Assembly: GCF_000452705.1 (NCBI RefSeq)
Contig: NZ_CP007014.1
Location: forward strand, 3,969,501-4,033,500
Direction of reading: 5' to 3'
Origin: Pseudomonas syringae CC1557
GTDB lineage: Bacteria; Pseudomonadota; Gammaproteobacteria; Pseudomonadales; Pseudomonadaceae
DNA length: 64,000 bases
Both the position numbers and the translations under genes were made by a program. Numbering within the stretch: the first letter of the stretch is position 1; every line of letters begins with the position of its first letter. The notes beneath the pieces are model-generated. The model was given only the letters and a program-made list of their open reading frames with translations, did no database searches and was not told the DNA's origin. Below are positions 1 to 64,000 of this stretch, piece by piece.

Positions 1-1057
1 AAGCAACATCCTGAATGCGCTTGACCGTGGCCGAGTTCATGTCGGCCGAGAAACCGGCATCGCGATAAACCGTGAAGCCTTCCTTGAGCGATAGCTGGAA
101 CCAGTCACGGCAGGTCACGCGGTTGCCCGACCAGTTATGGAAGTATTCGTGGGCGACGATCGCCTCGACACGCTGGTGCGCGGCATCGGTGGCGGTTTCG
201 GCACGGGCCAGCACGGCGCTGGAGTTGAAGATGTTGAGGCCCTTGTTCTCCATTGCACCCATGTTGAAATCGTTGACCGCGACGATCATGAAGATGTCCA
301 GGTCGTACTCGCGGCCGTAGGTTTCTTCGTCCCAGCGCATCGACTTTTTCAGACTGGTCATGGCGTGCTGGCACTTGTCGACGTTTTCTGGCTCGACGTA
401 AATGCGCAGGGTCACTTCCCGCTGGTTCATGGTGGTGAAGGTGTCTTCGATGCACCACAAATCACCGGCCACCAGCGCGAACAGGTAGGCCGGTTTCATG
501 AACGGGTCTTCCCAGGTCGCCCAGTGCCGACCGCCCTCTTCTTCGCCGCTGGCCACGGGATTGCCGTTGGACAGCAGAATCGGGAAGCTTTGCTTGTCGG
601 CGCTGAGCGTGGTGGTGAACTTGCTCATCACGTCGGGGCGATCAAGGTAATAGGTGATCTTGCGAAAGCCCTCGGCCTCGCACTGGGTGCAGAACATGCC
701 GCTGGACTTGTACAGGCCTTCCAGTGCGGTATTGGTTTCAGGATGAATGCGCACGGTGCTGTCGACCGTGAAGCTTTCAGCCTGTGGATGCAGGGTCAGG
801 TGATCTTCTGTCAGTTGGTAATCCGCAGCGCTCAGCTCGATGTCGCTCAGTTTTACCGAGACCAGTTCCAGATGCTGGCCGTCCAGCACCAGCGGCGGCA
901 GGCCTGCACCCCGCTCCGGGTTGCGGCGCATCACCAGTTGCGCGTGGACCAGCGAGTGATCGTCGAACAGCTCGAAGGTCAGGTTCGTCTCATCGATGAG
1001 GTACTCGGGAGCCTGATAATCCTTCAGATAAATCATTTTCGGTTGTTCGGTGCGCAT
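1..1057 (-). CDS. pepN: Aminopeptidase N, N-terminal part (runs off the window)
   Basis: An open frame from the ATG at 1055-1057 continues past base 1, so about 352 N-terminal residues are visible. The exopeptidase motif GAMEN is at residues 267-271 and the zinc motif HEYFH at 303-307, the signature of family M1 aminopeptidases. These zinc enzymes remove N-terminal residues from cytoplasmic peptides. The start MRTEQPKMIY is as expected for pseudomonad PepN. The gene lies 12 bp beyond the end of the DUF2797 gene on the same strand, so it may be co-transcribed with it. The full-length family is about 880 residues; the remainder is outside this window. Identification is firm. Confidence 0.96.
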   Translation of the reverse strand, partial: MRTEQPKMIYLKDYQAPEYLIDETNLTFELFDDHSLVHAQLVMRRNPERGAGLPPLVLDGQHLELVSVKLSDIELSAADYQLTEDHLTLHPQAESFTVDSTVRIHPETNTALEGLYKSSGMFCTQCEAEGFRKITYYLDRPDVMSKFTTTLSADKQSFPILLSNGNPVASGEEEGGRHWATWEDPFMKPAYLFALVAGDLWCIEDTFTTMNQREVTLRIYVEPENVDKCQHAMTSLKKSMRWDEETYGREYDLDIFMIVAVNDFNMGAMENKGLNIFNSSAVLARAETATDAAHQRVEAIVAHEYFHNWSGNRVTCRDWFQLSLKEGFTVYRDAGFSADMNSATVKRIQDVA

Positions 1058-1069
1058 GCTGGAATCCTT

Positions 1070-1903
1070 TTACTGATGCACGGCCAGTTGATAGGCCGTG
1101 TACTTGCGAATATTGATCACGCCAGTGTCGAAAATCAGGTATTGGCCCTTGATCCCCAGCAGCGTGCCCTCGGCAATCGGGTTCTTGTCCAGGTTGAAGC
1201 TGACAATCTTGGTCGGGTACGCCTCGACCGGGTAACGAAACTCGACAGGCTCGGCCTCATGTAGCAATTGGATGGCCTGCAGACCGAATCGTTCTTGCAA
1301 TCCGAGCAGCCCCGCACCGCAACTGTCGAACAGCTCCTGACGAATGGCCTTGAGATCGACGGGCTGCGCGTCACCCTTGAGCAACGCACGCCAATTGGTG
1401 CGGTCAGCGACCTGACTGCGCAGCAAGTCTTCGACAAAACCCGACTGCTGGCGGGTCGCCACGCGAATGATCGGCAGTGCCTGACTGGCACCCTGGTCCA
1501 GCCAGCGGGTCGGTAATTGAGTGGCACGGGTGATACCGACTTTCACGCCTGACGAGTTGGCCAGATAGACAATGTGATCGGTCATGCAGAATTGCTCGCC
1601 CCACGCCGGATCACGGCAAGTACCCTGATCGTGGTGGCATCGTTCCGGGCTCATGATGCACAGATCGCACTGCGCCAGCTTGAGCATGCACGGGTAGCAA
1701 TAGCCCTGGCTGTAGCTGGACTTGGTCTTGCGCCCGCAATGGCTGCAATGAATAGCGCCGAGAAACTCCAGACGCAGCGTCTTGCCAATCAGCGGGTTGA
1801 CCGCGATTTCGGTGTCGCCCAGGCGAAACGCGTATTGCACGAACGACGCGTCATCCTGACGCGCCAACATTTTGTTGACTGCTCCGCGACCAAGTTCGAT
1901 CAA
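1070..1903 (-). CDS. DUF2797 family protein
   Basis: 277 residues of unknown function, matching the DUF2797 family. Nine cysteines cluster between residues 53 and 106 (C53, C56, C69, C72, C79, C82, C89, C96, C106), which suggests metal-binding knuckles. After them comes a segment beginning YLANSSGVKVGITR, reminiscent of GIY-YIG-like or nucleic-acid-associated folds, though this is only a resemblance. The start read here is TTG at 1901-1903, overlapping the stop of the upstream DUF1315 gene in a TTGA arrangement and implying translational coupling. An ATG 11 codons later (1868-1870) is the alternative. The gene ends 12 bp before pepN. No function can be assigned. Confidence 0.85.
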   Translation of the reverse strand: MIELGRGAVNKMLARQDDASFVQYAFRLGDTEIAVNPLIGKTLRLEFLGAIHCSHCGRKTKSSYSQGYCYPCMLKLAQCDLCIMSPERCHHDQGTCRDPAWGEQFCMTDHIVYLANSSGVKVGITRATQLPTRWLDQGASQALPIIRVATRQQSGFVEDLLRSQVADRTNWRALLKGDAQPVDLKAIRQELFDSCGAGLLGLQERFGLQAIQLLHEAEPVEFRYPVEAYPTKIVSFNLDKNPIAEGTLLGIKGQYLIFDTGVINIRKYTAYQLAVHQ

Positions 1904-2160
1904 TGAATAGCATCCGATTTGAACAGGATATTAGGCACCGGCGCAGACTTGGAGGCACATTCCTGAGGCCCCATGTAGCCGGTGCGCTGGTCTTCCGGCA
2001 GGTTCTGCACTTCCCAGGCGATCAGTGCCTGCAACGACAGCTCACGCTGCTCCTGAGTCAGCTTGCGACCATCGGACCATTTGCCGATTTCCACAGCCAG
2101 CTTCAGGCTTTCGTAGATGTCCGGGGTGATGTTTTCGATCATTTCTATAAAAGACGACAT
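1900..2160 (-). CDS. DUF1315 (YeaC-like) small protein
   Basis: 86 residues from the ATG at 2158-2160, starting MSSFIEMIENITPDIYE. This is the compact, soluble, acidic protein family DUF1315 (YeaC in E. coli), whose role is unknown. A longer in-frame reading from 2259 runs back into the rhomboid gene and has no support. The stop codon overlaps the TTG start of the DUF2797 gene, and the gene begins 28 bp after the rhomboid gene ends. It therefore sits in the middle of a five-gene minus-strand chain beginning with nadK. Confidence 0.85.
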   Translation of the reverse strand: MSSFIEMIENITPDIYESLKLAVEIGKWSDGRKLTQEQRELSLQALIAWEVQNLPEDQRTGYMGPQECASKSAPVPNILFKSDAIH

Positions 2161-2188
2161 GGCGCACTCCAGAAAATAGCGGGGAATT

Positions 2189-3061
2189 CTAGGCTCTACG
2201 GCGCGCAAGCGCACCACCCAGCAAGCCGGTGATACAACCGATGACCAGCCCGCCGACATGCGCGCCGTTGGCGATTTCGCCGAAGCCCAGCATGCTGACC
2301 AGACCGGACAGGCACAGCGCCAGCCAGATCAGCATCATGATCAGCACGCCACGCGGCAGACGGTAAACCGGGTTGGGCGCCAGCATCTGGAAGATCCAGC
2401 AATGGCCGAGCAACCCGTACAGTACGCCAGACAGTCCGCCGAACAGGCTGGGGCCGCTGAACAGGTATTGCACGTAGTTGGAAACCGCCGAAAACAGCAG
2501 TGTGAGCAACAGCAACGTCAGGCTGCCCTGGCGGATTTCGATACGTCGGCCCAGCTCCCAGAACCACATGCCGTTCATGGCCAGGTGCAAAATGCCGAAA
2601 TGTATGAGCATCGGCGAAATGATGCGCCACCATTGCCCGGACGCAAGAGTTTCAGACAACGGCAGAAACGTCGCGTACTCGCCATTGATCCGGAAATCCT
2701 GAAAGGTCAGCCAGCGAATGGCTTCCAGGTTGTCACCCAGCAGCGTCAGGCCCGCCACAAGCAAGGTGACCAGCAGCACCAGCGCCGTCACCGGGCTGCT
2801 GCGCAATTGCTCGATCAGGCCCGGTGGTGTGTACTTTGGCGCCTGACTCGCATCCGCCAGTTGAACGTTCTCGTCACCGTCCGGAAAGCGCGCATACAGC
2901 TCACGTACATCATCGGCCAGACGCCCGGTATCAGGCACCCACAGCACCTGCTCACCGACTTCCTCGCTGACCCGGTGAGGGATCTGCAAGCGCTGCAACA
3001 GGCGGACAAACCCGCTCAGGTCGGTGGTCAGCGGCAAACGCAGAACGGCAACGGGACTCAT
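2189..3061 (-). CDS. Rhomboid-family intramembrane serine protease (GlpG type)
   Basis: 290 residues with a soluble N-terminal domain of about 85 residues followed by six or seven hydrophobic segments. Rhomboid signatures are present: HFGILHLAMN at 154-163, the catalytic serine in GLSGVLYG (S211) and the catalytic histidine in AHVGG (H268). Such enzymes cleave transmembrane helices within the inner membrane; natural substrates in Pseudomonas are not evident from sequence. The start ATG overlaps the stop of the upstream phosphatase gene (ATGA). The N-terminal domain resembles the cytoplasmic domain of GlpG. The family call is secure and the physiological role unknown. Confidence 0.93.
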   Translation of the reverse strand: MSPVAVLRLPLTTDLSGFVRLLQRLQIPHRVSEEVGEQVLWVPDTGRLADDVRELYARFPDGDENVQLADASQAPKYTPPGLIEQLRSSPVTALVLLVTLLVAGLTLLGDNLEAIRWLTFQDFRINGEYATFLPLSETLASGQWWRIISPMLIHFGILHLAMNGMWFWELGRRIEIRQGSLTLLLLTLLFSAVSNYVQYLFSGPSLFGGLSGVLYGLLGHCWIFQMLAPNPVYRLPRGVLIMMLIWLALCLSGLVSMLGFGEIANGAHVGGLVIGCITGLLGGALARRRA

Positions 3062-4029
3062 TGTGAAACCTCTGGACGCTGAACATCGACCCAGACGAAT
3101 TTATCCGGATCGACCTGTGTTTCCTGATCCAGCCGATAGGCGACCAGTTTGCCGTAGAGCACGGCACTGTAATCCAGGCAGGCCAGATTCGGGCGGATGG
3201 GTGCCGGCAGGCCACTGCGCCAGTAATGACCGACAAACAGCAGCGGCTCGTTGATTCCATAGCGCAGCAGTGCATTCTTTTCGGACGTGGACAACGGCGT
3301 CTTGGCCACGCCCTCGGGCAATGCGTCGGGCTGGAACACCACGTCACCATAGGTCTGCGGGTCATCTTCCCAAAACTTGGTGCGGAAGAACTCGCGCGTC
3401 AGGCCGTCGCCGCCGGTCAGCGTCAGACCGTGCGGCAAGCGCATGTCGGTGCCGCGCAGCAGACGGTTGAACACATTGCTGGCGAAACTGCCGGGCGTTG
3501 CCGAGGCCTGAACAAAGGCTTTGTCGATGCAGCCATTGCTGTAAAGGCTACGCAATGGGTCAATCAGGGTTGCATCCCAGCAGGCATGCACCACCCGGAA
3601 ACGCCCGGCATCCATGTACAACGGCAATTCATAGAACCAGTTGACGAACTCGCGCCACTCATCCGGGTAACGTTCGAACTGCGCCAGCGTCTCGCCAATC
3701 AACCGGGCATGGCGCGGCGTGTGTTCGCGCACGAACTCATGGCCGCTTTCAGGCAAGGCCGGGGTGACCCAACCCAGCGCATTGAACTCATGGTTACCCA
3801 TCAGGCACAGGGCCTGGCCGGCCTGGACCATATCTCGGACAATATGCAGCGACTCGCGGATAAACGGGCCACGGTCGATGATGTCACCGAGAAAAATCGC
3901 GACGCGCTCAGGGTGGCGCCACACGCCAGCCTGCAAACGGTAACCGAGAAGCTCCAGCAAGTGCTCGAGGGTATGGGCACACCCGTGCACGTCACCGATC
4001 AGATCGTAGCCACGCGCCGGATCGAGCAT
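3058..4029 (-). CDS. Calcineurin-like metallophosphoesterase
   Basis: 323 residues with the metal-binding motifs of the calcineurin-like phosphoesterase fold in order: GDVHGC at 12-17, GDIIDRG at 48-54 and GNHE at 78-81. These bind two divalent metals and support hydrolysis of phosphomonoesters or diesters; the layout is close to the PrpA/ApaH-like protein phosphatase group. It starts with the ATG at 4027-4029, which overlaps the nadK stop by one base (TAATG), and its stop overlaps the rhomboid start. Coupling to nadK may reflect nucleotide or dinucleotide metabolism, but this is only inference; substrate unknown. Confidence 0.9.
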   Translation of the reverse strand: MLDPARGYDLIGDVHGCAHTLEHLLELLGYRLQAGVWRHPERVAIFLGDIIDRGPFIRESLHIVRDMVQAGQALCLMGNHEFNALGWVTPALPESGHEFVREHTPRHARLIGETLAQFERYPDEWREFVNWFYELPLYMDAGRFRVVHACWDATLIDPLRSLYSNGCIDKAFVQASATPGSFASNVFNRLLRGTDMRLPHGLTLTGGDGLTREFFRTKFWEDDPQTYGDVVFQPDALPEGVAKTPLSTSEKNALLRYGINEPLLFVGHYWRSGLPAPIRPNLACLDYSAVLYGKLVAYRLDQETQVDPDKFVWVDVQRPEVSQ

Positions 4030-4919
4030 TAATCGCCACCGCCGCCGAGCCTGCTGCCCCAGCCGAGCTTGGTGCGGCAGACTTCGTAATAGTTGTGATC
4101 CAGCGGATGAATCAGGCGCAGTTTCTGCGGCTTCTTGCTGACCGTTATGGTGTCGCCCGGTGCGCAGGTAAAGTGATTCTGCCCGTCACAGGACACCTGC
4201 GGGTAAATGGTCATGTCCTTGGACACGACGATTTTCAGTTCACTGTTGCCGTCCACCACAATGGGCCGACCGGACAGCGTATGCGGGTACATCGGCACGA
4301 TGACGATAGCGTCGAGCTTGGGGTGCATGATCGGCCCGCCCGCCGACAGCGCATAGGCCGTCGAGCCGGTCGGCGTGGCCACGATCAGACCGTCGGCCTT
4401 CTGGCTGCACACGAACTGGCCGTCGATATAGATTTCGAACTCGATCATCCGCGTCGACTTGCCGGGGTGCAGCACCACGTCATTGAGCGCATCGCCCTGG
4501 CCAATGGCCTCACCATGACGGCGTACTTCGGCTTGCAGCAGAAAGCGGTTCTCGACCAGATAATGCCCGTCGAGCACTTCAGCGCACTTGACCTCCAGTT
4601 CATCGGGACGAATGTCGGTCAGAAACCCCAGGCTGCCCCGGTTGATGCCCAGCACCGGTACATTATGGCGGGCCAGCGCCCGCGCCGCGCCCAGCAGGCT
4701 GCCGTCGCCGCCGACCACGATCACCATGTCACAGACTTCACCGAGCATCTTGCGCGACGAGGTCTGCAAGCCGTGACCCGGCAGCACTTCGGCAATTGTC
4801 TCTTCGAGAATGACGTGCAGATGCCGATCCAGCAGGAACCTCTTGAGTCGGCGAACGGTGTCGAGCACCTGTACACTGCCCAGGCGGCCGATGATGCCGA
4901 TATTGCGAAATTGCTCCAT
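4029..4919 (-). CDS. nadK: NAD kinase
   Basis: 296 residues, the usual length. It phosphorylates NAD to NADP in the cytoplasm using ATP or polyphosphate. Diagnostic motifs are GGDGS at residues 70-74, which carries the catalytic aspartate, and TPTGSTAYALSAGGP at 182-196, which binds NAD. It is the first gene of the minus-strand chain running to DUF2797 and perhaps pepN, and the phosphatase start overlaps its TAA. The 235 bp upstream separate it from the oppositely oriented toxin gene. Nothing unusual is seen in the coding sequence. Confidence 0.97.
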   Translation of the reverse strand: MEQFRNIGIIGRLGSVQVLDTVRRLKRFLLDRHLHVILEETIAEVLPGHGLQTSSRKMLGEVCDMVIVVGGDGSLLGAARALARHNVPVLGINRGSLGFLTDIRPDELEVKCAEVLDGHYLVENRFLLQAEVRRHGEAIGQGDALNDVVLHPGKSTRMIEFEIYIDGQFVCSQKADGLIVATPTGSTAYALSAGGPIMHPKLDAIVIVPMYPHTLSGRPIVVDGNSELKIVVSKDMTIYPQVSCDGQNHFTCAPGDTITVSKKPQKLRLIHPLDHNYYEVCRTKLGWGSRLGGGGD

Positions 4920-5154
4920 GGGGCTCCTGCTGCGGTTCGAGACGACTTAAAAGGCGATTATGGGCGAAACGGCCCGCCAGCAGCAAACCGGCAAGCCACG
5001 TTCAAGCGAAAGGCGCTTACGACCAGGCTTTTCAATGAGCCGATTGATCCTGAATAAATGAGCAGATTCCTTCAAAAACCCAGGAATCGCCTTACATACC
5101 CAGCAGAAGATATTCATTAGTTTCGTCCGTTTTTATTACACCTAAGGACGACGC

Positions 5155-6270
5155 ATGATTCCCTCAGCCCGCCAAAGCGACATGCACCTCTGCCCATTGC
5201 CGGGTCATGGTTCCACACCGATTGTCACGGCATCTTCTGACACCCTGATCAATGGCATGTCCGCCGCCAGAGTAGGCGATGTATGTGGCTGTGGTGCGGT
5301 AATCGTCACCGGCTTTCCAGCGATCATCATCAACGGTCGCCCAATGGCCCATCTGGGCAGTCCGACCAGCCATGGCGGAACAATCATTTCCGGCAGCCTT
5401 GATGTGGGTGGCGGCTTTGACTTCGGCGCTGCGGCAGGTCCGGCCATCGACTTCTCCAGACTCGACATCCTCCGTTTCGATGGCTCGCTGGACGATCTGA
5501 AGCTGGATCAACTGGTGGCCGATCCCGAGTTGCACGAGAAAGCCAGCGCAGCCGAGGCACTGTTCTCGCCCGCTACCTCCAGCACGACTACAGAGCCGGT
5601 CTGCGATCATCCGGATCAGATGGAGGAGCTGACCCGCTACATCGCTGACGAAATGAACCGAAACCTTCTGCACCCGACGGTTCAGAAATTGAAGAAACTG
5701 CTGAACTACGACGCTGCAGAGGAAACCCGTAAATGGATGGAGCTGCCTTGGTACGCGCAGCTTGGCGCGCAGAATAACCCACAGACCATCGCGGCGGCGA
5801 ACACAGCGGCAGCGATGGCTATATGGACGGAAAAAGTGGGACAGAACAGGGAGTGGGATCATAAATGGAAGTTACGAAGTATGTACAACGGCGACACATG
5901 GCACAAGCAGGGAAAACACGCTTATTACTATGATATCTGGTCGAACATTCATTATGGGTATATCGGAATGGCTGCTGGCTTTTCGGAAAGCGTACTTCTG
6001 GATGGTGCAGGACTTGAGCAAATAGTATCCGAAACGTTAGGGAAGATAAGAAAACCAATAAAAAACGATTGGCCGACCCCTTCCAAGGACGTTGAGGGGT
6101 TGCGAGCCTGGGATGACGACCCTGACCGGATAGCAATTGGCATAGGCATAGCGCTCTATCGCCGCCTCCCAGAGGGGGCAGTACAAGGCAGCGAGATTAT
6201 GAAAGACGTTTTGCAAGTACCCGATAACAGTTGGGGAAAAGGTGTGGAGCTGCATTCATGCTTTAAGTAA
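5155..6270 (+). CDS. PAAR-domain type VI secretion effector with Ntox44-like toxin domain
   Basis: 371 residues. The first 95 or so form a PAAR domain (DMHLCPLPGHGSTPI, GDVCGCGAVIVTG, INGRPMAHLGS), the cone that tips the type VI secretion spike. A linker (about 100-195) leads to a C-terminal domain with WDHK at 234-237, DIWSNIHYGYIG at 260-271 and a DDPDRIAIGIGIALY segment at 321-335, which I recognise as polymorphic toxin type 44 (Ntox44). The start has a clear AAGGA ribosome site eight bases upstream. The 3' third and the following gene are poorer in G+C than their neighbours, suggesting horizontal acquisition. No other secretion genes are nearby, so delivery would depend on a system elsewhere. 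The biochemical activity is not proven by sequence. Confidence 0.85.
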   Translation: MIPSARQSDMHLCPLPGHGSTPIVTASSDTLINGMSAARVGDVCGCGAVIVTGFPAIIINGRPMAHLGSPTSHGGTIISGSLDVGGGFDFGAAAGPAIDFSRLDILRFDGSLDDLKLDQLVADPELHEKASAAEALFSPATSSTTTEPVCDHPDQMEELTRYIADEMNRNLLHPTVQKLKKLLNYDAAEETRKWMELPWYAQLGAQNNPQTIAAANTAAAMAIWTEKVGQNREWDHKWKLRSMYNGDTWHKQGKHAYYYDIWSNIHYGYIGMAAGFSESVLLDGAGLEQIVSETLGKIRKPIKNDWPTPSKDVEGLRAWDDDPDRIAIGIGIALYRRLPEGAVQGSEIMKDVLQVPDNSWGKGVELHSCFK

Positions 6271-6337
6271 ATTAATCGACCCGCCTGAATTACTTGAGTG
6301 CGGACTGACAATGGCATTTAAATATTAACAAGCAGAA

Positions 6338-6775
6338 ATGAATCGAAAAACGACGATAAAACTCATGACCCGCTGGCCAAAGTTGACTGGAGTTTTTTTT
6401 ATTTTGTCACTGTGGAGTTTCGCGACACCTGAAGTAAGCGTTTACTATTCAGATAAAGCAGATGGAGAGCTAAACTATCTATGGCTCATCGATAACCATA
6501 CACGCAGGGGAGACCTCAAACCTGGCAAAGCAACTGGCGATAATGGCCCTATATTTCAGAAAAAAGATTTCTTCATGTATTTTTTCTGGTGGGACGGCGC
6601 AAAAATCGCTGGCTGCGTAAGCATAGATCCGGAATGGCCAACTACCGCGATCTATATTGATGCCAACGGCCGTGTCGACCTGAACGCAAAGGGGGCAACG
6701 GACGTTAAGAGATTCTCACCTTGCCCGGATGATGAGGAGTTCGATTTTCTCGGAGGCACCAGGCCCGCCGCCTAG
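6338..6775 (+). CDS. Probable immunity protein for the adjacent PAAR toxin
   Basis: 145 residues, unrecognised by family. A hydrophobic stretch at about residues 13-29 could be a signal anchor or uncleaved signal peptide; the rest is polar, with only two cysteines (C93, C129) that could pair in the periplasm. It follows the toxin gene by 67 bp on the same strand, has the same low G+C and ends at the islet boundary, the usual place for a cognate immunity gene. The assignment rests on context and topology, not on homology. If it is periplasmic, the toxin probably acts in the envelope. Confidence 0.6.
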   Translation: MNRKTTIKLMTRWPKLTGVFFILSLWSFATPEVSVYYSDKADGELNYLWLIDNHTRRGDLKPGKATGDNGPIFQKKDFFMYFFWWDGAKIAGCVSIDPEWPTTAIYIDANGRVDLNAKGATDVKRFSPCPDDEEFDFLGGTRPAA

Positions 6776-6856
6776 CACCACATCTTTTCGCTTTCACAGC
6801 CAGCTCACAGGCACATCAGCCCACAGCTGCGCCTCAACTCACGCTATCCTCGGCAC

Positions 6857-7840
6857 ATGACTCTATTCCCCAGCCTGACCGACCTGCCCCGTCAATTGCG
6901 ACATCCGGAAGTGCGCGACCTTGCCTGGGTGATTCTGGCGCCGCCCATGCTCGACGTCGCACCCTGGCCGCAGCGCCATCCGCTGGCGGGCAGTGACTGG
7001 GTTCAGGAGCCGCAGCGACTGGCGAATTTTCTCTGGCAGCTTGATCGAGACAGCAGGCCACTGGAAGCGTGGCTGGCGCTGGCAGCCACGCGGCGGCTGG
7101 GGCGCTATTACGAGCGGCTCTGGCAGTTCGCGGCGCAGCACGCACCGGGCGTCGAGATCATTGCTGCCAACCTGCCGATCCGGCTCGGCAGCCAGACCCT
7201 CGGCGAACTCGACCTGCTGCTGCGTGATCGCGAAGGCGTACATCACGTCGAGCTTGCAATCAAGCTGTACCTCGGGCCACAGGACGGAGACGGCTGCAAC
7301 CCGGAGCACTGGCTGGGGCCTGGCTGCAATGACCGGCTGGATCGCAAGCTCAAGCACCTGAGCCAGCATCAGTTGCCCATGTCGGCCCGCCCGGAAAGTC
7401 GTGCGGCGCTGGCAGAGCTGGGTGTCGAGGCGTTCAGTGCGCAGTTGTGGCTGGGCGGCTATCTGCTGTATCCGTGGCCCGGTTGCTGTGAATCGCCGAC
7501 AGGCGTTCATCCGCACCACCTCAAGGGGCGCTGGTTGCATCAGCGCGACTGGAAAGCCTTTCTGGCACAAAGCGAGCCTGGCCGCTGGCAGCCGCTGCCC
7601 CGCCATGCCTGGCTCGCGCCAGCACTTTACAGCCAAGCCTGGAGCAACGAGCAATTAGGCGAATGGCTGGCTGAACTCGATCCGCTGGCCCCGGCGCAGT
7701 TGCTGGTGCGCCTGAGCCAGAATCCCGATAACCATTGGGAAGAAGCCGAGCGGCTGTTTCTGGTGTCGGACATGTGGCCGAACCTGGCCGACACCAGTCA
7801 TGCCTTCAACCCAATCGCAGCGCCAGCGCCGCCAGCGTGA
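6857..7840 (+). CDS. DUF1853 family protein
   Basis: 327 soluble residues matching DUF1853, a family of unknown function. A restriction-endonuclease-like core is hinted at by GELDLLLRD followed by [12 protein letters not shown] (about residues 114-138), which resembles the D...ExK layout of PD-(D/E)XK nucleases, with AIK in place of the usual ExK; this is inference. In other pseudomonads as I recall, the gene directly follows nadK, so the toxin islet appears inserted between the two. Its 3' end overlaps the end of the convergent arsB gene by 35 bp. Confidence 0.85.
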
Positions 7841-9086
7841 TCAGCAGCACCGGAACGGTCAGCACAATACCGACCTTGAAATAGTAACCCCAACTGATGG
7901 TGATGCCCTTGCGCTCCAGTACATGCAGCCAGAGCAAGGTCGCCAGGCTGCCGATTGGCGTGATTTTCGGCCCCAGGTCGCTGCCGATCACGTTGGCATA
8001 AATCATGGCTTCCTGGATCGCCCCACTGGCATGACTCGCGTCGATGGACAACAGCCCGATCAGTACCGTTGGCATGTTGTTCATGATCGACGACAAAAAC
8101 GCCGTCATCACGCCCGTGCCCATGGCCGCGCCCCAGATACCGTAGCCCGCGAACCAATCCAGCAGATTGGCCAGGTAATCGGTCAGCCCGGCGTTACGCA
8201 GGCCATACACCACCAGGTACATGCCCAGCGAAAAGACCACGATGTGCCACGGCGCCTCTTTCATCACCTTGCGCGTCTTGATCGTGTGGCCCTTTGCAGC
8301 GATGGCCAGCAGCAACAATGCGCACACCGACGAGATCGCACTGATCGGAATGCCCAGCGGTTCAAGGGCAAAACAACCCACCAGCAGAATCAGCAGCACC
8401 GCCCAACCGGCCAGGAACGTGGACCGGTCATGGATAGCCGTCTCGGGTTTGTCCAGATGCTCGGGTTCGAACTCGCTGGGAATATCGCGGCGGAAGTACC
8501 ACATCAACACGGCGAGCGTGGCGGCAACGCTGGCCAGGTTCACCGGCACCATGACTGCGGCGTAACGATTGAAGCCGATCTTGAAATAGTCCGCCGAAAC
8601 GATGTTCACCAGATTCGACACCACCAGCGGCAGGCTCGCGGTATCGGCGATGAACCCTGCAGCCATCACGAACGCCAGGGTCGACGCAGCAGAAAAGCGC
8701 AACGCCAGCATCATGGCGATGACAATAGGCGTGAGGATCAGCACCGCCCCGTCGTTGGCGAACAGTGCCGACACCAGCGCACCAAACAGCACGAACAAGG
8801 CAAACAGACGCCGCCCGTTACCCTTGCCCCAGCGCGCCACATGCAAGGCCGCCCAAGCGAAGAAACCTGCTTCGTCGAGCAACAGGGTGATGATGATCAG
8901 CGAAATGAACGTGGCGGTGGCGTTCCAGATGATGCCCCACACGACGGCGATGTCACTCAGGTGCACCACGCCGGTCAGCAACGCCAGAGCAGCTCCGAGC
9001 ACAGCGCTCCAGCCAACACCAAGCCCTTTCGGCTGCCAGATAACCAGTGTGATGGTAAACAGGAAGATCAGCGTTGCGATCAGCAT
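7806..9086 (-). CDS. arsB: ArsB-type arsenite efflux permease
   Basis: 426 residues, almost exactly the length of E. coli ArsB, with about a dozen membrane spans. Sequence blocks characteristic of ArsB are present: [15 protein letters not shown] near the start, [35 protein letters not shown] and [11 protein letters not shown]. ArsB is an inner-membrane antiporter that exports arsenite and antimonite. No arsR, arsC or arsH is visible nearby; instead the start codon overlaps the stop of an Fsr-like MFS gene by one base (TAATG), so the two exporters form one operon. The 3' end overlaps the convergent DUF1853 gene. Confidence 0.88.
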
Positions 9087-10303
9087 TATTTAGTCCGGGG
9101 CAGAAGAATGGCGAAGATGCCGAGCAGCGGCAGGTAAGAACACAGTTGGTAGACGAACAGAATGCCGTGACTGTCAGCCAGGTAGCCGAGCAAGGCTGCA
9201 CCGATGCCGCCGAAGCCGAACATCAGGCCAAAGAAGATCCCGGCGATCATGCCCACGTTGCCTGGCACCAGCTCCTGGGCGTACACAACGATGGCGGAAA
9301 ACGCCGAGGCCAGCACGAAGCCGATGATCACGCTGAGTACGCTGGTCCAGAACAGATCCGCATACGGCAGCGCCAGGGTGAACGGCGCAGCACCCAGAAT
9401 CGAAAACCAGATCACTGCCTTGCGACCGATGCGGTCACCAATGGGGCCTCCGAAAAAGGTCCCGGCTGCCACTGCGCCAAGAAACAGAAACAGGTGCAAC
9501 TGCGAGCTGGCAACTGAAAGGTCGAACTTCTCGATCAGGTAGAACGTGAAGTAGCTGGTCAGGCTGGTCATGTAGAAAAACTTGGAGAACACCAGGAAGG
9601 CCAGTACGGCCAGCGAGGCAATCACGCGGTTTCTCGACAGGCCGTGGGTAGCGGCCTGACCGGCCTTGAGCTTGAACAGATTAAGGTGCGCGCGATACCA
9701 GCGACTGATCGTATACAGCAAGCCGAGGGAGAACAGCGCAAACAGCCCGATCCAGGCCACATTGCCCTGCCCGAACGGGATGATGATCGCCGCCGCCAGC
9801 AGCGGACCAATGGCGGTGCCGGTGTTGCCACCCACCTGAAAGGTCGACTGCGCCAGACCGAAACGGCCACCGGATGCCAGCCGGGCAATACGCGAGGCTT
9901 CCGGGTGAAAGGTCGATGAACCGATGCCGATCAGCGCCGCCGCCAGCAGGATCAATGGAAAACTGCCCACCATCGACATCATCACTATACCGATCAGGGT
10001 GCATATCGAACCCAAAGGCAACACCAGCGGATTGGGGTGACGGTCGGTGTAGTAACCCACCCAGGGCTGTAACAGCGATGCGGTGATCTGAAACATCAGG
10101 GTGATCATACCGATCTGAGTGAAGCTCAGGTCATAGCTGGCCTTGAGCATCGGGTAGATCGACGGAAGGATGGCCTGGATCAGGTCGTTGATCAGGTGCG
10201 CGAGCGCAACGGCACCAATGATACGCATCACCAGAGGGCTGGCTTGCGGGGTGGTCGAGGCCGTCGCGGTAGCGGGCTGAGCGCTGGTCGCCATGAAATT
10301 CAT
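9086..10303 (-). CDS. MFS transporter, fosmidomycin-resistance (Fsr) type
   Basis: 405 residues from the ATG at 10301-10303; a second ATG at 10292-10294 (MATSAQ) is equally possible, and a longer frame back to 10402 has no support. Twelve hydrophobic segments follow, with Fsr-family features such as [15 protein letters not shown], a [14 protein letters not shown] loop and GDRIGRK. The family exports fosmidomycin and other compounds; the native substrate is unknown. It is the first gene of a two-gene operon with arsB. The upstream 324 bp contain an array of small hairpins. Confidence 0.87.
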
Positions 10304-10627
10304 CCGTAAAAGGTTTGCGGGTCTCCCCGGACGGATGGTTACAAAATGTGTCTCACGTACCAGGGCGCGCCAATGTGCCATTTTTCGGGGCAACTGTGCC
10401 ACGTTTTGTTGCGTTTTTGCTTACGCGCAGATATCCAGGACAACGCGCTTGGGAGGCAGTACGGATGGGCCACACGCTTGAAGGCTCGAACACAAACCTG
10501 ACTGACAATCGTGCCAATACGTGTTGGCATGCCGTGCGTGACGCTTCGCGTCCGGCCTTGAGTACGCGGTGCGCAAGGCATCCCCACGCTGGAGCGTGAG
10601 GAACGAGAGGTATGCCGACGACTGCGC
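10304..10627. other. Intergenic region between two MFS genes
   Basis: This 324-bp gap lies between the start of the Fsr-type gene and the end of the MHS-type transporter gene, both on the minus strand. No convincing gene was found. It holds a cluster of three short inverted repeats (10512-10598, annotated separately) and must also hold the promoter of the Fsr-arsB operon, which I could not pinpoint. Confidence 0.7.
10512..10615. repeat. Cluster of short hairpins, copy 1 (P. syringae-type intergenic repeat)
   Basis: Three consecutive inverted repeats are visible: TGCCAA/TTGGCA (10512-10529), GACGC/GCGTC around TTC (10540-10552) and CACGC/GCGTG around TGGA (10585-10598), followed by GAGGAACGAGAGG. 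The modules resemble those at 19638-19756, in a more degenerate state. Such clusters are noncoding and lie between genes. Confidence 0.7.
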
Positions 10628-11965
10628 TCAAGCCATTGAACCCACCGCTGCCCCCTCTCCCGCAACCGGCACGTCATGCAACGAAATCTTCGAGGTTTCC
10701 GGTAGCGCCAGACCACCCGCCATTGCCAGCACGGCCACGGCAATCAGGTAAAACGCGGGTGACAGGTTGCTGCCGGTGACGCTGATCAGCCAGGTCGCCA
10801 TCAGCGGTGCGGTGCCGCCGAACAGTGTGTAGGCCATGTTGTAGGTGATCGCCGACGCCGTGTAGCGGGTGCGGGTCGGGAAAGTTTCCGACAGCAGAGC
10901 GGCCGTTACCACGCCGCACAATACGGCGCCCACGGCCAATAGCATCACGCCGATGATCGAGGCGATGAACGAGCCGGAACTGGCCATCAGAAAGGACGGC
11001 AACGCCACGATCATGAGCAGAATGCAGGCAGTGGCCATCGTCACGCGACGCCCTACCCGATCCGAATAAGCACCGGCCAGCGGACAGAGGGCGGCGGCGA
11101 ATGCCAGGGCGATCAATGACACCAGCAGCGCCGTCGCCCGGCTCAAACCGCCAGCCACTTGCAGGTAGGTGGCGAAATAAGTGGTGAACATATAGAACGA
11201 CAGTGCCGTGAGCGACACGAACGCCCCCAGACAACACATCGCGGCCGCGTGATGACGCAAGGTGTCTTTCAGCGGCGAATGAGCCACCGCGTGCTCTTGA
11301 GCAACCGCCTGGAACGCCGGGGTTTCATCAAGCTTCCAGCGCAGATACAGACCCACCAGCCCCAACGGCGCGGCAATCAGAAACGGCAAGCGCCAGCCCC
11401 AGCTGCCCATCGCCTCGGGGGACAGTGACGACTCCAGTGCATAGGCGACCACGGCAGCGGCGGCAAACGCGGAGAACGTCGAGACCGGAACGAAACTGCC
11501 GTACCAGGCCCGCTGCGTGCGTGGCGCATGCTCCATGAGATATGCACAGGCCCCCGCATACTCGCCACCCGCCGAGAAACCCTGAGCACAGCGAATGATC
11601 GTCAGCAGAATCGGCGCCATCACGCCAATCGCTGCGTACGTCGGCAGCAGACCGATCAGGGTCGTTGCCCCGGCCATCAGCAGGATAGTCATGGCGAGGG
11701 TTTTCTTACGGCCGATCCGGTCACCCAGCATGCCGAAGAAAATCCCGCCCAGCGGCCGAAAGGCAAAGGCCACGGCAAACACCGCGAAAGTTTTCAATAA
11801 CGCGGCACTGCTGTCGCCACTGGGAAAGAATTGCAGGGCGATGGTGGTGGCCAGAAAGCCATAGACGGCGAAATCGAACCATTCGACAAAATTGCCAATG
11901 GCAGCGGCGACGATGACTTTCTTCAGCGTGGCAGGATCGACGTGTTCTGCGGCGGTGGTTGTCAT
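10628..11965 (-). CDS. MFS transporter, metabolite:H+ symporter (MHS) family
   Basis: 445 residues from the ATG at 11963-11965, preceded by a good GAGGTC ribosome site; a frame starting at 12028 lacks support. The N-terminal signature NFVEWFDFAVYGFLA and the loop GDRIGRKK are typical of the MHS branch (ProP, citrate, alpha-ketoglutarate and shikimate carriers), with twelve membrane helices. Substrate cannot be told from sequence; proline/betaine or an organic acid are the usual possibilities. A strong hairpin lies 54 bp upstream, between this gene and the PLP enzyme gene. Confidence 0.87.
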   Translation of the reverse strand: MTTTAAEHVDPATLKKVIVAAAIGNFVEWFDFAVYGFLATTIALQFFPSGDSSAALLKTFAVFAVAFAFRPLGGIFFGMLGDRIGRKKTLAMTILLMAGATTLIGLLPTYAAIGVMAPILLTIIRCAQGFSAGGEYAGACAYLMEHAPRTQRAWYGSFVPVSTFSAFAAAAVVAYALESSLSPEAMGSWGWRLPFLIAAPLGLVGLYLRWKLDETPAFQAVAQEHAVAHSPLKDTLRHHAAAMCCLGAFVSLTALSFYMFTTYFATYLQVAGGLSRATALLVSLIALAFAAALCPLAGAYSDRVGRRVTMATACILLMIVALPSFLMASSGSFIASIIGVMLLAVGAVLCGVVTAALLSETFPTRTRYTASAITYNMAYTLFGGTAPLMATWLISVTGSNLSPAFYLIAVAVLAMAGGLALPETSKISLHDVPVAGEGAAVGSMA

Positions 11966-12018
11966 GCTGACCTCGGCATCTTGATCTGGAATGGATCGAT
12001 TATCGAGACCGCGACCCG

Positions 12019-12040
12019 GACACTTCACTCCAGAAGTGTC
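12019..12040. other. Inverted repeat upstream of the MHS transporter
   Basis: Perfect 8-bp arms GACACTTC and GAAGTGTC around a six-base loop, in the 147-bp gap between the PLP enzyme gene and the MHS transporter gene. No T-run follows on either strand, so it does not look like an intrinsic terminator. It could be an operator or an mRNA hairpin. Confidence 0.45.
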
Positions 12041-12112
12041 GCCTGCGTACTCAGGGCCGACGTCTCGTCACCTGTCCGCGCAGAATTCATGCCAGAAGCT
12101 CTACCGCGATGC

Positions 12113-13057
12113 TTACAGCCCCATCGCCCGTCGACCTTGCAGGCCGCCGGTGTGGATGAAGATCAGCCGGGTACCGGGTTCGAATCGACCGGCCTGCATT
12201 TCGTCACGCAGGGTCAGCAGCGCCTTGCCGGTGTACAGAGGTTCAAGCGGTATGCCGCTCTGCATTTCGCTGTTGGCAATGAAGTCGAGCAAGGCCGCAT
12301 CGGTTTTGGCAAAGCCGCCCCGGCTGGCGTCAAACAGAACGCAGGCAGGTGGCAGCTCAGCCACGGAGGTCACCTGCGCTACTGCTGCCTCGTTCAGCAC
12401 CGCAAGGATGTTCTGCGCCACGCCATGATCGTCCGGCACTGCCATGGCGCCATATACCGGATGCGCCCCCGCCTCGGCCAACAGCAGACCGGCAATGGTA
12501 GTGCCGGTCCCGGCAGCCACCCACCAGCCGTGGTAATCGTCCCAGCCAAGTGGCTCAAGCTGACTATCGACCATGGCCCGCAACCTGGCGCAGCCCAGAG
12601 CACCGGCAAGCCCGCCGCCGCCTTCGGGTATCGGATAAAGCTCGGGATAGAGCGCCTGCCAGGGCTGCCAGAAATCCGCAGCATGCCGCGCTCGATACCC
12701 CCCATACCCCAGCCAGTGCAGTTGCATGCCAAAGGCTTGCAGATCAAGCACCGTGGGCGTTTGCTGAGCATGACCACGCAGCAGACCAACGGTCGGGAAG
12801 CCAAAGCGCTTGCCCGCTGCTGCCAGGGCATGCAGATGATTGGAATGTGCGCCGCCCAGGCTGATCAGCCCCTTGGCACCCGCATCGACCGCGTCGGTCA
12901 GGTGCTCGCTGAGCTTGAACCATTTGTTGCCGCTGATCAGCGGGTCGATCTGGTCCAGACGCAGGACAGCCACCTCAACCCCGGCTTCTTGCAGCCAGGG
13001 CAGGTTCATGCGTTGCAACGGAGCAGCGGGCTGCCAGCCAAGGGCGTCGGAAATCAT
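12113..13057 (-). CDS. PLP-dependent D-cysteine desulfhydrase / ACC deaminase family enzyme
   Basis: 314 residues, a fold-type II PLP enzyme. The PLP lysine is K45 in SGNKWFK, with the family motif SLGGAHSNH at 66-74 and the phosphate-binding glycine segment GTGTTIAG in the middle. Members deaminate 1-aminocyclopropane-1-carboxylate or D-cysteine; the two cannot be separated reliably here, and D-cysteine desulfhydrase-like is the safer label. It starts 25 bp after the end of fadH on the same strand, so it probably shares the fadH transcript. Confidence 0.85.
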   Translation of the reverse strand: MISDALGWQPAAPLQRMNLPWLQEAGVEVAVLRLDQIDPLISGNKWFKLSEHLTDAVDAGAKGLISLGGAHSNHLHALAAAGKRFGFPTVGLLRGHAQQTPTVLDLQAFGMQLHWLGYGGYRARHAADFWQPWQALYPELYPIPEGGGGLAGALGCARLRAMVDSQLEPLGWDDYHGWWVAAGTGTTIAGLLLAEAGAHPVYGAMAVPDDHGVAQNILAVLNEAAVAQVTSVAELPPACVLFDASRGGFAKTDAALLDFIANSEMQSGIPLEPLYTGKALLTLRDEMQAGRFEPGTRLIFIHTGGLQGRRAMGL

Positions 13058-13082
13058 CCACGCAGTTTACCGGCAAGCAGAC

Positions 13083-15134
<2,052 letters not shown>

Positions 15135-15327
15135 TCAGGTCATTCGCGGGGAAACAGGGGCCTCTGCGAGCCCTCTGTTTAATAAGGCCACAGTAAAGAG
15201 CCGTTCAGCCACACTCAATGACCGAAAGTGACAAGTTATTGATCCAAACGCGCAGCGGCACTTGGCAAGCGGCCGAGGTCGTCCTACCCTAGCCGATCAT
15301 TTACCGATGGCAGCCACCCAGCCCTTT

Positions 15328-16461
15328 ATGCGCAAACTCTTCGCCATCTGCCTTGCCCTCATCGGCGTGGCCAGCCTTGTCAGTTATGCCGTCTGGACTG
15401 AACAACGTCCGGCAGGTCACTACCTGTCCGATCTGCGCATCCGCCTCGCCGTCAATGAAGGCGTACCCAGCGAACGTGGCAATCTGCTAGGCATCGAACC
15501 GCAACTGTTTCCCACGGACTATCAGAATACCGAGCGGCTGCACCGCAAGCTGGCGGCCTATCTGCAACAGGCCCGCGATTTCGGGCTGCTGAATTCCAGA
15601 ACAGTGGTGGTCTTGCCGGAGCATATCGGCACCTGGCTGTTTGCCAGCGGCGAGAAAGACCAGCTTTATCAGGCACCCACCGTCGACGAGGCGATGGACT
15701 GGCTTTCCTGGAGCAACCCGATGCAATTCATCACCGCCATGCTGAGCGCTGAAGGCAGAAACCGGGAGGACGACGCGCACCTGCGCCTAAAGGCCCACGC
15801 CATGGCGCGAGACTATCAGGCGCTGTTTGGCGGGCTGGCCAGGGAATTCAAGGTCACGCTGGTGGCAGGTTCCATTGTGCTGCCAGACCCCAGCGTTGAA
15901 AGCGGGCAATTGAAGGTCGGTAATGGCGCGCTGTACAACTGCAGCGTGACCTTCGGCAGCGACGGCAAACCGCTTGGTCAACCGCAGCGTCAGCTGTATC
16001 CAGATCGCCATCAGAAACGTTATGTACGCGCCGAGCCTGATGCGCCGTTGCAGGTCATCGATACACCGGCCGGCCGTCTTGGCGTGCTGATCGGCAGCGA
16101 CAGTTGGTACGCGGACAATTACACCCGGCTGAACAACAGCGGGGCCGAGCTGATTGCAGTGCCTGCCCTGGTTATCGGCAAGACTGCCTGGTACGAGCCG
16201 TGGCACGCACCCCGTCACACGGCCATCGAGATGGCAAACGAGAACCCCAGCGAAGGCGATGCCTGGCATCGGCTGACGCTGACCGGACGTTTGCCGCAGA
16301 ACACGGCGCAGGCGGGCATCAGTGTGTTCATGCGCGGGCAGTTCTGGAATCAGGGAGTCTACGGGCAGAGCTTTGCCAGCCATGGCGGACAGACCATAGC
16401 CGAACAGCCGCCGGAAAATAGCGCGACGGATGGCGCTCGTCTGATCAACCTCTGGCTTTGA
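15328..16461 (+). CDS. Membrane-anchored nitrilase-fold protein lacking the catalytic cysteine
   Basis: 377 residues from the ATG at 15328 (MRKLFAICLALIG); an ATG seven codons earlier at 15307 is possible. A hydrophobic N-terminal segment (about residues 5-21) suggests a signal anchor with an exported domain. The body resembles the carbon-nitrogen hydrolase fold: LPEHIG carries the usual glutamate (E98), but the segment expected to read ICYD reads LIGSD, so no cysteine occupies the nucleophile position, and the usual lysine motif is also unclear (QRQLYP). It is probably not a functional amidohydrolase. Its stop overlaps the AraC-type gene region, so the two genes are coupled. Confidence 0.65.
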   Translation: MRKLFAICLALIGVASLVSYAVWTEQRPAGHYLSDLRIRLAVNEGVPSERGNLLGIEPQLFPTDYQNTERLHRKLAAYLQQARDFGLLNSRTVVVLPEHIGTWLFASGEKDQLYQAPTVDEAMDWLSWSNPMQFITAMLSAEGRNREDDAHLRLKAHAMARDYQALFGGLAREFKVTLVAGSIVLPDPSVESGQLKVGNGALYNCSVTFGSDGKPLGQPQRQLYPDRHQKRYVRAEPDAPLQVIDTPAGRLGVLIGSDSWYADNYTRLNNSGAELIAVPALVIGKTAWYEPWHAPRHTAIEMANENPSEGDAWHRLTLTGRLPQNTAQAGISVFMRGQFWNQGVYGQSFASHGGQTIAEQPPENSATDGARLINLWL

Positions 16462-16463
16462 CG

Positions 16464-17498
16464 ATGCAGACCCTGCGCCTTGGTGATATGTCGGTGGGGT
16501 TTATCCAGAGCCTGGCCGATGCGGTCAGCAGCTTTGATCAAGACCCAAACCCGCTCCTGGAGCAATACGGACTTGATCCTGCCCGTCTGAGCGAGGCCGG
16601 AGCGCGGCTGTCGATCCCGCGTTACATGCGCCTGGGCCATGCTGCCATCCAGCTGACCGGCCAGCCCGGACTGGGGTTGCGCATGGGTCAGCTCAGCCGT
16701 TTCGCGCAGGCGGGCCTGGCAGGCGTCACGGCCGCGCAGGCACCTACGGTGCGTGAGGCGGCACGTACCCTGATCCGTTTTGAAGCGTTGTATGGTTCCA
16801 ACTATCGCGGTCAGTCGAGCTTTCACGAGGATGCAGAAGGCGCGTGCATGCGCTTTTATTCCATCAGCCCCTACAACGCTTATAACCGGTTCGTGGTGGA
16901 CTCGATTCTGAGCGGCTGGCTCGCTCAACTGTCAGCGCTGGCCTGCTCCGAAGTGCGCGCGCAACGCATGGAAATCGAGTTCCAGGCGCCAGTCTACGAG
17001 GCGCTATACGCCAGCCTGAGCGACAACCCGATCCTGTTCGGCGCGACCACCAATCAACTACGCCTGGATCAGGCAAGCCTTGCATTACGCAACCCGAATC
17101 ACTGCCCGAGTACCTGGCGGCATCTGCTGCAATTGTGCGAAAGAGAACTCGAACAGCTGACCCGCACACGCAGCCTGCGTGAGCGCATCATTCAATTGCT
17201 TGGGCCATTGTTGAACGGCGGCAGGGAACCGGATCTGGAGGAAGTGGCGGCGAGGCTAAAGCTGCCGACCTGGACGCTGCGCCGCAAGCTGGCCGAGGAA
17301 GGAACGCAGTTTCGGGCAGTGCTCAATGACACGCGGCGTGATCTGGCAATGACCTATATCCGCGACACCGAACTGGCGTTCGGAGAGATCGCCTATCTGC
17401 TGGGGTTCGCCTCGGCCGAGGCCTTTCAACGCGCCTTTAAACGCTGGAACGGACAGACTCCGGGAGAATTCCGCCGCAGCCAGCGCCAAAGCGCCTGA
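16464..17498 (+). CDS. AraC-family transcriptional regulator (arabinose-binding-like domain)
   Basis: 344 residues from the ATG at 16464, two bases after the stop of the preceding gene; a TTG at 16458 would overlap it. The N-terminal 200 residues match the arabinose-binding-like sensor domain of OruR/ArgR-type AraC regulators, and the C-terminal 90 or so hold two helix-turn-helix units, with LPTWTLRRKLAEEG in the first and GFASAEAFQRAFKRW in the second. Such proteins usually activate neighbouring operons. The divergent fadH gene or the co-transcribed nitrilase-fold gene are plausible targets, but this is inferred from position only. Confidence 0.88.
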   Translation: MQTLRLGDMSVGFIQSLADAVSSFDQDPNPLLEQYGLDPARLSEAGARLSIPRYMRLGHAAIQLTGQPGLGLRMGQLSRFAQAGLAGVTAAQAPTVREAARTLIRFEALYGSNYRGQSSFHEDAEGACMRFYSISPYNAYNRFVVDSILSGWLAQLSALACSEVRAQRMEIEFQAPVYEALYASLSDNPILFGATTNQLRLDQASLALRNPNHCPSTWRHLLQLCERELEQLTRTRSLRERIIQLLGPLLNGGREPDLEEVAARLKLPTWTLRRKLAEEGTQFRAVLNDTRRDLAMTYIRDTELAFGEIAYLLGFASAEAFQRAFKRWNGQTPGEFRRSQRQSA

Positions 17499-17504
17499 CG
17501 CCGT

Positions 17505-17591
17505 TCACAGTTCGGTAGCGTCGTCGGCAGGCTCTACCGGGTCCAGCTCCGATGCACGGTATTCAAGTAGTTCTTCCTGGTATTCGTCCAT
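17505..17591 (-). CDS. Small acidic protein, 28 residues
   Basis: A complete small ORF from the ATG at 17589-17591 to TGA at 17505-17507, beginning MDEYQEELLEYRA and ending DDATEL. It is strongly acidic (roughly ten Asp/Glu) with one basic residue. An AGAGGG ribosome site sits about nine bases upstream. It points toward the AraC-type gene, ending seven bases from it. I do not recognise a family; coding status is supported by the start context and biased composition, and should be regarded as probable only. Confidence 0.5.
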   Translation of the reverse strand: MDEYQEELLEYRASELDPVEPADDATEL

Positions 17592-17687
17592 TTTCTTGCC
17601 CTCTGGCTGATTCAATGCGCTTGATAATCAAAACTGGAATAACTGACCGCAAGATCAACATTAAAGTGCCAATGTGAAACAAAAATG

Positions 17688-17716
17688 TTGATCCCCATCA
17701 AACAGACGAAAATATC
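17688..17716 (+). promoter_or_regulatory. Candidate sigma-70 promoter for the ilvA leader (distal)
   Basis: TTGATC (17688-17693), a 17-base spacer and AATATC (17711-17716). Transcription would begin near 17723 and give about 78 bases before the leader peptide start. It competes with the proximal candidate at 17764-17793. Confidence 0.35.
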
Positions 17717-17763
17717 TTCTGCGGATTCAGGGCGGTTATGCAGATAGATATAGACCGCCGCGC

Positions 17764-17793
17764 TTGACTTGACTGCCTGCACCGCCCTAACCT
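17764..17793 (+). promoter_or_regulatory. Candidate sigma-70 promoter for the ilvA leader (proximal)
   Basis: TTGACT (17764-17769), an 18-base spacer and TAACCT (17788-17793). The expected start site (17800-17801) would coincide with the A of the leader peptide ATG, giving a leaderless transcript. This would explain why no ribosome-binding site precedes that ATG. Confidence 0.4.
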
Positions 17794-17800
17794 CCTGCTC

Positions 17801-17866
17801 ATGAACCTCATCCAGCAACATCTCGGCCAAATTATTATTACCGTCATTCCAGTCATGGCGGGTTAG
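17801..17866 (+). CDS. ilvA leader peptide, 21 residues, Ile-rich
   Basis: An ORF of 21 codons and TAG starting MNLIQQHLGQ and carrying the run IIITVIPV at residues 11-18 (17831-17854), with five isoleucines in total, three consecutive, plus Val and Thr. Such a run directly upstream of an attenuator and of threonine deaminase, the first enzyme of isoleucine synthesis, is the hallmark of a branched-chain leader peptide: ribosomes stall at the Ile codons when charged tRNA-Ile is scarce. The last codons and the stop (17857-17864) also form one arm of the antiterminator. No Shine-Dalgarno sequence precedes the ATG, so initiation may be leaderless or unusual. Confidence 0.75.
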   Translation: MNLIQQHLGQIIITVIPVMAG

Positions 17867-17905
17867 CCGACGTTTGCAAAAGAACCCGCCCTGGAGGCGG
17901 GTTTT
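17857..17905 (+). terminator. ilvA transcription attenuator (terminator/antiterminator switch)
   Basis: The octamer GGCGGGTT occurs at 17857-17864 and again at 17896-17903. Both copies are perfectly complementary to AACCCGCC at 17883-17890. Pairing of 17883-17890 with the downstream copy gives an 8-bp stem, five-base loop and a T-run: an intrinsic terminator. Pairing with the upstream copy gives an antiterminator. The upstream copy overlaps the end of the leader ORF, so a ribosome that reaches the stop blocks it and allows termination, whereas one stalled at the Ile codons (17831-17839) leaves it free. Confidence 0.85.
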
Positions 17906-17945
17906 TTCTGTCTCCCGGGCAACATTACTTAGCCAGGAGTCAGAC

Positions 17946-18065
17946 ATGATCACCATCTTTCGTGCTATCGCCCTTCCCGCCTCCTTGAACCTGATGATCG
18001 GCCTGACGTCTGCTGCGGCGCGGCGCCTGCCTGAAGGGGCTACGCCTAAAGGATCAATGCGATGA
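17946..18065 (+). CDS. Upstream ORF overlapping the ilvA start
   Basis: 39 codons starting MITIFRAIALPASLNLMIG, preceded by an AGGAG site seven bases upstream and ending in TGA that overlaps the ilvA ATG (ATGA). It lies between the attenuator and ilvA. The first 19 residues are hydrophobic with four isoleucines; the rest is basic. It may be a second leader peptide or simply a translational-coupling device. No family is recognised; the good ribosome site and exact overlap are the evidence. Confidence 0.45.
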   Translation: MITIFRAIALPASLNLMIGLTSAAARRLPEGATPKGSMR

Positions 18066-19597
18066 GCCAAAGCGAGCCCGATCTGCTCAACCATTACGCA
18101 CGCAAGATACTCACCTCTCGCGTCTACGACGTCGCTATCGAAACGCCGCTGCAAGGCGCTCGCCAGCTCTCCGAACGGCTGGGCAATCAGGTGTTGCTCA
18201 AGCGCGAAGACTTGCAGCCGGTGTTCTCGTTCAAGATTCGCGGCGCCTACAACAAGCTCGCGCAACTGAGCGCAGAAGAAGCCGCACGCGGTGTTGTGAC
18301 GGCGTCGGCGGGTAACCATGCTCAAGGGCTGGCGCTGGCAGCGCGTGAGCTGGGCATTCTGGCGACCATCGTCATGCCGCGCACCACGCCGGAGATCAAG
18401 GTCGAAGGCGTGCGCTCGCGTGGGGCCACGGTGGTGCTGCATGGCGATTCGTTCCCCGAAGCGCTGGCCTACTCGCTGAAACTGGTCGATGAGCACGGCT
18501 TCGTCTATATCCACCCGTACGACGACCCTGACACCATTGCCGGGCAGGGCACTGTGGCGATGGAAATCCTTCGTCAGCAGCCGGGGCAACTGGACGCGAT
18601 TTTCGTACCGGTCGGTGGTGGTGGGTTGATTGCGGGTATTGCGGCGTATGTGAAATACCTGCGCCCGGAGATCAAGGTGATCGGCGTCGAGCCGGATGAT
18701 TCGAATTGCCTGCAAGCGGCGATGGCGGCGGGTGAGCGCGTGGTGCTGAGCCAGGTCGGGCTGTTCGCGGATGGCGTAGCAGTGGCGCAGATCGGTTATC
18801 ACACCTTTGAAGTGTGCCGCCATTACGTCGATGAAGTGATCACCGTCAGCACCGATGAGATCTGTGCGGCGATCAAAGACATCTACGACGACACTCGCTC
18901 GATCACCGAACCGTCGGGTGCTCTGGGCGTCGCGGGGATCAAGAAGTATGTCGAGCAGCGTGGCGTGAGTGGCCAGACGCTGGTGGCGATTGATTCCGGG
19001 GCCAACGCCAACTTTGATCGCTTGCGTCACGTGGCCGAGCGCGCCGAACTGGGTGAGGGCCGTGAGGCAATCATCGCCGTGACCATCCCCGAGCAGCCGG
19101 GCAGCTTCAAGGCGTTCTGCGAGGCCATCGGCAAGCGCCAGATCACTGAATTCAACTACCGCTACCACACCGACCGTGAAGCGCACATCTTCGTCGGCGT
19201 GCAGACCCATCCGGAAAACGATCCGCGCAGCGCACTGATCGCCAGCCTGACCGGGCAAGACTTTCCGGTGCTCGACCTGACCGATAACGAACTGGCCAAA
19301 CTACACATCCGCCATATGGTCGGCGGGCACGCCGAGCGGGTCGATGATGAAGTGGTGCTGCGCTTTGAATTTCCGGAGCGACCGGGCGCGCTGTTCAACT
19401 TCCTCAACCGCCTGGGCGGCCGCTGGACCATCTCGATGTTCCACTACCGCAACCACGGTGCAGCAGACGGTCGGGTGGTTGCCGGGCTGGTGGTACCTGA
19501 GGAAGAGCGGCATCTGGTGGGAGCAGCGCTGGACGAAATCGGTTATCGGTATTGGGATGAGAGCGAGAACCCGGCGTATCGGTTGTTTCTGGGCTGA
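18062..19597 (+). CDS. ilvA: Threonine ammonia-lyase (threonine deaminase), biosynthetic
   Basis: 511 residues, the length of biosynthetic IlvA. It converts L-threonine to 2-oxobutanoate and ammonia, the committed step to isoleucine. The PLP lysine is K58 in FSFKIRGAYNK, with SAGNHAQG at 82-89 and the phosphate loop GGGG at 185-188. Two ACT-like regulatory domains occupy about 330-510 and mediate feedback inhibition by isoleucine. The start has an AAAGGA site about ten bases upstream and overlaps the stop of a 39-codon ORF. Expression appears controlled by the Ile-responsive attenuator upstream. No other ilv gene is adjacent. Confidence 0.96.
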   Translation: MSQSEPDLLNHYARKILTSRVYDVAIETPLQGARQLSERLGNQVLLKREDLQPVFSFKIRGAYNKLAQLSAEEAARGVVTASAGNHAQGLALAARELGILATIVMPRTTPEIKVEGVRSRGATVVLHGDSFPEALAYSLKLVDEHGFVYIHPYDDPDTIAGQGTVAMEILRQQPGQLDAIFVPVGGGGLIAGIAAYVKYLRPEIKVIGVEPDDSNCLQAAMAAGERVVLSQVGLFADGVAVAQIGYHTFEVCRHYVDEVITVSTDEICAAIKDIYDDTRSITEPSGALGVAGIKKYVEQRGVSGQTLVAIDSGANANFDRLRHVAERAELGEGREAIIAVTIPEQPGSFKAFCEAIGKRQITEFNYRYHTDREAHIFVGVQTHPENDPRSALIASLTGQDFPVLDLTDNELAKLHIRHMVGGHAERVDDEVVLRFEFPERPGALFNFLNRLGGRWTISMFHYRNHGAADGRVVAGLVVPEEERHLVGAALDEIGYRYWDESENPAYRLFLG

Positions 19598-19637
19598 GGC
19601 CTCGGATATCTCACGCTCCGCGCGAATGGAGTTCACA

Positions 19638-19756
19638 ACGCTCTGCGTCGCAAGAGGACGCAGAGCGTCCAGAAATGCATGCCAACGCGGAGCGTTGGCA
19701 CGATAGCTATGAGCGCTACAGCGCGGGAATGCTTTGGGTGACGCTCTGCGTCACCC
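19638..19756. repeat. Cluster of hairpins, copy 2 (P. syringae-type intergenic repeat)
   Basis: Three perfect inverted repeats follow one another: ACGCTCTGCGTC/GACGCAGAGCGT (12-bp arms, seven-base loop, 19638-19668), TGCCAACGC/GCGTTGGCA (9-bp arms around GGA, 19680-19700) and GGGTGACGC/GCGTCACCC (9-bp arms around TCT, 19736-19756). The core GACGC-TCT-GCGTC is shared between units and with the copy near 10540. They fill the gap between ilvA and the convergent lipoprotein gene and could act as a bidirectional transcription stop or mRNA stabiliser. Confidence 0.8.
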
Positions 19757-19796
19757 ATCTGCGCCGTGGCGCGCTTTCAAGGGCGGGTGTGTTTCA

Positions 19797-20618
19797 TCAC
19801 TGCGCTGGCGCAGTCTCGGTTGGCGCCGGGCTTTCTGTCGACTCAACCGCTGGCGTGTCGACGCTTTCTGCCTTGAACGATGCGGGCTCGGCTGGCGCTG
19901 GCAGCGGCTCGCTAGCAGCAGGCGGCGTGGCGGGTTCTGCAGCAGGCTTAATCTTGTGGGTCGACTCCTTGGCCTCCGGAGCCAATTTGGCAGGCTCAGT
20001 TGCTTTGGCCGGCTCCGCAGCAGCAGGTGCTGTATCAGGAACACCAAGGTCCGCTTTGGGCTTCTCGACAATATGCGCGGCCTTTTTCACTTCCGGTGGC
20101 AGGAAGTTTTCCACCAGACCAAAAAAGCGTTCATAGAACTTTGCAGACGACACGGTTTCGCTGGCAACCTTGACCATCGAATCATCAGTAGAGCCGATTG
20201 GCATCGACACAGAACCCAGCACCCCTACCCCCAGGCTTGCCGAGTTATTGGTCTTCTTCAGTGCATAACGGTCCTGCAGGGCGTTGGCGAACATGGTCGA
20301 ATTGCCCTCTTTCACGTCACCCGCGCACACCAGATTGAAGCTGATTTCGATATGGGCATCGCCGGTCTGCTGAAAGCTCTTGCGGCCACTGATCATCTTC
20401 GGGTCGCTACTGGTGATGATGTAGCCCTGACTCAGCAAAGCACGGCGCCCGGCCTCGCAATACGCCACGTCGGTCGCGGGGTAGCTGCGTGAGAACGTTC
20501 CAGCATCGTCGAAGTGCTCGTGATCATAAACCGCCTGTTTTGGAGACGAGGAACAGCCGGCGGCTGTCAGCAGGACAGCGGCCCAGAATGCGGTGCGAAG
20601 GTTCAATAGCTTAAACAT
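19797..20618 (-). CDS. DUF2242-like lipoprotein
   Basis: 273 residues from the ATG at 20616-20618, which has an AGGA site; a frame starting at 20690 is unsupported. The first 22 residues are a lipoprotein signal (LLTAAGC, lipidated C22). A globular domain follows to about residue 185, matching DUF2242 as I recall it; the tail is Ala/Pro/Glu-rich and probably unstructured, perhaps spanning the periplasm or reaching peptidoglycan. Function unknown. It stands alone between ilvA and the tRNA operon, convergent with ilvA. Confidence 0.75.
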   Translation of the reverse strand: MFKLLNLRTAFWAAVLLTAAGCSSSPKQAVYDHEHFDDAGTFSRSYPATDVAYCEAGRRALLSQGYIITSSDPKMISGRKSFQQTGDAHIEISFNLVCAGDVKEGNSTMFANALQDRYALKKTNNSASLGVGVLGSVSMPIGSTDDSMVKVASETVSSAKFYERFFGLVENFLPPEVKKAAHIVEKPKADLGVPDTAPAAAEPAKATEPAKLAPEAKESTHKIKPAAEPATPPAASEPLPAPAEPASFKAESVDTPAVESTESPAPTETAPAQ

Positions 20619-20787
20619 CGAAAATCCTGAGGAAGGAAAGGTCTGCCAGCAAGACTGCGAACTGGGGAAATGGCGGTAAGTCTGCAACAAGGGAGGCGTG
20701 GTATCAACGTACAGTTCAAAAGGATTTGGATACGTTAGCTAATCCAGCGGCATGGCCCGATCCGCAATCCGCCAAAACGCAGACAAC

Positions 20788-20815
20788 AAAAAAGCGACTC
20801 TATGGTCGCTTTTTT
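20788..20815 (-). terminator. Intrinsic terminator of the tRNA operon
   Basis: AAAAAAGCGAC/GTCGCTTTTTT-type stem (20788-20798 with 20804-20815, five-base loop), with T-runs in both directions. It lies 39 bp past the last tRNA-Asp and would stop tRNA transcription on the minus strand. Confidence 0.85.
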
Positions 20816-20853
20816 GTTTGCTTCAAGGAGTTCAAGGGCCTTGAAGCGGTGTA

Positions 20854-20930
20854 TGGCGCAGCGGACGGGACTCGAACCCGCGACCCCCGGCGTGACAGGC
20901 CGGTATTCTAACCGACTGAACTACCGCTGC
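20854..20930 (-). tRNA. tRNA-Asp (GTC)
   Basis: 77 bases including encoded CCA. The acceptor stem pairs GCAGCGG with CCGCTGC, the anticodon loop reads CTGTCAC (anticodon GTC) and the T loop is GGTTCGAGTCC. Identical in sequence to the second tRNA-Asp gene 115 bp away. Confidence 0.97.
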
Positions 20931-21045
20931 GTATCGCTGTAAACCTGCTTGAAACAAACCTGATGTAGTTTGCTTCCTGTACATCTGACTGAAAGGCCCT
21001 TGAGCTTTTCAATCGCAGACCCGGCGAACCCGGTCTGTACAAATA

Positions 21046-21122
21046 TGGCGCAGCGGACGGGACTCGAACCCGCGACCCCCGGCGTGACAGGCCGGTATTC
21101 TAACCGACTGAACTACCGCTGC
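21046..21122 (-). tRNA. tRNA-Asp (GTC), second copy
   Basis: 77 bases including encoded CCA, identical to the copy at 20854-20930, anticodon GTC. It lies between the tRNA-Val and the other tRNA-Asp in one minus-strand operon. Confidence 0.97.
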
Positions 21123-21182
21123 GCATTGTGTACTGTTTTCTGCATCTGGAAGCTCTCGAACTTCAACTTCCAAACTCAACGA

Positions 21183-21258
21183 TGGTGGGTGATGACGGGA
21201 TCGAACCGCCGACCCGCTGCTTGTAAGGCAGCTGCTCTCCCAGCTGAGCTAATCACCC
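21183..21258 (-). tRNA. tRNA-Val (TAC)
   Basis: 76 bases including encoded CCA. The acceptor stem pairs GGGTGAT with ATCACCC, the anticodon loop is CTTACAA (anticodon TAC), and the D and T arms are canonical. First gene of the Val-Asp-Asp operon. Confidence 0.97.
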
Positions 21259-21279
21259 TTTGCTTCGTTGAGGCCGCGA

Positions 21280-21308
21280 AATTTACGCACCTAACGAACC
21301 TAAGTCAA
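21280..21308 (-). promoter_or_regulatory. Promoter of the tRNA-Val-Asp-Asp operon
   Basis: Read on the minus strand: TTGACT (21303-21308), a 17-base spacer and TAAATT (21280-21285), about 22 bases before the 5' end of tRNA-Val. Near-consensus sigma-70 promoter in the expected place. Confidence 0.75.
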
Positions 21309-21407
21309 TAGCCTGATTGAAGTTTTTTAAAAACCCGCCTCAATCGCAAAACCCTTACCACACATCAAAACTACAGCACAGAGTCAATCGCAGCACACTG
21401 CTCGAAA

Positions 21408-22214
21408 CTATTCGGCATAGACCATCTTTCTGGTCATCCCGCCGTCGACGACGAATTCCTGACCGGTGACGAAACCTGCATTGCGCGACAGCAACCAGGC
21501 GACCATCGCCGCAACATCTTCTACCGTCCCTACCCTGCCCGCAGGGTGCTGGGCATGATCGGTCTCGGATAACGGCTCGGCACGACGCAACGACGGATCG
21601 CGCGCATCGATCCAGCCAGGGCTGACAGCATTGACCCGAATCTCGGGCCCCAGGCTGATCGCCAGTGCATGCGTCAGAGCCATCAGACCGCCCTTGCTGG
21701 CCGCATAAGCCTCGGTATCAGGCTCGGACTGGCGGGCACGCGTGGAAGTCAGGTTGACGATGCTGCCGCAGTGCGCACGCAGGTAAGGTGCACAATGCTT
21801 GGCCAGTAGCATCGGGCCGCCCAGATTGACCGCCAGCACCCGATTCCAGTGCGACAGCTCAAGGCTTTCCAGCGTGGTGTTATGCGGATCGGCGATCGCT
21901 GCATTGCACACCAGGGCGTCCAGACGACCGAACTGCCTGAGCACTTCGGCCACCCCTGCTGCGACCTGATCTTCAATGGCGACGTCCATGCCGATGAACA
22001 AGGCATTGTCGCCCAGCACCTTGGCCACCTTGGCGCCACGCGCACGATCAAGATCGGTCAGGACCACTTGCCAGCCCTCGGCAATCAGCCATGCGGCAAT
22101 GCCGAGCCCGATGCCGCGAGCGGCACCGGTCACCAGCGCGACGCGACCATTGTGGGTGCCAGCAAATTTCAGCGCCCACTCCTGCCCTGTTCCAGCACTC
22201 ACTGTGTCATTCAC
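21408..22214 (-). CDS. SDR-family oxidoreductase
   Basis: 268 residues of a classical short-chain dehydrogenase/reductase. TGAARGIG at 29-36 binds the dinucleotide, CNAA at 103-106 replaces the usual NNAG, and the catalytic pair is Y170-x3-K174. The start is GTG, overlapping the metZ stop (GTGA), so it is translationally coupled to metZ as the last gene of cvpA-purF-metZ-SDR. An ATG at 22208-22210 is out of frame. Substrate unknown; the operon position suggests, but does not prove, a link with methionine or purine metabolism. Confidence 0.9.
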
Positions 22215-23422
22215 AACGCCGCCAGACCTCGTGCAAGGTCCGCCTGAAGGTCTGCGACATCCTCAAGACCCACCGCCACCCGGATCAGGCTGTCACGAAT
22301 CCCTGCCGCTTCACGCTCTTGCGGCGCCAGACGGCCATGGGACGTGGTGCTCGGGTGAGTGATCGTGGTTTTACTGTCGCCCAGGTTGGCAGTGATCGAA
22401 ATCAGGCGCGTGGCATCGATAAAGCGCCATGCGCCGTCCTTGCCACCCTTGACCTCAAAGCTCACCACTGCACCGAAACCCTTTTGCTGACGCTGAGCCA
22501 GCTCATGCTGCGGATGGCTCTTGAGCCCGGCGTAATGAACCTTTTCGATGCCATCCTGCTGCTCCAGCCACTCGGCCAGAGCCTGCGCATTGGCGCAATG
22601 GGCACGCATGCGCAGGTTCAGGGTTTCGAGGCCCTTAAGGAAGATCCAGGCGTTGAACGGGCTGAGCGTCGGCCCGGCCGTACGCAGGAAACCGACCACT
22701 TCCTTCATCTGCTCGCTGCGACCGGCCACCACACCGCCCATGCAGCGGCCCTGGCCGTCGATGAACTTGGTGGCCGAATGCACAACGATATCTGCGCCCA
22801 ACAGCAACGGTTGCTGCAAGGCTGGCGTACAGAAGCAGTTGTCGACGATCAGCATCGTGCCTTTGGCATGCGCGATCTCGGCCAGACCGGCGATGTCCAC
22901 CAGCTCGGCCAACGGGTTGGACGGCGATTCAACGAACAACATTTTGGTGTTGGACTTGATGGCCGCATCCCAGCCACTCAGATCAGCCAGCGGAACGTAA
23001 TCCACCTCGATGCCGAACCGTTTGAAATACTTGTCGAACAGGCTGATGGTCGAACCAAAGACACTGCGCGAGACCAGAACATGGTCTCCCGCACTGCACA
23101 GGCTCATCACTACCGCCAGCGTCGCCGCCATGCCGGTGGCCGTGGCGACAGCCTGCTCGGCGCCTTCAAGCGCAGCAATGCGCTCCTCGAAGGAGCGCAC
23201 CGTCGGGTTGGTATACCGCGAGTAGACATTACCCGGCACTTCGCCCGCAAAACGCGCGGCGGCATCGGCCGCCGTGCGAAATACGTAGCTGGAGGTGAAG
23301 AACATGGGATCGCCATGTTCGCCTTCCGGTGTGCGGTGTTGCCCGGCACGTACGGCGAGAGTATCGAAACCCACACCTTCAAGGTCGCTGTCCAGCCGAC
23401 CTGCATCCCATTCCTGAGTCAT
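22211..23422 (-). CDS. metZ: O-succinylhomoserine sulfhydrylase
   Basis: 403 residues from the ATG at 23420-23422, preceded by AAGGAG; upstream in-frame sequence is not supported. A cystathionine-gamma-synthase-family PLP enzyme with lysine K219 in [11 protein letters not shown]. It makes homocysteine directly from O-succinylhomoserine and sulfide in pseudomonads. Location directly after purF (20-bp gap) is the recalled Pseudomonas arrangement and supports MetZ over other family members. The following SDR gene overlaps its stop. Confidence 0.95.
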
Positions 23423-23442
23423 GCCGCCCACTCCTTGTCCGA

Positions 23443-24951
23443 TTAGTTGTTGTACAGGTCGATGATCGCGCTCACTGCCTGGGTCTTGACCTTGGAGGCA
23501 TCGTTGCGCGCATGCTCGATCCGGTTCAGGTAATGCTCGTCGATATCGCCCGTCACATACTTGCCGTCGAAGACCGAGCAATCGAAGTTGTCGATCTTGA
23601 TCTTCTTGCTGCCACTGACCGCCTCGATCAGGTCGTTGAGATCCTGATAGACCAGCCAGTCGGCACCGATGAGGTCGGCGACGTCCTGGGTAGTACGGTT
23701 GTGGGCGATCAACTCGTGAGCACTCGGCATATCGATGCCGTAGACGTTGGGGTAACGCACTGCCGGGGCAGCGGAACAGAAGTAGACATTCTTGGCACCG
23801 GCTTCGCGGGCCATCTGGATGATCTGTTTGCAGGTTGTGCCGCGAACGATCGAGTCATCCACCAGCATGACGTTCTTGCCACGGAACTCCAGTTCGATGG
23901 CATTGAGCTTCTGACGCACGGATTTCTTGCGCGCAGCCTGCCCCGGCATGATGAAGGTGCGACCGATATAACGGTTCTTGACGAACCCTTCGCGAAACTT
24001 GACGCCCAGATGATTGGCCAGTTCGAGCGCAGCGGTGCGGCTGGTGTCCGGAATCGGGATGACCACGTCTATGTCGTGATCCGGACGCTCGCGCAGGATC
24101 TTGTCGGCCAGTTTCTCGCCCATGCGCAGACGCGCCTTGTAGACCGAGATGCCGTCGATGATCGAATCCGGACGCGCCAGATAGACGTGTTCGAAGATGC
24201 ACGGCGCATATTTCGGATTGGCTGCGCACTGGCGGGTATACAGCTTGCCGTCTTCGGTGATGTAGACCGCTTCGCCCGGGGCCAGATCGCGGATCAGGGT
24301 AAAACCCAGTACGTCGAGCGATACGCTTTCCGAGGCAATCATGTACTCGACGCCTTCGTCGGTATGACGCTGGCCGAACACGATAGGACGAATGGCGTCC
24401 GGATCACGGAAACCGACGATGCCATAACCGGTGATCATTGCCACGACTGCGTAACCGCCACGGCAGCGATGGTGTACGTCGGTCACGGCCGCGAAGATAT
24501 CTTCTTCAGTCGGCTGCAACTTGCCACGCACGGCCAGCTCATGAGCGAAGACGTTGAGCAGCACTTCCGAATCGGAATTGGTGTTGACATGGCGCAGGTC
24601 GGATTCGTAAATCTCCTTCGCCAGTTGCTCGACGTTGGTCAGATTGCCATTGTGCGCCAACGTGATGCCGTAAGGCGAGTTGACATAGAACGGCTGGGCT
24701 TCGGCCGAAGTCGAACTGCCCGCAGTGGGATAGCGCACATGACCAATGCCCATGTGCCCGACAAGGCGCTGCATATGGCGCTGATGAAATACATCACGCA
24801 CCAGTCCGTTGTCCTTGCGCAGGAATAACCGGCCATCGTGGCTGGTTACGATACCGGCAGCGTCCTGGCCGCGGTGCTGGAGGACGGTAAGCGCGTCATA
24901 CAGCGCCTGATTGACGTTCGACTTGCCGACGATACCGACGATGCCACACAT
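23443..24951 (-). CDS. purF: Amidophosphoribosyltransferase
   Basis: 502 residues from the ATG at 24949-24951. After Met removal C2 (MCGIVGIVG) is the N-terminal nucleophile of the glutaminase domain; the PRPP-binding motif [12 protein letters not shown] is at 362-373. It catalyses the first step of de novo purine synthesis, forming phosphoribosylamine from PRPP and glutamine. cvpA lies 10 bp upstream and metZ 20 bp downstream. A frame extending 38 codons further upstream overlaps cvpA and is rejected. Confidence 0.97.
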
Positions 24952-24961
24952 GCCACAACCC

Positions 24962-25549
24962 CTACTTAGTGGAACTGGATTTACCGAGCACATCCTGCTG
25001 TGGTGTATACGGCAGGATCTGTTCCTTGAACGGCAGGTCAGCGGGTACGCTGATGCCGCTGGCAAGCCACTTGCTGGACATCCCGAGAATCAGGTTTTTA
25101 GACCAGTCAGCGACCATGAGAAATTGTGGCACCAGCCTGGACTGTTGCCACCATTGATCCTGTTGCACCGGCCCGAGGCTCAAAAGCCCCACCGCGACAA
25201 CGACAAGCAGGCCTCCGCGCGCTGCGCCGAAGACCATGCCGAGAAAACGATCGGTCCCGGAAAGCCCGGTGACGCGAATCAGTTCGCCTATAAGAAAGTT
25301 GACCATGGCGCCCACCAGCAGGGTGGCGACGAAAAGAATGGTGCAGCTCGCGATGACGCGGGCCGAAGGTGTTTCTATGTAATTGACCAGGTACTGCGAC
25401 AACCCTGCGCCAAACATCCAGGCCACTACGCCTGCAATGATCCACGTCGTCAACGACAGTGCTTCTTTTACGAAGCCGCGTTTCAGACTGATCAGGGCGG
25501 AGATGGCGACAATTCCCAGAATTGCCCAGTCAACCGGAGTAAATGGCAC
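24962..25549 (-). CDS. cvpA: CvpA family membrane protein
   Basis: 195 residues with four hydrophobic segments in the first 130, starting [14 protein letters not shown], as in CvpA, the inner-membrane protein named for its requirement in colicin V production. It commonly sits directly before purF, as here (10-bp gap). Molecular function is not settled; a role in envelope homeostasis has been proposed in enterics. A -10-like TAAAAT (25580-25585 on the minus strand) about 30 bp upstream is a candidate promoter. Confidence 0.93.
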
Positions 25550-25600
25550 GTTGCAGCCTGCAGACAGATGAGGCGGCGCATTTTAGCAGAGCGCCCGCCT

Positions 25601-25623
25601 GCCGGTAAGCAGCGATTACCGGC
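25601..25623 (-). terminator. Hairpin between the SPOR gene and cvpA
   Basis: Perfect 8-bp arms GCCGGTAA (25601-25608) and TTACCGGC (25616-25623) around a seven-base loop, downstream of the SPOR gene on its strand. No T-run follows, so it may stabilise the mRNA end or be a weak or Rho-linked stop. Confidence 0.4.
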
Positions 25624-25667
25624 GAAAGGCATTTTACTTCACTGCAGCAGCACCAGGTGCCGGACGG

Positions 25668-26336
25668 TCAGCCTCGTTCAGGCTGAAAGCGCACCACAAT
25701 ACCTTTGAGTTTCTGCTGTTTGTCCAGTTGATCACGCAGACGATCAGCTTCTGCACGCTCGATCAGCGGCCCGACAAATACCCGGTTCACACCGTCGGAA
25801 GTACGGATATAGGCATTGTAGCCCTGAGTGCGCAACGTCTTTTGCAGGTTATCGGCATTGGCTCGATTGGACATGCTGGCCAGCTGCACCGACCAACTGA
25901 TCGACAGGCCATTGGCATCAACGCCAGCCGGTGCAGCGGGCTTGGCTGGAGCGGCCGGAGCAGGCGCCGGAGCAGAGGGTGCTGGTGCTGGTGCAGGCGC
26001 CGGTTTGGCTACCGGTTTCTGCGCTGGCGCTGTGGTTGCCGGTGGCGCTGACTGGGCAGGTGCTGGCGCAATCGGCATGGAGGGGGCTTGATTGCCTGCC
26101 ATGTCGTCATCGCCAGGAACAGGTTCCTGAGGCAGCACCTGTGGCTCCTGGACCGGCACAGGATCGACACGAACCTGTGAAGCCGCGGGTGCCTGGGGTG
26201 CCGACGGCGCTTCGACCTGCACATGGCGAGTTTCATCTTCCCGCGTGAAGAGCATCGGCAAAAAGATGACTGCCACAGCGATCAACACCAGCGCTCCAAC
26301 CATCCGCTGCTTGACTACGTTATCCAGCAAAGCCAT
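25668..26336 (-). CDS. SPOR-domain protein (DedD-like)
   Basis: 222 residues from the ATG at 26334-26336. A membrane segment near residues 12-28 (VGALVLIAVAVIFLPML) is followed by a long Pro/Ala-rich linker and a C-terminal SPOR domain (about 145-220, beginning SWSVQLASMSN), which binds denuded septal peptidoglycan. This is the DedD architecture, associated with cell division. Its start overlaps the folC 3' end by 17 bp. The repeat-rich Pro-Ala linker may vary in length between strains. Confidence 0.88.
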   Translation of the reverse strand: MALLDNVVKQRMVGALVLIAVAVIFLPMLFTREDETRHVQVEAPSAPQAPAASQVRVDPVPVQEPQVLPQEPVPGDDDMAGNQAPSMPIAPAPAQSAPPATTAPAQKPVAKPAPAPAPAPSAPAPAPAAPAKPAAPAGVDANGLSISWSVQLASMSNRANADNLQKTLRTQGYNAYIRTSDGVNRVFVGPLIERAEADRLRDQLDKQQKLKGIVVRFQPERG

Positions 26337-27624
26337 TTGCAGCTTCCTCGTCGGTGTGCAGGGCCAACCATTCCAGGGCCTCGGCAACACAATAAAAAGA
26401 TCCGAACAGCAGAATTTCATCATCGGCCGTGGCATGCGCGCATTGAGCCTCCAATGCCAGCGCAATACTCTGATAGGACGTCACGCGAGCGCCAAGGTTC
26501 TGCAATGCTGCCTGCAACTCTTCGGCAGGCCTGCTGCGCGGTGTGGGCAACGGCGCGACGGCCCATTCGGCAATGATCGGTGACAGAGGAGCGACTACTC
26601 CCTCAAGGTCCTTGTCATTCAGCAGACCGAACACAGCGCGGCGCTTGCCGACAACCGGGAATTGCGCCAGACGCTGGTGCAGAAACTGCGCGGCATGCGG
26701 ATTGTGACCAACGTCCAGAAGCAGATTGAGGCGTTTGTCCTGCCAGTGCACAACTCGACGATCAAGCCGCCCGGCAAGCCGGGTGCGAGCCAGAACCTGA
26801 CCCAGCGTTGCGGACTGTAGCGGATACCCCAACAGGGCATACAGCTGGAGGGCCAGCGCGGCGTTCTGCATGGGCAGGTCAAGTAATGGCAGACCGAGCA
26901 ATTCAACCTGCTTGCCCTGTGCCACGCCGCGCCAGTCCCAGCTGTCCGGGCCAACCGTCAGGTCGAAATCCTCACCGCGCAACAACAACGGGCAGCCCAG
27001 TTCACGAGCCTTGTCCAGCAACGGTTCGGGCGGAACGGGATCGCCACACAGCGCCGGACGACCGGATCGGAAGATCCCGGCTTTCTCGAACGCAACGGAC
27101 TCACGGCTATCACCCAGCCACTCCGGGTGATCCACACCGATACTGGTCACCAGCGCGAAATCCGCATCGATCAGGTTCACGGCGTCCAGACGACCACCCA
27201 GGCCGACTTCCAGCACCACAGCGTCAAGCTGAGCGCGCTCGAACAGCCAGAAAGCTGCCAGCGTGCCCATTTCGAAGTAAGTCAGGGTGACGCCATCGCG
27301 CGCTGCTTCGACGGCCGCAAAGGCTTCGCACAATTCGTCATCAGTCGCTTCAACGCCTTGCACCCTCACCCGCTCGTTATAGCGGATCAGATGCGGCGAG
27401 CTGTAGACACCTGTCTTCAAACCCTGGGCTTGCAGCAACGCGGCGATAAAGGCGCAGGTTGACCCCTTGCCGTTGGTGCCGGTGACAGTGATCACCCTGG
27501 GGGCAGGCCTGGTCAGGCCCAACTGCTGCGCCACCTGTTGCGAGCGATCCAGTCCCATGTCGATGGCAGACGGATGCAATTGCTCCAGGTAGGCGAGCCA
27601 GTCGCCCAGGGTTGCCGGGGTCAT
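26320..27624 (-). CDS. folC: Bifunctional dihydrofolate / folylpolyglutamate synthase
   Basis: 434 residues with the Mur-ligase-type ATP-binding motif TGTNGKGST at 48-56 and the family segments [12 protein letters not shown] and [13 protein letters not shown]. It adds glutamate to dihydropteroate and polyglutamylates folates. The start ATG overlaps the accD stop (ATGA), and the 3' end overlaps the SPOR gene, so accD-folC-dedD form one unit. Confidence 0.96.
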
Positions 27625-28541
27625 ATCGAGGCCGGAGCTGGCGGAACTACAATCGGTTCAATGACGGGCGCAACAAAGCGCGGTGTAGGCAGGTCCATCA
27701 TCTGCGCAAGCAGATTACCCAGCCGTGGGCGAAGCTCGCTACGAGCGATGATCATGTCGATGGCACCGTGATCCAGCAGGAACTCACTGCGCTGGAAGCC
27801 TTCCGGCAGCTTTTCGCGCACGGTCTGTTCGATAACGCGAGGACCGGCGAAACCTATCAGCGCCTTGGGTTCGGCAACGATGACGTCACCCAGCATGGCC
27901 AGACTCGCGGAAACGCCGCCGTAGACAGGATCGGTGAGTACGGAAATGAACGGCAGCCCTTCTTCGCGAAGACGCGCCAGCACGGCAGAAGTCTTGGCCA
28001 TCTGCATCAACGAGATCAGCGCTTCCTGCATGCGTGCACCGCCGGAAGCGGCGAAGCATACGAACGGGCAGCGATTTTCCAGCGCGTAGTTGGCGGCACG
28101 TACGAAACGCTCGCCGACAATGGCACCCATCGAACCGCCCATGAACGAGAATTCGAATGCCGAAGCCACCACCGGCATGCCCAGCAGGGTGCCGCTCATC
28201 GAGATCAGCGCGTCTTTCTCACCGGTCTGCTTCTGGGCTGCGGTCAGGCGGTCCTTGTACTTCTTGCCGTCACGGAATTTCAGACGGTCCACCGGCTCCA
28301 GATCAGCGCCCAGTTCGGCACGGCCTTCGACATCCAGGAAAATGTTCAGACGCGCGCGCGCGCCGATACGCATGTGGTGGTTGCACTTGGGGCAGACGTC
28401 CATGGTCTTTTCCAGCTCAGGCCGGTAAAGCACCGCTTCGCAGGACGGGCATTTGTGCCAGAGGCCTTCAGGAACCGAGCTTTTCTTGACCTCGGAACGC
28501 ATGATCGATGGGATCAGTTTATCTACCAACCAGTTGCTCAT
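27621..28541 (-). CDS. accD: Acetyl-CoA carboxylase, carboxyltransferase beta subunit
   Basis: 306 residues. An N-terminal zinc ribbon has C31, C34, C50 and C53, followed by a crotonase-like carboxyltransferase core. With AccA it transfers CO2 from biotin on AccB to acetyl-CoA, giving malonyl-CoA for fatty-acid synthesis. Overlapping ATGA with folC. About 250 bp separate it from trpF, so it probably has its own promoter. Confidence 0.97.
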
Positions 28542-28791
28542 GCTTTGTTTCTCCAGTACCGGTGTGGCTCGAACGGCCGACGTTTAAACGCCAGTCGCAT
28601 GCCCTCGGGTAAATTCGTGTATGGACGATGATGAAGGGGCAGCGATCGGCCCGTGGCCTGACCTGCACACCCTTCAACCCGGTTTTCGCAACAACGACGG
28701 TGCACATTGGCACCCTCGCCTATTTGATTCGACCCGCATCTGTTGCGGCGGGAACAGGCTTATGGACGGCGGCCGAACCGCAGCCGTCACA

Positions 28792-29412
28792 TCAGACGCC
28801 CTGCACCGCACTCATGAACGCCAGGATCTTTTCGCGATCCTTGATGCCCTTGCTCTTTTCCACCCCACCGCTCACATCCACGGCATAGGGCCGGACCTGA
28901 GCAATGGCCTGCGCAACGTTGGCCGAGGTCAGCCCACCTGCCAGAATGACCGGCTTGTCCAGATCATCCGGAATCAGCGCCCAGTCAAAGGTTTCGCCAG
29001 TGCCGCCGGGTACACCTTCGACATAGGTGTCGAGCAGTACGCCTCGTGCATTGCGGTAAGCGCGGCACGCCTGGGCAATGTCGTCGCCCGCCTTGACCCG
29101 CAAGGCCTTGATATAAGGACGATGATAACCGTCACACTCTTCTGGCGTTTCATCCCCATGAAACTGCAACAGATCCAGCGCAACAGCCTCCAGTGTTTCA
29201 TTGAGTTCGCAACGACTGGCATTGACGAACAGGCCGACGGTGGTCACGAACGGCGGCAAGGCGGCGATGATCGCGCGCGCCTGCTGGATCGTCACCGCAC
29301 GCGGGCTTTTGGGGTAAAACACCAGGCCAATGGCGTCGGCCCCGGCCTCGACCGCGGCGAGAGCATCCTCTATGCGGGTAATCCCGCAGATCTTGCTGCG
29401 AACGGCTGACAT
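28792..29412 (-). CDS. trpF: Phosphoribosylanthranilate isomerase
   Basis: 206 residues, a TIM barrel with the active-site segment KICGITR (7-13, general base C9) and the C-terminal phosphate-binding segment VDVSGGVE. It isomerises N-(5-phosphoribosyl)anthranilate in tryptophan synthesis. As in other pseudomonads it lies apart from the other trp genes, between truA and accD. Confidence 0.96.
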
Positions 29413-29472
29413 GTGGTGAAAACCTCAGTCCTTTCGGAAAGTCCCGGATGTTAGCAAATGCTGTTCAGGCCG

Positions 29473-30327
29473 TCAGCCGTCAAGTTCTGCGAAGCCTGTA
29501 AGAAAGTGCGGACCGATGTAGCGGTCCGGCAGCGGAAACTCGTCGCGATACTCGACCTGAACCAGATATAAGCCATAAGGATGGGCCGTTACGCCGCCGG
29601 TACGCCGCACGCGACTCTCCAGCACATCACGCGCCCACTCAACCGGACGCTCGCCGGTACCGATGGTCATCAGCACACCGGCGATGTTGCGCACCATATG
29701 GTGGAGGAAGGCGTTGGCACGCACGTCGATCACAATCATCTTGCCGTGACGGGTCACACGCAGGTGGTGCAATTGCTTGATTGGAGACTTGGCCTGGCAC
29801 TGACCCGCGCGAAATGCGCTGAAGTCATGCGTTCCCACCAGATACTCGGCGGCCTGCGCCATGCGCTCTACGTCCAGCGGACGATGATTCCAGGTGATTT
29901 CCTGATTCAGATGCGCCGGGCGGATCTGATCGTTGTAGATCACGTAGCGATAGCGGCGAGCGATGGCCTTGAAGCGTGCATGAAAGCTGGCAGGCATGAC
30001 CCTGGCCCAGCTGACGCTAATGTCATGAGGCAGGTTGATGTTTGCGCCCATGACCCAGGCTTTCAGCGAGCGCTCCGCCTGCGTGTCGAAATGCACCACT
30101 TGCCCACAGGCATGCACGCCTGCGTCAGTGCGCCCGGCACACATTAGCGAAACAGGCGATGCAGCCACTTTCGAAAGCGCGTCTTCGAGGGTTTCCTGCA
30201 CGGTCAGTACACCGGACGCCTGCCGCTGCCAACCGCAATAGCGCGAGCCTTTGTACTCCACGCCCAGCGCGATTCGGGAAAAGCCCTCGGCTGCCATCTC
30301 GGCGGCCGGGTTATCTATGTTCGCCAA
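29473..30327 (-). CDS. truA: tRNA pseudouridine(38-40) synthase
   Basis: 284 residues if the TTG at 30325-30327 is used; an ATG ten codons later (30295-30297, MAAEGFSRIALG) is the alternative, and neither has a strong ribosome site. The catalytic aspartate lies in AGRTDAG (residue 68 from the TTG). TruA modifies positions 38-40 in the tRNA anticodon arm. Placed between fimV and trpF as recalled for Pseudomonas. Confidence 0.94.
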   Translation of the reverse strand: MANIDNPAAEMAAEGFSRIALGVEYKGSRYCGWQRQASGVLTVQETLEDALSKVAASPVSLMCAGRTDAGVHACGQVVHFDTQAERSLKAWVMGANINLPHDISVSWARVMPASFHARFKAIARRYRYVIYNDQIRPAHLNQEITWNHRPLDVERMAQAAEYLVGTHDFSAFRAGQCQAKSPIKQLHHLRVTRHGKMIVIDVRANAFLHHMVRNIAGVLMTIGTGERPVEWARDVLESRVRRTGGVTAHPYGLYLVQVEYRDEFPLPDRYIGPHFLTGFAELDG

Positions 30328-30411
30328 TGTGGTAGAGCCTGTCGGTTCGCGAAAAGTCGGCCATTATACGGTCGCAAAAAAAACACGCTACTCAAGCCGA
30401 ACGCTTGAAAG

Positions 30412-30439
30412 GCAAACGGCCGCATAAGCGGCCGTTTGC
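30412..30439 (-). terminator. Hairpin downstream of fimV
   Basis: A perfect 12-bp stem, GCAAACGGCCGC (30412-30423) and its complement (30428-30439), with a four-base loop, 17 bp after the fimV stop. On the minus strand it is followed by a pyrimidine-rich GCCTTTC, a modest tail; likely the fimV transcript end. Confidence 0.65.
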
Positions 30440-30456
30440 AGAATGGCAGGTTTGAA

Positions 30457-33249
30457 TCAGGCCAGGCGCGAAAGCATCTCACGCGCTTCCGTCTTCTGAC
30501 CCTCATCGCCTTCGGTAACCACCTCGTCGAGGATGTCCCGCGCCCCGTCGGCATCGCCCATATCAATGTAAGCACGCGCCAGATCAAGCTTGGTCGCCGC
30601 CTCATCAGTACCGGACATGAAGTCGAAGTCAGGCTCGTCATCCAGCGCTGCTGCATCCTCGGCGGTGAACCTTGGCTCGTCGAGCGGAGGATGCTCAAGG
30701 TTCTGAGCAAGACGATCCAGCTCGGCATTGACGTCATCGATTTCGCTGGCGAATGCCTGACTTGCCTGATCGGTTTCAATCTCGTCGGCCAGCGACAGGT
30801 CGAAATCTTCCGGCAGCTCCAGATCGTCGCTGACAGGCGGCGTGGTCTTGCCCAGATCAAGCGAGTCATCGCCAAGACCCAGCAGGAAGTCATCTTCATT
30901 CTTGAGCGCCGGGTCTTCTTCGGAAAGATCCAGATCGAAGTCGGCCAGCTCTTCAGTCGAAGCGGCAGCCCGCGCTTCTTCCTGCTGCTGCATGATCGAC
31001 TCAAAGGTCAGCTCTTCGTCGTCAGGCACAGCGGCTGTTATTGGCGCGTCCGGTTTCGGCTCGTCCAGCGTCAGATCATCAAGATCGTCAACGGTCGAAA
31101 CTTCAGGCGTGGTCGTCTCTTCGAACTCGTCCAGGCTCAAATCAAAGTCATGATCGAACTCATCTGCTTCGACGACCGGCTCAGTAACCAGCTGCGTCGC
31201 TTGCGGCTCAGGTGCAGCCACTTGCTCTTCAGGCTTGTCAGCAGGGTCGGCCAGCAGTTCTTCTACATACTTGGCATCAAGCTCGGCAGCCAATGCAGCA
31301 GCACTGGCCGCAACCGCTGCTGCCGCAACAGCAGGCGCTGCCGAAGGTGCAGCAGCAGTTTCAGAAGCGAGCGGTGCAGCAGGCTTCAGGGTCGAGTTAC
31401 GTTCTTCTAGCTGCTCGACCTCAGCTTCAGGCTTTCCCGCAGCCACCAGCTTGCGCTCGTGAGCGGCATAAGCTTTGTTATTGCCTTGTTCAGCGTAGAT
31501 TTCCATCAGCTTCAGGCGAATGTCATCGCGCTTCGGATCTTCCTGAACCGCTTCCTCAAGCAGCTCGACTGCCTGATTCATGCGCCCGTAGGCAATATGA
31601 ATCTCGGCCTGCACCAGCGGATCAGCCTGACGCTCACGAGTCGCAGCAGCAGCTGCTGCTGCACCGGCAGCGCCCATGCGAACATTCGGCGGCGGCACAT
31701 CAAGCCCGTCGAAGCTGGCTTGTGGTGTGTCCAGATCCATGTCGGAAACGAACTCGGACTCTTCAGCCAGCGCACGGGCCATGCGCTTGTGTTTCTCGGC
31801 CTCAGCCTTTGCAGCGCGACGACGCGCCAGAAACAACAGCAACAAGGCCAGAATCAACAACGCTGCACCGCCAATCAGACCCAGCAGGACCGGGTTATCA
31901 AGGACTTTCTGCAGCGTGTCATCTTCTTCAGGTGCCGCCACCGGTTCAACCGCCAATGGCTGATCAGCCGCTGGCGTTGCTACCTGAGCGGCGCCTGCCG
32001 GCAAGGCATCTTCGGGAGCGACTTCACCAGGCGGTTTGATCGGGACGCCGTTGGCATCGACCAGCGAAGCAGGTACAGCCGCGTTCGCCGGTGTCGTGGT
32101 ATCAGGCACCGCAGCAGCAGGCGGAACGGCTGCGCCAGCGGCCTGCATCTTGGCCAACTGACCGTTTTTCAGCTCGATCAGACGCTGCAACTTGTCGAGC
32201 TGGCTTTGCAGATCGTTCATGCGGCTTTTCAGCTCGGCATTGTCACGACGCGTGGTATCAAGCGCTTCCTGAGCGACGGCAAGCTTGTTGCCGACATCGT
32301 CACCTGCTGCGCCTTTGGCGGCAGGCTTACCGTTTGCCGACACCAGGCTGAGGTTGTCCGACTTATCGACGCTTGACGGAGCAGCGCCTGCACGATCACG
32401 ACGGGTCGCGTCGACCTGCCGTGTACCGGTCGCAGGCGAACGACGGCCCCCGCGCCACTCGGTGTACTGCCGGGAAACTTCGGTAACGGCCTGAGGCTGT
32501 GGCAGCGCAGTGGTCTGCTGAGGCGACGGCAGGCGCAACACCTGGCCTTTCTTCAGGCGGTTGATGTTGCCGCCGATGAACGCATCCGGATTCAGCGCCT
32601 GGATCGCCAGCATGGTCTGCTGGACGGTTCCGGCGGTGCGCACTTTCGCGGCGATTTCCCACAAGGTGTCGTTGTTGGCAGTAACGTATTGCGCCGGCTT
32701 ATCCGTCGCGGGCGGCGGCAATGCCGTGCCACTGGCCGCTGGCGCAGGTGCCGCGGGAGCAGTGGCTTCTACAGACGGCGCTACGGTTGCCAGCTGGGCC
32801 GGCGCTGCCGGAGCGGCAACTGGCGCAGGAGCAGGTGCCGCCGCAGCGGCGGGCCGCCCCCGCCGCAGCAGGCTGTATTCACGCAATAACCGGCCATTGG
32901 GCCAGAGTACTTGAACCAGAAACTTCACATAGGGCTCACGCACCGGCTTGCTGGACGTAATCCGCAAAACACTTTTGCCGCTCGCGTTGATCACCGGGGT
33001 GAACGTGAGGTCATTGAGAAATGCCTGACGCGTGACGCCCGCCTGAGCGAAGTCGGCAGTGGTTGCCAGGCTGGGCACAACTTGCGTTGCGTTGAGCCCC
33101 TGCGCCTCGGTCAACTCGATTTCCGCTACCAATGGCTGATTCAGGGTCGACTTGACCGACAATTCCCCGAGCCCCAGCGCCTGCGCCATACCCGATGACA
33201 GCGCTGAAGCAGCAGCGATTGCTAATACCAGTTTACGAACCTGAACCAT
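30457..33249 (-). CDS. fimV: FimV-like motility/polar hub protein
   Basis: 930 residues from the ATG at 33247-33249, with the ribosome site AAGGGATGGG. Order: signal peptide (about 1-24), conserved N-terminal FimV domain (LGELSVKSTLNQPL), a LysM peptidoglycan-binding domain (about 190-240, NNDTLWEIAAKVR), a coiled coil, one membrane helix (about 455-480), a long acidic cytoplasmic region and a C-terminal TPR unit (LDLARAYIDMGDADGA). FimV organises the cell pole for type IV pili and twitching in P. aeruginosa. Typical length. Confidence 0.93.
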   Translation of the reverse strand: MVQVRKLVLAIAAASALSSGMAQALGLGELSVKSTLNQPLVAEIELTEAQGLNATQVVPSLATTADFAQAGVTRQAFLNDLTFTPVINASGKSVLRITSSKPVREPYVKFLVQVLWPNGRLLREYSLLRRGRPAAAAAPAPAPVAAPAAPAQLATVAPSVEATAPAAPAPAASGTALPPPATDKPAQYVTANNDTLWEIAAKVRTAGTVQQTMLAIQALNPDAFIGGNINRLKKGQVLRLPSPQQTTALPQPQAVTEVSRQYTEWRGGRRSPATGTRQVDATRRDRAGAAPSSVDKSDNLSLVSANGKPAAKGAAGDDVGNKLAVAQEALDTTRRDNAELKSRMNDLQSQLDKLQRLIELKNGQLAKMQAAGAAVPPAAAVPDTTTPANAAVPASLVDANGVPIKPPGEVAPEDALPAGAAQVATPAADQPLAVEPVAAPEEDDTLQKVLDNPVLLGLIGGAALLILALLLLFLARRRAAKAEAEKHKRMARALAEESEFVSDMDLDTPQASFDGLDVPPPNVRMGAAGAAAAAAATRERQADPLVQAEIHIAYGRMNQAVELLEEAVQEDPKRDDIRLKLMEIYAEQGNNKAYAAHERKLVAAGKPEAEVEQLEERNSTLKPAAPLASETAAAPSAAPAVAAAAVAASAAALAAELDAKYVEELLADPADKPEEQVAAPEPQATQLVTEPVVEADEFDHDFDLSLDEFEETTTPEVSTVDDLDDLTLDEPKPDAPITAAVPDDEELTFESIMQQQEEARAAASTEELADFDLDLSEEDPALKNEDDFLLGLGDDSLDLGKTTPPVSDDLELPEDFDLSLADEIETDQASQAFASEIDDVNAELDRLAQNLEHPPLDEPRFTAEDAAALDDEPDFDFMSGTDEAATKLDLARAYIDMGDADGARDILDEVVTEGDEGQKTEAREMLSRLA

Positions 33250-33357
33250 AGCCCATCCCTTGTTTAAAGATTCTCCGACATCCGGAGAGGTAGTCCTGCA
33301 TTTGGGTGTAAGGCGTCTCGCCGCGAAAAAATTGTTCAAATTATTGCCAAGTATCTT

Positions 33358-34371
33358 TTACACATAGCCTTTTATCAACAATTCGCCAACCTGCACAGCA
33401 TTGAGCGCCGCGCCTTTGCGCACATTATCTGAAGTCAGCCACAGATTAAGTTGCTCGGTGTCATCTGTACCACCCCGGACGCGACCGACATAAACCACAT
33501 CCTGGCCGACTGCATCGCCAACCGGCGTCGGGTAATCGCCTGCATCGACCAGTTCAAGACCGGGTGCGGCCTCAAGCGCGGCGTTGACCGCGGCCAGATC
33601 GACCGGACCTGTTGTTCGCAGCGCGACAGTGAAACTGTCACCGAAGAACACTGGCACCTGAATGCAGGTGGCTGATACTTTGAGCGATGGCTGCGCCAAC
33701 AGTTCGCGCAGCTCATCCACCAGACGCCGTTCCAGCGGCAAGTGACCGGATTCGTCCGGCGTGCCGACCTGAGCCAGCACGTTGAAGGCCATCTGACGGT
33801 CGAAGAAGCGGGTTTCCAGCGGGCGTACGTTGAGCAGTTCAGTGGTCTGTCGCGCCAGTTCGCTCACGCCTTCACGGCCCAGCGCCGATACTGCCAGACA
33901 GGCCGTTACCGACACGCTGTGCAGATCGAGCATAGTGCGCAAGGGCGCAAGAACCAGAGCGACCGCAGTGGCAGCAGCACTCGGGCTGGCCACCAGATGT
34001 ACACCCGCGCCACTGGCGCTCAGTAGCGCAGCATTGATCTCCGGCACGATATTGGCCGCTTGCCCGGCCGGGAAAGCGCCCGAAAGGTCGACGACCGAAC
34101 AGCCCGCCGCCACGGCCTTCTCTGCGTAACTACGGCTGATCGCGGGGCCTGCGGCGAAAAAGGCCAGCCGGACCTTGCTGAAGTCGAACTCGTCGACTTC
34201 ACGCACTCGCACATTCTTGCCCCGGAACGGTACGGAATGGCCGGCTGATTCGATGCTCGCCAGCAGGTGCAGATTACCGACAGGAAAATCGCGCTCTTCC
34301 AGAACCTGTACAAGGGTTTCGCCGACAGTACCGGTTGCGCCGACTACGGCGATATCAAAGGACTGGCTCAT
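33358..34371 (-). CDS. Aspartate-semialdehyde dehydrogenase paralogue lacking the catalytic cysteine
   Basis: 337 residues with the Asd fold: GATGTVG at 11-17 binds NADP. Where true Asd has the nucleophile in a PNC motif, this protein reads SPSAAAT (129-135), placing alanine (A132) at the cysteine position. It thus resembles the Usg-type paralogue that precedes fimV in pseudomonads, and is probably not an active dehydrogenase. The true asd is not in this window. Function unknown; the fold could have a regulatory or structural use. Confidence 0.85.
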   Translation of the reverse strand: MSQSFDIAVVGATGTVGETLVQVLEERDFPVGNLHLLASIESAGHSVPFRGKNVRVREVDEFDFSKVRLAFFAAGPAISRSYAEKAVAAGCSVVDLSGAFPAGQAANIVPEINAALLSASGAGVHLVASPSAAATAVALVLAPLRTMLDLHSVSVTACLAVSALGREGVSELARQTTELLNVRPLETRFFDRQMAFNVLAQVGTPDESGHLPLERRLVDELRELLAQPSLKVSATCIQVPVFFGDSFTVALRTTGPVDLAAVNAALEAAPGLELVDAGDYPTPVGDAVGQDVVYVGRVRGGTDDTEQLNLWLTSDNVRKGAALNAVQVGELLIKGYV

Positions 34372-34456
34372 GCAAAAACCTCAGGAAAATCAGGGAGCGG
34401 CACTTTAACCGCCGTATTGCCGACAGGCAATTGAAGCGCGTCAGCAGCAGGACATT

Positions 34457-35017
34457 TCAAGGTTCGAGACCGATCTTGAAAAACACCCCGTGACTCCAGA
34501 CGCCCAACCAGCGCTGGCCGTCGATTTCACGGGAAACCGCCAGCTCGACCAACTGATAGAACACGTTGCGATGGATCAATGCTTCAAGGTTGCTGCGCAC
34601 CAGAACATAAGGCGCAGGTTCCTGGGTATCGGGGTCCGTCACCACCCTCAGCGGATGCTCAGGCCCGGCTTCGGCCTTGTCTTCCACATTGGTCAGGAAG
34701 CTTAGCACTTGCCCCTCACCTTGCCCCTGCACATCGAGACTGACCGCCACGAACGGTGCGTCATCAACCTTGATGCCAACCTTTTCCACAGGTGTGATCA
34801 GAAAGTAATCGTCGCCATCGCGTCGCATGATGGTCGAGAACAGCCGGACCATTGGCTTGCGCCCGATCGGCGTACCCTGGTAGTACCAGGTGCCATCGCG
34901 GGCGATACGCATATCAATATCGCCGCAAAAATCCGGATTCCACAGATGAACAGGCGGCAAACCCTTGGTTTTGGGAATCTGCGCAAAAAGATCGCCTGCC
35001 TTGTTTGAATCGGTCAC
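34457..35017 (-). CDS. DUF1285 family protein
   Basis: 186 soluble residues matching DUF1285, including the conserved [19 protein letters not shown] segment near residues 26-44. Family members have solved structures but no known role. Start ATG at 35015-35017, 42 bp after the end of the DUF4823 lipoprotein gene in the same direction, so possibly co-transcribed. Confidence 0.85.
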
Positions 35018-35059
35018 GCCACTCTCCCGAGATGGTTCAAGGCTGGACGCCAGATATTT

Positions 35060-35662
35060 CTAGCGCTCCACGCCCAATAGAGTACGAGCGTAGTCTTCAA
35101 GAGGCGGACCTAGCAAATCTTCGGGACTTGTATCGTAAAGCGTCAGCAATCCGCCACGGCTGCGAATCCGCGCGCTGTCGATGAGATAGCGTGTGCTGGT
35201 CTCGATCAACATCAGTTGAATGACACCGCTGTCGACGCCCAAGCGATCCACTGCTTCCTGATCGGACCATTGATCCCAGTTGCTGATGCGGTCATCGGCC
35301 CGGGCGAAACGGGTATAGAGCAGATAATGTGCGCCTGCGCTGCGCGCTTCGGTCATGGCTTCATCAAGCCCCATTGGCGCAGGGGCACGACGGACCATAG
35401 GGAAGTATTCGACGAAGCCTTTGAAAGCCTCTTCGGCAACGACGTTGGGACGCGGGTAAGCCTTACCGGGAGGTACAAAAGCGCCCTGGGCGATGTAAAT
35501 GAATGAGTCAGGCTGCACACGCCAGTTAGCGGTACGACGAGTGCTGCTGTGGTCGAGCAGACCCGCGTCGCTGAATTGCTCGCGAACGCCTTCGCCCATA
35601 TCACTGACTTTCATGCAGCCATTCAGCGCCAACAGCGCGAGCAGCAGAACCAGGCTACGCAT
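35060..35662 (-). CDS. DUF4823 family lipoprotein
   Basis: 200 residues from the ATG at 35660-35662, with a strong GGAGGGG ribosome site; a longer frame to 35770 is unsupported. A short signal ends in LALNGC (lipidated C16), followed by a globular domain that I recall as DUF4823, related to the ABC-transporter auxiliary/lipoprotein YajI-like folds. No function is established. Placed between the TetR regulator and DUF1285. Confidence 0.75.
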   Translation of the reverse strand: MRSLVLLLALLALNGCMKVSDMGEGVREQFSDAGLLDHSSTRRTANWRVQPDSFIYIAQGAFVPPGKAYPRPNVVAEEAFKGFVEYFPMVRRAPAPMGLDEAMTEARSAGAHYLLYTRFARADDRISNWDQWSDQEAVDRLGVDSGVIQLMLIETSTRYLIDSARIRSRGGLLTLYDTSPEDLLGPPLEDYARTLLGVER

Positions 35663-35784
35663 TATCCCCTCCCAGATGCCGGTGACGGAAAACCGGCGAA
35701 TGGTCGTCGGATGCAGCTTCCGCGCCATGTCACGCGCGGCGGCTGCAAAAGCCTTGAAGCGATTGTTCAAGGCCAGCCTGGGGC

Positions 35785-36447
35785 TTACTGACTGGCGGGA
35801 TCAGGCTTGGCTTCGGCCGGGATTTCGGTGTCACGCTTGCGCTTGTTGCCCATGCGCACGCCAATGTCCATGAGGAAGTTGAAGAAGCCTTCCTGATCTT
35901 CCAGCACATTGCTCCAGAACGGCGAGTGGTACAGCGCGACCGCGCCATGCACCAGTGCCCAGGCGGCGCAGTAATGGTAGTAAGGCGGTACATCTTCGAG
36001 CTTGCCTTCGGTGATGCGCCCCTTGATCAGCAACGTGAGGTGCTCGAAGTTGGAAGCGCGGATCTTGTGCAGCTCTTCGACCAGCTCGGGCACCTGATTG
36101 CCCTTGACCACCTTCTCTTCCAGCCGGTCGAACAACCGGTAGCGCTGCGGGTCACGCATACGGAACTCGAAGTAGGCACGCGAAAGCGCCTCCTTGTCCT
36201 TGTCGACATCCGAGGAATGCAGCAGCTCGTTCAGATCCCGCTCGTAGTCGAGCATCAGGCGCAGGTAGATTTCCGCCTTGGACTTGAAGTGCTTGTAGAT
36301 GGTGCCTTTGCCAATGCCGACGGCGTCCGCGATCATCTCGACGGTGACGCTGTCTTCGCCCTGCTCCAGGAACAGCTTAAGCGCGGTATCGAGAATTTCC
36401 TGCTCACGGCGGCGAAATTCACGGACCTTACGAGGTTCTTTCTGCAT
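35785..36447 (-). CDS. TetR/AcrR-family transcriptional regulator
   Basis: 220 residues from the ATG at 36445-36447 (MQKEPRKVREFRRREQE); a longer frame to 36555 overlaps the exporter gene and is rejected. The N-terminal TetR helix-turn-helix spans about 14-62 (TVEMIADAVGIGKGTIYKHF), followed by an alpha-helical ligand domain with C-terminal acidic/basic tail. Target genes unknown; the adjacent LysE exporter and lipoprotein are candidates. Confidence 0.92.
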   Translation of the reverse strand: MQKEPRKVREFRRREQEILDTALKLFLEQGEDSVTVEMIADAVGIGKGTIYKHFKSKAEIYLRLMLDYERDLNELLHSSDVDKDKEALSRAYFEFRMRDPQRYRLFDRLEEKVVKGNQVPELVEELHKIRASNFEHLTLLIKGRITEGKLEDVPPYYHYCAAWALVHGAVALYHSPFWSNVLEDQEGFFNFLMDIGVRMGNKRKRDTEIPAEAKPDPASQ

Positions 36448-36523
36448 GAGAAGGTCTGTCAGAGATCGAAATCGAAGCCGGGTATTATGCCCATTCGGCG
36501 CTAAATTGCACGGTTCATCAGAA

Positions 36524-37174
36524 TTAGTCGACCTGCACCGGAGCGGTGGCGACAAACTCCATGTATCCGCTGATCACTACATACAGTGTGAAATAAGCAA
36601 ATATCAACGCTGACGCGATATAAGACCAGCGCAATATCCGCTCGCCCATGAAGCGTCCACCCTGGTGGGCCAGCGCACAGATGGAAATCGACCAGACAAC
36701 GCCTGCCACGAGAAAACCCGCCAGAAAGGTCGATGCGCTGGCCAGATCCGAGCCTTGCCGGGCAATCAGCGCACCGCCGACTGCGGCGAACCAGAGAATG
36801 GCGCTGGGCGAGGACATCGCCAGAAAGATACCGCGCAGAAACAGCTTCTGCGCCGACTCGCCTGATTGGGCATCCTGATCGGCAATGCCGGTGCTGACCG
36901 TCCTCGCACTCATCACCATCTTGAAGCAAAAATACGCCAGTACAGCCGTGCCACCCAGCCAGAGCACAAAGCGAACCGTCTCATACTGGAGCAGCACGGC
37001 CATGCCGAGCATTGCCAGAATCGCGTAGGCCAGATCACCGACGCAGGTTCCGAGCCCCAGCCATAGACCTTTGGAGAACCCGTGCTGCATGGACAGCGTG
37101 ATCATGGCTATATTCGCCAGCCCGATATCAAGACACAACGACAGGCTCAACAAAAAACCGTTGGAAAACTCCAC
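36524..37174 (-). CDS. LysE-family amino-acid exporter
   Basis: 216 residues with six hydrophobic helices, the LysE/RhtB layout, including FLLSLSLCLDIGLANIAM at the start and LFLRGIFLAMSSPSAILW in the middle, where LysE members have a conserved NP. Such proteins export amino acids by proton exchange. Substrate cannot be assigned. Ends 76 bp before the TetR gene; upstream is the intergenic region containing the sRNA on the other strand. Confidence 0.85.
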   Translation of the reverse strand: MEFSNGFLLSLSLCLDIGLANIAMITLSMQHGFSKGLWLGLGTCVGDLAYAILAMLGMAVLLQYETVRFVLWLGGTAVLAYFCFKMVMSARTVSTGIADQDAQSGESAQKLFLRGIFLAMSSPSAILWFAAVGGALIARQGSDLASASTFLAGFLVAGVVWSISICALAHQGGRFMGERILRWSYIASALIFAYFTLYVVISGYMEFVATAPVQVD

Positions 37175-37366
37175 CGATAACCTCGACCCGATTCAAATAA
37201 CCACCGCACGCCTCAAATGGCTATGCGTCCGGAATCCATGATGTTTTTACCATTGCGCAGCGTTGCCCTCGTTTTCATCAGCTTATCGAGGACTCAAGAA
37301 GCGTTTTAGTATTCCAAAACTGTTTAAAAAACGAACAGAAGACACTGGACGGGACGCCATCCTGGG

Positions 37367-37373
37367 CAATACT
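37367..37373 (+). promoter_or_regulatory. RpoS-like -10 element of the sRNA gene
   Basis: CAATACT, six of seven bases matching the sigma-S consensus CTATACT, about seven bases before the proposed RNA start. RgsA is known to depend on RpoS in Pseudomonas. Confidence 0.5.
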
Positions 37374-37378
37374 CAAGA

Positions 37379-37497
37379 CGCTGGCGCCTCATTCCCCCAA
37401 ATGGTGCGCCCGTAAAGGTACCAATGGATGACGTGCCTTTGTTTTACTCCTAATGGTCTTAACCCGGCTTCACCCCCCCAGAATCCGGGTTTTTTTT
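37379..37497 (+). ncRNA. rgsA: Probable RgsA small regulatory RNA
   Basis: No ORF is present, but a strong intrinsic terminator ends at 37497 (AACCCGG at 37461-37467 pairing with CCGGGTT at 37485-37491, then T-run) and a sigma-S-like -10 lies at 37367-37373. The resulting RNA of about 119 nt, next to and opposing tatD, matches the place and size of RgsA (P16), an RpoS- and Gac-linked stress sRNA in other Pseudomonas. Identity is by location and architecture; the sequence was not aligned. Confidence 0.65.
37461..37497 (+). terminator. Intrinsic terminator of the sRNA
   Basis: Seven-base-pair stem AACCCGG/CCGGGTT with a C-rich loop, followed by a run of six or more Ts. Plus-strand orientation; no protein gene precedes it, which is what marks the RNA gene. 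Confidence 0.85.
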
Positions 37498-37530
37498 GCC
37501 TGTGATTTACCCGTCGCCCAGGTTTGCTGC

Positions 37531-38316
37531 TCAGTGCTGCAAATGGGCCAGCGGGAACAGGCGGGCAAAGTTGGCGGTGGTCTGCTCCGCGAACCGCTCG
37601 TAGGACTCGCCTCGCAGCATGGCCAGAAACTCGGCCACCTCACGCACATACTGCGGCAGATTGGGTTTGCCGCGGTAAGGAATAGGCGCCAGGTACGGCG
37701 AATCGGTCTCGACCAGCAGACGGTCGGCCGGCACCTGCCGGGCAACGTCGCGCAAGGCGTCGGCATTGCGGAAGGTCACGATGCCGGACAACGAGATGTA
37801 ATAGCCCAGGTCCAGTGCCGTCTTGGCCATTTCCCAGTCTTCGGTGAAGCAATGCAGCACGCCCGCACGGGGCAAGGCTGCTTCACGCAAAAGGCTCAGG
37901 GTATCGGCGCGCGCGCCTCGGGTGTGGATGATCACCGGTTTTTCGGTGATTCTGGCGGCCTCCAGGTGCACCCGGAAAGACGCCTGCTGCAACTCGGCCG
38001 CTTCAGGCTCGTAGTGATAATCCAGACCGGTCTCGCCAATCGCCACCACACGCGGGTGATCCAGCTCCTTGAGCAACCAGTCCAGCGGCGGCATCTCACC
38101 CGGTTTGACGTCAAGCGGATGAATGCCTACCGAGCAATCGACGTCGGCGTAGCGCTCAGCGACAGCCTTGACCGCGCCCGCATTGTCGGCGCTGACGCCG
38201 ATGCACAGAAAATGCCCGACACCCCTGCCCCGCGCTGCTTCGAGCGCAGCATCCAGAGAGCCGTCATGTTGAGTAAGGTCGAGACGATCAAGGTGACAGT
38301 GGGAATCTACAAGCAT
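37531..38316 (-). CDS. TatD-family deoxyribonuclease / metal hydrolase
   Basis: 261 residues from the ATG at 38314-38316 (MLVDSHCHLD); a GTG four codons earlier is the alternative. Metal ligands of the TatD amidohydrolase fold are seen: H6 and H8, the glutamate in IGETGLDYHY, the histidines in IIHTRG and LHCF, and the aspartate in VETDSPYLAP. Family members are 3'-5' DNA exonucleases. Last gene of the long fab-tmk-holB-pilZ run. YcfH is the closest E. coli type. Confidence 0.9.
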   Translation of the reverse strand: MLVDSHCHLDRLDLTQHDGSLDAALEAARGRGVGHFLCIGVSADNAGAVKAVAERYADVDCSVGIHPLDVKPGEMPPLDWLLKELDHPRVVAIGETGLDYHYEPEAAELQQASFRVHLEAARITEKPVIIHTRGARADTLSLLREAALPRAGVLHCFTEDWEMAKTALDLGYYISLSGIVTFRNADALRDVARQVPADRLLVETDSPYLAPIPYRGKPNLPQYVREVAEFLAMLRGESYERFAEQTTANFARLFPLAHLQH

Positions 38317-38330
38317 GGGTAAAAACACAT

Positions 38331-38687
38331 CTACATCGTATGGGTTGGACGGTCGGACTTGAGAGCGCCGACCAGGTGAGTTTCGATCAGGTTGCGCGCA
38401 GTGTTGTCGCCATCATTGAATTGCACACCGACACCGGCAGTTCGGTTACCCTGCGCGCCCTTCGGCGTGATCCAGGTCACGCGACCTGCAACAGGGACCT
38501 TCTCGGGTTCGTCCATCAGATTGAGCAGCATGAACACCTCGTCGCCCAGCTTGTAGCTCTTGCTGGTCGGGATGAACAGCCCGCCGTTTCTAATGAATGG
38601 CATATAGGCCGCGTACAGCACGGACTTGTCCTTTATGGTAAGGGACAGGATGCCATTACGTGGACCTGTGTTCAGGGGCTCATTCAT
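38331..38687 (-). CDS. pilZ: Type IV pilus assembly protein PilZ
   Basis: 118 residues from the ATG at 38685-38687 (GAGGTG site upstream), beginning MNEPLNTGPRNGILSLTI and nearly identical in feel to P. aeruginosa PilZ, including the ending SDRPTHTM. It is required for pilus extension. Unlike c-di-GMP-binding PilZ domains it lacks the RxxxR motif, as expected for this founding member. Lies between holB and tatD; a frame extending to 38906 is a shadow. Confidence 0.95.
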   Translation of the reverse strand: MNEPLNTGPRNGILSLTIKDKSVLYAAYMPFIRNGGLFIPTSKSYKLGDEVFMLLNLMDEPEKVPVAGRVTWITPKGAQGNRTAGVGVQFNDGDNTARNLIETHLVGALKSDRPTHTM

Positions 38688-38718
38688 CACAACACCTCGG
38701 CGTTCAATAATGCAGAGT

Positions 38719-40339
<1,621 letters not shown>

Positions 40340-40349
40340 TTAATGGTCA

Positions 40350-41483
40350 TCATTGCGCATTCGGCTCGGATTGCGGGGCATCCGGTGCGTTCGCGGGTAG
40401 TGGTTCTGAGGGCGTCGAGTCAGCTTCGGGCACGGGCGTGGGTACGCCCGCAGGTGCCGGGCTGGATCGATAATCCGCACGGCGCTTGAGCTGATACTCG
40501 CGCACGGCGGCATTGTGCGCATCCAGATCGTCGGAAAATACATGACTGCCATCACCCTTGGCGACGAAATACAGGCTGCTGCCTGCCACCGGATTCAGTG
40601 CGGCATGGATCGCTTCGCGCCCCACCAAAGAGATGGGTGTCGGCGGCATACCGGCTATCACGTAGGTGTTGTAAGGCGTGGCTTCTTTAAGGTTGGCCCG
40701 GGTCAACTTGCCGTTGTAGCGCTCGCCCATGCCATAGATCACGGTCGGGTCGGTCTGCAATTGCATGCCCAGCTTCAGGCGGCGCACGAAAACGCCTGCG
40801 ATCTGACCGCGCTCCTGAGGCACACCGGTTTCCTTCTCGACCAGCGATGCCATGATCAGCGCCTGATAAGGATTGGAATACGGCGCCTCGGATGACCTCG
40901 CATTCCACTCTTCATCCAGCACTTCTTCGAGACGGCTGTAGGCCTGCTTGAGCAGCTCGGCATCGGTCATGCCGCGCACGTAGCGATACGTGTCGGGGAA
41001 GAAGCGACCTTCAGGGAAGACATCGGGATGGCCGATTTTTGCCATCAGCTCGCTATCGGACAAGCCTGCCAGGGTTTGCTCAAGCTTGGCCTGTTTGGCC
41101 AGCGCCGCGCGAACCTGACGGAAATTCCAGCCTTCGACCAGCGTCAGGCTGTATTGCACGACTTCCTTGCGCTTCCAGACGTCGAACAGGCCTTTTACGT
41201 TCATGCCCGGCACCATCCGGTACTCACCACTGTGCAGCGGCTGGTTGGCCAGGTTGAAACGCCAGTAGAGGCGCAGCCAGAAAGCATCCTTGATGACGCC
41301 ATCTGCCTGCAGACGATTGAGAACGCCGGTGGGTGTTGAACCCGCAGGTACGTCCAGCAGCTGTTCCTGAGCCACTTCCAGCGGCTGGTTCAAGGCCTTG
41401 TTCTGTTGCCAGAACGCAACGCCGAGCAATAAGCCCGCAACGACAATGCCGGTTTCCAGCAACAGCAATAGTTTTCGGATCAC
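40350..41483 (-). CDS. mltG: Endolytic murein transglycosylase
   Basis: 377 residues: a membrane anchor (about 5-25), a LysM-like subdomain and the YceG catalytic domain with the conserved LVEKETG (214-220). The C-terminal 45 residues form a Pro/Ala-rich tail. MltG cuts nascent glycan strands in the periplasm, setting their length. Starts three bases after the pabC stop and is 19 bp before tmk, all in one transcript. Confidence 0.94.
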   Translation of the reverse strand: MIRKLLLLLETGIVVAGLLLGVAFWQQNKALNQPLEVAQEQLLDVPAGSTPTGVLNRLQADGVIKDAFWLRLYWRFNLANQPLHSGEYRMVPGMNVKGLFDVWKRKEVVQYSLTLVEGWNFRQVRAALAKQAKLEQTLAGLSDSELMAKIGHPDVFPEGRFFPDTYRYVRGMTDAELLKQAYSRLEEVLDEEWNARSSEAPYSNPYQALIMASLVEKETGVPQERGQIAGVFVRRLKLGMQLQTDPTVIYGMGERYNGKLTRANLKEATPYNTYVIAGMPPTPISLVGREAIHAALNPVAGSSLYFVAKGDGSHVFSDDLDAHNAAVREYQLKRRADYRSSPAPAGVPTPVPEADSTPSEPLPANAPDAPQSEPNAQ

Positions 41484-41486
41484 GAA

Positions 41487-42301
41487 TCAGATACCCAGAA
41501 TGGCGCGAGCGATGCCTTGCAGTTTACGGGTCAACGGACCAACCGGCCAGTTCAGCTCCGCAAAGCCGCTAACTGGCCAGACACCATAGACGCTGTTGCA
41601 CAAAAACACCTCGTCCGCTGCTTCCAGATCGGAGAGATGCACGTCACGAATGTCGACCATCACACCCAGAGTGGATGCCTGATCCAGCAATTCGGCACGC
41701 ATGACGCCTGCGACCCCGCACCGACTGAGGTCAGCAGTCAGCAGACGGCCTTGAGTGACCAGAAAAAGATTGCTGTAGACCCCTTCGATCACACGACCGG
41801 AAGTGTCACGCATCAGCCCTTCGGCATGGTCTGTGTCGCTCCATTCGGAACGGGCCACCACTTGCTCCAGACGGTTAAGATGCTTGAGCCCGGCAAGCAG
41901 CGGCTGCTCGGCCAGACGGGTCTGACAGGCGAACAGGCGAACGCCCTGGTCGGCATGGGAAGCAGGATAAGCGGGTGCAGGACTGCCCTGCAGGATGCGA
42001 CGCGGTTGCGTATCGGGAGCGGGCGCATAACCGCGCTGGCTGTCGCCACGCGTGAGCAACAGTTTCATGACCCCGTCGCCCAGCTCCGCAGCGAAACGGA
42101 TCATCTCTGTTCGAACCTGCCCAGGGTCGACATCAATCTTCAGTTGCTGACACCCACGCTCAAGGCGCTGCAAGTGCCGCTCCAGAAGCACAGGTTGCCC
42201 AGCCCTGACAGCGACGGTTTCAAACAACCCGTCACCATAGGCCAGCCCGCGATCCTTTACCGACAAGGTGTCTGCGGGGCAACCATCAACCCAACAGGGC
42301 A

Positions 42302-42302
<1 letters not shown>
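41487..42302 (-). CDS. pabC: Aminodeoxychorismate lyase
   Basis: 271 residues, fold-type IV PLP enzyme of the branched-chain-transaminase-like family with the PLP lysine K140 in LKHLNRLEQV. It releases p-aminobenzoate and pyruvate in folate synthesis. The start overlaps the fabF TAA by one base (TAATG). Confidence 0.94.
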
Positions 42303-43546
<1,244 letters not shown>

Positions 43547-43598
43547 AGGACTCTCCTTCTCTCTTGTTTACGGAACAATCACAGCGTTTTTTAAAGAA

Positions 43599-43631
43599 AA
43601 AACCGCACGCCGGTTAAAGCAGTGCGGTTTT
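43599..43631 (-). terminator. Intrinsic terminator between acpP and fabF
   Basis: Read on the minus strand, AAAACCGCAC (complement of 43622-43631) pairs with GTGCGGTTTT (complement of 43599-43608) around a 13-base loop, followed by a T-run. It lies 29 bp past acpP inside the cluster, so it probably sets the high acpP-to-fabF transcript ratio by partial termination. Confidence 0.75.
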
Positions 43632-43660
43632 CCCGTGACAGCAGGCAGCGATTACAAATC

Positions 43661-43897
43661 TTAAGCCTGATGGCTGGTGACGTAATCGATTGCTGCTTGA
43701 ACGGTAGTGATCTTTTCCGCTTCTTCGTCAGGGATTTCGGTCTCGAATTCCTCTTCCAGAGCCATTACCAGCTCAACGGTGTCCAAGGAGTCAGCGCCCA
43801 GGTCTTCAACGAAAGAAGCAGTGTTGACAACCTCTTCTGATTTGACGCCAAGTTGCTCGGCAACGATTTTCTTGACGCGCTCTTCGATGGTGCTCAT
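43661..43897 (-). CDS. acpP: Acyl carrier protein
   Basis: 78 acidic residues with the phosphopantetheine site DSL (S37) in GADSLDT. It carries growing acyl chains for FabD, FabG and FabF, whose genes flank it. Preceded by 191 bp without a gene, which probably includes its own promoter, and followed by an intrinsic terminator, in keeping with its high abundance. Confidence 0.98.
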
Positions 43898-44088
43898 ACC
43901 TAGTTTTAACTCCTAGTGGAAATGTTCAGGCATCTGGCCAGTGGGTAAGTGTATAGAAGAGGTTTTGCGAATTTCAAGCCTAACGCTCCTCTCTTATGCC
44001 CAACCGTACCTTCGCCCATTCATAGATTGCAGCTTTATAACGGATTTTAGACAGCTCGTATGACATTTTTTTGAAACAGATAGTCACA

Positions 44089-44832
44089 TCAGCTCATGTA
44101 CATGCCGCCGTTAACAGGAATTGTCGCCCCGGTAACGTAGCCTGCGCCTTCCGAAGCAAGAAAAGCGACCACGTTCGCGATCTCTTGAGCCTGCCCCAGG
44201 CGGCCCAGGGGAATCTGGGTTATCAGGGACTCACGCTGAGCCTCTGGCAACTCACGCGTCATATCAGTATCGATGAAACCCGGCGCCACCGAATTCACGG
44301 TCACCGCACGCGAACCCACTTCTCGGGCCAGAGCCCGACTGAAACCTTCCAGCCCGGCTTTCGCGGAAGCATAGTTTACTTGACCGGCGTTGCCCATGGC
44401 ACCCACAACCGAACCGATACTGATGATACGCCCCCAGCGAGCCTTGGTCATGCCCCGCAGAACACCTTTCGAAAGACGGAAAAGGCTGTTCAGATTGGTG
44501 TTGACGACGTCATACCATTCGTCATCTTTCATGCGCATCATCAGGTTATCACGGGTGATACCGGCATTATTGACCAGAATCAACGGCGCACCAACACGCT
44601 CCTGAATGGTGGAGAGCACCGAATTGACCGACTCGGCGTCACACACATCGAGCATCAGGCCAAAGCCTTCAATGCCGTTTTCCCTGAGCGTCGCGCTGAT
44701 GCGCTCGGCACCGGACTCGGAAGTCGCAGTACCCACGACCACAGCACCATTGCGTCCCAGTTCCAGGGCAATGGCTTGACCAATACCACGACTGGCACCG
44801 GTTACCAGTGCAACTTTACCTTGAAGGCTCAT
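44089..44832 (-). CDS. fabG: 3-oxoacyl-ACP reductase
   Basis: 247 residues, an NADPH-dependent SDR with TGASRGIG at 11-18 and the catalytic set S141, Y154 and K158 (YASAK). It performs the first reduction in each elongation cycle. 15 bp separate it from fabD upstream. Confidence 0.97.
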   Translation of the reverse strand: MSLQGKVALVTGASRGIGQAIALELGRNGAVVVGTATSESGAERISATLRENGIEGFGLMLDVCDAESVNSVLSTIQERVGAPLILVNNAGITRDNLMMRMKDDEWYDVVNTNLNSLFRLSKGVLRGMTKARWGRIISIGSVVGAMGNAGQVNYASAKAGLEGFSRALAREVGSRAVTVNSVAPGFIDTDMTRELPEAQRESLITQIPLGRLGQAQEIANVVAFLASEGAGYVTGATIPVNGGMYMS

Positions 44833-44847
44833 GCAGTCTTCTCCTAA

Positions 44848-45786
44848 TCAGGCCAGTGCCGCACGTGCGGCGGCAAAGGCATCCGGGGTATCAACGTTGT
44901 AGGTCATCACGCCTTCGGCGCAACGCTTGTTCAGACCTGCCAGCACTTTGCCAGGGCCACATTCCACCAGTTGTGTTGCACCCTGGCTTGCCAGGAACTG
45001 AATGGATTCAACCCAGCGTACCGGCTTGTACAATTGCTCCAGCAGATCGCGCTTGAGCGTCGCCAGATCACTGACTGCGCTGGCGCTGACGTTTTGCACC
45101 AACGCAATTTCCGGCGCCTGCCAGTCGATTGCTTCGATGGACTCGGCGAAACGCTCGGCAGCCGGGCGCATCAACTCGCAGTGCGAGGGCACGCTGACCG
45201 GCAACGGCAGGGCGCGCTTGGCACCACGGGCCTTGCACAGTTCCATGGCGCGTTTGACCGCTTCGGCGGAACCGGCAATGACGACCTGCCCCGGCGAGTT
45301 GAAATTGACCGCACTGACCACCTCACCCTGAGCCGCTTCGGCGCAGGCTGCGATCACATCGGCATCTTCCAGCCCTAGAATGGCAGCCATGCCACCCTGA
45401 CCGGCTGGTACGGCTTCCTGCATCAACTGACCGCGACGCTCCACCAGCTTGACGGCGTCAGCCAGGCTGAGGCTTTGCGCAGCAACCAGCGCACTGTATT
45501 CACCCAGGCTGTGGCCGGCAACAAAAGCAGGAATTGCCCCGCCCTCGGCCAGCCATACGTGCCACAGGGCCACCGAGGCGGTCAGAATTGCAGGCTGGGT
45601 CTTGTCGGTCTGATTGAGCAGCTCGGCCGGCCCGTCCTGGGTCAACGCCCAGAGATCGTAGCCGAGCGCCTCGGACGCTTGCTCGAACGTATCGAGGATC
45701 AACGGATGCTGCTTGCCTTGCTCGGCAAGCATGCCAAGCGATTGCGAGCCTTGACCCGGAAAGACGAATGCGAGGGATGCAGACAT
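44848..45786 (-). CDS. fabD: Malonyl-CoA-ACP transacylase
   Basis: 312 residues from the ATG at 45784-45786, with a GAGG site; a frame to 45855 is unsupported. GQGSQ at 11-15 and the nucleophile S93 in GHSLGE define the family. It loads malonyl units on ACP. 116 bp separate it from plsX. Confidence 0.97.
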   Translation of the reverse strand: MSASLAFVFPGQGSQSLGMLAEQGKQHPLILDTFEQASEALGYDLWALTQDGPAELLNQTDKTQPAILTASVALWHVWLAEGGAIPAFVAGHSLGEYSALVAAQSLSLADAVKLVERRGQLMQEAVPAGQGGMAAILGLEDADVIAACAEAAQGEVVSAVNFNSPGQVVIAGSAEAVKRAMELCKARGAKRALPLPVSVPSHCELMRPAAERFAESIEAIDWQAPEIALVQNVSASAVSDLATLKRDLLEQLYKPVRWVESIQFLASQGATQLVECGPGKVLAGLNKRCAEGVMTYNVDTPDAFAAARAALA

Positions 45787-45902
45787 TTGACAAGCCTCTG
45801 AATTATTGTCGCCAAAATGGGCGTCCGGACTGGCCGAACGCGGGTATTCAAACATGCATGACTGATCGTTTGGATGACTGACCAGTCAAGCGCGTCACAT
45901 AT

Positions 45903-46925
45903 TCAACCTCGGCCGTCACTAAACATCGCTTCGAGCTGGCTATTCAGGCGTTGCGGCAGGTTTTCAGAGGCCTCGGTCATAGCCCGATAAATCGCACTCT
46001 GAAACCCGGAAACACTGGCAGAACCGTGGCTTTTCACGACAACGCCCTGCAACCCCAAAAGACTCGCGCCATTGTGTCGTGCGGGAGCCAGATCAGTCTG
46101 AAGCCGCTTCAGCAATGGCAAGGCCAGTACCCCTATCGCCCTGCTGAGCAGATTACGATTGAACAGCGAGTCGATTCTGGCGGCGATCATGGTCGCCAGC
46201 CCCTCGCTCGACTTGAGCAGTACATTACCGACAAATCCGTCACACACCACCACATCGGCCTCGCCCCGGTACACACCGTCACCTTCAACGTAACCGACGT
46301 AGTTCAGCTCCGCTGCCGCTTGCAGCAGGTTCGCCGCGAGCTTGACCTGCTGGTTGCCCTTGATGTCTTCCGTACCGACATTGAGCAAAGCAACCCTGGG
46401 CTTTGCAACCCCGAGAATCTGCGCAAGAACCGACCCCATCACGGCAAATTGATAGAGTGCCTCGGCACTGCAATCGACATTTGCCCCCAGATCCAGCAAC
46501 TGACAATGGCCTGTACGGGTCGGAATGGCCGCGATCATCGCCGGTCGATCAATACCCGGCAAGGTCTTGAGCACATGCCGGGAGAGCGCCATCAACGCAC
46601 CGGTATTGCCCGCACTGACACACGCCCCGGCCTCACCGTTTGCTACAAGCTCAAGGGCGACACGCATTGACGATTCGGGTTTGCCACGCAGCGCCTGAGA
46701 CGGACGCTCGTCCATGCCTATGACTTCGCTGGCATTGACAACACGCAGACGCGAGCGATCCACACCACGATGGCTGGCAATCAGTTCTTCAATCAAGGGG
46801 GCCTGGCCGACGAGGGCCAAATGAAGCGAGGGAGTAGCAATCAGGCACGCAAGACTAGCCTGAACAATGTTGCGGGGACCGAAGTCCCCGCCCATTGCGT
46901 CGATCGCGATGATCGGAGCGGACAA
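45903..46925 (-). CDS. plsX: Phosphate acyltransferase
   Basis: 340 residues from a TTG at 46923-46925, four bases after the rpmF stop; the conserved N-terminus [15 protein letters not shown] requires a start at least this far upstream and no ATG or GTG is available. PlsX makes acyl-phosphate from acyl-ACP, the entry to phospholipid synthesis with PlsY. GACGAG upstream is a plausible ribosome site. Confidence 0.95.
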
Positions 46926-46929
46926 GAAA

Positions 46930-47112
46930 TTACTCGTCAGCGCCCTTGTCGATCACTTTACGACCACGGTATACGCCTTCTGGCGATACGTGGTGACGCA
47001 GGTGAATTTCACCAGTGGTCTTTTCTACCGACAGAGTGCTTGCCTCAAGAGCATCGTGCGAACGACGCATGTCACGGGCAGAGCGGGATTTTTTGTTCTG
47101 CTGAACAGCCAT
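46930..47112 (-). CDS. rpmF: 50S ribosomal protein L32
   Basis: 60 residues, beginning [20 protein letters not shown]. The protein contains no cysteine and so is the zinc-free form of L32. Its stop is followed directly by plsX and it is preceded by yceD, the standard ribosome/lipid gene linkage of proteobacteria. Confidence 0.97.
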
Positions 47113-47125
47113 AATTGATTAACTC

Positions 47126-47653
47126 CTAAACGTTTGGGTCACGCTTTAACTGCGCCAATACACTGAACGGGTTGGACCGCGTTACCTCGTCCACGCTCGG
47201 TTCGGGCTCATCGAGACCCGCCGGTTGCTGGCATTCTTCAGGATGATGAGCAGGCACAATGGGCAAGGCGAGCAATAGCTCCTCCTCGATCAATGCCAGC
47301 AGATCCAAAGGATCTTCGCCCAGTTCCAGCACGTCATAACCTTTCGGTAACGACTGGGTATTCGCACCCTCCTTCACCACGGCATAACTGCACTCGCTGT
47401 GGATCGGCAGGGTGACCAACTCAAGACAACGCTGGCAAACCATCTTGACCGGGACGTCTATCGAACTGTGGATAACCACAGAACGGCGTTCGTCACGTTC
47501 AAAAACGAATTTCGCCTGCACCGTACCGACAGTGTCGGCAAGCGGGTCGCAGAGTCTTTTCAAATCGCCCAGCAGCACTTCACCCTGAAGGGTAGTGCCG
47601 CGATCAGACAATTTGCGCGGGTCAACGTGAGATGGAATCGGGTCATTCAACAT
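47126..47653 (-). CDS. YceD/DUF177 family protein
   Basis: 175 residues with the CxxC pair C73 and C76 (CQRCLELV) and an acidic C-terminal region. YceD proteins have been linked to 23S rRNA accumulation in plants and bacteria and normally precede rpmF, as here with 13 bp between. First gene of the fab cluster; divergent from maf by 106 bp, which should hold its promoter. Confidence 0.9.
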   Translation of the reverse strand: MLNDPIPSHVDPRKLSDRGTTLQGEVLLGDLKRLCDPLADTVGTVQAKFVFERDERRSVVIHSSIDVPVKMVCQRCLELVTLPIHSECSYAVVKEGANTQSLPKGYDVLELGEDPLDLLALIEEELLLALPIVPAHHPEECQQPAGLDEPEPSVDEVTRSNPFSVLAQLKRDPNV

Positions 47654-47759
47654 AGGCGCAGCATTCTAGGGATGCCCCCTTGGCATGTCAAAGGAAATTC
47701 AGGCCTGTTCGTCACTCTGGCCACTGATTAGAATCGCTGCTCTGCCAACGGAGAACCGC

Positions 47760-48338
47760 ATGCCATCCCTGCTCCTTGCCTCCAGCTCCCCATACCGCCG
47801 CGAACTGCTTGCACGTCTGCGCCTTCCGTTCACCTGCAAGTCCCCGGATATCGACGAAAGCCACCGCCCTGGCGAAGCCGCACGCGACCTCGTGTTACGC
47901 CTTGCCAGACAGAAAGCCGAGGCCTTGGCAGGCGAGTATCCGCAGCACCTGATCATCGGCTCCGATCAGGTCGCCGTCCTCGGTGACCGGATACTGGGCA
48001 AACCTCATACATTCGAGCGCGCCCGGGAGCAGCTTGGCGCTGCGAGTGGCGCCAGCGTGACCTTTCTGACCGGACTGGCACTGCTCAACAGCTCCACAGG
48101 CGAATGCCAGACCGACTGCGTACCCTTTACCGTGCACATGCGCGAACTGGACCCAGCCAGCATCGAGCGCTACCTGCGCGCTGAAGAGCCCTACGACTGC
48201 GCTGGCAGCTTCAAGGCCGAGGGATTGGGCGTCAGCCTGTTTCGCAGCACAGAAGGCAGTGATGCGACCAGCCTGATCGGGCTGCCACTGATTCGTCTGG
48301 TGGACATGCTTATAAAGGAAGGGATCAGCATTCCCTGA
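47760..48338 (+). CDS. Maf-like nucleotide pyrophosphatase (YceF type)
   Basis: 192 residues from the ATG at 47760, with a GGAG site. The motif LASSSPYRRELL, the SDQV segment and E/K-rich active-site loop are of the YceF branch, which prefers 7-methyl-GTP. It probably cleans modified nucleotides from the pool. Divergent from yceD-rpmF. Confidence 0.9.
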   Translation: MPSLLLASSSPYRRELLARLRLPFTCKSPDIDESHRPGEAARDLVLRLARQKAEALAGEYPQHLIIGSDQVAVLGDRILGKPHTFERAREQLGAASGASVTFLTGLALLNSSTGECQTDCVPFTVHMRELDPASIERYLRAEEPYDCAGSFKAEGLGVSLFRSTEGSDATSLIGLPLIRLVDMLIKEGISIP

Positions 48339-48355
48339 CCCGAGCGCGCAATAAA

Positions 48356-48383
48356 AAGCCCTGACCGGCAGCGATCAGGGCTT
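48356..48383 (-). terminator. Terminator of sppA
   Basis: AAGCCCTGA (48356-48364) and TCAGGGCTT (48375-48383) form a 9-bp stem. On the minus strand it is followed by TTTTTAT, giving a good intrinsic terminator for sppA; it may also stop maf on the other strand. Confidence 0.8.
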
Positions 48384-48400
48384 GCGGCACGACAGCGGTA

Positions 48401-49399
48401 TCAGCGCAGCGTGGGACCATTGAAGCCCACCAGCATGGCGATCCTCTCGGCAATACTGGTGCCCAGTTTTTTCGAGAAACGATCAAAGGGTGACTCTTCG
48501 ACGGTGTATTCGACGATGTTCTTTTCCTTGATCACATCCCGCGCCACATAACTTGCACTGCCCAGACCATCAACCAGACCCAGCCCGACCGCTTGCTCAC
48601 CCGTCCAGATCAGTCCGGAGAACAACTCGGGGTGATCCTTGTCCTTCAGACGATCGCCACGGCCCTGCTTGACGCTGGCAATGAACTGGCGATGAGTCGT
48701 GTCCAGCACGCTCTGCCAAAACTGCGTCTCGTCGGCTTTTTGCGGCTGGAACGGATCAAGAAATGCCTTGTGCTCGCCCGACGTATAAGTGCGACGATCC
48801 ACGCCCAGCTTGTCCATCGTGCCGACAAAGCCGAAACCGGCTGCAGTCACACCGATGGAACCCACCAGACTCGCCTTGTCGGCATAGATCTGATCGGCTG
48901 CACTGGCGATGTAGTAAGCACCCGAAGCCCCCAGATCAGTGATCACCGCATAAACCTTGATATCCGGCTTCTCGGCACGCAGACGACGGATCTCGTCGTA
49001 CACATACCCAGACTGCACAGGGCTGCCACCCGGACTGTTGATGCGCAGGATCACACCCTTGGTCTTTTCATCCTCGAAAGCCTCACGCAACGCGGTGACA
49101 ATATTATCGGCACTGGCCGATTCCTTGTCGGCGATTACGCCCTGCACGTCGATCAGCGCAGTGTGACTGGAGTGGCGCGACGTACCGCCTTCGAAATCCA
49201 GCATCGGCAGGACCACTGCCACAAACAGAAATACAAATGTCAGCAGCTTGAAAAAGATCCCCCAGCGACGCGCTCGCCGCTGCTCCTGCACGCTGGCGAG
49301 CAGCGTTTTCTCAAGAAGCTTCCAGCTTTTAGCCTCTTCCCTGCTATTGATAGCCTCTTCCGCATTTTGCGAACCGGGCGCTTTCCATTCGTCAGACAT
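48401..49399 (-). CDS. sppA: S49-family signal peptide peptidase SppA
   Basis: 332 residues with one membrane helix (about 47-66) and a single periplasmic S49 domain: NSPGGSPVQS at 121-130 and the nucleophile S159 in GASGAYYIAS. This is the short, one-domain type that digests leftover signal peptides. Starts 23 bp after the HAD phosphatase gene ends, in the same direction. Confidence 0.92.
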   Translation of the reverse strand: MSDEWKAPGSQNAEEAINSREEAKSWKLLEKTLLASVQEQRRARRWGIFFKLLTFVFLFVAVVLPMLDFEGGTSRHSSHTALIDVQGVIADKESASADNIVTALREAFEDEKTKGVILRINSPGGSPVQSGYVYDEIRRLRAEKPDIKVYAVITDLGASGAYYIASAADQIYADKASLVGSIGVTAAGFGFVGTMDKLGVDRRTYTSGEHKAFLDPFQPQKADETQFWQSVLDTTHRQFIASVKQGRGDRLKDKDHPELFSGLIWTGEQAVGLGLVDGLGSASYVARDVIKEKNIVEYTVEESPFDRFSKKLGTSIAERIAMLVGFNGPTLR

Positions 49400-49422
49400 G
49401 TTTCTTTTACCCTCACCAAAAA

Positions 49423-50085
49423 CTAGACGCTGCGCCGGTTCAACCAGGTGCGCAGCTCGGAAAAATGCTCGATAGCCAGACGCGGCTCAAACTGACGCAA
49501 TGACTCCAGCGGCTGAGCGCCATAGCCCACCGCCACATAATCCATGCCGGCATTGCGTGCCATCAACAGATCGAACGATGCATCACCGATCATCAGCGAA
49601 CGCTCGGGCGCGACGCCGCAGTGCGCCATGATCTCGTTGAGCATCAACGGATCCGGCTTGCTGGCTGTCTCGTCGGCAGCCCGCGTGATGTCGAAATAGT
49701 CAGCCCAGCCATTGGCTTTCAGCACCCGATCAAGCCCGCGACGTGCCTTGCCGGTGGCCACTGCCAGATGATAGCCGTCCTCGCGGAACGCCTGCATCGA
49801 CTCAACGACGCCTTCAAACAAAGGAGATGGCACGTTATCCATTGCCATGTAGGCGCCAGCGTAGTGCTGCCGGAACTCGACCAGAAGGCTGTCACTGACC
49901 TGCGGGTACAGGGTCCGGATCGCCTCGGGCAGGCCCAGACCGATAATGTCCTTGATTGCGGAGTCGTCACGCACCTCAAGGCCGCTCTCGATGGCCGCCG
50001 TGCGCATGGACTGGATAATTCGTCCGACCGAGTCGGCCAGCGTGCCGTCCCAGTCGAAAATCAGCAGATCATAATCACGTTGCAC
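49423..50085 (-). CDS. HAD-superfamily phosphatase
   Basis: 220 residues with the HAD motif I DWDGT (D11, D13) and motif IV GDASFD, plus a helical cap, so subfamily IA (phosphoglycolate phosphatase-like). Substrate unspecified. Overlaps the rluC 3' end by 11 bp, so rluC-HAD-sppA are one transcript, as in other pseudomonads. Confidence 0.9.
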
Positions 50086-51031
50086 TCAGACGCTCCACGG
50101 TCTTCGCCCACATCTCATCGACGGGCGCCTGTACATTCAGCTTGCTGCCATCAGGCATCGGTACGGTCAGCATGTAGGCATGCAGAAACAGACGCTTGCC
50201 GCCCAGATCGCGAATCTCGCGACTGAAATTCTCGTCCCCGTATTTGGTGTCGCCCGCAATGGCATGACCGGCGTGCAGCGTATGCACCCTGATCTGGTGC
50301 GTGCGTCCGGTGACAGGTTTGGCCTCGACCATGGTCGCGAAGTCGCCGAAACGGCGCAGCACCTTGAAGAGGGTCAGCGCCTCCTTGCCCTCTTCATTGA
50401 CCTCGACCATGCGCTCGCCAGAGCGCAGATTGCTCTTGAGCAACGGCGCGCGCACCTGCTTTTGTGCAGTAGCCCAGTTGCCGCGTACCAGTGCCATATA
50501 ACGCTTGTCGACACCGTCGCCACGCAGGGCCTCGTGCAAATGACGCAACATGCTGCGTTTCTTGGCAATCATCAGCAAACCGGACGTGTCCCGGTCGAGG
50601 CGATGCACCAGTTCAAGCTCCTTGGTATCCGGGCGCAACTGGCGAAACGCCTCGATCACACCGAAGCTCAGGCCACTGCCGCCATGCACGGCAATGCCCG
50701 CCGGCTTATTCAGCACGATCAGCGCCTTGTCTTCGTAGACAATCGCAGCCTCAAGGCGCTGCAAGAGGGCCTGCGCGACCGGCACCGGCTCATCACGCTC
50801 GGGCACGCGCACAGGGGGAATGCGCACGATATCGCCTGCCTGCAACTTATACTCGGGCTTGGTCCGCCCCTTGTTCACACGCACTTCGCCTTTGCGCACA
50901 ATGCGGTAAATCAAGGTCTTGGGCACACCCTTGAGATAAGTGATCAGAAAGTTATCGATGCGTTGACCGGCAAGTTCCGGCGCAACCTCAACCAGCTGGA
51001 CGCCGGGGGTTGGAGGGGCAATATTCGTCAT
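50075..51031 (-). CDS. rluC: 23S rRNA pseudouridine synthase (positions 955/2504/2580)
   Basis: 318 residues from the ATG at 51029-51031 (MTNIAPP); an ATG four codons earlier is possible. An S4 RNA-binding domain (about 20-75) precedes the RluA-type catalytic domain, with D146 in HRLDRDTSG. Divergent from rne, a conserved neighbourhood. Confidence 0.94.
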
Positions 51032-51060
51032 GCCGCAAATCATAACAATTTTTTATGGAT

Positions 51061-51089
51061 TTGAAGCACTTAATGATTGCTGATATAGT
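51061..51089 (+). promoter_or_regulatory. Promoter of rne
   Basis: TTGAAG (51061-51066), a 17-base spacer and TATAGT (51084-51089), read on the plus strand. Predicted start near 51096, giving an rne leader of about 650 nt. Confidence 0.65.
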
Positions 51090-51095
51090 CGCGAA

Positions 51096-51747
51096 CGCCG
51101 CCATAAGCGGCCGGACAGCGGATCAACGGTTGACAACCGGCCCTGACCAACGCAATTCACGAGGACGCGAGGCCGTCCTACTGGGCGTTCGGTGACAACG
51201 GAGCACGATGAAAGCGTAACAGGCGCAGGTGACATGAGGCCGGATACACGCCCGACAGCAGAGCAGACAGCTCGCCGTCGGTGCGGACAGTTCATGGCCA
51301 GTTCACAAAGTGCAGTCGCTTCCAGACGCAACGAGCGAACGCTTCGGGAACAACGCCTCAAGCCATGATGCGCAGTCTTCCCTTTCGAAGATTGCGGTAA
51401 ATGCCAACCCGCTGCGGATTCTGCGCGCGGCAGCACCCGAATTATCAGGGATACGTGTAGGGTGGAGACGCACAACCATCGGACTGTGTAGCACAAGGCT
51501 TGTTCTAGACGCTTCATCTCGTCCGCTACCGATGGTCGATTCCTCCTCCTGACAAAGCTTTTGCTGAAAGGGTGTCTTATGCCACCACAGCAAGCAGGAA
51601 ACGTCGTCGCGACCCTCCGCCCCCTCTGGGCGAGGATCTCGCTAGACACTGGAGTGTTCAACCACTCCTGACGTGCCCTGACACCGACCGTGAGAAGTCG
51701 TGTGTGCCGAACGCCGTTTCCGGCAGCCCGGAAACCGACGGTACTAC
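51096..51747 (+). other. Long structured rne 5' leader
   Basis: About 650 noncoding bases between the predicted promoter and rne. Visible hairpins include CGGTT/AACCG (51127-51139) and AGGACG/CGTCCT (51162-51179). No convincing ORF is present. In other bacteria the rne leader is bound and cut by RNase E to autoregulate its level, and a rne-II motif has been described upstream of rne in Pseudomonadales; this stretch is the place for it. Which segment forms it was not computed. Confidence 0.65.
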
Positions 51748-54700
51748 ATGAAAAGAATGCTGATTAACGCAACTCAACCCGAAGAGTTGCGTGTTGCACT
51801 GGTAGACGGCCAGCGCCTCTACGACCTGGACATCGAGTCAGGTGCACGCGAGCAGAAGAAGGCCAACATCTATAAAGGCCGAATCACTCGTATCGAACCC
51901 AGCCTTGAGGCTGCCTTTGTCGATTTCGGCTCTGAGCGCCACGGTTTTCTGCCCCTCAAGGAAATCTCCCGCGAGTACTTCAAGAAAGCCCCTGAAGGCC
52001 GCGTCAACATCAAGGACGTCCTGAGCGAAGGCCAGGAAGTCATCGTTCAGGTCGAGAAAGAAGAACGTGGCAACAAGGGCGCAGCCCTGACCACCTTCAT
52101 CAGCCTTGCAGGTCGCTATCTGGTCCTGATGCCGAACAACCCGCGTGCCGGTGGCATTTCGCGTCGAATCGAAGGTGAAGAGCGCAACGAACTGCGCGAA
52201 GCACTGAACGGTCTGATCGCCCCTGCCGACATGGGTCTGATCGTTCGTACCGCCGGTCTTGGCCGCAGCAGCGAAGAAATGCAGTGGGACCTCGACTACC
52301 TGCTGCAACTGTGGACCGCCATCAAGGAAGCGTCCCTGGATCGCTCCGCTCCTTTCCTGATTTACCAGGAAAGCAACGTTATCATCCGCGCCATCCGCGA
52401 CTACCTGCGCCAGGACATCGGTGAAGTCCTCATCGACAGCATCGAAGCCCAGGAAGAAGCCCTGACCTTCATCCGCCAGGTGATGCCGCAGTACGCCAGC
52501 AAGATCAAACTGTACGAAGACAGCGTTCCGCTGTTCAATCGATTCCAGATCGAAAGCCAGATCGAAACCGCCTTCCAGCGCGTTGTCGAACTGCCTTCCG
52601 GTGGCTCCATCGTCATCGATCCGACCGAAGCACTGGTGTCCATCGACATCAACTCGGCGCGCGCCACCAAAGGCAGCGACATCGAAGAAACCGCCCTGCA
52701 GACCAACCTTGAAGCGGCTGAGGAAATCGCCCGTCAACTGCGTCTGCGTGACATCGGCGGCCTGATCGTCATCGACTTCATCGACATGACGCCTGCCAAG
52801 AACCAGCGCGCCGTGGAAGAGAAAGTCCGCGAAAGCCTGGAAGCCGACCGCGCCCGCGTTCAGGTCGGTCGCATTTCGCGCTTCGGCCTGCTGGAAATGT
52901 CCCGTCAGCGCCTGCGTCCATCGCTGGGCGAGAGCAGCGGCATCGTCTGCCCGCGCTGCAATGGCACCGGTATCATCCGCGATGTCGAATCGCTGTCGCT
53001 GGCGATCCTGCGCCTGATCGAAGAAGAAGCCCTGAAAGACCGCACTGCCGAAGTGCGCGCTCAGGTGCCGATCCCGGTTGCTGCGTTCCTGCTCAACGAA
53101 AAGCGCAATTCGATCACCAAGATCGAACTGCGCACTCGCGCCCGCATCATCATTCTGCCGAACGATCATCTGGAAACGCCGCACTTCGAAGTGCAGCGTC
53201 TGCGTGATGACAGCCCGGAAGCGCACAACAACCAGACCAGCTACGAAATCGCCGCTGCGGCTGCCGAAGTGGAAGAAATTGCTCCGCTGGCTGCTGCAAC
53301 CCGCACCCTGGTTCGTCAGGAAGCAGCCGTCAAGACCGCCCCCGCGCGTGCCAATGCGCCGGTTCCGGTTGAAGCCGCAGAGCCTGTTCCGACCCCAGCA
53401 CCTGTGGTTCCTGAGCCAAGCCTGTTCAAAGGCCTGGTGAAGTCCCTGGTCAGCCTGTTCGCGACCAAGGAAGAACCTGTTGCTCCGGTAGTGGTTGAAA
53501 AACCTGCCGCCGAGCAGCGTCCGGCACGCAACGAAGAACGCCGCAACGGTCGCCAACAGAGCCGTGGCCGCAACAATCGTCGTGACGAAGAGCGCAAGCC
53601 TCGTGAAGAGCGTGCTCCACGCGAAGAACGTGCCGAGCGTGCGCCGCGTGAAGAACGTGCACCCCGCGAAGAACGCGCCGTACGTGAACCGCGTGAAGCC
53701 CGTGAAGAGTCGGCACCACGCGAAGAGCGTCCGGCACGCACCTCCCGTGAGCGCAAGCCGCGTGAAGCTCGTGAAGACCGTCCGGTCCGTGAACTGCGTG
53801 AGCCACTGGATGCCGCACCTGCGGTGAGCCTTGCCCGTGAAGAACGTCCAGAGCGCGCTCCGCGTGAAGAACGCCAGCCACGTGCCCCTCGCGAAGAACG
53901 TCAACCACGTGCCGAACAGGCCGCGGCTGCCGTGGGCGAAGAAGAGGAAGTGCTGCTCAACGAAGAGCAGACTCAGGACGACAACCAGGAAATCAACGAT
54001 GGCAACGACGGTAACGACGGCGATCGCCCTCGTCGCCGCTCCCGTGGCCAGCGTCGTCGCAGCAACCGCCGTGAGCGTCAACGTGATGCCAACGGCAATG
54101 TGATCGAAGGCTCCGAAGAAAGCGGTAATAATGAAGAAGAAGCCAGCGCCGATCTGTCCGCTGGCCTGGGCTTCACAGCCGCCGCCTCTGCCGCCAGCAG
54201 CGTGATCAGCGCACCAGCCGAAGCCGATGCGCATCAGCAGGCCGAACGCGCCAACAGCACTTCATCCGCTCCGGACGCGGAGCCTGCACAACAGGCCCCG
54301 GCTGCCGAAGCAGCAGCGACCGAAGCGCCTGTAGCTGAAGAAGCAGTCACTGAAGCACCGGCCGCGCAAGCGCCAGTTGCTGCACAGCCGACCGTTGAAG
54401 CGCCTGCCGTTGAAGCCCCGGTAGCAGACGATGCTCCAGTAGCACAGCCTGCTCCAGAGTTAGAAGTTCAGCCGGCAGCGGTGGAAGCACCTGCCATCGC
54501 TGCGCAGTCCGAGCTGTTCGAAGCACCGCACGCAGAACGCGTCGTGCCGTTCAAACCAACGCCAGAGCCTACGCCAGAAGCGCCGGTCGAAGCTGCGGTC
54601 CATGAAGAAGTGCCTGCCACCGAATCGTCTGAACTGCCAACGCCTGTGCCTGCTCCTGCGGCCGAACCAGTAGCTGTCGAGCCTGCAGCGGTGAAAGAGG

Positions 54701-55044
54701 AGCCTGCTCCTTACGTCGCGCCTCAAGCCGCCGCTGAAGAACAGACCCCTGCTCCGCAAGAGCAAGAGCCAGTAGCAGCAGAAGCACCCGCCGCGCCAGC
54801 GGTCAGCAGCACCGGCCGCGCTCCGAACGATCCACGTGAAGTTCGTCGCCGCAAGCGTGAAGAAGAAGCACGTCGTCAGCAGGAATCCTCTGCTGCCAGC
54901 GCTCCAGTCGCCGAAGCAGCACCGGTTGCCGCTGAAGCAGAATCGGCCCAGCCTTCACCGGCCTCCGAGCACAAGACTGAAGACTCCGTGATTCAGTTGC
55001 AGCATGAAGCCGAGAAAGAGACCGAGCATAAACCCCTCATCTAA
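51748..55044 (+). CDS. rne: Ribonuclease E
   Basis: 1098 residues from the ATG at 51748 ([10 protein letters not shown]). The catalytic half has an S1 domain (about 36-120), the metal aspartates D300 and D343 and the zinc link C401/C404 in CPRCNGTG, matching E. coli spacing exactly. The C-terminal half is disordered: an Arg-rich zone with PREER-type repeats (about 610-730), an acidic stretch, then a long Ala/Pro/Glu-rich tail. RNase E starts mRNA decay and matures rRNA and tRNA on the inner membrane. The tail is the degradosome scaffold; it has many short repeats. Confidence 0.97.
53590..53910 (+). repeat. Tandem PREER-type coding repeats in rne
   Basis: Short degenerate units coding for (P/A)REER recur about 12 or more times, with CGTGAAGAACGT-like DNA variants. 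The protein segment is strongly basic with alternating Arg/Glu and probably binds RNA. It is a coding repeat, not CRISPR. Confidence 0.75.
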
Positions 55045-55055
55045 CCCCGGCCCAT

Positions 55056-55093
55056 GAAAAAGCCCCGCCTGTGCAAACAGGCGGGGCTTTTTC
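55056..55093. terminator. Bidirectional terminator between rne and murB
   Basis: A 16-bp perfect stem (GAAAAAGCCCCGCCTG at 55056-55071 with its complement at 55078-55093) and six-base loop. A-tracts and T-tracts on both sides allow it to end rne and the convergent murB operon. Confidence 0.9.
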
Positions 55094-55150
55094 ATATCTG
55101 ACGTTTACCTCTTGCGGGAACGAAAGACATGCGGGCACATGCCTTGGTCC

Positions 55151-56170
55151 TTAGTACAGGTTCGGTTCCATCTCCAGCTCGACGCCGAAACGTTCGGCGA
55201 TGTCGGCCTGGATGCGGCGCGCCAGGCTCAGTAGTTGCGAGCCAGTCGCCTGGCCATAGTTGACCAGCACCAGCGATTGAAGCGCGTGCACGCCTGCGTC
55301 GCCCTCTCGAAAGCCTTTCCAGCCAGCCTGTTCAATCAGCCAGCCTGCCGCCAGCTTCACCCGGCCATCGGCCTGCGGATAGCCAACTACACCGGGGTGT
55401 GCATGCTGGATCGTGGCGTACAGGTCGGCAGAAATCACCGGGTTCTTGAAGAAACTGCCCGCATTGCCCAGCACCGCAGGGTCAGGCAGTTTTTCGCTGC
55501 GGATTGCACAGATTGCGCGGCTGACATCGAACGGGGTCGGTTTATCGATACCCAGCTCGTTCAGACGCTGCCGAACCGGACCGTACTCAAGGTGCAATCT
55601 GGCTTCACGGGTCAGCCTGAAGCGCACACGCAGGATCAGCCAGCGCGCGACCTGTTGCTTGAACACACTGTCGCGATAGCCAAACGCACAGTCTTCCAGG
55701 GAAAACTCACGCAACTCGCCCGTCTCGCGATCAAGTGCCGTCAGGCTGTGGAAGACATCCTTGATTTCTACGCCGTAGGCGCCGATGTTTTGCATGGGCG
55801 CTGCACCGACAGTGCCAGGGATCAGGCTGAGGTTTTCCAGCCCCGCCAACCCCAGTTCCAGACAGGACTGTACAAACGGATGCCAGGGCTCACCGGCCTC
55901 AGCCTCAACGATTGACTCAAGGCAGTCTTCCCGCACGATACGCAGGCCGCGACTTGCGATGCGCAACACCAGAGCCTGCACATCACCGCTCAACAACAGA
56001 TTGCTGCCGCCGCCAATAACCAGCAGTGGCACATCATGATCGGCGGAGTACGCCAGCGCTTCGCGAACGTCTTGATCGCTGTGCGCTTCGGCAAATAGCT
56101 GTGCCTGAACATCGACACCGAAGGTGTTGAACGGTTTAAGGGAAACCGCAGAGCGGATCTGCAAGGTCAT
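55151..56170 (-). CDS. murB: UDP-N-acetylenolpyruvoylglucosamine reductase
   Basis: 339 residues, type I MurB. FAD-binding motifs IGGGSNLL and GTVGAAPMQNIGAYG are seen, and the catalytic serine lies in GSFFKNP. It completes UDP-MurNAc for peptidoglycan. Follows kdsB with only 34 bp between; in P. aeruginosa, as I recall, a low-molecular-weight tyrosine phosphatase gene sits between them, absent here. Confidence 0.96.
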   Translation of the reverse strand: MTLQIRSAVSLKPFNTFGVDVQAQLFAEAHSDQDVREALAYSADHDVPLLVIGGGSNLLLSGDVQALVLRIASRGLRIVREDCLESIVEAEAGEPWHPFVQSCLELGLAGLENLSLIPGTVGAAPMQNIGAYGVEIKDVFHSLTALDRETGELREFSLEDCAFGYRDSVFKQQVARWLILRVRFRLTREARLHLEYGPVRQRLNELGIDKPTPFDVSRAICAIRSEKLPDPAVLGNAGSFFKNPVISADLYATIQHAHPGVVGYPQADGRVKLAAGWLIEQAGWKGFREGDAGVHALQSLVLVNYGQATGSQLLSLARRIQADIAERFGVELEMEPNLY

Positions 56171-56204
56171 GGCCCCACCTGCCCGCTCGTCCGAACACGT
56201 CGCA

Positions 56205-56969
56205 TCAAACCTCCAGCAGGCGTCTTACGCGCTCAAGGTCTTCAGGTGTGTCGACGCCGCCGGGTGGCGCTTCCAGTGCATCGGCAACATGTATACGCAC
56301 ACCGTTCCACAGCGCACGCAGTTGTTCGAGGCTTTCAGTGTTTTCCAGCCAGCAAGGCCCCCAGCCAACAAAGTCATGCAGGAAACCCGCGCGGTAGGCG
56401 TAGATCCCGATATGACGGCGGTAAGGCACACCAGCAGGCAACTCGTCGCGGCTCTTGGCCAGCGCGTCACGCGCCCACGGCAATGGCGCACGACTGAACG
56501 TCAGGGCCAGACCGTTGATGTCCGTCGAGACCTTGACGATATTCGGATTGAACAGCATCGCTACATCATCGATAGGCTCGGCGAGCGTCGACATGCCAGC
56601 CTCGGGATGTGCAGCCAGATTGGACGCCACCTGATCAATGACTGCCGGCGGAATCATCGGCTCGTCGCCCTGAACATTGACCACGATGGCGTCAGCCGCC
56701 AGCCCCAGTTGCTCCGCAACTTCGGCCAGACGATCAGTGCCGGAATTATGATCATCACGGGTCAGCAGCACTTCGGCACCAAACGCCTGGCACGCCTCGA
56801 CAATGCGCGCATCGTCGGTGGCGATCACCACGCGTTCGGCATTGCTCTTGCGCGCCTGCTCCCAGACAAGCTGAACCATGGGCTTGCCTGCGATGACTTT
56901 CAGCGGCTTGCCAGGAAAGCGGCTGGAGCCGTAACGCGCAGGGATGACAACAGTGAAGGCTGCTGTCAT
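56205..56969 (-). CDS. kdsB: CMP-KDO synthetase
   Basis: 254 residues with the nucleotidyltransferase motif [15 protein letters not shown] near the start and NVQGDEP in the middle. It activates KDO for lipopolysaccharide core synthesis. Overlaps the Trm112-like gene stop (ATGA) upstream. Confidence 0.96.
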
Positions 56970-57151
56970 TTTTCCAGCCGCTCGTCGGTGGTCAGGGTGC
57001 GTGCTTCGGTTTCCAGCATGACCGGAATGCCGTCGCGAACCGGGTATGCAAGGCCTGCGCTTTTACTGATCAGCTCGGTCTTGTCGGCGCTGAGCTTCAA
57101 TGGTCCCTTGCAGACGGGGCAAGCGAGGATGTCGAGTAGTTTGGTGTCCAT
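56966..57151 (-). CDS. Trm112-like zinc-ribbon protein (YcaR type)
   Basis: 61 residues from the ATG at 57149-57151 ([18 protein letters not shown]). A CxxC knuckle near residues 11-14 and the Trm112 fold are the only features. Homologues always sit between lpxK and kdsB; the role is unknown. Starts 18 bp after the lpxK end. Confidence 0.9.
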
Positions 57152-57168
57152 AGGAGATCCTGAAGCAA

Positions 57169-58164
57169 TCATGGAGAAAGACGTAGCAGTTGCTCATCGA
57201 ACCAGCCGACGAAGGCGTCGGAGGGTACTGCATCCACCGCCAGATACCACCAGTCTTCGGCTGCGAAAGCACGACATTTCACCGCATCCTTCTCGGTCAT
57301 GACCAAGGGTAACGATGGGCTGAAGGTCAACGCCTGAGCACTGTAGACCGCATGGTCGGCAAACGCGTGAGTTACCGGTCGCCAGTGTAATCCTTCGAGG
57401 GTATTGAAGAAACGTTGCGGGTTGCCGATTCCGGCGACCGCATGCAGCGCCTGCCCGGCCGGAAAGTACTCTACCGGCTGGCGTTCGCCACTGCGCAGAT
57501 TGATCAGCGCAGACGGTTTGAGGGTAAACGCATAGCCATCGGCGCGATCCGACGTCGCTCCGTTATAGAGCAAGGCATCGACACTGCCCAGGCGTTCGAC
57601 CGGTTCGCGCAGTGGGCCGGCAGGCAGACAGCGACGATTACCCAGACCGCGAGCGGCATCGATCAGCACCAGCTCCAGGTCGCGAGCCAGGCGATAATGC
57701 TGCAGGCCATCGTCGGAAAGAATCAGGTCCAGAGGCTCGGCCGCGAGCAAGGCCCGAACGGCGCTGCTGCGGTCAGGATCGATCATCAGCGGGACACCAC
57801 AGCGCTGCACGATGAGCAAAGGCTCGTCACCTGCCTCGCTGGCGCTTTGCCCGGGAAGAACGCGCCACGGCAGGCTTGGCGGCCTGGCGCCATAGCCGCG
57901 GCTGACAACACCCACTCGCAAACCGCGTCGACGGCAGTGTTCGATCATCCAGAGAATCAGCGGCGTCTTGCCAGTGCCGCCGATAGTGATATTACCGACC
58001 ACGATTACCGGAACCGGAGCGCGATAGATATCACCCTCCCCGGCTAGAAAACGCGAGCGTTTACGATCGACAACCCGTCGGTAGAGGCTTTCCAGCGGAC
58101 GCAAAAGTGTCAGCGCAGGGTGGCCTGTGTACCAGGCATCAAGCAAACGGTCGGTAAATGCCAT
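57169..58164 (-). CDS. lpxK: Tetraacyldisaccharide 4'-kinase
   Basis: 331 residues with an N-terminal hydrophobic segment and the P-loop [14 protein letters not shown] (about 55-68). LpxK phosphorylates the lipid A precursor at the membrane face. Its start overlaps the exbD stop by one base. Confidence 0.96.
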
Positions 58165-58595
58165 CAGTTAGCCGATGTGGCCTCGACAGTGGTCATGCGC
58201 AAATGACTGAAACCCAGTTTTCCCGCTGCATCCATGGCCGTGATGACCGACTGATGCGGGGTCTTGCCATCGGCGCTGATCGACAGCGGCAAACTGGTAT
58301 CGCCCGCCGACTCGCGCTGCAAGGCCTCGATCAGCGTGGCCAGGTCGTTTTTCGGCAACAACTGATTGTTCAGGGAAAAGATCCCGTCGGCATTGATCGC
58401 GATGTCCAGATGTTTCGCAGCGGCGTCCACCTCCGGCGTGCCGGTAACTGCCTGCGGCAGGTCCACGCGCAACTGGGTCTCACGGGTAAAGGTGGTCGTC
58501 ACGATGAAGAACAGCAGCAGGATGAACACCACATCAATCAGGGAAACCAGATTGATGTCGATGTTTTCGCGGGGTCTGCGGCGGCGAAATTTCAC
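58164..58595 (-). CDS. exbD: ExbD/TolR-family proton-channel protein
   Basis: 143 residues: a short basic N-terminus, one membrane helix with the essential aspartate D21 in [10 protein letters not shown], and a periplasmic domain. With ExbB it harvests proton motive force for TonB-dependent or Tol-like tasks. Overlaps both neighbours (exbB stop, lpxK start). Confidence 0.93.
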
Positions 58596-59269
58596 TTTTT
58601 CTTGCTCCCGCCCGCCCTGGCCAGCGATTTGAGATCAACCTTGGCGTCAATCAGATCGACATCACGGTCGCCCTGCACGACTTCAACCAGACGAATGGCC
58701 TGCTGCTCCATGCCGACCACCAGCTCGTCGACACGGCTCTGCAGAAAGCGATGAAAGAAGATCGCCGGAATCGCGACGATAAGACCCGATGCCGTACAGA
58801 TCAGCGCCTTGGAAATACCGCTTGCCAGCACACCGGCATTGGCCGTCGCGCCGGTACTGTTGAACGAACCGAAAATTTCGATCATGCCCAATACTGTACC
58901 GAGCAGACCAAGCAGGGGTGCCATTGCTGCAATCGAGCCCAGCGCGCTCAGGTAGCGTTCCAGATCATGAATAACCCTGGCCGCGGCTTCTTCGATGCAT
59001 TCTTTCATGATCTCGCGACCATGCCTGGAGTTGGCCAGACCTGCAGCGAGGATTTCACCCAGCGGCGAGTCAGCACGCAGTTGCTTGAGCTTTTCGCTAT
59101 CGAGCTTTTTTTCCTGAATCCACTGCCAGGCCTGTCCCAACAGATGCGGCGGCGCGATACGGCTGGCACGCAGTGTCCACAGACGCTCGATGATAATGCC
59201 GGCAGCGGCAATGGAACTCAAAATGATCGGCAGCATCATCCAGCCGCCAGACTTGACCAGTTCCCACAC
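58592..59269 (-). CDS. exbB: ExbB/MotA/TolQ-family proton-channel protein
   Basis: 225 residues from a GTG at 59267-59269, chosen because GGAG lies eight bases upstream; a longer frame to 59353 lacks such a site. Three membrane helices; the segment LGLLGTVLGMIEIFGSF is typical. Pairs with the next gene, exbD. The comEC-exbB-exbD-lpxK arrangement is recalled from other Pseudomonas. Confidence 0.93.
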   Translation of the reverse strand: MWELVKSGGWMMLPIILSSIAAAGIIIERLWTLRASRIAPPHLLGQAWQWIQEKKLDSEKLKQLRADSPLGEILAAGLANSRHGREIMKECIEEAAARVIHDLERYLSALGSIAAMAPLLGLLGTVLGMIEIFGSFNSTGATANAGVLASGISKALICTASGLIVAIPAIFFHRFLQSRVDELVVGMEQQAIRLVEVVQGDRDVDLIDAKVDLKSLARAGGSKKK

Positions 59270-59349
59270 AGTGATCACTCCATCGAAAATTGGCGCCACT
59301 CTACCATAGGGTCGTTGAATGCCGAGCGCCCAGATCGATATCCATACGC

Positions 59350-61566
59350 TCAATCGCGCCAGAACCGCCGCTGCGCACGTTCTGCCCGGGGCGAGCCGAA
59401 TGCACCCAGTTGCAGATGAATGGCGCCCAGCTCGGCGCTGTCATAACTCGATATGCCCAACCATCGATAACGCGTCATGACCGAAGGGTGCGGATGCCCG
59501 AAGGCATTGTTGCGCCCTCGGGAAATCACTACGCCGACGGGCGCTACAGCCTGAAGAAAGGGTTTCGAGGACGAGGACCGGCTGCCGTGATGTGGCGCCT
59601 GCAACCAGTGGGCGCGCAGGTCGAACCCGCTGTCGATGGCCGCACGCTCGGCATGCACATCGATGTCGCCGGTCAGCAACAGACGCTCGCCACCGGCATC
59701 GACGCTGAGGATGCAGGAGGCCGCATTACCATCGGGAGCCTGCTCCCAGCGCCATGTGGTGAATATCACGCCATCCCACTCCCAGCGCTCGCCGCTCTCG
59801 CACAGCCTTGCATCAAGTTGCGGGGCGAGCCTGGCCAGTTCACCGCCCAGCACCCTGGTCACGGGAAATGCCTGATGAACCGCCCGGGCACCACCGGCAT
59901 GATCAGCGTCGGCGTGGCTGATCAGCATCAGATCAAGATGACGAACACCGGTCTTGCGAATGGCCGGTACGACCACCCGCTCACCGATGTCGAACTCACC
60001 GAAACGCGGGCCGGCGTCGTACAACAGCGTGTGATGACGGGTACGCAGGAGAATCGCCAGTCCTTGACCCACATCCAGTTGCAGTACGTCGACCCGCCCC
60101 GTCGGCACCGATTCTAGCGGCGGGAACACGCACAGCAACAGCAAGGGCCAGCCCAACGGACGCATCGGCACGCCCTTGGGCAGCAACAACAGCAAGGCCC
60201 CGAAAAGACTCAAGCCCCATGCCCAGACTGGCACGGCGCTGGGTAACCAGGCCGGCAGCGCTCCGGCGACCAGGGCGAGGAACACGAACAGCCATTCCAG
60301 CGCGCCTCCGGCCAGCCACAATAGACCTTCACCCAACACTGGGATGGGCAGCAGCAAGGTACCGATCAGTGCAGGCGGCAGGACGATCACGCTGACCCAC
60401 GGAACAGCAATAAGGTTGGCAAACGGGCCACTGAGGCTGATCGGCAAGTTCAGCGCCAACAGAATCGGCAGCAGGCCTACGGCGATCAGCCATTGCGCAC
60501 GGGTCCAGCTTTGCCACCCGCTCCAGGCACCCAGCCGGCCGCTGAAAATCAGAACCAGAATGCCGACCGCCGTAAAGGACAGCCAGAAACCCGGTTGCAA
60601 TGTCACCAGTGGCTCAAAGATCAGCACCGTGTTGAATGACAGCAGCAACGGCCAGACCACACCCAGATGCCGAAAGCGTAAACGCCAGAGCAGCACCATG
60701 GCGACCATCACACAGGCACGCCGTACCGGCACGTCGAAACCAGCCAGCAACCCGTACCCCAACGCCGCAGCAAACGCCAACCCACACGCGCAGGGTAACC
60801 ATGGCAAAGCGCGTGGCCACAGCCCCCAACGTGCCAAACCTGCCACCAGCGCGTAAACCACCCCGGCCAGCAGGCCGATGTGCTGACCGGAAATCACCAG
60901 CAGATGCACCGTGCCGGTGTCTTGCAGCACTTGCCAGTCGGTGCGCGACAAACCAGAGCCATCGCCCAGCACCAAGGCAGCCAGACCACCTTCTCTGCCC
61001 TGCGCATCGACGGCCAACAGCCGCTGACGAATGCCATCGCGCCAGGCACCGCGCGCTGGGGCCAGCCGCTGACCGTCTGCCACGGTGCCGGTAGCGCCGA
61101 TACGCTGGGCCAGCAGCCAGGCCTGATAATCGAAGGCATCCGGATTGACCAGTCCGCCCGGACGCTTGAGTTTGACCGCCAGACGCCAGCGCTCGCCGCT
61201 ACGTATCTCGGGGCCGACGTACCAGGCCAGGCGAATGCGCGCAGGCAGTTTCGACCGTCGTGAGCTGGCGTCCTCCAGCTCGAAACGCACCACGCCCTCG
61301 GCAACACTCGGCAAACCGACTATTTGGCCCTGTACCCACAGCGTCCGCCCGTCCAGCCGGGACGGCAGACGGTCATTCAGCGCCCACTGCGCTGAAATGC
61401 AGGCCCAAGTGAAACCGAGCAGAAACAACGCCAATGGATAAGTGCGAAACGGCAGCAGCATCAATGCCAGTACCGGCATCAGCAACAACAGCCAGGCAGG
61501 CGGCAACGCAGGCAGAAAACGCAGGGCAACAAGCCCCAGTGCGAGCGCGATCATCCCTGTGCGCAT
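59350..61566 (-). CDS. comEC: DNA internalisation competence protein ComEC/Rec2
   Basis: 738 residues. An N-terminal DUF4131 region and OB-like domain precede a multi-helix competence domain and a C-terminal metallo-beta-lactamase domain with ISHADADHAGG, a GD in LTGDIDVH and QAPHHGSRSSS. It forms the inner-membrane channel for transforming DNA and may degrade the non-entering strand. Its stop lies 80 bp before exbB. Confidence 0.94.
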   Translation of the reverse strand: MRTGMIALALGLVALRFLPALPPAWLLLLMPVLALMLLPFRTYPLALFLLGFTWACISAQWALNDRLPSRLDGRTLWVQGQIVGLPSVAEGVVRFELEDASSRRSKLPARIRLAWYVGPEIRSGERWRLAVKLKRPGGLVNPDAFDYQAWLLAQRIGATGTVADGQRLAPARGAWRDGIRQRLLAVDAQGREGGLAALVLGDGSGLSRTDWQVLQDTGTVHLLVISGQHIGLLAGVVYALVAGLARWGLWPRALPWLPCACGLAFAAALGYGLLAGFDVPVRRACVMVAMVLLWRLRFRHLGVVWPLLLSFNTVLIFEPLVTLQPGFWLSFTAVGILVLIFSGRLGAWSGWQSWTRAQWLIAVGLLPILLALNLPISLSGPFANLIAVPWVSVIVLPPALIGTLLLPIPVLGEGLLWLAGGALEWLFVFLALVAGALPAWLPSAVPVWAWGLSLFGALLLLLPKGVPMRPLGWPLLLLCVFPPLESVPTGRVDVLQLDVGQGLAILLRTRHHTLLYDAGPRFGEFDIGERVVVPAIRKTGVRHLDLMLISHADADHAGGARAVHQAFPVTRVLGGELARLAPQLDARLCESGERWEWDGVIFTTWRWEQAPDGNAASCILSVDAGGERLLLTGDIDVHAERAAIDSGFDLRAHWLQAPHHGSRSSSSKPFLQAVAPVGVVISRGRNNAFGHPHPSVMTRYRWLGISSYDSAELGAIHLQLGAFGSPRAERAQRRFWRD

Positions 61567-61668
61567 GAGGGTTCCTTGAAGCAGAAAGCCTTAAGGATTA
61601 GCGCAGTATCGGAACGTCAGAAAGGATGAAGTGTTGCAGCATTTGAAAGGAAAGGGATCAACACGGTT

Positions 61669-61691
61669 CGACCCGCCAGCCTGGCGGGTCG
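61669..61691. other. Strong hairpin between the ABC operon and comEC
   Basis: CGACCCGCC (61669-61677) pairs with GGCGGGTCG (61683-61691) around five bases. It lies 11 bp past the stop of the permease gene on the minus strand; no T-run follows, so its role as terminator is uncertain. Confidence 0.5.
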
Positions 61692-61702
61692 GGACCAATG
61701 TG

Positions 61703-62491
61703 TTACTGACGCATACCGCGCCCGCTCACCAGCAACCGTGCGCAACCGACGTACAGCACGATGGTCGCGACGATCATGAACGCCAGGGCGATGCTGATCT
61801 TGATGTCGGACACACCCAGAATGCCATAGCGGAAGGCGTTGACCATGTGCAGCACCGGGTTGGCCAGCGACACGGTCTGCCAGAACGGTGGCAGCAGGTT
61901 GATCGAGTAGAACACGCCGCCCAGATAGGTCAACGGGGTCAGAACGAAGGTCGGGATGATCGAAATATCGTCGAAATTACGGGCAAACACAGCATTGATG
62001 AACCCCAGCAGCGAGAAGATCGTCGCTGTCAGCACGACCACGATGATGGTCACGCCAAGGTGATGCACTTGCAGGTCGGTGAAGAACATCGACAGCAAAG
62101 TGACGATGAACCCCACCATAAGCCCACGCAGCACGCCGCCCAGCGTGTAGCCGATCAGGATGGTGTGCGGTGAGACCGGCGAGACCATCAGCTCTTCGAT
62201 GGAGTGCTGAAACTTGGCACCGAAGAAGCTTGAAACCACATTGCCGTAGGAGTTGGTGATCACCGACATCATGATCAGGCCCGGCACGATGTACTGCATG
62301 TAGGTGAAACCACCCATGTCACCGATCTGCCGGCCGATCAGGTTACCGAAGATGACGAAGTACAGCACCATGGTGATGGCTGGCGGCAGCAGCGTCTGCG
62401 GCCAGATCCGCATAAAGCGATGGACTTCGCGATAGACGATGGTTTTCAGGGCAATCAGGTTGGGCCGCAGTTCGCCATTTTGCTCGATCAT
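61703..62491 (-). CDS. ABC-2-type exporter permease (YadH-like)
   Basis: 262 residues with six membrane helices and the ABC-2 signature around FARNFDDISIIPTFVLTPLTYLGGVF. Closest in form to E. coli YadH. Its start overlaps the ATPase gene stop (ATGA). Substrate unknown. Confidence 0.9.
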   Translation of the reverse strand: MIEQNGELRPNLIALKTIVYREVHRFMRIWPQTLLPPAITMVLYFVIFGNLIGRQIGDMGGFTYMQYIVPGLIMMSVITNSYGNVVSSFFGAKFQHSIEELMVSPVSPHTILIGYTLGGVLRGLMVGFIVTLLSMFFTDLQVHHLGVTIIVVVLTATIFSLLGFINAVFARNFDDISIIPTFVLTPLTYLGGVFYSINLLPPFWQTVSLANPVLHMVNAFRYGILGVSDIKISIALAFMIVATIVLYVGCARLLVSGRGMRQ

Positions 62492-63420
62492 ACCGCCACC
62501 TTCGCCAGGTTTTTCTCAACCAGAGACACAAACAACTCCTCAAGGCGATTGGATTTATTACGCAGGCTCAGCACTTCGATGTTCTGGAACGCCAACTGGC
62601 TGAACAACGCGGTGATGCCGACATTCTTGTCGACCTGGACTTCCAGGGTGTGGCTGTCCAGCAGGCGGCAGGGAAAACCGGGCAATTGCGGAGCGCTCTG
62701 CCAGGATTCCTTGAGGTCCAGCACGAACGTTTCGACGGTCAGCGTGGCGAGCAATTGCTTCATGCCGGTGTTTTGCACAATCACCCCATGGTCGATGATG
62801 CCGATGTTGCGGCACAGCTGCTCGGCCTCTTCCAGGTAGTGAGTGGTCAGAATGATGGTGATGCCCTTTCTGTTCAGCTCAGTGAGAAAGGTCCACATCG
62901 AGCGGCGCAGTTCGATGTCCACACCCGCGGTGGGCTCGTCGAGGATCAGCAGCCGCGGCTCGTGAATCAGCGCGCGGGCAATCATCAGACGTCGCTTCAT
63001 GCCGCCGGACAGCGAGCGTGAAGGCACGTCGCGCTTGTCCCACAGGCCCAACTGGGTCAGGTACTGCTCGGCACGCTCCCTGGCGATCTTCGCCGGGATG
63101 CCGTAGTAACCAGCCTGAGTCACGACGATGTCGAATGTCTTCTCGAACTGGTTGAAGTTGAACTCCTGCGGCACCACGCCAATGCAGCGTTTCAGCGCAG
63201 CAGGCTCGCGATCCAGGTCGTGGCCGAAGATGTTCACCGTTCCGCTGGTCTTGTTGACCAGTGTCGAGATGATACCGATGGTAGTGGATTTGCCGGCACC
63301 GTTAGGGCCAAGCAAAGCGAAGAAATCACCTTCAGCCACGTCCAGGTCGATGCCACTCAAGGCCTGGAAACCGTTGCCGTAGGTTTTGGTGAGCTGCCGA
63401 ATGGACAGAGCAGAAGACAT
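62488..63420 (-). CDS. ABC exporter ATP-binding protein (YadG-like)
   Basis: 310 residues from the ATG at 63418-63420; an ATG six codons earlier is possible, neither with a clear ribosome site. Walker A GPNGAGKST, signature LSGGMKRR, Walker B LLILDEPTAGVD and the switch histidine in TTHYLEEAE are all intact. It energises the adjacent permease. This pair stands where P. aeruginosa, as recalled, has other genes. Confidence 0.92.
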   Translation of the reverse strand: MSSALSIRQLTKTYGNGFQALSGIDLDVAEGDFFALLGPNGAGKSTTIGIISTLVNKTSGTVNIFGHDLDREPAALKRCIGVVPQEFNFNQFEKTFDIVVTQAGYYGIPAKIARERAEQYLTQLGLWDKRDVPSRSLSGGMKRRLMIARALIHEPRLLILDEPTAGVDIELRRSMWTFLTELNRKGITIILTTHYLEEAEQLCRNIGIIDHGVIVQNTGMKQLLATLTVETFVLDLKESWQSAPQLPGFPCRLLDSHTLEVQVDKNVGITALFSQLAFQNIEVLSLRNKSNRLEELFVSLVEKNLAKVAV

Positions 63421-63607
63421 AGAGGAAGGAATACCCATCAGGAAAAAGGAAATGAATCTGGCTGGAAACAGCCGCCGTCCGTAACGACCCAGCCAGGCAA
63501 TGGTGCGTGGCCGGGCCGTTCAAGTACAGACACATCTGTTAATAGTACATATCAAGCGTCAGACATGGGCCCGACAAGCAACCCGGAAGCGCGTGAGTCG
63601 AACGCAG

Positions 63608-64000
63608 TCAGGTCAACGGGCTCATGACCGCCTTGCGATACGCCGGGCGGGCCTTGAGTCGCTCATACCAGGCTTGGAGGTGAGGCAATGGCGGACGTTC
63701 AATCGGCATTTCAAACCAGCTGTATGCAAAGCATCCCAGGGGAATGTCGCCCATGCCGAATGTCTCGCCGGACAGCCAGGGCTGACGGGACAGGGCGTCA
63801 TCGGCGATCTGCAGCAGACTGTGCAGAGTTTTGATGCCCTGCTCAATGGCTATCCAGTCCTGCTTGTCGGCTGGCGTTCGCACCACACCCCAGAATACCG
63901 GGCTGATCGGACCGGCAATGGTCGACGTCGTCCAGTCCATCCACTTGTCGGCCAGCGCGCGCGCCTGTACGTCAGTTGGGTAAAGGTCGGAATCCGGAGC
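63608..64000 (-). CDS. Glutathione S-transferase, C-terminal part (runs off the window)
   Basis: The open frame extends from the stop at 63608 beyond base 64000; 130 residues are visible and form the helical GST C-terminal domain, with the N-cap/hydrophobic staple region GETFGMGDIPLG. The glutathione-binding thioredoxin-like half lies outside. Preceding the ABC genes on the same strand but 187 bp away, so not clearly in the same transcript. Confidence 0.85.
   Translation of the reverse strand, partial: APDSDLYPTDVQARALADKWMDWTTSTIAGPISPVFWGVVRTPADKQDWIAIEQGIKTLHSLLQIADDALSRQPWLSGETFGMGDIPLGCFAYSWFEMPIERPPLPHLQAWYERLKARPAYRKAVMSPLT

Follow-up and report, generated by a model that had tools for sequence, protein, structure and literature searches.

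We propose that the ilvA gene of Pseudomonas syringae CC1557 is preceded by a ribosome-mediated transcription attenuator that senses charged tRNA-Ile and is read from the first base of its transcript, an interpretation that we consider very probable. The element lies in a 64,000-nucleotide stretch of the genome, referred to here as the window, and its parts, their conservation and covariation, and its promoter spacing are apparent from the sequence and from comparison with relatives. A sequence-only reading of the window had suggested an Ile-codon transcription attenuator in front of ilvA; that suggestion is now strengthened by a reading frame kept among relatives, enrichment of Ile codons, covarying helices and a switch between structures in folding calculations.

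The element has the predicted layout of a full 1:2/2:3/3:4 attenuator (Table 1): a putative translated ORF rich in codons for the end product, a protector 1:2 hairpin that overlaps the codons after the control codons, and an antiterminator and an intrinsic terminator made mutually exclusive by their shared segment 3. What follows is a gene from the control amino acid's own pathway, ilvA here and a CimA-like gene or ileS elsewhere. The sequence-only reading had placed Ile at leader codons 11, 12, 13 and 16 and had found the octamer GGCGGGTT twice, at 17857-17864 and 17896-17903, with its complement AACCCGCC at 17883-17890; the translated sequence and the positions agree with it exactly. The first octamer copy does overlap the last codons of the leader, as segment 2 falls within the end of the ORF, and the T tail attributed to the terminator is present as a run at 17902-17907, after segment 4. 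To that description the present analysis adds an Ile at codon 4, segment 1, a basal helix termed P0 that joins leader codons (5-9 in the window) with bases after the stop, the promoter spacing, and a hairpin on the next Shine-Dalgarno sequence.

Table 1. Positions of the attenuator, its putative promoter and the downstream reading frames, numbered from the first base of the window.
Feature	Position	Strand	Basis or remark
-35 box TTGACT, 5/6 to consensus	17764..17769	+	TTGAC- in 137/149 loci, looser scan
-10 box TAACCT, 3/6 to consensus, 18 nt after the -35 box	17788..17793	+	Spacing kept in relatives
Predicted start of transcription, on the A of the leader's ATG (leaderless)	17801..17801	+	Promoter spacing and no Shine-Dalgarno sequence
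Leader ORF, 21 codons, MNLIQQHLGQIIITVIPVMAG and stop	17801..17866	+	Translation; relatives keep the frame and length
P0, 5′ strand, leader codons 5-9	17815..17827	+	Own pairing better than permuted
Control codons Ile-Ile-Ile, ATT ATT ATT (codons 11-13)	17831..17839	+	Ile enrichment in leaders
Match to Rfam RF00624, 'Pseudomonas sRNA P9'	17831..17905	+	88.8 bits, E 8.3e-18, gathering score 43
Segment 1, CCGTCAT, pairs with 17855-17861	17841..17847	+	Covariation
Further Ile codon, leader codon 16	17846-17848	+	
Segment 2, ATGGCGGGTT, overlapping the leader ORF at its end	17855..17864	+	
P0, 3′ strand, from the end of the stop codon	17866..17877	+	
Segment 3, AACCCGCC	17883..17890	+	Pairs with 17857-17864 (antiterminator) or 17896-17903 (terminator)
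Segment 4 (GGCGGGTT) with the intrinsic terminator's T tract	17896..17907	+	98.9% of cells paired, 78 sequences
Anti-Shine-Dalgarno strand, TCTGTCTCC	17907..17915	+	Own pairing better than permuted, 0/5000
Shine-Dalgarno region of the next ORF, CCAGGAGTCAGAC	17933..17945	+	Predicted pairing with 17907-17915
Second small ORF, 39 aa, MITIFRAIAL..., several Ile codons	17946..18065	+	Stop and ilvA start overlap in ATGA
ilvA, 511 aa threonine dehydratase, two C-terminal regulatory stretches	18062..19597	+	Profile

The arrangement of octamers distinguishes this site within the window. One more copy of GGCGGGTT occurs at 19929, and AACCCGCC is also found at 21332 and 36715. A pattern script for perfect-octamer terminators returned eight matches, three on the plus and five on the minus strand, in a count where several registers of one hairpin may each be included; the terminator of the ilvA leader was the single one of the eight whose 3′ arm is duplicated just upstream. 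A consensus scanner run over 17300-18300 did not list the terminator before ilvA.

Relatives were compared in alignment A1, which holds 78 leader rows thinned at 95% similarity, and in sets of 149 fetched and 87 later loci, which are not all distinct, some places having been fetched twice (e.g., L033/L180 and L148/L192). Isoleucine makes up 17.3% of the residues in the 78 leaders versus 5.2% in five window proteins, with two to five Ile codons in each leader, and ATT accounts for 240 of the 282 leader Ile codons versus 26 of 118 in the five proteins. The second core Ile is replaced by Met (MIM) in seven leaders (L212, L215, L219, L220, L223, L224, and L227), so that their Ile run is weakened. 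Residues in the N-terminal halves of the leaders vary freely, with frame and length kept, and in five of the 149 loci a one-base gap in the 1:2 loop shifts the tail and moves the stop with the stems kept, an argument against the peptide tail having a function. These features also bear on the idea that the element is a metabolite riboswitch or a T-box and not a translated leader, which we regard as highly improbable. T-boxes do stand before ileS in Actinobacteria, according to the accessible portion of one report (PMC1262725), but a reading frame is kept in the variable part of the leader, the stems are untouched where tail and stop have shifted, and P9 is the one Rfam family called at the ilvA leader at its gathering score, with no T-box or riboswitch match at the cut-off.

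The helices were examined in A1 with shuffle tests that leave the relatedness of the sequences in place. Helix 1:2 was paired in 89.9% of cells and 12 cells had changed on both sides, a level of covariation reached in none of 500 shuffles. Both the 3:4 terminator helix and the 2:3 antiterminator helix, the latter paired in 91.5% of cells, showed little variation. Covariation in 2:3 was slight (a single cell with both sides altered, a level that 16 of 500 shuffles reached) because its strands are nearly invariant. For P0, a spacer's own partners beat permuted ones, with none of 5000 permutations as good among 21 representatives and none of 2000 among the 78 sequences; in four of the 21 representatives (L041, L142, L210, and L215), the leader's own spacer is outdone by most of the others.

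Folding calculations reproduced a switch. When the nascent RNA was folded as it stands before segment 4 exists, helix 1:2 formed in 65 of the 78 sequences and helix 2:3 in five; folding without leader codons 2-10 gave 1:2 in 34 and 2:3 in 43; and masking of the first 19 nt from the Ile core as the footprint of a stalled ribosome gave 2:3 in 76 of 78 foldings. For the window, the computed energy of P0 together with 1:2 was -17.9 kcal/mol versus -13.9 kcal/mol for 2:3. The covarying 1:2 hairpin and the basal helix P0 are predicted by these models to favor termination.

We next consider how the leader begins. In the window, the leader ATG starts 7 nt past the -10 box, and the positions of the two boxes are the reason that A17801 is the predicted transcription start. 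A promoter was defined as a TTGxxx box (at least 4/6) and TAxxxT separated by 16-19 nt, and was sought in the 149 fetched loci having the core and the terminator. It was present in 141, in 139 of which the first ATG lies 6-8 nt after the -10 box; in the other two, by reading, an earlier ATG intervenes and an in-frame ATG lies 7 nt away. Random ATGs from the same loci had such a promoter in 229 of 20,000 draws. In 139 of the 141 loci, the ATG is in frame with the Ile core, their distance being divisible by three. None of the 78 leader starts carries a Shine-Dalgarno-like sequence (AGGA, GGAG, or GAGG at -17 to -4). A consensus scanner requiring 9/12 matches reported no promoter in 17300-18300, the -10 match being weak. 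Given that the predicted start falls on the A of the ATG and that a Shine-Dalgarno sequence is lacking in the 78 leaders, the P9 leader is probably leaderless.

From these parts we infer transcript ends, ribosome stalling and a response to isoleucine, as follows. RNA polymerase would start on the A of the leader ATG, and the ribosome would consequently begin at the 5′ end without a Shine-Dalgarno sequence. When isoleucine is ample, the ribosome would run on to the stop codon, where it would occlude segment 2 together with the 3′ strand of P0, and the terminator would form from segments 3 and 4; the terminated RNA of about 105 nt would be the P9 'sRNA'. When isoleucyl-tRNA is short, the ribosome would stall at Ile codons 11-13, cover segment 1 and open P0, whereupon segment 2 would pair with segment 3 and transcription would proceed into ilvA. 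With no ribosome on the leader, P0 and 1:2 would win and transcription would stop. Translation of ilvA would be reached via a second small ORF, whose Shine-Dalgarno sequence lies in a predicted hairpin.

Pairing of that Shine-Dalgarno sequence with a TCTCC strand after the terminator was matched in quality by none of 5000 permutations. The Shine-Dalgarno sequence was also less accessible with the real spacer than with shuffled spacers (accessibility 0.16 versus 0.33; lower in 38 of 60), so that the hairpin is real in folding. A dual switch acting on translation as well was rejected, as the Shine-Dalgarno sequence stays closed when the antiterminator is forced (mean accessibility 0.16 versus 0.19; 76 of 78 sequences). 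The ATGA overlap with the next start is found in 29 of 31 distinct comparable second ORFs, a count that leaves out a 32nd row representing a broken SnoaL-like gene, and the second small ORF may couple the translation of ilvA.

The RF00624 match runs from the Ile codons to the terminator, and a search with both the Rfam model and our model R2 found one copy in the CC1557 genome, in keeping with the single-gene attenuator described by the sequence-only reading. P9 matches were present in 299 of 398 genus genomes, 290 of them above the cut-off, and lacking in 99; the Ile run and the octamer, whose conservation in relatives that reading had set as a test, are kept, along with covarying stems, to a degree that exceeds chance. 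In the family, genus included, 89 of 198 genomes and eight of 19 genera had a match; none of 14 control genomes did. ilvA is downstream in all 43 of the best-scoring fetched loci (L001-L043), where several ilvA matches are partial, ending with contigs or, in L002, covering residues 409-511 only. It is also downstream in 84 of the 87 later loci (L142-L229 without L205), with a SnoaL-like gene between leader and ilvA in 11 of those 84; in the remaining three loci, the leader precedes a SnoaL-like gene, which in two cases is followed by a kinase. In L226 and L228, a single Ile leader is followed by a SnoaL-like gene and then an AAA_33-type kinase gene, and the stretch lacks ilvA. As a separate observation, ilvA copies may be interrupted in L002 and in L193, where the match covers residues 254-327. 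The weaker P9 matches L044-L061 do not precede ilvA; among these 18, 11 are leaders of the same design with a SnoaL-like or kinase gene behind them, and the seven others (L049-L053, L059, and L061) resemble terminators that arose by chance. The loci outside the combined pattern number 11, namely the seven chance-like ones and four true-looking leaders (L045, L047, L048, and L058).

The conserved position bears on whether P9 acts mainly as a small RNA in trans, its location before ilvA and its leader ORF being secondary, a view that we find quite unlikely. P9 is catalogued in Rfam as an sRNA gene and is named, in the accessible text of PMC2375449, among the sRNAs detected by Livny et al. (2006), and the terminated leader of Sinorhizobium trpL acts in trans according to the part of that report at hand (PMC7298713). 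The position before ilvA, SnoaL-like or kinase genes is nevertheless kept, and the conserved features are Ile codons, a reading frame and exclusive helices. A role in trans would not exclude attenuation.

Other structured RNAs are present in the window. Rfam matches to the RgsA sRNA and the rne-II leader lie at 37295-37488 and 51451-51738, respectively, and three tRNA genes stand close together on the minus strand at 20857-21258.

Having described the switch, we turned to the gene behind it. The CC1557 genome contains a second ilvA copy (C1:247899), 98% identical over residues 7-511, and no attenuator was seen by eye in about 500 bases upstream of its start. A tree of 84 threonine dehydratases was built, with a root for drawing only and with rows marked long that include some whose end falls outside the fetched stretch. 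In this tree, 56 attenuated genes cluster together (support 96/100), separately from the 15 unattenuated genes; 10 of the 15 are grouped with 10 attenuated genes and five stand at the base of that group. The 10 attenuated genes in this ilvA1 group include that of the window and, by name, those of P. cerasi, P. maioricensis, and P. viridiflava. CC1557 and its kin have an ilvA1-type gene behind the attenuator, the simplest reading being that an older attenuator stayed in place while its downstream gene was replaced or converted. Forms that close before 400 residues are found in three distant genes and, within the family, in two separate clades, and the one example tested by profile, L017, has no regulatory domain; the two clades may reflect two losses of this domain.

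The search was extended beyond the family with models R1 (E ≤ 0.01) and R2 (E ≤ 0.001), both built from these leaders. R1 matched 48 of 293 order genomes and 17 of 321 class genomes, many of these matches being chance terminators. Judged by eye, 19 of 24 fetched loci from other families of the order have a leader and a terminator of the P9 design, and the other five (L260-L264) were considered chance; in the class, four of 19 new loci looked true (L265, L266, L267, and L281) and 15 did not. A promoter-like pair scored well in 20 of the 23 true-looking loci outside the family in a looser scan, which found none in L257 and L258; L249 was entered from its second ATG, and its pair stands before the first. 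None of the 23 leaders of other families has a Shine-Dalgarno-like sequence from a narrower motif set. R2 matched 33 of 359 phylum genomes, six of them outside the class; L289, whose sequence is incomplete, was left out of the judgment of the R2 loci. Among the six leaders outside the class, whose likeness was judged by eye, three (L293, L295, and L303) have a single Ile codon. Four further R2 matches (L299, L302, L304, and L305) are leaders with Thr and Ile codons before an aspartokinase-like gene, named by reading; they look like thr attenuators, so that R2 also reaches classical relatives. By these comparisons, the P9 leader appears as one member of a wider class that extends to other Proteobacteria.

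The genes behind these distant leaders are diverse. L253, L257, and L258 have a threonine dehydratase without the C-terminal domain, by profile. A citramalate-synthase-like gene has CimA as its best model (613 bits, below the cut-off of 950, for a 472 aa piece), and ileS follows a further leader (TIGR00392, 579 bits, below the cut-off of 621, for a 489 aa piece). Profiles also identified a SnoaL-like protein in L265, a GNAT enzyme in L281, and P-loop kinases of two kinds, AAA_33 and one weakly related to a 'DNA topology modulation protein' model; further downstream genes outside the family were named by reading, without a profile.

Within the genus, the SnoaL-like gene is rare, being found in five of 149 genomes, and three of the five carry the leader; of the homologues without an intact leader, L312 has none by model or by eye and the leader in L314 has in-frame stops. 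The kinase homologue occurs in 36 of the 149 genomes and has a leader in five of 30 fetched loci; the copy in the CC1557 genome (L333) has none. The notion that homologues of these genes are generally leader-borne is thereby ruled out for the kinase, whose link is partial and holds for a subset.

The diversity of downstream genes raises the question of whether the attenuator responds whenever the ribosome slows on the leader, for instance under inhibitors, instead of to isoleucine supply as such. The small kinases, the SnoaL-like proteins and the GNAT enzyme behind leaders elsewhere have no known place in isoleucine synthesis, and a few distant leaders hold a single Ile codon, as such a general response would allow. 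However, isoleucine is what connects ilvA, the CimA-like gene and ileS, and the feature that the 78 leaders in A1 have in common is their Ile codons. We therefore think a general response unlikely and favor a sensor of isoleucyl-tRNA.

Classical leader-peptide attenuators precede the thr, ilv, leu, and trp genes of E. coli. The P9 leader shares with them a leader ORF with control codons, the 1:2, 2:3 and 3:4 helices and an intrinsic terminator. It differs in having no Shine-Dalgarno sequence, a predicted 5′ end at the ATG and the extra basal helix P0, and leaders of its type precede ileS, a CimA-like enzyme and uncharacterized families. The Rfam model describes the same sequence as the ilvA leader, but its 74 positions, typed as a gene, leave out the leader start, the promoter and P0.

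Leaders closer in design are known from other bacteria. According to the accessible text of the reports, the attenuator leaders of Sinorhizobium meliloti trpL and Corynebacterium ilvBNC are leaderless or free of a ribosome binding site (PMC7298713; PMC11857589; PMC4046766), and leaderless attenuator leaders also include Cys-responsive small ORFs of mycobacteria, which we know through citation. As far as these sources show, all have, as predicted for P9, a 5′ end at the start codon or no ribosome binding site, but concern other amino acids or genes in other bacteria. The uORF motifs before ilvB (ilvB-II, ilvB-OMG, and ilvB), proposed as attenuators in the available part of PMC10272879, are likewise small ORFs rich in branched-chain amino acids before an ilv gene; judged from their description, they belong to another gene and are other RNAs. 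Naville and Gautheret (2010; PMC2965389) described attenuators hopping between genes and exchanges of sensing systems; the main text, in its accessible form, contains neither ilvA nor threonine dehydratase and mentions Pseudomonas for the rpsL and rnk leaders only. The sequence-only reading had named no earlier description of the element, which proves to be catalogued as P9; within the open-licence literature, we found no paper on P9 by name and no account of it as an attenuator, which does not imply absence from print. New here are the probably leaderless leader, the full predicted attenuator with P0, the same design in other families, and the two clades with a short ilvA.

A broader picture, which we offer tentatively and hold to be possible more than likely, is that leaderless sensors of tRNA-Ile charging are widespread among Proteobacteria and that the P9 leader is one of them. 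The regulon would extend past isoleucine synthesis to IleRS and to SnoaL-like, P-loop kinase and GNAT proteins that may be protective when isoleucyl-tRNA runs out, whether they remove by-products of threonine dehydratase or act on IleRS inhibitors. In Pseudomonadaceae, the sensor would have been kept while the regulatory domain of the enzyme was lost twice.

For the catalogued 'sRNA' P9, our findings provide a candidate function, and they link groups of uncharacterized proteins to isoleucine supply. Pseudomonas genes usually have Shine-Dalgarno sequences, and the P9 leader is a candidate case of leaderless translation used as a regulatory sensor in this genus. The relationship between leader and gene suggests, in addition, that regulation and enzyme are exchanged separately, the sensor staying in place while the gene behind it is replaced or does without a regulatory domain of its own.
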